Positions 1-23,246 of a stretch of DNA of 23,246 bases are shown here, one piece after another. How positions within the stretch are numbered: the stretch's first letter is position 1; each line of letters starts with the position of its first letter. Position numbers and translations under genes: made by a program. Where the stretch lies: IMG/VR virus record IMGVR_UViG_3300021425_003248, positions 1 to 23,246 of that record. One strand, 5' to 3'. The notes under the pieces are model-generated. The model was not told the DNA's origin and did no database searches. It saw nothing but the letters and a program-made list of their open reading frames with translations. Source of the DNA: a virus.

Positions 1-52
1 TTCTGTTGTAATTCTTAATAATCTAAATGTCGTTTAGTACTAAAACACTTTT

Positions 53-1522
53 ATGAAACTCAAACAACTGATGCTTGCACCTGTTGCTCTGGGTATGGTT
101 GCTCCTGTTGCTGCGAATGCCGCAGACCTTAACATGGCAGCAGTCAACCAATATGCCTCTGTAGAGCAGGTTACAAGCGTTACTCAATTCTCTGATGTCC
201 AACCAACTGATTGGGCATACTCTGCACTCAGCAACCTCGTAGAGCGTTATGGTTGCGTTGCTGGTTATCCTAATGGCACTTTCCGTGGTGGTCGTGCTAT
301 GACCCGTTGGGAAGCAGCAGCACTTCTTAATGCTTGCCTTGACCGTGTAACCGAAGTTACTGATGAACTAAAGAAACTTCTTACAGAATTCGGCGCTGAA
401 CTTGCTGTACTGAAAGGTCGTGTAGATGGACTTGAATCTCAAGTTGCTGAACTTGAAGCAACTCAATTCTCCACTACCACCAAACTGCGTGGTGAAGCAT
501 CCTTCGTTCTTGGTGGTGTCGATGATTACAAAACCAAAACTGGTGATGTAACTCACACTGCATTTAATTACGATTTGCGTCTGAACCTGGATACTTCATT
601 CACTGGTAAAGATCTTCTCAAGACCCGTCTGCGTTCTGCTAACTTCAGCAGCAATCCTTTCGGTTCCAGCTCATCCATCTTCAAACTGGATAAAGCAGAT
701 AACACCACTGGTGACAGTGGCAATGAGGTTGTAATCGACCGTCTGTATTACCAGTTCCCTGTGTTCAACGGTAGCACCACTCTTACTGCTGGTGCTCTGG
801 TTCGTAATACTGAGATGGCTTGGATTCCTACTGCTTACAAGTCTGGTATCCTTGACTTCTTTGCTGTTGCTGGTGCTCCTGGTGTTTATAACAAGGCAAC
901 TGGTTCTGGTTTCGGTGTCCAGTATGGCAAGAAAGGTCTTGTTGCTGGTGTAAACTATGTGGCACAGAATGGTGCTGATAGTTCCACTGGTGAGTTTGAT
1001 AAGTCTGGTGCTCTTAACACATTGGCACAAATCGGTTATCGTGGTACTAACTGGGGTGCTGCTTTCGGTTATCGTTATGGTACAGAAGGCACCCGTGTTC
1101 GTACCTACAACGGTCTGAATGGTGCTTCTGGCACTCTGGTTCCTGGTCAAACCTCTAACGGTTATGCCATCAATGCTTACTGGCAACCCACTCAATCTGG
1201 TTGGGTTCCCTCCATCTCTGGTGGTTATGGTTGGAACACTGTAAGTGGCACTCAAAGTGATGCTACCAACAGTCAGTCCTGGTTTGCTGGTCTGACCTGG
1301 GATGATGTGTTTGTTGATGGTAACTCTGCTGGTGTTGCCATCGGTCAGGCACCTACTGGTGAAAATCTTGAGAAGTCCACTCTTCTTGAAATCTTCTATA
1401 AGTATCAAGTGTCTGACAACATCAGCATCACTCCTGCTATCATTTATGGTAGTGACAACCAACGTCTTGCTGGTAACTCTTCTAATTGGGGAGGAGTCAT
1501 CCAAACGACCTTCAAGTTCTGA
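53..1522 (+). CDS. SLH-domain outer-membrane porin (cyanobacterial Som/OprB-like)
   Basis: The 489-aa protein should sit in the outer membrane of the infected cell as a diffusion channel for small solutes. Residues 1-23 form a signal peptide ending in ANA. Residues about 44-99 are a single S-layer homology domain (FSDVQPTDWAYSAL, then YPNGTFRGGRAMTRWEAA), which in cyanobacterial porins holds the barrel to the cell wall. Residues 100-137 are a heptad-like coiled coil. From about 140 to the end the sequence alternates in the manner of a beta barrel and finishes in Phe (TTFKF), the usual C-terminal signal of outer-membrane barrels. The length and order match cyanobacterial Som/OprB porins. It ends at its own terminator and precedes pstS, suggesting a nutrient-uptake pair. 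The promoter lies at or before the window edge. The specific solute cannot be read from the sequence. Confidence 0.88.
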   Translation: MKLKQLMLAPVALGMVAPVAANAADLNMAAVNQYASVEQVTSVTQFSDVQPTDWAYSALSNLVERYGCVAGYPNGTFRGGRAMTRWEAAALLNACLDRVTEVTDELKKLLTEFGAELAVLKGRVDGLESQVAELEATQFSTTTKLRGEASFVLGGVDDYKTKTGDVTHTAFNYDLRLNLDTSFTGKDLLKTRLRSANFSSNPFGSSSSIFKLDKADNTTGDSGNEVVIDRLYYQFPVFNGSTTLTAGALVRNTEMAWIPTAYKSGILDFFAVAGAPGVYNKATGSGFGVQYGKKGLVAGVNYVAQNGADSSTGEFDKSGALNTLAQIGYRGTNWGAAFGYRYGTEGTRVRTYNGLNGASGTLVPGQTSNGYAINAYWQPTQSGWVPSISGGYGWNTVSGTQSDATNSQSWFAGLTWDDVFVDGNSAGVAIGQAPTGENLEKSTLLEIFYKYQVSDNISITPAIIYGSDNQRLAGNSSNWGGVIQTTFKF

Positions 1523-1544
1523 TAAACTACTCATAACTTGAGTG

Positions 1545-1572
1545 AAAGCACTCCATTTTGGAGTGCTTTTTT
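1545..1572 (+). terminator. Rho-independent terminator after the porin gene
   Basis: A perfect 10-bp stem, AAAGCACTCC paired with GGAGTGCTTT around an ATTTT loop, is followed by a T-run. It separates the porin from pstS, so pstS needs its own promoter. Confidence 0.9.
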
Positions 1573-1588
1573 GTTAGGTAATGAAAAC

Positions 1589-1633
1589 CTTAACCAAATC
1601 TTAGTGGACTTTAAGGTTGTCTTCCAGTAGTAT
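1589..1633 (+). promoter_or_regulatory. Pho-box-like promoter upstream of pstS
   Basis: Three 8-nt direct repeats occur at an 11-nt period: CTTAACCA (1589-1596), CTTAGTGG (1600-1607) and TTAAGGTT (1611-1618). A TAGTAT -10 box (1628-1633) starts 10 nt further on. No -35 box is seen. Cyanobacterial PhoB/SphR boxes are 8-nt repeats with 3-nt spacers, and Pho boxes have been proposed before cyanophage pstS, so host PhoB control in phosphate-starved cells is the likely reading. The third repeat is the weakest. Confidence 0.6.
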
Positions 1634-1668
1634 TGATTACGAAGTCAATTCACTTCTAAAAATTTTTT

Positions 1669-2634
1669 ATGAAACTGAAACACATTTTTGCTGCTGGTCT
1701 AGTTGCTGCTGCTCCTGCTGCTGCTCTTGCTGGACCCACTATTAACGGTGCAGGGGCTTCATTCCCTGCTCCAATTTATCAACGATGGTTTGCTGACTAT
1801 GCACGAACTACTGGGAATCGGGTTAATTATCAGTCCGTTGGTTCTGGTGCTGGTGTTCGTCAATTTATTGCGGGCACAGTTAACTTCGGAGCAAGTGATG
1901 AAGCAATCAAACCGGCAGATGCCGCCAAAGTAAAGCGTGGAGTCGTTCAGATTCCTATGGTTGGTGGTACGATTGCTATTGCCTACAACAAACCTGGATG
2001 TAATCTGAAACTGACTCAGAAGCAAGCAGTTGATATTTTTTCTGGTCGCATTAACAACTGGAAGCAAGTTGGATGTGCTGCTGGTCCTATGCTGGTTGTT
2101 CATCGTTCTGATGGTTCTGGAACTACCTATGCATTCACTAACTCTCTGAAAGCATTTGGTGGTTGGGCACCTGGCGTATCTAAGTCTGTTAAGTGGCCCA
2201 CTGGTGTAGGTGCCAAAGGTAATGAAGGCGTTGCTGGTCGTATCCGTCAAAGTAATGGTGCGATTGGTTATGTAAATACTGGATTTGTAAAATCAAACAA
2301 ACTCCAAGCAGCAGCACTTCAAAATAAGGCAGGTAAGTTTGTTCTTCCTACTGCCGCTGCTGGTTCTGCTGCACTGAATGGCATCAAACTGGATACAAAT
2401 CTTGCTGGTGAAAACCCAAATCCTTCTGGTGCAACCGCATATCCAATTTCTACTTTGACTTGGATTCTTGCATATAAGACTGGTAATGGTTCTAATACTA
2501 CTGCCATTCGTAACGCACTCAACTATGCTCTGAGTTCTAAGGCACAATCACTTGCTGATGACCTTGGATATGTACCTCTGAGTGGTTCTATCCTTAACCG
2601 AGCACGACTTGCCGTAAACCGAATCGGTCAGTAA
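1669..2634 (+). CDS. pstS: Phosphate ABC transporter periplasmic binding protein
   Basis: PstS binds inorganic phosphate in the periplasm and hands it to the host PstCAB transporter. The 321-aa protein has a signal peptide (residues 1-21, ending ALA). Phosphate-binding segments are visible in order: GAGASFPAP (27-35), GASDEA (74-79) and RSDGSGTT (146-153). The C-terminal half (residues about 180-321) keeps the YPISTLTWIL segment typical of the family. The length is normal and no lesion is visible. No Pst membrane components are nearby, as expected for a phage copy that must work with the host system. Its own terminator follows. Cyanophage pstS is a well-known auxiliary metabolic gene thought to raise phosphate uptake during infection. 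Confidence 0.95.
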   Translation: MKLKHIFAAGLVAAAPAAALAGPTINGAGASFPAPIYQRWFADYARTTGNRVNYQSVGSGAGVRQFIAGTVNFGASDEAIKPADAAKVKRGVVQIPMVGGTIAIAYNKPGCNLKLTQKQAVDIFSGRINNWKQVGCAAGPMLVVHRSDGSGTTYAFTNSLKAFGGWAPGVSKSVKWPTGVGAKGNEGVAGRIRQSNGAIGYVNTGFVKSNKLQAAALQNKAGKFVLPTAAAGSAALNGIKLDTNLAGENPNPSGATAYPISTLTWILAYKTGNGSNTTAIRNALNYALSSKAQSLADDLGYVPLSGSILNRARLAVNRIGQ

Positions 2635-2650
2635 ATCTAAACAAAACCTT

Positions 2651-2678
2651 AAGGGATGCTTGACATCCCTTTCTTTTT
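2651..2678 (+). terminator. Terminator after pstS with a -35 box in its loop
   Basis: AAGGGATG pairs with CATCCCTT around a CTTGA loop and a T-rich tract follows. The loop and 3' arm also contain the -35 hexamer of the next promoter. Confidence 0.88.
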
Positions 2679-2688
2679 GCTATATAAT
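2660..2688 (+). promoter_or_regulatory. Consensus sigma70 promoter for the hli/petF operon
   Basis: TTGACA (2660-2665), a 17-nt spacer and TATAAT (2683-2688) form an exact consensus promoter for host RNA polymerase. It overlaps the pstS terminator and lies 27 nt before the first hli gene, so early transcription of the photosynthesis operon is expected. Confidence 0.88.
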
Positions 2689-2715
2689 TGTGTAACAATT
2701 CGTAATAAAACGAAA

Positions 2716-2925
2716 ATGACTGTAACTAAAAATGAGTTTGGGCAAATGAATATGTTTGCTAAAGAACCTTCGATGTATATGACGAAGGAAGACCTTGAGC
2801 GTTATGGTATTGAACCATATGCTGAAAAGGCAGAAAAAATGAATGGTCGTTGGGCTATGCTTGGTATTGTCGCAGGTGCTATCTCTTATGCACTGACTGG
2901 CAATCTCTTCTTTGGTGTCGTTTGA
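2716..2925 (+). CDS. hli: High-light-inducible protein (Hli/HLIP)
   Basis: This single-helix chlorophyll-binding-like protein of thylakoids protects photosystems by quenching excess excitation. The 69-aa product has an N-terminal arm (residues about 1-36) and then the Hli helix: EKAEKMNGRWAMLG (about 37-50) followed by a hydrophobic stretch to the C-terminus. Glu and Asn/Arg of the ExxNxRxAM signature are the expected chlorophyll ligands. The frame is open further upstream, but that part overlaps the promoter and the pstS terminator. The ATG at 2716 gives the MTVTKNEFG start usual for phage Hli proteins. It is first in a redox/photosynthesis operon, a standard cyanomyovirus arrangement. Confidence 0.93.
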   Translation: MTVTKNEFGQMNMFAKEPSMYMTKEDLERYGIEPYAEKAEKMNGRWAMLGIVAGAISYALTGNLFFGVV

Positions 2926-2928
2926 TAC

Positions 2929-2957
2929 TTGACAATGACTTCACTTCTCTTTACAAT
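2929..2957 (+). promoter_or_regulatory. Second sigma70 promoter, before the petF group
   Basis: TTGACA (2929-2934), 17 nt and TACAAT (2952-2957) lie directly after the hli stop codon. The -10 box is inside the 28-codon gene, so this promoter would serve petF onward rather than that gene. It appears to reinforce the operon internally. Confidence 0.6.
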
Positions 2958-3021
2958 AACATCTGTTGCCTTTTTCGTTTTACTGGCAGCGTCTGTTGAA
3001 AAAATTTGTGAGACTTACTAA
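2935..3021 (+). CDS. 28-aa single-pass membrane peptide
   Basis: A short open frame of 29 codons encodes a peptide beginning [14 protein letters not shown] and ending VEKICETY. Residues about 3-20 form one hydrophobic helix with a charged tail. Its stop codon overlaps the petF start (TAATG), which favours real translational coupling. The size and shape recall the small one-helix subunits of photosystems and cytochrome b6f, but no family signature is recognised. Its setting between hli and petF suggests a thylakoid location. That role is inference. Confidence 0.5.
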
Positions 3022-3314
3022 TGACCGTCTTTAACATCACCCTTCAATCTCCCGATGGCACCGAAACTACTATTGAGTGCCCTGATGACCAATACATTCT
3101 TGAAGCAGCAGAAGAAGCAGGTGTTGACCTTCCTTCTTCATGTAAAGCAGGTGCTTGTTCTGCTTGTGCAGGAAAACTCATCAGCGGCACCGTAGATAAT
3201 GAGGAGCAATCGTTCCTTGATGATGACCAGATTGCAGAAGGTTGGGTGCTCACCTGTGTGGCATACCCTACTAGTGATTGTGTGATTCTTACTGAACAGG
3301 AAGAGAATCTGTGA
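3021..3314 (+). CDS. petF: Plant-type [2Fe-2S] ferredoxin
   Basis: This soluble electron carrier accepts electrons from photosystem I and delivers them to reductases. In cyanophages it is also proposed to feed bilin reductases and other phage enzymes. The 97-aa protein is full length. The four cluster ligands are Cys41, Cys46, Cys49 and Cys79, in the exact plant-type spacing C-x4-C-x2-C-x29-C ([11 protein letters not shown], then TCVAY). The N-terminal [13 protein letters not shown] and acidic composition are typical. It starts inside the stop of the 28-aa gene and its own stop overlaps the next start (GTGA), so it is translated within a coupled operon. Confidence 0.96.
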
Positions 3315-3589
3315 GTACTGGCGATATGCTTGGGCAATTTTCTATTGCTCTTGAAACTCTTGGATGGGATGCTAATGATGACATCTCAGTGGAGATTGGT
3401 GGTGTAGCAGTAACGGGAACTGCTACCAGTCCAAATGCAAATCCCAAATGGGCAAAACCATTTGGAACCATCACTTATCAAAATGATGCTTTTATCATCA
3501 TTAAAAACAAATCAAGGAACCCTGTAGTTCCTTCACAACCAAATCCCGAACTTAAACAAAAACACATTTATCAAGGAGAAACAAAATGA
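3311..3589 (+). CDS. Hypothetical 92-aa protein in the petF-hli operon
   Basis: No family is recognised. It starts at GTG overlapping the petF stop (GTGA) and ends in an ATGA overlap with the next hli gene, so translation is coupled on both sides. The product is soluble, without a signal peptide or membrane segment. It has a folded-looking part (residues 1-66, with repeated Gly/Thr and Trp47) and a Pro/Lys/Gln-rich tail that contains the ribosome-binding site of the next gene. No Cys is present, so it is unlikely to carry an iron-sulfur centre. A role connected with electron transfer rests on position alone. Confidence 0.75.
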
Positions 3590-3705
3590 AATTCGGATGG
3601 ACCCCTGAGGCAGAAATCCTCAATGCTCGTCTAGCAATGCTCGGTTTTGTCATTGCTGTTGGTACATATGTAACCACTGGCCAAATTATTCCTGGCGTAT
3701 TCTGA
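3586..3705 (+). CDS. hli: Second, short high-light-inducible protein
   Basis: This 39-aa protein is almost nothing but an Hli helix. A short N-terminus ([10 protein letters not shown]) is followed by the signature AEILNARLAMLGF, a hydrophobic run (VIAVGTYVTTG) and a short tail (QIIPGVF). The Glu and Asn/Arg chlorophyll-ligand positions are kept. It is shorter than the first hli product, a common second size class in cyanophages. An AAGGAGAA ribosome-binding site (3573-3580) and ATGA overlap with the preceding gene define the start, and the stop overlaps the next start (TGATG). It probably binds chlorophyll as a dimer in the thylakoid membrane. Confidence 0.9.
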   Translation: MKFGWTPEAEILNARLAMLGFVIAVGTYVTTGQIIPGVF

Positions 3706-3848
3706 TGAAATGTAAAGTGCAGTTGTATGTTGCTGGCAAGGTCTTCAACGAAATCGTAGAGGCAAGGGATTACAATGATGCGAGAGAAACTGCACTTGCA
3801 CGAAATCCAAATGCTAAAGTTGTTGGAGTTACCGCTGTTTTTGATTAA
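3705..3848 (+). CDS. Hypothetical 47-aa protein
   Basis: A small protein of unknown function, beginning MKCKVQLYVAGKVFNE, with ARDYNDARETALARNP in the middle and a beta-like end (AKVVGVTAVFD). The pattern suggests a beta-alpha-beta mini-domain. It overlaps the hli stop by one base (TGATG) and precedes the peroxiredoxin gene by 5 nt. I have the impression that similar short proteins recur beside hli genes in cyanomyoviruses, but this was not checked by search. Confidence 0.72.
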   Translation: MKCKVQLYVAGKVFNEIVEARDYNDARETALARNPNAKVVGVTAVFD

Positions 3849-3853
3849 TAATT

Positions 3854-4426
3854 ATGTTTAATTTTTTTAAGAAAGAAGAAACGACTAGGGAGGTTCCTAT
3901 GCGTAGAGAAGGCTATCAAGTTCCTCAAGTAGAATTTGTATTCCGAGAAAACGGAGAATTTGTTTATCGTAAGACAAGTGAACTTTTCGATGGGAAGCGT
4001 GTTGTCATTTTTAGTCTGCCTGGTGCTTTCACTCCTACTTGCAGTGCCTATCAGCTACCTGGATTCGAAGAGAAATACGACGACTTTATTGGTAACGGCA
4101 TCGACGCTATTTACTGCATCTCTGTTAATGATGGGTTTGTGATGAATGCTTGGGCGCAAGACCAGAACATTAAGAATGTCCAACTCATTCCTGATGGCAA
4201 TGCATACTTCACCCGTTCGATGGGGCAATTGGTAATGAAGTCCAATCTTGGTTTCGGTGAGCGTTCTTGGCGTTATGCTGCGGTGATTGATAATGGTATG
4301 ATTGAAAAACTATTTGAAGAACCTGGTAAGGGTGACAATGCGATTAATGACCCTTATGGCGAAACAAGTCCAGAAAAAGTTCTGGAATATGTAAAGTCTA
4401 CTGTTCGCGAACCAGTAGCAGTATGA
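3854..4426 (+). CDS. Peroxiredoxin, Prx5/AhpC-TSA type
   Basis: The enzyme reduces hydrogen peroxide and organic peroxides in the cytoplasm with thiol donors such as glutaredoxin. The 190-aa protein carries the Prx5-type active-site motif PGAFTPTCS (residues 56-64), with Cys63 as peroxidatic cysteine and Thr60 as its partner. Cys88 (AIYCISVND) follows in the next strand. The C-terminal half keeps FGERSWRYAAVIDNG, typical of the family. The N-terminus (about 20 residues, MFNFFKKEETTREV) is an extension not needed for the fold. Some Prx5 proteins carry a fused glutaredoxin; this one does not, but a separate glutaredoxin gene lies at 18197-18433. It closes the hli-petF operon before a terminator. 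Confidence 0.9.
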   Translation: MFNFFKKEETTREVPMRREGYQVPQVEFVFRENGEFVYRKTSELFDGKRVVIFSLPGAFTPTCSAYQLPGFEEKYDDFIGNGIDAIYCISVNDGFVMNAWAQDQNIKNVQLIPDGNAYFTRSMGQLVMKSNLGFGERSWRYAAVIDNGMIEKLFEEPGKGDNAINDPYGETSPEKVLEYVKSTVREPVAV

Positions 4427-4429
4427 GTA

Positions 4430-4456
4430 AAGGAGGGTTATTAACCCTTCTTTTTT
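4430..4456 (+). terminator. Terminator closing the hli-petF-peroxiredoxin operon
   Basis: AGGGTT (4434-4439) pairs with AACCCT (4443-4448), extended by weaker outer pairs, and a run of T follows. It isolates the lysis genes from the photosynthesis operon. Confidence 0.8.
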
Positions 4457-4457
4457 A

Positions 4458-4464
4458 ATAAATA
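4458..4464 (+). promoter_or_regulatory. T4-type late promoter for the lysis unit
   Basis: ATAAATA lies 23 nt before the ATG of the peptidase gene, directly after a terminator. This matches the cyanomyovirus late promoter box read by the gp55-type sigma factor. Confidence 0.75.
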
Positions 4465-4487
4465 TAATACAGGGTTTGGATACTATA

Positions 4488-5186
4488 ATGCTTATAGACC
4501 TTCATAACTTCTTTAAATATTACGACGAAAAAAATCCAAAGCATGTTGCTGCGGTAGAGCAATTCGAAAAAGATTTGCTTCTTAAATCTCAAGAGTTGCT
4601 GCAAGATGATGCCAACTGGGTAAGAATTTATAGAAGTAAAGAAGACAAACCTCAAGCAACTATTTTACCTGTTCCCTTTTATCAACAAACAGATAATTAT
4701 AGAGATGCAAATAGAACTTGTAACTCTTCCGCTTGTGCTATGTGTCTTGAATATTTCAAACCTGGTACACTAAAAGGACCTAAGGGCGACGACGCCTATG
4801 TACAAAAAGTTTTCGCACTCGGTGACACAACTGATCACTTGGTTCAGACCAAGGTTCTTGCGTCATACGGCATTAAATCCAGTTTTTCCTACAGCCTTAC
4901 TTTTGCTGATCTTGATAGAGAGCTTGCCGCTGGTAGACCTGTTGTTATTGGTATTCTTCATCGCGGTCCTCTATCTAACCCCACAGGGGGGCACATGGTA
5001 GTTGTGATTGGTAAAACCCCATCAGGTGATTATGTTGTTAATGATCCTTATGGTTCACTAAATGATGGATACACTGGTTCAGTCACTAATGGTAAAAGTG
5101 CGATATACAAGCGCAGTGACCTTTCTCGTAGATGGTGTCCTGGCGGAAAGGATGGTTGGGGGAGAATCTTTGATGTAAAAAAGTAG
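4488..5186 (+). CDS. C39-like cysteine peptidase, 0-frame part of a predicted peptidase-muramidase frameshift fusion
   Basis: The 232-aa protein resembles papain-fold peptidases of the C39-like (Peptidase_C39_2) group. The likely triad is Cys78 (RTCNSSACAMC), His169 (GGHMVVVIG) and Asp186 (VNDPYG). Substrate is not known; next to a muramidase, cleavage of peptidoglycan peptides or of host proteins during lysis is the natural guess. The ATG at 4488 is chosen over an upstream TTG because it follows a late promoter at the usual distance. The last sense codons (AAA AAG) before TAG form a -1 slippery heptamer at 5177-5183 with a pseudoknot behind it. A fraction of ribosomes should therefore continue into the muramidase frame and make a product of about 393 aa. 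No signal peptide is visible. Confidence 0.85.
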   Translation: MLIDLHNFFKYYDEKNPKHVAAVEQFEKDLLLKSQELLQDDANWVRIYRSKEDKPQATILPVPFYQQTDNYRDANRTCNSSACAMCLEYFKPGTLKGPKGDDAYVQKVFALGDTTDHLVQTKVLASYGIKSSFSYSLTFADLDRELAAGRPVVIGILHRGPLSNPTGGHMVVVIGKTPSGDYVVNDPYGSLNDGYTGSVTNGKSAIYKRSDLSRRWCPGGKDGWGRIFDVKK

Positions 5187-5249
5187 AGTCAACACCACAA
5201 TCAAAAATCCCTCAGTGTGGTGTTGATTTGGTTAAAGAGTTTGAGGGAT
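5177..5249 (+). promoter_or_regulatory. Programmed -1 ribosomal frameshift signal (slippery heptamer plus H-type pseudoknot)
   Basis: A AAA AAG (5177-5183) is in the correct phase of the peptidase frame and TAG follows at once. Five nt further on, stem 1 pairs 5189-5199 with 5216-5226 (11 Watson-Crick pairs). Within its loop, 5207-5214 pairs with 5242-5249 (8 Watson-Crick pairs plus a G-U at 5215/5241), giving an H-type pseudoknot with loops of 7 and about 15 nt. The -1 frame is open from 5174 straight into the muramidase, which has no ATG, GTG or TTG start before the TTG at 5228. Slip site, spacer and pseudoknot agree with known -1 signals. Function is inferred. Confidence 0.85.
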
Positions 5250-5668
5250 GTCATTTAAATGCTTATCCCGACCCATTGACTGGTGGACTGCCAATCACAA
5301 TTGGTTGGGGTTCTACGAAAGATTTTAATGGAACTCCATTTAAACTTGGAAGAAAAATCACTCAAGAATATGCTGACAGACTATTGATGTTTGACCTTGA
5401 GCAAAGATTTCTTCCTTCACTACAGAAAATCCCACACTGGAATGAAATGACAAATGGACAAAGAGGTGCTTTGCTCAGCTTTTCTTATAATCTTGGTGCC
5501 GGTTTTTACGGTGGTTCTAACTTTAATACTATTACTAAATGCTTGAGAAATAAAGAATGGGCAAAAGTTCCTGATGCTTTATATCTTTACCGCAATCCTG
5601 GAACTAATGTAGAGAAAGGACTTGCTCGAAGAAGAGTTGCAGAAGGTAAACTTTGGAGTACTAAATGA
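5228..5668 (+). CDS. GH24 muramidase (T4-lysozyme-like endolysin), -1 frame part
   Basis: This enzyme cuts the MurNAc-GlcNAc bond of peptidoglycan at the end of infection. The conserved N-terminal active-site block is present: Glu of EFEGCHLNAYPD, Asp nine residues later, and Thr of ITIGWG, the E/D/T triad of GH24. Further family marks are QRGALLSFSYNLG in the middle and GLARRRVAEGKLW at the C-terminus. The given start is a TTG with no visible ribosome-binding site. The frame is open back to 5174, across the end of the peptidase gene. Together with the frameshift signal, this indicates that translation normally enters from the peptidase frame at 5183, adding 15 linker residues. If read alone, the domain is still essentially complete (146 aa). 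Confidence 0.92.
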   Translation: MVKEFEGCHLNAYPDPLTGGLPITIGWGSTKDFNGTPFKLGRKITQEYADRLLMFDLEQRFLPSLQKIPHWNEMTNGQRGALLSFSYNLGAGFYGGSNFNTITKCLRNKEWAKVPDALYLYRNPGTNVEKGLARRRVAEGKLWSTK

Positions 5669-5873
5669 TTTGTTGTTTATGCTGAGGCAAACTTCTATCT
5701 ACGGGTTTTCCTTTTTTTGGAAACTCATAGACACCATTGATGCATAATATCCAGTTTTTATCTAATGATTTATCATAGATACGAATACGGTCACACTGTC
5801 TTCCGAAGTATGGAACAGTTCCTGGACCCAATGGAGTTGCTGTGTAAATTGAAGCAAGAAGTAAAGATAACAT
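5661..5873 (-). CDS. Hypothetical 70-aa protein with a signal-like N-terminus
   Basis: This minus-strand gene converges on the muramidase, overlapping its last 8 nt. The N-terminus MLSLLLASIYTATPLG could be a signal peptide or short anchor. The body (CDRIRIYDKSLDKNWILC) resembles the IDRVRIYDNGILVDD segment of the larger protein encoded at 5973-6755, hinting at a shared small domain. Two Cys residues could form a disulfide outside the cytoplasm. The start codon lies beside an inverted repeat enclosing a near-late-promoter box, which supports it being a real gene. Function unknown; a lysis-associated envelope role is possible from position only. Confidence 0.6.
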   Translation of the reverse strand: MLSLLLASIYTATPLGPGTVPYFGRQCDRIRIYDKSLDKNWILCINGVYEFPKKGKPVDRSLPQHKQQII

Positions 5874-5874
5874 T

Positions 5875-5910
5875 TTACTTATAGCATTTCTGTAATTTAT
5901 CTATAAGTAA
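5875..5910. repeat. 10-bp perfect inverted repeat abutting the 5661-5873 gene start
   Basis: TTACTTATAG (5875-5884) and CTATAAGTAA (5901-5910) are exact inverse copies 16 nt apart. Read on the minus strand, the second arm ends one base before the ATG at 5873. The loop begins with ATAAATT (5894-5900), one base off the late promoter box. A transcript starting at that box would lack the first arm, so the hairpin would form only in RNA coming from upstream. Confidence 0.7.
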
Positions 5911-5940
5911 CTTTATTGTCTTCATAATTCTTCACAATCA

Positions 5941-5970
5941 ATAAATAGTGGTATAGTTCACTACCACTAT
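5941..5970 (+). promoter_or_regulatory. Late promoter overlapping an inverted repeat before the 5973 gene
   Basis: ATAAATA (5941-5947) stands 25 nt before the ATG at 5973. A 9-bp inverted repeat, ATAGTGGTA (5945-5953) and TACCACTAT (5962-5970), starts inside the box and ends 2 nt before the ATG. With T4-like spacing the late transcript would begin near the end of the first arm and so escape the hairpin. Confidence 0.7.
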
Positions 5971-5972
5971 CG

Positions 5973-6755
5973 ATGCCAAACTCTCACAACATGGATCGTG
6001 ACCATGTTGTTATGTTGGAGAAGTTGGATAAGATTATTCTACACGCAGAAACAGAAGAAGTTGATACTGGGTTGCGAAAGAGAATCTATGCTCTTCGCAA
6101 CCTTTTGGTCATTCATTCTGGCAAAGCTCAAGGAATGAAAGATGAGTTAAACCAACTTATTGCGAAAAATAGAAAAAGGATCCTTCTAATCGGAGCAGCA
6201 GTTGTCACTGGCATTGTTGTTCCTTATTTCGTTATAACCAGAACAACTTGGTTAATGCAAAAGCCAATTGGATGTAAAGAATTTCCAACTACAAGTCCTT
6301 TATATCCTGGTAAGATTGAAGTATGTTTGAATGGTGTTACCAGAGCATACTCATTACACAACGGTGATGTTGAATTAGACCTTACATTTATGAAATCAGA
6401 AACTGAAAGAGTACAAGCAGACATTGTATTCTGGATTGCCGATAAGATTGCTGATAAGGAAGTTGATTATGCTGGTGAGTATAATATTGACAGAGTTAGG
6501 ATATATGACAATGGGATTTTAGTTGATGACCATAGAGAAAAGATGAGTGGATGGATGCACCCACTCGTTCCTGTTGACGTTCGTATGCCTATGTGGCAAT
6601 ATGTACATGATATGAGAGGCAAATTCCATAGAGACAAACCACCATTTGAAGAAGTCCTTCATGGATTTGTAGATAATATGGGTGCGATTGTTGCTACCTT
6701 AGGGAGTATTGGTGTTACTGCTTTTAGGTTTTTTAGAGCTGGGAGAGGAATGTAA
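5973..6755 (+). CDS. Hypothetical 260-aa membrane protein
   Basis: No family is recognised. The N-terminal 65 residues are charged and helical (LEKLDKIILHAETEEVD). A first membrane helix follows a basic patch (KNRKRILLIGAAVVTGIVV, about residues 70-90). A central region of about 130 residues contains a Cys pair and IDRVRIYDNGILVDD, and a hydrophobic segment near the C-terminus (NMGAIVATLGSIGVTAF) could be a second helix. Late promoter and context suggest a lysis-time envelope protein. An alternative ATG at 5991 exists, but the first ATG fits the late promoter distance. Its last 57 nt overlap the 3' end of the minus-strand gene at 6699-6950. Confidence 0.78.
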   Translation: MPNSHNMDRDHVVMLEKLDKIILHAETEEVDTGLRKRIYALRNLLVIHSGKAQGMKDELNQLIAKNRKRILLIGAAVVTGIVVPYFVITRTTWLMQKPIGCKEFPTTSPLYPGKIEVCLNGVTRAYSLHNGDVELDLTFMKSETERVQADIVFWIADKIADKEVDYAGEYNIDRVRIYDNGILVDDHREKMSGWMHPLVPVDVRMPMWQYVHDMRGKFHRDKPPFEEVLHGFVDNMGAIVATLGSIGVTAFRFFRAGRGM

Positions 6756-6950
6756 TTCCTCTTCTCTCTTTCTTTGAGCATCAATGCCAAAGGTGGATAA
6801 GGTGGATGTGAATACTGCTGCTACAAAAGTAGGATCCATCTTATTCATCACTCCCATATAACCAAGTGTAAGCATACCAGCAGACCAAATCAGCACTGCC
6901 ATTCTAACAAAAGCAACCATACAAATATTATCCTTAATAGTTTTTCTCAT
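6699..6950 (-). CDS. Small two-helix membrane protein, holin candidate
   Basis: The 83-aa protein has two hydrophobic stretches (about residues 8-33, VAFVRMAVLIWSAGMLTLGY, and about 38-55, DPTFVAAVFTSTLSTFG) joined by a short turn. A charged tail follows (DAQRKREEE, then Ser/Pro/Lys-rich). Size, two helices and a basic/polar C-terminus are what class II holins look like, and the endolysin is nearby. There is no sequence match I recognise, so the holin role is inference. It starts within the stop of the 110-aa gene (ATGA overlap) as the last member of the minus-strand cluster, and its 3' end overlaps the opposing 260-aa gene by 57 nt. Confidence 0.72.
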   Translation of the reverse strand: MRKTIKDNICMVAFVRMAVLIWSAGMLTLGYMGVMNKMDPTFVAAVFTSTLSTFGIDAQRKREEELHSSPSSKKPKSSNTNTP

Positions 6951-7279
6951 TCGCTGTCTTCTACTCTTGTTCTTAGTGCAATTACTGTAGTAAGAATAGT
7001 CAGTAAAGTTTCATACCCTCTTCTTTCAGATTCTTTACAATCTAAAGGAGGAGGGTTTTTTAATCCTCCAAGAACATTTGCTCTGCTAATTGTTCCAGGA
7101 ACCATAAAGTTACAAGCAGCAAAGTTAAGACCAACGAATCCAATTACGGAACAGCAAATAATGAAGATTAGTTTATTCAATAATGAACCGTGCTTTTTTC
7201 TTACCTCTTTTGGCAGGTCGTCTAATGAATCTGATGACTTCTGCTGGTTGTCGTTTTGGTTGTGGTCTGCGTCCTTCAT
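6947..7279 (-). CDS. Hypothetical 110-aa membrane protein
   Basis: The N-terminal 35 residues are polar and charged (MKDADHNQNDNQQKSSD). A strongly hydrophobic helix follows (about 36-60, LIFIICCSVIGFVGLNFAAC). The C-terminal part has NPPPLDCKESERRGYETL and a second weakly hydrophobic stretch (LLTILTTVIAL). The topology suggests a protein anchored in the inner membrane with a domain outside. A GAGGG-like ribosome-binding site lies about 10 nt before the ATG. The gene overlaps another frame (7173-7343) at its 5' end and the 83-aa gene at its 3' end. Function unknown; lysis partner proteins such as spanins have a comparable layout, but no diagnostic feature is present. Confidence 0.75.
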   Translation of the reverse strand: MKDADHNQNDNQQKSSDSLDDLPKEVRKKHGSLLNKLIFIICCSVIGFVGLNFAACNFMVPGTISRANVLGGLKNPPPLDCKESERRGYETLLTILTTVIALRTRVEDSE

Positions 7280-7343
7280 TGAAAATGCCCTCGTTGGTTA
7301 CTAATCTCATAATTAATAATCCAAGGAGAAGTGTTGATTTCAT
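7173..7343 (-). CDS. Hypothetical 56-aa basic protein, out-of-frame overlap
   Basis: This open frame starts one nt after the stop of the nuclease gene and overlaps the first 107 nt of the 110-aa gene in another frame. The product has a hydrophobic start (MKSTLLLGLLIMRLV) and then a very basic remainder (RRPQPKRQPAEVIRFIRRP, KRGKKKAR). A good AAGGAG sequence follows rather than precedes the ATG, so initiation is uncertain. The tight junction with the nuclease stop argues for a real gene, while the long overlap argues against. No function is proposed. Confidence 0.4.
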   Translation of the reverse strand: MKSTLLLGLLIMRLVTNEGIFNEGRRPQPKRQPAEVIRFIRRPAKRGKKKARFIIE

Positions 7344-7344
7344 T

Positions 7345-7683
7345 TTACATGTAAGGTTTTGCTATACCTTCAGTTAACATTTTTTCATTGACTGTTACTG
7401 GATCGCCTACAAGATATAGGGTTCCCAATATCCTTCCATATTTATCCTCTTTATGAGTTTCAATTATCCACTCACCTTCACGAGCAAGTTCTTTTTCCAA
7501 CCATAGTCTTGCTTTTATTCCTTCTGTCTTTTCTTTTAAATCTTTTGTTCTTGTTTCTGCTGCGTTGATACCTTTTAATCTTACTCTATGTGATATTGTT
7601 AGATTGAACCCCAGATCTATATCAATATCAATGGTGTCTCCATCAATGATTCTTTTGATTCTTTTGATCTTGTACTGATACAT
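7345..7683 (-). CDS. Staphylococcal-nuclease-like protein (SNase family)
   Basis: A calcium-dependent nuclease of the thermonuclease fold is indicated by KRIIDGDTIDIDIDLGF (residues about 10-26), the arginine-bearing RVRLKGINAAETRTKD (about 33-48) and EDKYGRILGTLYL (about 79-91). These correspond to the metal-binding and catalytic blocks of the family. At 112 aa it is a little shorter than secreted SNases and has no signal peptide, so it should act in the cytoplasm, for example in host DNA breakdown. The upstream small gene overlaps its start by 41 nt, and GGAG lies 9 nt before the ATG. It belongs to the minus-strand cluster that starts at 8153. Confidence 0.87.
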   Translation of the reverse strand: MYQYKIKRIKRIIDGDTIDIDIDLGFNLTISHRVRLKGINAAETRTKDLKEKTEGIKARLWLEKELAREGEWIIETHKEDKYGRILGTLYLVGDPVTVNEKMLTEGIAKPYM

Positions 7684-7789
7684 CTTTCATCTCCAGATGC
7701 GCTAGTCTTAATATGTAGTAAATTGTCCAGGCAGTGAACGTGAGACCACAAGATAATATTATTACAACACCACAAGGAAACTGATCCAT
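7643..7789 (-). CDS. 48-aa membrane peptide
   Basis: A small frame encodes a product starting MDQFPCGVVIILSCG with one membrane helix (about residues 7-27) and a charged, Gln/Lys-rich tail. It starts on the last base of the preceding gene's stop (TAATG) and runs 41 nt into the nuclease gene, supplying that gene's ribosome-binding site. The coupling on the upstream side supports it. Function unknown. Confidence 0.55.
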   Translation of the reverse strand: MDQFPCGVVIILSCGLTFTAWTIYYILRLAHLEMKDVSVQDQKNQKNH

Positions 7790-7959
7790 TACTTTACCTC
7801 CACTTGCTGATAACTACATCCTTTGAAATCTTTTATTTCGTCAACTGATAATAAAAACATAGCAGTTAGACCCAATATGAAAGCAAAAATAACTTGCGGT
7901 AAATTATAGTTGCAGTCATTTGCTGTTGGGTCTTCCTCATCGTCAGGACGATAATCCAT
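7789..7959 (-). CDS. 56-aa membrane protein with an acidic N-terminus
   Basis: The product begins MDYRPDDEEDPTANDC, has one membrane helix (about residues 21-38, PQVIFAFILGLTAMFLL) and a soluble tail ending YQQVEVK. The start overlaps the stop of the upstream 64-aa gene (TGATG) and its stop overlaps the next start (TAATG), giving a chain of coupled small genes. No family is recognised. Confidence 0.62.
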   Translation of the reverse strand: MDYRPDDEEDPTANDCNYNLPQVIFAFILGLTAMFLLSVDEIKDFKGCSYQQVEVK

Positions 7960-8153
7960 CAATACTTACCTTCTTGTTTATGAATCCAAGTTTTAAGTTC
8001 GTGTAAATAATTTCTCAACATGTCCGCTTTTTCTAAATGCCATTTATCACCACTCTTGAAGTACTCTTGAGTGTGATTGTCAATTGCTTTTAGTGTATTG
8101 TGTATAGGTGCATTCCAAGGTTCTCTTATTGGAGTATTCCATTCCCTAGGCAT
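7959..8153 (-). CDS. Hypothetical 64-aa protein, first gene of the minus-strand late cluster
   Basis: A small soluble protein rich in Trp, His and charged residues (MPREWNTPIREPWN, then a helical KWHLEKADMLRNYLHELKTW). It lacks membrane segments or motifs. A minus-strand late box (8174-8180) lies 20 nt before its ATG, making it the lead gene of a unit running 8153 to about 6699. The helical half could mediate protein contacts. Function unknown. Confidence 0.7.
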   Translation of the reverse strand: MPREWNTPIREPWNAPIHNTLKAIDNHTQEYFKSGDKWHLEKADMLRNYLHELKTWIHKQEGKY

Positions 8154-8173
8154 TTGCGGGAAGCAGTTTTAAT

Positions 8174-8205
8174 TATTTATTCGTCATATGTTTAAATTAT
8201 AAATA
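8174..8205. promoter_or_regulatory. Divergent pair of late promoters
   Basis: TATTTAT at 8174-8180 is ATAAATA on the minus strand, 20 nt before the 64-aa gene. TATAAATA at 8198-8205 on the plus strand is the full T4 late consensus, 24 nt before the fibre gene. Two late units therefore diverge from this 76-nt gap. Confidence 0.8.
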
Positions 8206-8229
8206 TAATTAAGAGAAAATTATCTTAAT

Positions 8230-9513
8230 ATGTCAAAACAAATAGTAAATATTGGTTCAGTTGCAAATGACGGGACTGGTGACTCCATAAGAGTCGGAAT
8301 GAATAAAATTAATTCTAATTTTGATGAAATTTATTCGACTATAGGTGATGGAACTACATTAAGTATTTCTAGTGATGCAGCAACTCTTAATGGAGAACTA
8401 CCTGCTTATTATTTAAATTATGAAAATTTTACAAATATTCCAACAGATGTTTCTGAATTTACCAATGGATCCGGATATATTACTTCTACTGCTTTAGTTG
8501 GTTTAGCATCTGAAGGTTATGTTGATGCTGCTGTTGCTTCTGGAGAAGGTGGATCTGGAATTGGTATTACTTATGGTGATCTAAGTGTAGATTATTCTGC
8601 TGCTTCAGGAGTAGGTACACTTACATATAATAATACTAACGGAACTTTTACCTTTACTCCTCCAGATCTTTCTGGATCTGGAATTGGTATTACTTATGGT
8701 GATCTAAGTGTAGATTATTCTGCTGCTTCAGGAGTAGGTACACTTACATATAATAATACTAACGGAACTTTTACCTTTGCTCCACCAGATTTAGTAGGAT
8801 TCACAACTTCTGGTGACCTAGTAGGATTCACAACTTCTGGTGACCTAGTAGGATTCACAACTTCTGGTGACCTAGTAGGATTTGTCACTACTGGAGGTTC
8901 TGGTTCTACTTTAACTGGGATAGTAACATCTATCATTGCAGGAACAAATATAACTATAGTTCCAGAGAATGGGACAGGTTCTGTCACCATCAATTCTTCC
9001 GGAAGTGGCGGTGGGTCATTATCAATTCAAGATGAGGGTATTTCTGTTGGCACTGCAGCAACAATAATAAATTTTGTAGGATCTGATGTATCTGCATCTT
9101 ATTCCAGCGGCATTTCAACTATCACTATCTCAAATTCAAGAAAAATAGGAATTGATACAACTTCCCCCATTGGTTTGGGAAGCACTGGAAATATAGAAAT
9201 TTCTGCATCTAAAACATACGTATTGTATTCGATCGAGACAAATTATCCCGCATGGGTAACTTTATACACAGATGCAAATAGTAGAACTCTTGATGCTAGC
9301 AGGGTAGAAACTCAAGATCCTCTTCCAGGTTCTGGGGTCATTGCTGAGGTTATTACAACTTCAGGAAATTTAAATCAATTGATTACACCAGGAATTATTG
9401 GATTTAACAATGATTCTCCAACAACATCAAACATTTATGTCAAGGTAGTCAATAAACATAGTTCGGAAGTTGCAATAGGTGTTACTATTAATTACTTAAA
9501 ACTAGAGGACTGA
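8230..9513 (+). CDS. Repeat-rich fibre-like virion structural protein
   Basis: The 427-aa product is Gly/Ser/Thr-rich, without signal peptide or membrane helix. It opens with MSKQIVNIGSVANDGTGD followed by KINSNFDEIY, an N-terminus I associate with cyanomyovirus tail or baseplate fibre proteins. Residues about 108-189 are two 41-residue repeats (each starting GSGIGITYGDLSVDY). Residues about 189-215 are three exact copies of VGFTTSGDL and a fourth degenerate one. The C-terminal half (about 280-427) is beta-rich and could be a knob domain (INYLKLED end). A full late promoter precedes it. The repeats imply an elongated, trimer-type shaft. The two following S8 genes form a unit with it, spaced by 3 nt. 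Confidence 0.8.
   Translation: MSKQIVNIGSVANDGTGDSIRVGMNKINSNFDEIYSTIGDGTTLSISSDAATLNGELPAYYLNYENFTNIPTDVSEFTNGSGYITSTALVGLASEGYVDAAVASGEGGSGIGITYGDLSVDYSAASGVGTLTYNNTNGTFTFTPPDLSGSGIGITYGDLSVDYSAASGVGTLTYNNTNGTFTFAPPDLVGFTTSGDLVGFTTSGDLVGFTTSGDLVGFVTTGGSGSTLTGIVTSIIAGTNITIVPENGTGSVTINSSGSGGGSLSIQDEGISVGTAATIINFVGSDVSASYSSGISTITISNSRKIGIDTTSPIGLGSTGNIEISASKTYVLYSIETNYPAWVTLYTDANSRTLDASRVETQDPLPGSGVIAEVITTSGNLNQLITPGIIGFNNDSPTTSNIYVKVVNKHSSEVAIGVTINYLKLED
8551..8796 (+). repeat. Tandem 123-bp duplication inside the fibre gene
   Basis: Two successive 123-nt units (8551-8673 and 8674-8796) are nearly identical in DNA, including third positions. They start to differ only at the end (TTTACTCC against TTTGCTCC and beyond). 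Each encodes 41 residues, so frame is kept. Near-identity of silent sites points to a recent or homogenised duplication. Confidence 0.92.
8794..8874 (+). repeat. Three exact 27-bp repeats inside the fibre gene
   Basis: Units 8794-8820, 8821-8847 and 8848-8874 are identical and encode VGFTTSGDL, followed by a diverged fourth unit from 8875. Multiples of three allow copy-number change without loss of frame. Confidence 0.93.
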
Positions 9514-9516
9514 TAA

Positions 9517-11349
9517 ATGTCAGAACTTAAAGAATATATCGTAACTCTTCATCGCCATGAAGACCTTACCGGTTTTTATGAGGATATGGAAAGTAATGGA
9601 TATGCCTTAAAGAAAAAAAGAAACATTAGTAGAAATACTCATTATTTGTTAACCGATCAGCAAGCAGAAGATCTGAAAAATGATGAACGTGTATTGGCAG
9701 TAAATTGGGCACATCATCCTTTAAGGTTAAAATCAAGAGTTCTTGGAGGATCTTATACAATTAGTGGTACATTTTTTAAAGATGATACATCTGCTTCTGC
9801 TTGGACGGGTACCGAAACTGCTCCATTAGGCACTCCAGCAGCAACAGATAGGCAATGGGGTCAATTGCATTGTGCAGGAACAGACTCTGATAGAGGAAAA
9901 GGATCATTTGGATCAATAAATACTACTAATTTTATTTCAAGAACAACTGATATTACCGTTGGTGAGGCAGTTGGTGGAGGAACGACGGAATCTAAAAATG
10001 GGACAGTAACTGTATGGAATGATGGTAAAGATGTTGACGTTATTATTAGCGATACTCCATTGGCATATGATTGCGAAGAATGGAAAAGTCTTTCAACTGG
10101 AAATAATAGATTTGTACAATATGCTTGGAATGATTTAAATTCTATTGTTGAACTTGATGCTGGAGAATCTACGTTAAGTTCTTATTCTTATTACTCTTTA
10201 GCTGATATGGGATCAGCTACTCAAGGAACTACTCCAACAGATCATTGGCAACAATCTCATGGTATACATGTTGGGGGTACTGCCGCCGGAAAGCACTATG
10301 GGTGGGCCGTTGAATCTAATATTTATAGTATAAATTACCTTGATCCTGTTATGGTATATAGTTTATTTGATTATGTAAGAGCATTCCATCGAAAAAAATG
10401 GTCAGATGGGAACAGAACACCAACTATTATTAATAATAGTTGGTTGGCTTTAACAGTACTTTATGATGAATTGAAGGGAAATGAGTCTACTTATATTTCT
10501 TCCGTAAAATATAGAAATGTAACTTATACTCCAGGAGATACTCTTCCAAATGATGCTGGAAATACATGGGATCACACTTCACTTAAAAAAGCATTTGGTA
10601 TTGATACAAATTGGTTGGTTATTCCATATATTAATGAAGACACAATTGCCGATGTTGAAGATGCTGCTGATGAGGGTATTGTTGTAGTAACTATACCTCA
10701 CAATTTTAATAATTATTTTATTAAAGATCCTACTCATCCAGATTATAATAATCAAATTACTATATCTAATTTTGATCCTCAGGTTGATGGAACTTGGGAT
10801 ATTAATAAACCGCCCGAACCTGCTGCGGCTATTAAATCCATAGTTGTTGGGGCATTGGCTGGAACACCAGACTTTAGAAAATCATGTTTTAGTGGATATG
10901 GTCCTGCGGTAGATATTTTTGCACCGGGTTCAAATATAATTTCATGTGTCCTTGAAAATAATAAAGTTGGTCAGATTTATAGCCCTTGGCCCGGAAATGT
11001 CGATACTAAATCAGGTTATTCTGGGAATTATTATTTAAATTATAGTGGAACTAGTATGGCAGCGCCACAAGTTGCTGGTGTTTTAGCATGTGCTGCTACT
11101 AAAAAATCTAGATTTACTTATGATGATGCCCTGTATTATCTCCAGAAGACTTCAAAAAAAGATGATATGGTTTTTAATGTTAGTGGTGGTGGTTTTGATG
11201 ACCCCACACTGCAGAAAGAAAGTCCAAATGCTTATTTGTTGGCAAAAAGTCCAAGGGAAGAAACTGGATATCTTATGGATCAAAAAGGGACAAGAAAAGA
11301 ATCTGGTAATGTTTGGCCAAGACGAAATACTTTTATATACAAAGGTTAA
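9517..11349 (+). CDS. Subtilisin-like S8-family protein, copy 1
   Basis: The 610-aa protein starts with a propeptide-like domain (residues 1-75, MSELKEYIVTLHRHEDLTGF) resembling the I9 inhibitor/chaperone region of subtilases, then a catalytic domain. The triad is Asp179 (DVIISDTPLAYDCEEW), His248 (HGIHVGGTAAG) and Ser513 (SGTSMAAPQVAG). The Asp motif reads DTP instead of the usual DTG. The usual AAGN oxyanion region is replaced by IPHNFNNY, which still offers an Asn. No secretion signal is seen. It starts 3 nt after the fibre gene stop with AGAGGA as ribosome-binding site, so a virion role (processing or a fibre-attached protease) is more likely than a secreted enzyme. It is paralogous to the next S8 gene throughout. 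Confidence 0.86.
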   Translation: MSELKEYIVTLHRHEDLTGFYEDMESNGYALKKKRNISRNTHYLLTDQQAEDLKNDERVLAVNWAHHPLRLKSRVLGGSYTISGTFFKDDTSASAWTGTETAPLGTPAATDRQWGQLHCAGTDSDRGKGSFGSINTTNFISRTTDITVGEAVGGGTTESKNGTVTVWNDGKDVDVIISDTPLAYDCEEWKSLSTGNNRFVQYAWNDLNSIVELDAGESTLSSYSYYSLADMGSATQGTTPTDHWQQSHGIHVGGTAAGKHYGWAVESNIYSINYLDPVMVYSLFDYVRAFHRKKWSDGNRTPTIINNSWLALTVLYDELKGNESTYISSVKYRNVTYTPGDTLPNDAGNTWDHTSLKKAFGIDTNWLVIPYINEDTIADVEDAADEGIVVVTIPHNFNNYFIKDPTHPDYNNQITISNFDPQVDGTWDINKPPEPAAAIKSIVVGALAGTPDFRKSCFSGYGPAVDIFAPGSNIISCVLENNKVGQIYSPWPGNVDTKSGYSGNYYLNYSGTSMAAPQVAGVLACAATKKSRFTYDDALYYLQKTSKKDDMVFNVSGGGFDDPTLQKESPNAYLLAKSPREETGYLMDQKGTRKESGNVWPRRNTFIYKG

Positions 11350-11374
11350 ATAATTTTTTAGTATATTATCCTCT

Positions 11375-11471
11375 GGATTTAATAATGACGGAACTCCATC
11401 ATCCAATGTTTACGCCAGAGTTGTTAATAAGCATTCTACAACTGTTTAAGTACCTTAAGTTAGAGGACTGA
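11375..11471 (+). pseudogene. Decayed copy of the fibre gene 3' end
   Basis: Between the S8 genes, the sequence from 11375 would read GFNNDGTPSSNVYARVVNKHS in one frame. It matches GFNNDSPTTSNIYVKVVNKHS near the end of the fibre protein. After a small deletion, TACCTTAAGTTAGAGGACTGA-type sequence (YLKLED, stop) appears in another frame, again as in the fibre gene. It runs directly into the same GAGGACTGATAA ribosome-binding region and S8 start found at the fibre/S8 junction. The piece has no start and is frameshifted, so it is a relic. Confidence 0.85.
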
Positions 11472-11474
11472 TAA

Positions 11475-13289
11475 ATGTCAGAACTTAAAGAATATATCGT
11501 AACTCTTCATCGTCATGAAGACCTTGAAGGTTTTTATGAGGATATGGAGACTCCTGGTGGGGATTTGTATATTCCTGATAGAAAAGTTGATATTTCTCTC
11601 AGAAGACCAATGAGTAGAAATACTTATTATCTATTAACCGAAGAAGAAGCAGAACTTATCAAAAAAGACGAAAGAGTTTGGGATGTAGTTCTGAAAGAGG
11701 AAATTAAATTTAGACCAAGAGCTATAGTAAATAACTCTCCTTATACAGTTTCTGGTGATTTTTGGAAAGATGCAGATTCAATCAGTTTAACCGAAGAAGG
11801 AATTTTTAGACCTTCTTTTACCGCAGATGCGAATAAACATCAATGGGGATTGCTTCATTGTGCTGGAACTGCTACTCAAAGAAGAAAAAATTCTTCTTGG
11901 GGAGGTAGTGGAACCACTGAGGTAGTTAATGATTCTGTCACGGTATTTAATGGTGGTAAGCATGTTGATGTAGTTATAGTAGATGATCCAGTTTCTTATG
12001 ACTGTGAAGAGTGGTACAGTCCTTCATCAAACACTACAAGATTTGTGCAATATCAATGGTTTGATGAACTTAATTCATATGTTTTATCTATTGATGACGA
12101 TGGATTTTCCAATTTACCAACTGGAACAATAGAATATCCAACAAATGCCAGTAATTCTACTTATCATGGGACGATGGTTGCGAGTATCGCTGCCGGACAA
12201 TTTTATGGATGGGCAAAAGAATCTAACATATATTCATTAGCATTTGAATGGCCTTCTGGTCAAGGTGTATATGAAGATTTATTAATTTTTGATTATTTGA
12301 GAGCATTTCATTTATATAAACCAATAAATCCCGAAACGGGATTTAGAAATCCAACTATAACAAATCATAGTTATGGTGGGTTTAAAAATATGCCGACAAA
12401 AACTGATGAATCTGGGACATATAATAGTTTAGATTTTGAAGATTTAATATCAGTTACTTATCAAGATTCCACTTACGATGCTTCAACTCCAGGACCAGCA
12501 GGATCGTGGACTCAAGAAAATGTAGAAAATGCTTTTGGTGTTAGATTTGGTGTTGAAAATTATCCTTTATGGTCAGCGGCAACAATTGCCGATGTACAAG
12601 ATTGTATTAAAGACGGTGTTGTACTTGTAGGGGCTGCTGGAAATGATAATTTACTTCTTGCAAGACCTAATGATATTAATTGGGATAACAAATTAACAGT
12701 GTCTGGTGGAGTTGGTACTTTTTACTATAATAGAGGAGGTTCTCCAAATACTCCAGATGCTGGTATATTTCAAATTGGCAATTTATCCGATACTGCCGAT
12801 TTTCGAAGATGGAATCTTAGCGAATTTGGTCCAGGTGTCGATTATTTTGCTCCAGGAGATCAAATAGTATGTTCTTCATTTGATGCAGTCAGTTATTTTC
12901 GCAATTTAGGTGACGTTACAACTGGATTTGAATTTCTAGTAGACAGTAAGTACACGGAGGGTAGTGGGAATTGGTGGTTAGCTGCATCTGGGACTAGTTT
13001 TTCATCACCACAGGTATGTGGAATACTTGCCTGTGCTGCGACAAATAAACCAAGATTTACGCAACAAGATGCTAAAATGTATCTTGAAAAAACATGTGTA
13101 ACTGGAGATATGACTTTTGATTTAAGTGGAGGTGAATATAGCGATCCAACCTGTAGTAAAGGAAGTCCAAATAAAGTTGTGGCGTGTAAAAATCCTAGAG
13201 ATGAATCTGGATTTATTAATTCACAGAAGGGAGAAAGGAAAACTACTGGTATGGTATTTCCTCGAATAAATACATTGAATATGGTATAG
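11475..13289 (+). CDS. Subtilisin-like S8-family protein, copy 2
   Basis: This 604-aa protein is the tandem paralogue of the preceding S8 protein. The first 16 codons differ by hardly any base, then the two diverge, with a 16-residue insertion after about residue 28 here. The triad is Asp170 (DVVIVDDPVSYDCEEW), His231 (HGTMVASIAAG) and Ser508 (SGTSFSSPQVCG). It keeps the classic oxyanion segment GAAGNDN, which copy 1 lacks. The Asp motif is DDP rather than DTG. There is no signal peptide or membrane segment. The C-terminal 60 residues (DPTCSKGSPNKVVACKNPRDESGF) parallel those of copy 1 (ESPNAYLLAKSPREETGY). Divergence with triad conservation suggests two targets or a hetero-oligomer. It ends before the psbA promoter/terminator. 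Confidence 0.87.
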   Translation: MSELKEYIVTLHRHEDLEGFYEDMETPGGDLYIPDRKVDISLRRPMSRNTYYLLTEEEAELIKKDERVWDVVLKEEIKFRPRAIVNNSPYTVSGDFWKDADSISLTEEGIFRPSFTADANKHQWGLLHCAGTATQRRKNSSWGGSGTTEVVNDSVTVFNGGKHVDVVIVDDPVSYDCEEWYSPSSNTTRFVQYQWFDELNSYVLSIDDDGFSNLPTGTIEYPTNASNSTYHGTMVASIAAGQFYGWAKESNIYSLAFEWPSGQGVYEDLLIFDYLRAFHLYKPINPETGFRNPTITNHSYGGFKNMPTKTDESGTYNSLDFEDLISVTYQDSTYDASTPGPAGSWTQENVENAFGVRFGVENYPLWSAATIADVQDCIKDGVVLVGAAGNDNLLLARPNDINWDNKLTVSGGVGTFYYNRGGSPNTPDAGIFQIGNLSDTADFRRWNLSEFGPGVDYFAPGDQIVCSSFDAVSYFRNLGDVTTGFEFLVDSKYTEGSGNWWLAASGTSFSSPQVCGILACAATNKPRFTQQDAKMYLEKTCVTGDMTFDLSGGEYSDPTCSKGSPNKVVACKNPRDESGFINSQKGERKTTGMVFPRINTLNMV

Positions 13290-13308
13290 AAATTTTTAAT
13301 TCCAACAC

Positions 13309-13331
13309 ACCCCTTGACAGGGGGTTTTTTT
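13309..13331 (+). terminator. Terminator after the S8 genes, with TTGACA in the loop
   Basis: CCCC(T) pairs with (A)GGGG around TTGACA/TGAC and T7 follows. The loop contains the -35 box of the psbA promoter. Confidence 0.85.
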
Positions 13332-13347
13332 AGTGCTATTATAAATA
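13314..13347 (+). promoter_or_regulatory. Overlapping early (sigma70) and late promoters of psbA
   Basis: TTGACA (13314-13319), 17 nt and TATTAT (13337-13342) form a strong host-type promoter. TATAAATA (13340-13347), the full T4 late box, overlaps its -10 region. psbA can thus be transcribed both early and late from nearly the same point. Confidence 0.82.
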
Positions 13348-13403
13348 GGTAAACAAATGTTACGAAATCAACATATTTCTTAATATTTGTCCTCTTCCTA
13401 ACC

Positions 13404-13461
13404 GAGACCTATGGGGAGGTAAAACACAGTCTCTCATACCCACACTGGAGGGTGGTGTGGG
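13404..13461 (+). ncRNA. Structured psbA leader RNA (PhotoRC-like candidate)
   Basis: The leader of about 160 nt before psbA contains GAGAC (13404-13408) able to pair with GTCTC (13429-13433). It also has a 7-bp hairpin CCCACAC/GTGTGGG (13439-13445 with 13455-13461) with a 9-nt purine-rich loop, and the G-rich block ATGGGGAGG. Conserved PhotoRC RNA motifs are known before psbA in marine cyanobacteria and phages. Membership here is a guess from position and folding. Confidence 0.45.
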
Positions 13462-13513
13462 ATATAATGTACTCGTTCAGTTCCCCCTGAGCATTACTTA
13501 CCCTTTAACGAAA

Positions 13514-14061
13514 ATGACTGCTTCTATTGCACAACGCAATTCTACTAACCCCTGGGAATCTTTTTGCCAGTGGGTTACTTCAACCGATAATCGTCTTTAT
13601 GTCGGTTGGTTTGGAGTCCTTATGATTCCTTGCCTACTTGCTGCTACAACTTGTTTCATCATTGCATTCATCGGTGCTCCCCCTGTGGACATTGATGGTA
13701 TTCGTGAACCAGTTGCTGGCTCTCTAATGTATGGAAATAACATCATCTCTGGTGCTGTTGTTCCTTCGTCCAACGCAATTGGACTGCACTTCTACCCCAT
13801 CTGGGAAGCCGCCTCTCTGGATGAGTGGCTTTACAACGGCGGACCTTTCCAACTCGTTGTCTTCCACTTCCTCATTGGTATCTATGCTTATATGGGTCGT
13901 GAGTGGGAACTCTCTTACCGTCTAGGTATGCGCCCTTGGATCTGTGTTGCTTACAGCGCACCTGTTGCTGCTGCTTCTGCCGTATTCCTGGTCTATCCTT
14001 TCGGTCAAGGTTCTTTCTCTGATGCGATGCCTCTGGGTATCTCTGGTACTTTTAACTACAT
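13514..14061 (+). CDS. psbA: Photosystem II D1 protein, exon 1
   Basis: D1 is the reaction-centre subunit of photosystem II and the subunit most rapidly lost to light damage; phage copies keep photosynthesis running in infected cells. Exon 1 encodes residues 1-182 plus two bases of codon 183, from [17 protein letters not shown] through [17 protein letters not shown] to SGTFNY. Residue 130 is Glu, the form of high-light D1 isoforms. An in-frame GTG at 13457 would add 19 residues but lies in the structured leader; the ATG at 13514 gives the normal D1 start. Exon 1 ends in ACTACAT at 14061 and joins 14941. Exons total 1080 nt, exactly 359 codons plus stop, the normal D1 length. Unspliced RNA would stop three codons after the junction. 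Confidence 0.96.
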
Positions 14062-14126
14062 AAACTAAACCAATGTGTAGTATAAATCGGGTGAACTGCT
14101 GGAAACCTAAATCGTATTGACTAACC

Positions 14127-14172
14127 TTTAACTTTATGTTATTATAAATAATAATAGATACATAAAGTTAAA
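14127..14172 (+). promoter_or_regulatory. Late promoter inside a 12-bp hairpin at the endonuclease start
   Basis: TTTAACTTTATG (14127-14138) and CATAAAGTTAAA (14161-14172) are perfect inverse copies; the second ends on the A of the start codon. The 22-nt loop contains TATAAATA (14143-14150), the late box, 21 nt before the ATG. psbA read-through RNA would bury the start, while RNA begun at the late box lacks the first arm. The same logic is known for T4 I-TevI, e and soc. Confidence 0.82.
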
Positions 14173-14831
14173 TGTCTAAGAAACTTACTATTGATGATAT
14201 AAAAAGTATTGCTGAAAATAGAAACCACACAATAGTTTCTATGGAAGGTTATGCAGACATCAAAAGTAAAGTCCAGTTCTTCTGTAATACTTGTAATAAT
14301 CATTTTGATACAAGTGTTGCTTCTTATAAAAATGCAAAGAAAACTGGGTGTCCTCATTGTAGGAAAATCATTATCTCCAAAACTCAAAAAGGAAAGGATG
14401 TTAGTGATGAAACCAGAAAACTTCTATCTCTAAAAGCACAAGGTCGCAAAGGTTCTCTCAAAGGTAGGTTTGGTAAAAACCATCCTGCATATAAAGGAAC
14501 TCCAAATAGAGATTTTAATAACCCCTCAACAGATTATTATATTTGGAGAGAGGCAGTAAAAACTAGGTTCAATAGAACCTGTGTTGTTACTGGTAAAAAA
14601 TCTAACCTTGTTACTCATCATTTAGATGGTTGGAATGCATATCCTCAAAGAAGATATGATATTACAAACGGCGTTCTTATTCACAAAGAAGTTCATAAAC
14701 TATTCCACGACCTTTATGGTTATGGTAATAATACAGAAGAACAGTTTAATCTCTTTCTCAAAGAGCAATACGACACGGCAATCAGCATCCAAGTCTCAGA
14801 TACATCTGAGAAAGGTTCAGAGACTACCTGA
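14172..14831 (+). CDS. Intron-encoded HNH homing endonuclease
   Basis: The 219-aa enzyme should cut intronless psbA near the insertion site and so spread the intron. The N-terminal part (about residues 1-65) contains a zinc-ribbon-like pair of CxxC motifs (CNTCNNHF and CPHCRK). A basic linker follows (KKGKDVSDETRKLL, RKGSLKGRFGKNHPAYKGT), resembling DNA-binding NUMOD segments. The HNH core lies near residues 124-178: YYIWREAVKTRFNRTCVVTG, then THHLDGWNAYP and ITNGVLIHKEVHKLFHDLYG. The gene lies wholly inside the psbA intron, ends beside its P7 element, and has its own late promoter within a hairpin. It is AT-richer than the surrounding psbA exons, as expected for a mobile gene. Confidence 0.9.
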   Translation: MSKKLTIDDIKSIAENRNHTIVSMEGYADIKSKVQFFCNTCNNHFDTSVASYKNAKKTGCPHCRKIIISKTQKGKDVSDETRKLLSLKAQGRKGSLKGRFGKNHPAYKGTPNRDFNNPSTDYYIWREAVKTRFNRTCVVTGKKSNLVTHHLDGWNAYPQRRYDITNGVLIHKEVHKLFHDLYGYGNNTEEQFNLFLKEQYDTAISIQVSDTSEKGSETT

Positions 14832-14920
14832 GGAGTTCAGTCTCCTTAATAACAGGTTTAAGCGCCCGACAATCTAATAAAATAGATTGATGATATAGTC
14901 CAATCCCTATGGAAACATAG

Positions 14921-15472
<552 letters not shown>

Positions 15473-15493
15473 GGTAATCTAATTCATTAAGTT

Positions 15494-15517
15494 AAGGAAC
15501 CTTCGGGTTCCTTTTTT
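15494..15517 (+). terminator. psbA terminator with a TTCG tetraloop
   Basis: AAGGAACC and GGTTCCTT form an 8-bp stem closed by the very stable C(TTCG)G tetraloop, and T follows. It ends psbA transcription. Confidence 0.93.
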
Positions 15518-15519
15518 AT

Positions 15520-15548
15520 TTGCTAAATAGTTGAAGTTATGATATAAT
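15520..15548 (+). promoter_or_regulatory. Promoter for the endonuclease VII-like gene
   Basis: TTGCTA (15520-15525), 17 nt, TATAAT (15543-15548) lie 21 nt before the gene at 15570. A late-like CTAAATA (15523-15529) overlaps the -35 region. Confidence 0.55.
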
Positions 15549-15569
15549 AACTTCAACTAACTAAAAACT

Positions 15570-15998
15570 ATGAGAACCTGTAAAATCTGCAACCAAACAA
15601 AACCACTTACAGATTTTTACCAAACTGTAAGGAATGGAAAACCATACGGACATCATGGAAAATGTAAATCTTGTTATGTAAAAAAACAACAAGAAACATA
15701 TGACCCCATAAAAAAGAGGGATGAAAATTTGCGAAGAGTTTATGGTATTGGTATTGAAGAATATAATACTCTATTAGAACAACAAAATCATCGTTGTGCA
15801 ATTTGTGAAAGTACTGACCCAAAAGGTAGGAAATCTGGTAGAGGTGGTGGTGTTGATGTTTTTTATGTAGACCACGACCATAATACAGGAAAGGTTCGTG
15901 GTCTACTTTGTAATATATGTAATAGAACGATGGGATATGTTGGTGAAAATTCTGGTATACTAGAAGAAATGATTAAATACCTACAAAAGCACCAATAA
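15570..15998 (+). CDS. Endonuclease VII-like (HNH-superfamily) free-standing nuclease
   Basis: The 142-aa protein has an N-terminal zinc-binding pair (MRTCKICNQTKP and GKCKSCYVKK). A linker follows, ending in YNTLLEQQNHRCAIC, and then the catalytic block YVDHDHNTGKVRGLLCNICN, the signature of the T4 endonuclease VII fold used by many free-standing homing nucleases. Cys residues of CAIC and CNIC complete the second zinc site. It stands directly after psbA exon 2, the position held in phage S-PM2 by F-CphI, which promotes homing of the psbA intron in trans. A general recombination nuclease is the alternative, but small size and position favour a homing role. Confidence 0.85.
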   Translation: MRTCKICNQTKPLTDFYQTVRNGKPYGHHGKCKSCYVKKQQETYDPIKKRDENLRRVYGIGIEEYNTLLEQQNHRCAICESTDPKGRKSGRGGGVDVFYVDHDHNTGKVRGLLCNICNRTMGYVGENSGILEEMIKYLQKHQ

Positions 15999-15999
15999 A

Positions 16000-16080
16000 A
16001 TGCTCCAAATCCTAATATTCTTCATAGCATTCGGTTTCTTTATGTTTTTTCTATCACTCACAGACCATTATCATTATTAA
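16000..16080 (+). CDS. 26-aa hydrophobic peptide
   Basis: A 27-codon frame starts one nt after the nuclease stop and encodes one membrane helix (MLQILIFFIAFGFFMFFLSL) with an aromatic/His tail. It has no clear ribosome-binding site. The tight junction suggests coupling, but a frame of this size could be chance. Confidence 0.35.
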   Translation: MLQILIFFIAFGFFMFFLSLTDHYHY

Positions 16081-16129
16081 CTATTTGTAGAAACCATAAC
16101 AAAACTTTTTTGAATATCTGATACAATTT

Positions 16130-16136
16130 CTAAATA
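16130..16136 (+). promoter_or_regulatory. Late-like box CTAAATA before the aldolase gene
   Basis: CTAAATA lies 20 nt before the ATG at 16157, the same distance as the ATAAATA late boxes in this window. Confidence 0.45.
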
Positions 16137-16156
16137 CAATTTTACAATACTTAACG

Positions 16157-16822
16157 ATGCTTCTAGACTTAGCACACACAATTGCTGACTATACTATCTG
16201 CGGTGAAGGTAATGTATCAGAGAGAAAAACAGAAGATACTTTTCTAATCAAAGCAAGTGGCACAAGTCTTCATACACTATCAGAAGATGATTTAGTTCTT
16301 GTAGATACTGATGCTCAACAACTAAAACCGGAACAGAAGAAACCAAGTATCGAAGTGCTGTTTCATGCGTGGATTATGAAGCACTTCCCAGAAATCAATT
16401 ATATCGCACATACCCATCCACCAAAGACCACACAGATACTCTGCTCTCCTGCGGCTAATGATTTTGCTGTACAACGTTGGTTTCCAGATCAGATTGTAAG
16501 AAACGGTGCAATATCTTGTTTGGTTCCTTATGCTCCTCCTGGTGCTCGTCTACTTCAAAATGTGGACAAGTATGTTGGAGAGTTTGTAGACCACTATAGA
16601 TACTTCCCCAAGTTGATTCTTCTAGAAAATCATGGTATTATCACAGCATCACCTTACCAAAAGGATTGTGCTGCTGCTACTCTAATGTGTGAAAAATCTG
16701 CTGAAATCTTTATTGGTGCTAAACTTCTTGGTGGTGTAAACTTCCTTCCAGATGAAGAGATTGAGCATTTAGAAAACTGTCCTGGTGAGCAGTATCGTCG
16801 CCGTATGTATTTTGTGAAATGA
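16157..16822 (+). CDS. Class II aldolase/adducin family protein
   Basis: A cytoplasmic zinc enzyme of the fuculose-phosphate-aldolase fold. Glycine-rich phosphate-binding GEGNVS (residues 16-21) and KASGTSL (32-38) are present. The zinc and catalytic residues are His85 and His87 (HTHPP), His159 (ENHG) and Glu66 (PSIEVLFH), so the active site looks intact. The 221-aa length is normal. Members act on fuculose, ribulose or rhamnulose phosphates or in methylthioribulose salvage; the substrate cannot be told. The last option would fit the phage SpeD gene, since polyamine synthesis yields methylthioadenosine, but that link is speculative. It is a single gene between small gaps, preceded by CTAAATA. 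Confidence 0.85.
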   Translation: MLLDLAHTIADYTICGEGNVSERKTEDTFLIKASGTSLHTLSEDDLVLVDTDAQQLKPEQKKPSIEVLFHAWIMKHFPEINYIAHTHPPKTTQILCSPAANDFAVQRWFPDQIVRNGAISCLVPYAPPGARLLQNVDKYVGEFVDHYRYFPKLILLENHGIITASPYQKDCAAATLMCEKSAEIFIGAKLLGGVNFLPDEEIEHLENCPGEQYRRRMYFVK

Positions 16823-16901
16823 ATGCCACCTTAAAAATTGGCACAGACTTCTTTCATAAACTTGAAATATCGCCTATAATACCTACAGAGTTTCCTTAAC
16901 T

Positions 16902-17312
16902 ATGAAAAAAGCACTGATCGCACTAGCCCTGATTTTGTCCCCGCTTGCCGCGAACGCACAGCAGAAAACCTATACTTACACTGAAATGTGTTGGTATCTT
17001 GGGCAAAAAAATCATCCTTGGATTGAAAGAGCAACTTGTAAAATCACTGATGTTCGCAACAAACAAGGGTTTTTAGATAAGCGAATTATTCAAGCAGTAG
17101 TAAATAAATCTGGCGTTTCTTATACAGTTAAATCTTGGTTTGGTCCTCAAGGATTTATGACTTGGGATAGCGACCGTCAGGCGGCATATAAGAACCAATA
17201 TACTGTTGCCAGACCAACTGCTGGAGTTATCAAAGACGCAAAACTTCCTTCTGGATATGGTATTACTGAAGTTACTAAAGACCTCTGGGTTCGTCAGATT
17301 TCTTGGGATTAA
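16902..17312 (+). CDS. Hypothetical secreted 136-aa protein
   Basis: Residues 1-19 form a clear signal peptide (MKKALIALALILSPLAANA). The mature part of about 117 residues is rich in aromatic and basic residues and has two Cys (MCWYL and ATCKI) that could pair in the periplasm. Motifs such as SWFGPQGFMTWDSDR are not recognised. A TATAAT box at 16875-16880 lies 21 nt before the ATG, with only a poor -35 (TTTCAT). An envelope or superinfection role is possible but unsupported. Confidence 0.8.
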   Translation: MKKALIALALILSPLAANAQQKTYTYTEMCWYLGQKNHPWIERATCKITDVRNKQGFLDKRIIQAVVNKSGVSYTVKSWFGPQGFMTWDSDRQAAYKNQYTVARPTAGVIKDAKLPSGYGITEVTKDLWVRQISWD

Positions 17313-17346
17313 TTATTCTTCTACATAAAGAGGTTGCTTTTTACCG

Positions 17347-17508
17347 ATGAAAACCATAACACTCACAGAAGACCAAGTAAAACTTCTTGCCGATGCTGTA
17401 TGGATGCGTCAGAGATGTTTTATTGCCGGAGACAAAAGATTTAAAGAATATGGAGTAATGTTGGAAGATATTCTTGGAGACCTTGAATATACACCATCAA
17501 GATATTGA
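17347..17508 (+). CDS. Hypothetical 53-aa protein
   Basis: A small soluble, helical protein (MKTITLTEDQVKLLADAVW, MRQRCFIAGDKRFKEYG, MLEDILGDLEY). It opens a run of short genes to 18173. The next ATG follows its stop by one base. No function is recognised. Confidence 0.6.
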   Translation: MKTITLTEDQVKLLADAVWMRQRCFIAGDKRFKEYGVMLEDILGDLEYTPSRY

Positions 17509-17509
17509 A

Positions 17510-17650
17510 ATGATTACTTCTGAAACACCTTATAAACTTTCAGAAATTATTAGAGATACATGGCCTGGCATTTACAGAAAACCTCAAATACCTTATAATA
17601 CAAAAAATAACCTAGATTATGAACGAATATTGGATAGTAAAAAATCATAA
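17510..17650 (+). CDS. Hypothetical 46-aa protein
   Basis: A short charged protein (MITSETPYKLSEIIRDTWPG, then YERILDSKKS). It starts one nt after the previous stop and overlaps the next gene by 32 nt. No ribosome-binding site stands out. The junctions favour a real gene. Confidence 0.45.
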   Translation: MITSETPYKLSEIIRDTWPGIYRKPQIPYNTKNNLDYERILDSKKS

Positions 17651-17891
17651 AACTGGAAGAGTTATTGCACATTGCGGCGATATCAATGATGCCATTATGA
17701 TGGTAAGTTTTGATCCTCATAATAGATCTTATAGTCGTCACCGTTTTCTTAGCGACCAAGTGATTGATGTTTTTTCTACAACAGATAAACAACTTCCCGG
17801 TCAAATTGGATTGCCTTCTGGAAAAATAGAACAACTTAATTCTTATATGGAAAAACTTCCTGAAGGTGTTGGTGATCCAATAATAGTATGA
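17619..17891 (+). CDS. Hypothetical 90-aa protein
   Basis: A soluble protein whose N-terminus (MNEYWIVKNHKTGRVIAHCG, DINDAIMMV) suggests a beta-hairpin plus helix. The remainder (SRHRFLSDQVIDVFSTTDKQ, then GQIGLPSGKIEQLNSYMEKL) has no known motif. It is the best-supported gene of this short cluster by length and codon use. Its stop overlaps the next start (ATGA). Confidence 0.65.
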   Translation: MNEYWIVKNHKTGRVIAHCGDINDAIMMVSFDPHNRSYSRHRFLSDQVIDVFSTTDKQLPGQIGLPSGKIEQLNSYMEKLPEGVGDPIIV

Positions 17892-18085
17892 ATCATAGAA
17901 AGCATAAGCAAGCAAGAAATCAAAAGAAGAAAAAGATGTATACTCCTGAGTGATATCTTCTAGATCCTCTAGATGCTGTTTGTCCACATTGTGGAAAGAA
18001 GAATAAACCTTGTTCTTATGTAAATAGTTTAAGTCGTTCTTGGGCAAGAAATGCTTGTGCTAAAAAGAATTCAAAACTTTCTTGA
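17888..18085 (+). pseudogene. Small zinc-ribbon gene interrupted by one in-frame TGA
   Basis: The frame from ATG 17888 encodes a Lys-rich start (MNHRKHKQARNQKKKKMYTPE), meets TGA at 17951-17953, then stays open for 43 codons to TGA at 18083. The second part contains a plausible zinc ribbon (AVCPHCGKKNKPC) and a SLSRSWARNACAKK tail. Replacing the TGA by TGG gives one smooth 65-aa protein. A recent nonsense mutation, sequencing error or read-through are all possible; the base after TGA is T, not a strong read-through context. Confidence 0.6.
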
Positions 18086-18173
18086 AAGAGATCAAGATAT
18101 TACAGTGTATGATGAATGGCATTATATTTACATCACTATAAAAGAACTCATTAAAATCTTGATCACTAAATAA
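18051..18173 (+). CDS. Hypothetical 40-aa protein
   Basis: A short frame (MLVLKRIQNFLERDQDITVY, then WHYIYITIKELIKILITK) overlapping the interrupted gene by 35 nt. It is hydrophobic and basic at the end. It may be a chance frame; a stop directly before the glutaredoxin leader is its only contextual support. Confidence 0.35.
   Translation: MLVLKRIQNFLERDQDITVYDEWHYIYITIKELIKILITK
18166..18172 (+). promoter_or_regulatory. Late-like box CTAAATA before the glutaredoxin gene
   Basis: CTAAATA ends 24 nt before the ATG at 18197, matching the spacing of true late boxes. Confidence 0.45.
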
Positions 18174-18196
18174 AAACAATACCAATTTATTTTTAT

Positions 18197-18433
18197 ATGA
18201 AATTTACAATTTATTCAAAGGATGGGTGTCCGTATTGCACTAAAGTTCAACAAGTGCTAGAATTGACTGAACTTCAGCATGTAGTTTATAAACTTGGTGT
18301 TGACTTTACCCGTGAAGAATTTTATTCTGAATTTGGACAAGGATCAACATTTCCTCAAGTTATTGTGGACGAAAAGCATATTGGAGGGTGTACGGATACG
18401 GTTCAATATCTCAAGGAGCAGAATCTAGTTTGA
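18197..18433 (+). CDS. Glutaredoxin
   Basis: A 78-aa cytoplasmic thiol reductase of the classic dithiol type. The active site is Cys11-Pro-Tyr-Cys14 in SKDGCPYCTKV. The cis-proline loop (STFPQVIVDE) and glutathione-binding GGCTDT segment are present near residues 54-71. In T4-like phages such proteins reduce ribonucleotide reductase; here they may also support the peroxiredoxin encoded at 3854. The stop overlaps the next start (TGATG). Confidence 0.95.
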   Translation: MKFTIYSKDGCPYCTKVQQVLELTELQHVVYKLGVDFTREEFYSEFGQGSTFPQVIVDEKHIGGCTDTVQYLKEQNLV

Positions 18434-18792
18434 TGGAAAATAGTAATCAGGAAGTTTGCAATGATGTTGAAAAAGCAATCGATTATGCTTTTAATGGCCA
18501 ATTTGTTATGAAATTTTATGATTATCTAAAAATTCGTAAAACAAAAAAAGTAGAAGTTGATGAATTTATTGAAAGTTCAACTGCAAATGAAATCAATAAT
18601 TTAGTGATTGACCTTGATGACTATATTGAAGGTGGTTCTGATGAAATACATAAACAACTTCGTGAGGGATATGGGCATATTCCAAAACCACAAGCAAGAA
18701 AAATAAGAAATTATCTACAAGGCATATTGGAAGATGCTTGGAAGTATAGTTATGATAAAAGACCAGGACGACGCAAAAAGCAAACTAAATAA
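18433..18792 (+). CDS. Hypothetical 119-aa protein
   Basis: A soluble, mostly helical protein with an acidic first half (MENSNQEVCNDVEKAIDYAF) and a basic C-terminus (KPQARKIRNYLQGILEDAW, ending KRPGRRKKQTK). The basic tail suggests nucleic-acid or acidic-protein contact. The start at 18433 overlaps the glutaredoxin stop; an upstream in-frame start at 18388 would lie inside the glutaredoxin gene and is not used here. No family is recognised. Confidence 0.75.
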   Translation: MENSNQEVCNDVEKAIDYAFNGQFVMKFYDYLKIRKTKKVEVDEFIESSTANEINNLVIDLDDYIEGGSDEIHKQLREGYGHIPKPQARKIRNYLQGILEDAWKYSYDKRPGRRKKQTK

Positions 18793-18958
18793 TAGTGATT
18801 CCCAGATTAATCGGGGAATAGAGTTGTTATTACGCAATAGAAAGAGGAGGTCAGAAAATCCAAAAACTTTTCAAGTAAAGTTTGGTAAAATGATCTCTCT
18901 TTTTCGTAGAGAGTTTCATCTTTACATTGACTTTAACTTTGATATTAAGAAAAAATAA
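18752..18958 (+). CDS. Hypothetical 68-aa basic protein
   Basis: The ATG at 18752 follows GGAAG by 7 nt, so it is preferred over one 18 nt earlier. The product begins MIKDQDDAKSKLNNSD, has a basic middle (LLLRNRKRRSENPKTF) and an aromatic C-terminus (FRREFHLYIDFNFDIKKK). It overlaps the preceding gene by 41 nt. No function is recognised. Confidence 0.55.
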   Translation: MIKDQDDAKSKLNNSDSQINRGIELLLRNRKRRSENPKTFQVKFGKMISLFRREFHLYIDFNFDIKKK

Positions 18959-18976
18959 ACTCTCTGGGGAAGAAAA

Positions 18977-19222
18977 ATGGAACTATCAATTATTCTGACT
19001 TTTACTACTTTGTTCTGTGTAATGTTCCTTTTTATAGGTTTAATTTGTGGATGGATTTTTAAGCAATATCAAGTAGAAAGAATTTATGGTATTCACAATA
19101 TTCATCCAGAATTTCTTGATAATAATGGAAATGTAATTCCCGATGAAGTTTTAGCTGTTCGTTTTGAAGAAGGATTTTTTGATGGAGAAGAAGATTACGA
19201 ACAAGACTATGATGATGATTGA
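18977..19222 (+). CDS. Hypothetical 81-aa membrane protein with an acidic tail
   Basis: A single membrane helix at the N-terminus (residues about 4-28, LIGLICGWIF region) is followed by a cytoplasmic or periplasmic part ending in a very acidic tail (GEEDYEQDYDDD). GGGGAAG provides a ribosome-binding site. The stop codon region carries the late box of the next gene. Function unknown. Confidence 0.72.
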   Translation: MELSIILTFTTLFCVMFLFIGLICGWIFKQYQVERIYGIHNIHPEFLDNNGNVIPDEVLAVRFEEGFFDGEEDYEQDYDDD

Positions 19223-19228
19223 TAAATA
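19222..19228 (+). promoter_or_regulatory. Late promoter box
   Basis: ATAAATA, 40 nt before the 189-aa gene start and directly at the end of the preceding gene. Confidence 0.6.
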
Positions 19229-19268
19229 CTCAAAATAATTTAATTTTATCTGATTTGTATTAAAAATT

Positions 19269-19838
19269 ATGACTGTAACTAAAGAAAAAAGTGGTAAAAC
19301 CTCAATTAAAGTTTTACCACAGAATCCATTTATTTTTGAAATTCTTGAACTTGCCTCAAAACAAAGAACTAATTCTAAAAAGGTAGAAGTTCTAAAAATT
19401 TACGAGCATCCATCTTTAAAGACAATTCTTATTTGGAACTTTGATGAATCTGTAATTTCTCTTTTACCTGAAGGAGAAGTTCCATATGCAAGTACTGGAG
19501 AGCAAAATATTAATAGTGGAAATTTAAGTTCCAAAATTAATGATGCTGTCTCAAAAATGGAAGAAATTGGATCAAAATCCCTTGGAGCATCAGATCAAGG
19601 AAAATCTTCTATTCGTAAAGAATATGAAATGTTTTATAACTTTGTAAAAGGTGGAAATAATAATTTGAGTCCCATTCGAAGGGAAACAATGTTTATTAAT
19701 ATTCTTGAGGGACTTCATCCTCTTGAAGCAGAAATTGTTTGCTTAGTTAAAGATAAAAGACTTACTGACAAGTATAAAATATCTTTTGAAAATGTTAAGG
19801 AAGCTTATCCAGATATTCGCTGGGGTGGTCGTTCGTGA
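19269..19838 (+). CDS. Conserved-type 189-aa phage protein of unknown function
   Basis: A soluble protein with an N-terminal part shaped like a small alpha/beta domain (PQNPFIFEILELASKQRTN, KVEVLKIYEHPSLKTILIW). A Gly/Ser-rich linker follows near residues 75-115. The helical C-terminal half contains RRETMFINILEGLHPLEAEI and ends YPDIRWGGRS. I associate this C-terminal pattern (ILEGLHPLEAEIVCLVKD) with a protein family widespread in T4-like marine phages, without a known role. A late box precedes it. Confidence 0.8.
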   Translation: MTVTKEKSGKTSIKVLPQNPFIFEILELASKQRTNSKKVEVLKIYEHPSLKTILIWNFDESVISLLPEGEVPYASTGEQNINSGNLSSKINDAVSKMEEIGSKSLGASDQGKSSIRKEYEMFYNFVKGGNNNLSPIRRETMFINILEGLHPLEAEIVCLVKDKRLTDKYKISFENVKEAYPDIRWGGRS

Positions 19839-19878
19839 GTAAACTTTTTAATATTGTAAAAAATGTGTAAGAAAAAAT

Positions 19879-20193
19879 ATGGAAGAGTCTTTAAAAAGTG
19901 TGGAGAGTAAAATTATACTTCCTCATGAATATGGTTGCGAGATTCTTCTTGAAAGAACAACACTAGAAATGGCAAAAGATTCTTCATTTCCAAATGATGC
20001 ATATTTAATTTGGTATAAAAATAATTCTGAAGAATATCTTGATTTGACTCGATGCTCAAAGAGAGTTAATTTATTTGATATGTATTATGATAAGTATGGT
20101 CCCGGTTCCGTACAAAAAATTGATTTTGGATATGGTAGAGTAAATCCAAGAATTTGGGGATATAAACAACCAGAAAAAAAGAAAAAAAAATGA
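19879..20193 (+). CDS. Hypothetical 104-aa protein
   Basis: A soluble protein with EYLDLTRCSKRVNLFDMYYD and YGRVNPRIWGY in the second half, ending in a Lys6-like tail coded by long A-runs. The start is the ATG after a 40-nt gap. The gap itself holds only an 11-codon GTG frame that I do not count. The stop overlaps the next start (ATGA). The A-runs are prone to slippage. Function unknown. Confidence 0.72.
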   Translation: MEESLKSVESKIILPHEYGCEILLERTTLEMAKDSSFPNDAYLIWYKNNSEEYLDLTRCSKRVNLFDMYYDKYGPGSVQKIDFGYGRVNPRIWGYKQPEKKKKK

Positions 20194-20408
20194 GTGAAAA
20201 TTTTAAAGGATTTGCAAAACTTACAGATAATAAAGAATATAGACTTTATATTAAAAACAAAGAAGTAAATAAACTTATTAAAGAATATAAAAAACTTAAA
20301 AAGTATCAAAAATCATCTATTTTTGAAATCGAAAAACTTTCGGGCCACGAAACAAAAATAGATAAATTAATTAACGAATATGGAATAGATTCTGAAGCAA
20401 TTGAATAA
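20190..20408 (+). CDS. Hypothetical 72-aa lysine-rich protein
   Basis: A very Lys/Glu-rich helical protein (NKLIKEYKKLKKYQKSS), probably soluble and possibly a coiled coil. Start overlaps the previous stop (ATGA) and its stop overlaps the speD start (TAATG). Position between coupled genes is the main evidence. Function unknown. Confidence 0.65.
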   Translation: MSENFKGFAKLTDNKEYRLYIKNKEVNKLIKEYKKLKKYQKSSIFEIEKLSGHETKIDKLINEYGIDSEAIE

Positions 20409-20734
20409 TGGGGAAGCATTACTTACTTAACTTGTACGGTTGCTCGTTTATCCTCTTGGATGACGAGCATTGTCTTATTGACTTGTTGGAAAATGCAGCT
20501 GCTGCTAGCGGTGCTACTGTGGTCCAAACTATCTCAAAAAAGTTTGAACCACAAGGAGTCACTGTAATTTGCTTATTATCTGAAAGTCATATTAGTATTC
20601 ATACTTGGCCTGAAGAGGGCAAAGCAGCAGTTGATGTATACACTTGCGGCGATTGTAATCCTAAAATTGGTTGCGATATTATTATTCAGCAACTTTATGC
20701 TACAGAACATACTCTCAGTTATATTGAGAGATAA
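20408..20734 (+). CDS. speD: S-adenosylmethionine decarboxylase proenzyme
   Basis: SpeD decarboxylates S-adenosylmethionine to give the aminopropyl donor for spermidine, which helps package phage DNA. The 108-aa protein is of the short bacterial class. It cleaves itself between Glu59 and Ser60 (LSESHISIHTWPE), and Ser60 becomes the pyruvoyl group. His65 and Cys80 (VYTCGDC) are the other catalytic residues at the expected spacing. No spermidine synthase is nearby, so the host enzyme must finish the pathway. speD is a recurring auxiliary gene of T4-like cyanophages. It overlaps the preceding gene by one base. Confidence 0.94.
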   Translation: MGKHYLLNLYGCSFILLDDEHCLIDLLENAAAASGATVVQTISKKFEPQGVTVICLLSESHISIHTWPEEGKAAVDVYTCGDCNPKIGCDIIIQQLYATEHTLSYIER

Positions 20735-20741
20735 CTAAATA
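20735..20741 (+). promoter_or_regulatory. Late-like box CTAAATA
   Basis: CTAAATA starts at the end of speD and lies 20 nt before the ATG at 20762. Confidence 0.45.
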
Positions 20742-20761
20742 CACTATATTTGGAGAAGACT

Positions 20762-21082
20762 ATGCTCTCTACTCAGTATCGTTTGCGCCTTGAAGCAATC
20801 TGCGAACGCATTGTGAAAGGTGAATCTGTAGAGTTAAGTGAAATGATTTGGGCAGAAAAACTTGCAAAAGCAAATCGTTCTGCAGCAACGTTGCTTCGTC
20901 AGGCAAGAAGGAAGGCAGAAAATCCTGATATGCAAGATGGTGATATGGATGACTTTTTGAATCAACTTGATATTGGTGGATTTGGTAATGAACGCTTTGG
21001 TAAGCGTGGATTTGATAGTGTAGATGATATGATTGACTGGTGGACTGAAGATAAACCAGAGGATTGGAGACAAAGAGACTGA
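20762..21082 (+). CDS. Hypothetical 106-aa protein
   Basis: The ATG at 20762 follows GGAGAAG and a CTAAATA box, so it is chosen over a TTG 12 nt earlier. The N-terminal half is basic and helical (YRLRLEAICERIVKGESVEL, KLAKANRSAATLLRQARRKA), the C-terminal half acidic (MDDFLNQLDIGGFGNERFG, DDMIDWWTEDKPEDW). This charge split suggests binding to nucleic acid or self-assembly. No family is recognised. The stop overlaps the next start (TGATG). Confidence 0.75.
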   Translation: MLSTQYRLRLEAICERIVKGESVELSEMIWAEKLAKANRSAATLLRQARRKAENPDMQDGDMDDFLNQLDIGGFGNERFGKRGFDSVDDMIDWWTEDKPEDWRQRD

Positions 21083-21282
21083 TGACTTACGAAGAGTTTC
21101 TTAAAAAACCAAAGTCTTTCATCAAAGATATGCTCTATGTAATGGAAATCAAAATGAAATATCATCTTGAGTTCACTGAGCAAGAAAAGGAACTTAATCA
21201 ATATCTTTTACAATATGATGAAGAACAAAAGTTGGGAAGTCTTCGTAATCATTTCGAAAAGTGTTGGGGAATAGAAGAATGA
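21082..21282 (+). CDS. Hypothetical 66-aa protein
   Basis: A helical, charged small protein (MTYEEFLKKPKSFIKDMLY, then LEFTEQEKELNQYLLQYDEE). Coupled on both sides: TGATG with the previous gene and ATGA with the next. No motif recognised. Confidence 0.68.
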   Translation: MTYEEFLKKPKSFIKDMLYVMEIKMKYHLEFTEQEKELNQYLLQYDEEQKLGSLRNHFEKCWGIEE

Positions 21283-21470
21283 AACACACACTTATCCTAT
21301 CTCTTTGTTTTCTTCCTCTTGCGATCATTTATGTGATTATGAAAGTTTCGATATGGTTGTCTAGCAGTGTATCAGAAATCAAGTATGTAAAAGACGATGC
21401 AGAAAGACCACACGGACCATACTTGGATAACGTATATGCAGATGTTGACAAAGAGAATGAAAAGGATTGA
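21279..21470 (+). CDS. Hypothetical 63-aa membrane protein
   Basis: A membrane helix or signal sequence at the N-terminus (MKHTLILSLCFLPLAIIYVI) is followed by a polar, acidic domain (KYVKDDAERPHGPYLDNVYA). Start overlaps the preceding stop (ATGA). Function unknown. Confidence 0.65.
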   Translation: MKHTLILSLCFLPLAIIYVIMKVSIWLSSSVSEIKYVKDDAERPHGPYLDNVYADVDKENEKD

Positions 21471-21603
21471 GGTTTCTGAACAGATTGATGATGCAATTTG
21501 TAAATGGTATTTTGAACAAGGTAAAGAAGTACCTAACTGGAAAATGCAAAAAGACCCGCAGTGGTGGGTCGATTATCTTGCATCACTTGACGACGAGAAA
21601 TAA
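21457..21603 (+). CDS. Hypothetical 48-aa protein
   Basis: Begins MKRIEVSEQIDDAICKWYFE and ends with a Trp-rich part (DPQWWVDYLASLDDEK). It overlaps the previous gene by 14 nt. The end of the gene contains the -35 box of the next promoter. Function unknown. Confidence 0.6.
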   Translation: MKRIEVSEQIDDAICKWYFEQGKEVPNWKMQKDPQWWVDYLASLDDEK

Positions 21604-21615
21604 ATACTCTATAAT
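21587..21615 (+). promoter_or_regulatory. Interleaved sigma70 and late promoters
   Basis: TTGACG (21587-21592), 17 nt, TATAAT (21610-21615) form a strong host-type promoter, and ATAAATA (21600-21606) sits in its spacer. The downstream gene starts at 21639. Both early and late transcription are expected. Confidence 0.72.
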
Positions 21616-21638
21616 TGCACGTATATCATTATCTTATC

Positions 21639-21830
21639 ATGAATTACAAACCATATTCTGCAGAGTGGAGTAGAAAAAGATACTTAGCTGAAGCAATTCA
21701 AAAGTATTTTGAAGATAATGCACAAGCAGATGTTATTGTTCAAGATATTGTTGATATTTTAGAAGATTGGACTGCATCATCTATGAATCAAACAAATAAA
21801 CTTAATGATGTTTTAAGTAGGTTTAAGTAA
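21639..21830 (+). CDS. Hypothetical 63-aa protein
   Basis: The ATG at 21639 fits the promoters, an upstream TTG (21615) does not. The product (MNYKPYSAEWSRKRYLAEAI, then an acidic helical VIVQDIVDILEDW) is soluble and without known motif. Confidence 0.68.
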   Translation: MNYKPYSAEWSRKRYLAEAIQKYFEDNAQADVIVQDIVDILEDWTASSMNQTNKLNDVLSRFK

Positions 21831-21861
21831 TATAAATTTGTTACAAATATTACAAAATTAC

Positions 21862-21890
21862 TTGTATAGATATGATAATGGGTCTATAAT
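21862..21890 (+). promoter_or_regulatory. sigma70 promoter of the riboswitch-like leader
   Basis: TTGTAT (21862-21867), 17 nt, TATAAT (21885-21890). Transcription would start a few bases before the structured leader. Confidence 0.75.
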
Positions 21891-21897
21891 GACCTTA

Positions 21898-21993
21898 CGT
21901 TCATCTGGAAATCAGACGGAAGTAAGCCGACGCGGAACGGATCGTTCATTCGCTATTCGCAAATAGCGAACGCAAACGCCGACTGAAGGAACG
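21898..21993 (+). ncRNA. Glutamine riboswitch-like leader (glnA / Downstream-peptide RNA family)
   Basis: The outer stem pairs CGTTC (21898-21902) with GAACG (21989-21993). A small hairpin TCTG/CAGA (21904-21907 with 21913-21916) is followed by the conserved-looking GACGGAAGTAAG. The 3' side reads TGAAGGAACGC. An inserted 9-bp hairpin (TTCGCTATT/AATAGCGAA, about 21949-21970) is peripheral. The order matches my memory of the glutamine-binding glnA and Downstream-peptide RNAs, found in marine cyanobacteria and their phages before genes for small peptides. AAGGAG and an ATG follow 18-33 nt later, suiting translational or transcriptional control. Confidence 0.72.
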
Positions 21994-22025
21994 CTCTTTA
22001 ATTTAAAAACTAAGGAGAAAACCTA

Positions 22026-22163
22026 ATGTCTAAAGTAGTTTATCGCGGTGTAGAGTATGATACTCAAAAGCGTTTAGAGTATCAACAACAAATGATGCAA
22101 CAACCTCAACAGTATAACGAAACCTATCGTGGTGTTAAGTTTGTGAAAGAGGGACATAAGTGA
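22026..22163 (+). CDS. 45-aa YRGV-motif peptide under the riboswitch-like leader
   Basis: The peptide begins MSKVVYRGVEYD, has a Gln-rich middle (QQQMMQQPQQ) and ends ETYRGVKFVKEGHK. The two YRGV motifs resemble the DUF4278 type found in the 'downstream peptide' of cyanobacteria. AAGGAGA (22012-22018) is a strong ribosome-binding site. If the leader senses glutamine, this peptide is likely to affect nitrogen or glutamine-synthetase control, as other glutamine-riboswitch peptides in cyanobacteria do. That part is inference. Its stop overlaps the next start (TGATG). Confidence 0.8.
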   Translation: MSKVVYRGVEYDTQKRLEYQQQMMQQPQQYNETYRGVKFVKEGHK

Positions 22164-22261
22164 TGAAAAAACTCAACGTACTTCAACTCATCAAAGAGCA
22201 GAAGCAAAAAGAGCAACGTCGTCACCAAGCACTTCTAGTAAATGTAGGTGCAGGAAAATGA
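22163..22261 (+). CDS. Hypothetical 32-aa peptide
   Basis: MKKLNVLQLIKEQKQKEQRR is a basic amphipathic helix, followed by HQALLVNVGAGK. Overlaps on both sides (TGATG, ATGA) support translation as part of the riboswitch-led operon. Confidence 0.6.
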   Translation: MKKLNVLQLIKEQKQKEQRRHQALLVNVGAGK

Positions 22262-22344
22262 TTGCTATGATTGCAGCTATTGCAGGTGCATCGACAGCAT
22301 TCATTTTTCTCATATATATTGAAGTTCTATTGCTAAGTAAGTAG
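22258..22344 (+). CDS. 28-aa membrane peptide
   Basis: A single hydrophobic helix (MIAMIAAIAGASTAFIFLIY) with a short end. It begins in the previous stop (ATGA) and ends in an overlap with a GTG start (TAGTG). Too small for family assignment. Confidence 0.55.
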   Translation: MIAMIAAIAGASTAFIFLIYIEVLLLSK

Positions 22345-22499
22345 TGGAAAATTACCATTATCATTACGATGATATGGATAAAGACAATAGAGGTCCTGCT
22401 TGTTATCTCTTAACATATCGTGGTTGCCGATATTGGTCTTGTTATCGAATTCATCTAGTGGAGTGGTTTGAAAAAATGTTTGAGTCTGAGGGTTCTTGA
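22344..22499 (+). CDS. 51-aa protein with a YRG motif
   Basis: Starts at GTG overlapping the previous stop. A His/Tyr/Asp-rich start (MENYHYHYDDMDKDN) leads to YLLTYRGCRYWSCYR, with the YRGxxY pattern of the riboswitch-controlled peptide 45 aa upstream gene, and an acidic end. Three Cys lie near the motif. The stop codon falls in the terminator loop. Likely a diverged relative of the YRGV peptide. Confidence 0.6.
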   Translation: MENYHYHYDDMDKDNRGPACYLLTYRGCRYWSCYRIHLVEWFEKMFESEGS

Positions 22500-22515
22500 C
22501 GAACCCTCTTTTTTT
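22488..22515 (+). terminator. Terminator with TTGAC loop
   Basis: GAGGGTTC and GAACCCTC form a perfect 8-bp stem with loop TTGAC and T7. It ends the riboswitch operon and includes the -35 box of the next promoter. Confidence 0.9.
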
Positions 22516-22524
22516 GCGTATAAT
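22496..22524 (+). promoter_or_regulatory. sigma70 promoter for the thyX unit
   Basis: TTGACG (22496-22501) in the terminator loop, 17 nt, TATAAT (22519-22524). The next gene starts 23 nt downstream. Confidence 0.85.
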
Positions 22525-22547
22525 TACTTTTGTGATGGTTAATAGTA

Positions 22548-22784
22548 ATGGATAAAGAAAAGATTAAATTAATCATTAGAAATCTTGAGTCTCTTGTTGA
22601 TTGTTTGAAGTCGGAAGTTTATTCTGATGTTGATTCATATAAACCACATTATGAAGAGATTTCTCCTTATATTCAAGATTATGATGAAGTGTTTTATGAT
22701 GAGGATGGTGAAATGTTGTATGACTATGAAGGGGTAAATAAAAAATATAAACTAACAAACGATGATGATGGAGATGGACTGTGA
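22548..22784 (+). CDS. Hypothetical 78-aa acidic protein
   Basis: A helical start (MDKEKIKLIIRNLESLVDCL) is followed by an extremely acidic, Tyr-rich section (YDEVFYDEDGEMLYDYEG, ending NDDDGDGL). Acidic small phage proteins of this kind can mimic DNA or bind host enzymes, but nothing specific is seen. The stop overlaps the GTG of thyX (GTGA). Confidence 0.72.
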   Translation: MDKEKIKLIIRNLESLVDCLKSEVYSDVDSYKPHYEEISPYIQDYDEVFYDEDGEMLYDYEGVNKKYKLTNDDDGDGL

Positions 22785-23246
22785 AAGAAATGTTTGAAGA
22801 ATTCGAATTCATGAAACCAGAAGTTAAACTTGTATCTGTAACACCAGATGCAGAGAAACATATGGCATATTGTGCTCGTGTTTCTAATCCAGCGAACCAG
22901 GGAAATGAAAAGTTTTCTGGACTGCTCAAGTATTGTATTCAACATCAGCATTGGTCAATCTTTGAACAAGCAAGTATGACCGTAGAGATTAATACGACAA
23001 GAGGTATTGCTGCTCAGATTTTACGTCATAGGTCTTTTACATATCAAGAATTCTCCCAACGATACGCTGATAGTACACTTCTTGGTAAGACTATTCCTCT
23101 TCCAGAACTTCGTCGTCAGGATGATAAGAATCGTCAGAACTCAATTGACGATATTCCAGATTATCTCCGTTTGACTTTGACAGAAGACATTCGTGTTCAT
23201 TTTGAGCACTCTATGCGCCTCTACAATCGCCTTCTGGAGAAAGGAG
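22781..23246 (+). CDS. thyX: Flavin-dependent thymidylate synthase, 5' part
   Basis: ThyX methylates dUMP to dTMP with methylene-tetrahydrofolate, FAD and NADPH, supplying thymidine for phage DNA. The gene runs off the window end; about 155 codons are visible. The diagnostic motif RHR-x7-S is present as RHRSFTYQEFS (residues 82-92 from the GTG), followed by QRYAD. The N-terminal EVKLVSVTPDAEKHMAYCAR is typical. The start could be GTG 22781 (overlap with the previous stop and GGAG 9 nt ahead), ATG 22790 or ATG 22811; I prefer the coupled GTG. Cyanophages commonly carry thyX. Confidence 0.94.
   Translation, partial: MKEMFEEFEFMKPEVKLVSVTPDAEKHMAYCARVSNPANQGNEKFSGLLKYCIQHQHWSIFEQASMTVEINTTRGIAAQILRHRSFTYQEFSQRYADSTLLGKTIPLPELRRQDDKNRQNSIDDIPDYLRLTLTEDIRVHFEHSMRLYNRLLEKG

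Follow-up and report, generated by a model that had tools for sequence, protein, structure and literature searches.

How a phage lysis enzyme with no convincing start codon of its own comes to be made is the question raised by a locus in a 23-kb virus contig (hereafter the window, 23,246 nucleotides) whose relatives are Kyanoviridae cyanophages. A peptidase gene here runs into a stop codon, and a muramidase coding region carries on from the same point in the -1 frame. As originally predicted, this lysis gene pair is very probably expressed via programmed -1 ribosomal frameshifting, judging from comparison of homologous junctions. In S-PM2-type cyanophages, the conserved signal should shift some ribosomes by -1 and thereby extend the peptidase with a lysozyme into a two-enzyme lysis protein. 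The two coding regions of the window are as follows.

4488 to 5186, + strand: C39-like cysteine peptidase, 0-frame gene; ATG open reading frame of 232 aa, of which about the first 50 form an N-terminal module.
5183 to 5668, + strand: linker plus GH24 muramidase in the -1 frame; 161 aa, the C-terminal half of a predicted 393-aa fusion.

The product of 4488-5186 is predicted to be a C39-like peptidase by profile (Pfam PF13529, E 2.4e-13; PHROG 3617), by the conserved positions C78, H169, and D186, and by fold, the peptidase part of a modeled related fusion (L035) displaying a C39/papain-like fold with 3erv among its fold matches. Profile and fold likewise identify the predicted -1 frame product as a GH24 muramidase (Phage_lysozyme), which matches Pfam PF00959 (E 3.5e-21) and solved GH24 lysozymes (best 9kbq, E 6.6e-16), with a target TM-score of 0.88 for the related-fusion model against 9kbq_A. 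The match to solved lysozymes starts at residue 11 of the -1 frame. The sole start-like codon 5' of the catalytic motif in the window is a TTG at 5228, which has no evident Shine-Dalgarno sequence before it, and a start there would remove the first residues of the muramidase domain; the earlier view that the muramidase has no convincing start thus stands. No in-frame internal start giving a C-terminal isoform is found either, the muramidase sitting in another frame. Two further expectations were borne out by the letters themselves, as the -1 frame has no stop from the slip site to 5668, and 232 plus 161 residues give the anticipated fusion of about 393 aa.

The N-terminal module (IDLHNFFKYYDE...W..IYR, window 4488-4640; elsewhere L004 3767-4435 and L243 2456-3226) recurs outside the C39 peptidase, in a separate GH24 muramidase gene and in a third protein, by eye a GH19-type hydrolase without a Pfam match. 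Its role is probably one of targeting, common to cyanophage lysis enzymes. Ferredoxin- and peroxiredoxin-like genes precede the pair, and small unknown genes follow it. No tape measure gene was seen among these neighbors, and the pair does not occupy the position of the tail assembly chaperone, between the major tail and tape measure genes. Upstream, AATAAATA (4457-4464, + strand) is a putative late promoter, resembling the T4 type. Near the lysis genes, the minus strand encodes an 83-aa DUF6450 protein with hydrophobic stretches (window 6699-6950).

The recoding site proper consists of two short elements.

5177 to 5183, + strand: slippery heptamer A AAA AAG, in phase; the same in 95 of 102 distinct homologous junctions.
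5184 to 5186, + strand: 0-frame stop TAG directly 3' of the slip site; such placement in 76 of 102 junctions.

The heptamer is phased as X XXY YYZ and abuts the stop, just as had been claimed, because the open reading frame 4488-5186 ends GAT GTA AAA AAG TAG. In Escherichia coli, few heptamers are as shift-prone as A AAA AAG, which constitutes the dnaX site (PMC5009743). After slippage, the joint in the product would read ...DVKK-VESTPQ....

Homologous junctions were gathered through protein-guided scans of IMG/VR, with no selection on the junction itself, and from phage records, yielding 159 distinct junctions. Those in which the muramidase lies within 150 nt of the peptidase were designated close (n = 102, plus 10 single in-frame open reading frames). 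The muramidase occupies the -1 frame in all 102 close junctions and the +1 frame in none; pairs at least 150 nt apart, which are separate genes, display mixed frames (34/11/2). An in-phase slippery heptamer is present in 98 of the 102, comprising 95 A AAA AAG, 1 A AAA AAA, and 2 T TTT TTT, and the remaining four all possess an ATGA or GTGA start-stop overlap (L028, L078, L085, and L130). An in-phase A AAA AAG was encountered neither in the bodies of C39 peptidase genes (0 in 34,448 codons) nor in the tails of C39 genes that are followed by a separate gene (0/47). The -1 linker, 11-27 codons in length, is open in 98/98 slip-bearing junctions and lacks any ATG or GTG in 57 of the 76 whose stop abuts the slip site (the window and 56 others); linkers that are always open and mostly devoid of ATG/GTG are what translation through the linker predicts. 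A collection-wide pattern search for A6 plus stop retrieved at least 119 stretches, and the -1 open reading frame was open in 95/95 of this larger set. An upstream Shine-Dalgarno-like stimulator is not enriched, occurring in 19/95 slip junctions versus 13/47 of the separate-gene type.

Downstream of the stop, the window contains a stem and, overlapping its loop, a possible second helix.

5189 to 5199, + strand: stem 1, 5' arm TCAACACCACA; perfect 11-bp complement of 5216-5226, with compensatory changes in relatives.
5216 to 5226, + strand: stem 1, 3' arm TGTGGTGTTGA; perfect 11-bp complement of 5189-5199, with compensatory changes in relatives.
5207 to 5214, + strand: possible pseudoknot stem 2, loop strand ATCCCTCA; 8-bp complement of 5242-5249.
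5242 to 5249, + strand: possible pseudoknot stem 2, downstream strand TGAGGGAT, over Phe-Glu-Gly-Cys codons.

The described 11-bp stem after 5 nt is correct to the base, with perfectly complementary arms and a 5-nt spacer, and the region folds at z = -2.35 in the window. Across the 76 junctions whose stop adjoins the slip site, comparison with dinucleotide shuffles gives a median fold z of -3.1 and comparison with synonymous-codon shuffles one of -1.9, the latter being moderate per sequence; in the controls, namely members without a slip site and ACG-type in-frame fusions, z is near zero. Strong stems recur at a similar spacing (mostly 2-8 nt) with unrelated sequences, the groups being CAACACCAC/GTGGTGTTG, CGCCAACTAA/TTAGTTGGC, GTTCTACTCC/GGAGTAGAAC, CCCCAC/GTGGGG, and GTAGAACC/GGTTCTAC. 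Covariation in stem 1, which the original prediction proposed to look for in related phages, is found both in the window's group, with double compensatory changes at 3 stem pairs (0/500 shuffles), and in the GGAGTAGA group, with compensatory changes in 11 cells (0/500 shuffles), and it lies weakly above shuffles in the CCAAC stem group (score reached by 24/500); such counts are not probabilities because the members are related. The stem was not called in a terminator scan, and an Rfam scan of the window returned nothing at the peptidase-muramidase junction, its sole match being PhotoRC-II.

The H-type pseudoknot proposed for this junction fared less uniformly. Its 8-bp loop complement exists, and the Phe-Glu-Gly-Cys codons at 5242-5249, which include the likely catalytic Glu, appear to be under synonymous constraint: the Glu codon is GAG in 23/23 members of the TCCCTC-loop group versus 23/75 others (Fisher 6e-10, with kinship ignored). 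Helix 2 is paired in 98.3% of cells among 22 relatives, but these include no compensatory double changes, and the pseudoknot was not seen in stem groups other than the window's TCCCTC-loop group. From these alignments, a pseudoknot is plausible, and in our view likely, in the TCCCTC-loop group, including the window, and the predicted constant stimulator is the stem, with the possible pseudoknot limited to that one group.

Nature has also produced the predicted fusion without a shift. The 10 single-frame relatives carry the same domain order and linker as the predicted frameshift product; among the in-frame forms, a single frame codes for the fusion in ACG-2014f and seven related contigs, and L035 and L304 contain one extra A (A7), which puts precisely the shifted product into one frame, and retain the stem. 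In an AlphaFold model, the L035 fusion folds into two confidently predicted domains joined by a loose linker (234-240). A collection-wide pattern search located the A7 form in 5 contigs (L035, L304, and three further), and in the peptidase tree L035 and L304 adjoin or sit among slip-bearing members. Relatives whose A-run differs by one base, which the original prediction regarded as speaking against it, therefore do occur, but as a rare, stem-keeping variant; being rare and retaining the stem, A7 looks like a frozen fusion.

These observations can be assembled into a mechanism. The majority of ribosomes would read the peptidase to the TAG and release the 232-aa enzyme, and a fraction would be held up by the stem, in the window's group perhaps by the pseudoknot, just past A AAA AAG. 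Both lysyl-tRNAs would then re-pair one base back (AAA AAA), bypassing the stop, and the shifted ribosomes would proceed through the short linker into the GH24 muramidase, giving a 393-aa enzyme with two catalytic domains that, at lysis, likely cleaves the host wall at its peptide as well as its glycan bonds. The locus has the in-phase heptamer, the conserved downstream structure, and the -1 open reading frame, open and coding in homologues, by which a -1 signal is recognized. We infer frameshifting in infected cyanobacteria, its ratio, and its role in lysis from this evidence.

Other routes to a muramidase have to be set against these features. Termination at the peptidase stop with a nearby restart, giving a separate muramidase, probably operates in some of the overlap types: the four close relatives without a slip site have ATGA or GTGA overlaps, and 13 slip-bearing junctions, including that of S-SRM01, place the stop one codon later with an overlapping ATG or GTG. 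As the way in which the pair is expressed, reinitiation is nevertheless improbable, since the linkers of the window and 56 other junctions offer no ATG or GTG, the TTG at 5228 would truncate the domain and has no evident Shine-Dalgarno sequence, and a near-invariant slip site followed by a covarying stem is left unexplained. Insertion of an A by RNA polymerase on the A6 run, so that some mRNAs encode the fusion in frame, would yield precisely what the A7 DNA of L035 and L304 encodes. Six A residues followed by G are, however, short for transcriptional slippage, and the conserved phase of the heptamer relative to the codons, together with a covarying stem at similar spacing, are ribosomal features, making this route very improbable.

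Least credible of all is that the muramidase is decaying or mis-sequenced, through a plain frameshift mutation or a misassembly. Errors that change a homopolymer by one base are frequent, and the annotators of S-PM2 and S-CAM7 called only fragments, but 102 distinct junctions, drawn from many metagenomes and isolates, all display this -1 offset, a second S-PM2 record agrees, and the muramidase coding is intact; decay or error as the cause of the offset is refuted by this conservation. A different kind of doubt accepts the same -1 frameshifting and concerns the role only: the fusion might have another task than lysing the host when infection ends, such as that of a virion-associated wall hydrolase. 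This is unlikely, as both enzymes match endolysin families (PHROG 10051, 7, and 28234) and the N-terminal module is common to other likely wall hydrolases. Programmed -1 frameshifting is supported as the only tested reading that covers all junction features together, because the frame is fixed at -1 (102/102), the slip site is near-invariant (98/102), unrelated stems recur and covary, the linker is open and startless, and in-frame fusions exist naturally; the claim that a frameshift joins the peptidase to the muramidase is thus upheld.

The architecture of the pair varies among close relatives. Junctions of the S-SRM01 type keep the slip site and have mostly a short, weak stem of 5-6 bp (AATTCC/GGAATT), and may use reinitiation, frameshifting, or both; in S-SRM01 itself (L001 3690-3705), the start-stop overlap reads ATGA. 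The slip site of S-CAM7 is T TTT TTT, followed by a stem of its own; two isolates agree in this, and S-CAM7 falls inside the ACG-2014f in-frame fusion clade of the tree. The second gene of DSL-LC02/LC03 possesses a separate start and carries the N-terminal module again. In S-CREM1 (L003 2997-4178), the domain order of the fusion is reversed: the muramidase precedes the peptidase, and the joint MAMIDLHNFF offers a possible internal start. The peptidase tree requires about 20 changes between architectures, a count slightly inflated by L127 and L168, which were coded 'slip_ATGA' (AAG TGA reads GTGA) despite real stems; the locus therefore switches often. Stem type is at odds with the peptidase tree, which suggests that recombination near the slip site swaps the stem together with the muramidase as one unit. 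A broader proposal, for and against which we see the chances as evenly balanced, is that recoding controls the whole cyanophage endolysin family. Shift efficiency would set the proportion of peptidase-only to bifunctional enzyme and so tune lysis, with repeated switching among start-stop overlap, frameshift fusion, permanent fusion, and separate genes, so that the locus would record fusions arising and dissolving via a recoding intermediate.

For well-studied isolates, the predicted signal bears directly on annotation. S-PM2 carries it, and its reference and deletion-mutant records are identical at the junction. The annotated 'putative lysin' of S-PM2 is a 72-aa fragment (L002 3957-4175) and the 'lysin' of S-CAM7 is 90 or 72 aa (L008 3759-4031), both models being without the part of the muramidase that holds the first catalytic residue; there is no usable start upstream of the called lysins for the annotators of either phage. 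Frameshifting would provide S-PM2 and other widely used cyanophages with the expression route that has so far been missing for their lysin, and it serves as a warning that such enzymes are missed by automated annotation in abundant aquatic viruses.

Other genes of the window were noted in passing. An OprB/SLH porin, normally a cyanobacterial outer-membrane protein, is encoded on this phage contig (window 53-1522; PF04966 and PF00395). Two tandem paralogues with a common N terminus (MSELKEYIVTLHRHEDL) occupy 9517-13289, the first matching S8 subtilases. Within 13381-15998, psbA has the PhotoRC-II RNA 5' of it and is apparently interrupted by an insert carrying an open reading frame (14172-14831), likely an intron, after which comes an endonuclease VII-like gene.

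In phages, -1 frameshifting is known chiefly from tail genes, and the present case would add lysis enzymes to the short list of phage genes with conserved -1 frameshifting. No description of a conserved frameshift joining two wall hydrolases was found in the literature searched, which covered few subscription papers or preprints. The closest mechanistic parallels are E. coli dnaX and the IS3 family, which likewise combine A AAA AAG with a downstream stem or pseudoknot and make two products sharing an N terminus (PMC5009743 and PMC4066793). The genes are different, however, the upstream Shine-Dalgarno-like stimulator described there is not enriched in the cyanophage junctions, and the longer cyanophage product gains a second catalytic domain. 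The tail assembly chaperone genes of dsDNA phages also form a pair whose short product is accompanied by a longer, frameshifted one (Xu et al. 2004, via PMC10885494), and some T4-like phages are said to swap chaperone frameshifting for a fused gene copy; the cyanophage pair, by contrast, consists of lysis enzymes rather than tail assembly proteins, and no homology was seen.

Among lysis genes, two-polypeptide endolysins (PMC9430671; Ms6 LysA, PMC3111421; CTP1L, PMC4777826) similarly derive two isoforms from one locus. They do so by an in-frame internal start, with the short form being the C-terminal part, whereas in the cyanophages it is the long form that recoding would make, the N-terminal enzyme being the short one. 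The lysozyme-like lysin of lactococcal phage phi-vML3, from overlapping genes (Shearman et al. 1994, via PMC10885494 and PMC3111421), is counted as a frameshift case by PRFect's authors (PMC10885494) and is described elsewhere as a lysin and a holin-like protein (PMC3111421), not a fusion of two hydrolases. The in-frame fusions of the phrog_3617 / ACG-2014f type are homologous, with the same domains, order, and linker position, but have a single frame with no stop at the joint and no stem, so that the fusion is their sole product. That close relatives express one protein pair through several architectures affords a rare direct view of how a frameshift site and a gene fusion interconvert.

Follow-up and report, generated by a model that had tools for sequence, protein, structure and literature searches.

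Two fibre-tip and subtilisin-like protease cassettes in tandem in a T4-like cyanophage, probably stacked by recombination with a relative

Distantly related Alteromonas phages have a fibre and a chaperone in common, which is described as the exchange of a host-recognition module (PMC10579305). The locus considered here is like those modules in that a fibre and the gene behind it would move as a unit and leave mosaic fibres. It would differ in that the partner is a subtilisin-like protease, and in that the old cassette has been kept behind the new one together with a stranded fibre end. Both S8 genes of the locus are like PHROG 9158, which holds phage S8 proteins with no assigned function, and the C-terminal part of the fibre matches PHROG 15343/9627 in a profile search. 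Unlike the PHROG 9158 loci, two S8 genes are found in the window alone among the 219 listed loci with an S8 body, whether body or pro-domain is counted; the window is the whole IMG/VR virus record analysed here, a metagenome assembly of 23,246 bases. The predicted protease S8a is like ProN-Tk-SP (3afg) and proteinase K (2prk) in modelled fold, catalytic residues and pro-domain topology, and differs from them in being 13-19% identical among the matches listed and in lying in a phage fibre operon. No description of a fibre-tip/S8 gene pair was found in the full-text literature searched, a weak negative because few subscription journals are covered.

The window contains genes of T4-like cyanophages (a split psbA, pstS, a porin and S-adenosylmethionine decarboxylase). 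The features of the locus, which is followed by psbA, are:

8230-9513, + strand: tail fibre gene with a T4 gp9/10-like N-terminus and a conserved C-terminal beta-sandwich tip (PF07880; PHROG 15343/9627; tip model)
9503-9554, + strand: joint R1, with the last fibre codons, a ribosome-binding GAGG, a double stop and the S8a start; identical to R2
9517-11349, + strand: S8a, predicted subtilisin-like protease of 610 aa with a pro-domain, the first ~20 codons L011-like (PF00082; residues; model)
11350-11373, + strand: AT-rich sequence that separates the S8a stop codon from the relic (alignments)
11374-11474, + strand: relic of a fibre 3' end, the last ~37 codons with a frameshifting 17-nt deletion (alignments, tree)
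11461-11512, + strand: joint R2, 52 nt identical to R1
11475-13289, + strand: S8b, predicted subtilisin-like protease of 604 aa, with L011-like first ~40-50 codons and a body of another group
13309-13325, + strand: terminator-like hairpin with a T run, 3' of S8b

L011 is the corresponding locus in record IMGVR_UViG_3300044949_001773 (G001). This record is syntenic with the window, with identities of 90% (window positions 4001-5666), 94% (7971-8211), 92% (13310-14061) and 84% (17524-18964), and stretches of 70-82% further to the right. Between flanks that are 92-94% identical, L011 has one fibre, one S8 gene and no relic. Its fibre matches that of the window at 84% in the N-terminus and 76% in the C-terminal part, and the relic with the start of S8b at 79% over 11374-11686. 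A sequence near-identical to the hairpin (CCCCTTGACAGGGGG) is also present in L011. Elsewhere in G001, about 1.7 kb with a tail-like gene lies between flanks that abut at window positions 8199-8211 with a 13-nt overlap; this difference is a clean gain or loss.

The halves of psbA (13457-14068 and 14942-15472) match positions 1-183 and 184-358 of the psbA model and are split by an insert (14069-14941). An open reading frame in the insert (14172-14831), which we take to be HNH-like, gave a weak zinc-ribbon match in Pfam and nothing stronger. The insert matched no Rfam intron family at the gathering score. A PhotoRC-II RNA (RF01717, 76.6 bits) is located upstream of psbA at 13381-13475. In G001, psbA lacks the insert and both matching psbA stretches abut.

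The family was surveyed in eight IMG/VR scans and three phage records, four profile scans being represented by the best 80 each of 496-595 confirmed stretches. After removal of seven fragments that belonged to the window or the L011 record, the 337 sequences including the window were reduced to 220 by overlap. Among these listed loci an S8 body was matched in 219 and a pro-domain in 213. A fibre tip is found directly upstream of all 211 pro-domain matches with more than 250 nt of upstream sequence (214 matches are listed), and for S8b the tip in this count is the relic itself. Fibre tip and S8 are therefore a fixed two-gene unit in marine phages among the loci listed, and the sequence-only reading was right to take fibre end plus S8 as the unit. 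That reading had also proposed looking in relatives for versions with one and with three copies; one copy is the rule, and none with three was found among the loci listed.

Seven more loci (L344-L350) come from bacterial and archaeal bins, and each has one S8 gene with an open-frame fibre tip ending close upstream (7/7). The bins are assigned to Gammaproteobacteria, Rhodobacteraceae, Rickettsiales and Euryarchaeota. These are most likely phage contigs, so the fibre-tip/S8 unit may extend beyond cyanophages. Extra S8-like matches in L066, L096, L162, L180 and L185 were rejected as further tandem loci since they consist of the C-terminal S8 part alone. L070 was rejected as a second relic locus; it has a complete second fibre-tip gene behind S8 instead. 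A near full-length fibre-tip match is found downstream of S8 in L074, L295, L299 and L304.

PF00082 matches the two S8 genes with 63 and 52.6 bits (cut-off 21.8). Asp179, His248, Asn396 and Ser513 of S8a are invariant in 40 of 40 aligned sequences, and from the alignment we take them to be the Asp/His/Ser triad and the oxyanion Asn. The S8a model (pTM 0.85, mean pLDDT 79.7) gives proteinase K-like matches down to E 6e-15. In its N-terminus, the pro-domain, the elements are ordered strand-helix-strand-strand-helix-strand, and the I9 match of the pro-domain in Pfam is below the cut-off (14.5 vs 21.2). Among solved sequences, nothing beyond weak PCSK9 matches was found near S8b. Both predicted proteases look active, and the gene behind the fibre appears to encode a zymogen-type subtilisin. 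Many S8 relatives (L009:5690-7789, L003:3704-5761 and others) carry a C-terminal extension, which in L009 has weak matches, below the cut-off, to copper-binding (plastocyanin-like) profiles.

The fibre is a mosaic relative to L011: identity is 82-87% in the first 120 nt, mostly about 45-60% in the shaft with one block of 92%, and 63-82% in the tip. The tip model has a mean pLDDT of 96.3, and a comparison with solved structures gave no match at E <= 0.001, the best being a weak beta-sandwich. The shaft also contains a direct repeat of 118 nt (98% alike) and tandem units of 27 nt at 8550-8894, a recent in-frame expansion.

The S8 gene starts 1 nt past the fibre stop in 78 of the 105 loci with a recognised LE-x-stop end; 112 non-redundant loci were examined and this end was unrecognised in 7. 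GAGG, GGAG or AGGA occurs within the last 20 nt in 94 of the 112, compared to a background of 13.6%. The last fibre codons therefore seem to do double duty, for the fibre itself and for the S8 start. Because the gene pairing is fixed and the joint is shared, the predicted protease may work at the fibre tip, where, together with the tip, it would probably have proteins of the host surface as targets or take part in maturing the fibre. In the window the two joints are identical over 52 bases within a wider alignment of 112 nt at 88%, and they have one silent base in common that is absent from L011. A search for the junction in IMG/VR gave matches in two L011-type contigs and in no others. The idea of a universal recombination joint at the DNA level was rejected, because silent sites near the S8 start are no more conserved in the family: sharing is 0.45 in codons 1-10 and 0.40 in codons 11-20, compared to 0.52-0.55 in the bodies (2,065 of 3,240 pairs, those with bodies less than 50% identical).

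The relic starts with the fibre's GFNND codons and closes with KLED, a double stop and a start like the real fibre. Its frame (11372-11446) reads SGFNNDGTPSSNVYARVVNKHSTTV, and the intact fibre counterpart reads GFNNDSPTTSNIYVKVVNKHSSE. The in-frame fibre-end part covers 11374-11443 and is followed by the deletion and the bases up to the S8b start; the 17 nt missing near the 3' end compared to L011 cause the frameshift. Alignment showed no fibre similarity upstream of 11374, hence no more than the final ~37 codons of the fibre are left in the relic. At the protein level it scores 89 with the window's own fibre (best of three frames), where 2,000 dinucleotide shuffles give a mean of 25.6 and a maximum of 50. 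The nucleotide similarity is weak, at a score of 28 where shuffles have a mean of 20.2 (sd 2.6) and a maximum of 40, and the fibre-tip profile matches the relic at E 2e-4. A decayed fibre end at 11375-11471, and a junction repeated before both S8 genes, had been noticed from the letters alone; both observations hold, the coordinates to within a few bases.

The origin of the relic is a different matter, because it had been taken for a copy of the fibre in front of S8a. It is instead nearer to the fibre end of L011 (55 of 63 nt) than to the window's own fibre (42/63), which in turn matches L011 at 45/63. All three are alike at 40 of these sites, relic and L011 agree alone at 15, fibre and L011 at 5 and relic and fibre at 2, and one site differs in all. 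The fibre-tip tree groups fibre, relic and L011 together (100/99) and, in the opposite direction, weakly joins fibre and relic within the group (98/24). The sites thus suggest that the relic is closer to the relative's fibre end, and with 63 of them this point carries the least weight in the argument. Five changes are private to the relic, four of them silent and one non-silent and conservative. When a relic dead from birth was simulated, at most one non-silent change of five was obtained with p 0.009-0.026, depending on transition bias. The mostly silent changes suggest that, not long ago, the relic still formed the end of a functional fibre.

The S8 genes are far more alike in their 5' ends than in the remainder, in agreement with the first impression from the sequence. 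The first 60 nt of S8a are 93% identical to S8b and 92% to L011, and the next block 55 and 53%. Between S8b and L011 the identity in successive 60-nt blocks is 98, 85, 63, 55 and 43%. Silent choices are shared by S8a and S8b at 14 of 15 sites in codons 1-16 and at 10 of 12 in codons 31-60, and at 35/64, 38/60 and 34/77 in three body blocks. The bodies are 41% identical in amino acids, and that of S8b is up to 60% identical to the S8 of other phages. In the body tree (63 rows) S8b belongs to a group of 28 rows (98/99), a long branch leads to S8a outside it, and L011 falls in a different group of 8 rows (100/99). Forcing S8a and S8b to be sisters costs 18.6 log units with AU p 0.0895, S8a having a long branch. 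The pro-domain tree (65 columns, rough bootstrap) places S8b in an 11-row group (98/91), where the L011-type S8 are near neighbours of S8b by path length. All 8 S8 proteins in the L011 body group have a long pro-domain loop, as do three of the 73 others, L089, L105 and S8b. S8b is a recombinant gene whose break lies near codons 40-60, because its body and its pro-domain with the loop group with different relatives, both with support.

The explanation that we find likely is that recombination with a relative has stacked two fibre-tip/S8 cassettes that are related but of separate derivation. The ancestor would have been L011-like, with fibre, joint, S8, terminator and psbA in that order. A crossover within the pro-domain would have given the ancestral S8 gene the body of another group, as the incongruent trees indicate, and so produced S8b. 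In a later step, a relative that shared the fibre-tip subtype would have contributed DNA that replaced most of the fibre and carried S8a along. The left crossover would lie somewhere within the mosaic fibre, and the right one would be non-homologous at about 11350-11373. No similarity to L011 or to the window's own fibre was seen in alignments of this stretch, which is presumed to be a breakpoint of the illegitimate type. In this way the resident fibre would have left its last 37 codons stranded before S8b. The relic would afterwards have lost 17 nt, and its 3' end was probably kept because the last fibre codons double as the ribosome-binding site of S8b.

Some observations fit this import less well. 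The sister relationship of S8a and S8b is not rejected in the AU test, the fibre-tip tree pairs fibre and relic, and two sites agree with that pairing. The silent base common to R1 and R2, and the sharing in codons 31-60, fit copying or conversion within the genome. No donor with the fibre tip of the window and S8a was found among the loci listed. The main rival is copying followed by replacement of a body, and most of the evidence is common to both explanations. The whole fibre and S8 unit would then have been duplicated, the second fibre mostly deleted and one S8 body replaced, leaving the 5' ends as the trace. The identical joints with their silent base without counterpart in L011, the shared silent sites in codons 1-16 and 31-60, the weak pairing in the tree and the AU p of 0.09 for the S8 pair all speak for it. 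We nevertheless regard it as unlikely, since it needs more steps, L011 is closer to the relic than to the window's fibre, and S8a and S8b are apart in the body trees.

A plain tandem duplication of the fibre end and S8 followed by divergence through point mutations, as the sequence-only reading proposed, is very improbable. The tandem order is real, the relic, the unit and the repeated junction are all present, and the S8 proteins are 41% identical along their whole length. However, the ages do not match: the joints are identical, the dead fragment is 87% like the functional end of L011, and S8 bodies at 41% have diverged too far for a duplication no older than the relic. The S8b body is nearer to the S8 of other phages than to S8a, mostly silent changes are unexpected in a fragment dead from birth, and L011 is 92-94% identical to the window in the nearest flanks. 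The relic and the repeated junction stand, but neither a copy of the window's own fibre end nor divergence of the S8 genes in place is supported.

An assembly chimera, in which two phage strains were wrongly connected through the 52-nt repeat, is suggested by the metagenomic origin of the record, by a repeat shorter than some assembly words and by a stack in only 1 of 219 listed loci. It is hardly credible because a misjoin within the repeat yields one S8 gene and not two, the link between S8a and relic sits in unrepeated sequence and G001 is syntenic with both flanks.

A bolder idea is that T4-like cyanophages exchange fibre tip and S8 together as a single host-surface module and that the stack is a reversible intermediate, in which recombination between R1 and R2 would excise S8a and the relic exactly and so switch the protease partner; we consider this quite doubtful. 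If import from a relative is correct, the locus would show a step of the exchange that is normally erased, with the newly arrived cassette next to the leftover end of the earlier fibre and the earlier protease. Given the fixed pairing of fibre tip and subtilisin-like protease, a part played by the protease in host attachment can be tested.
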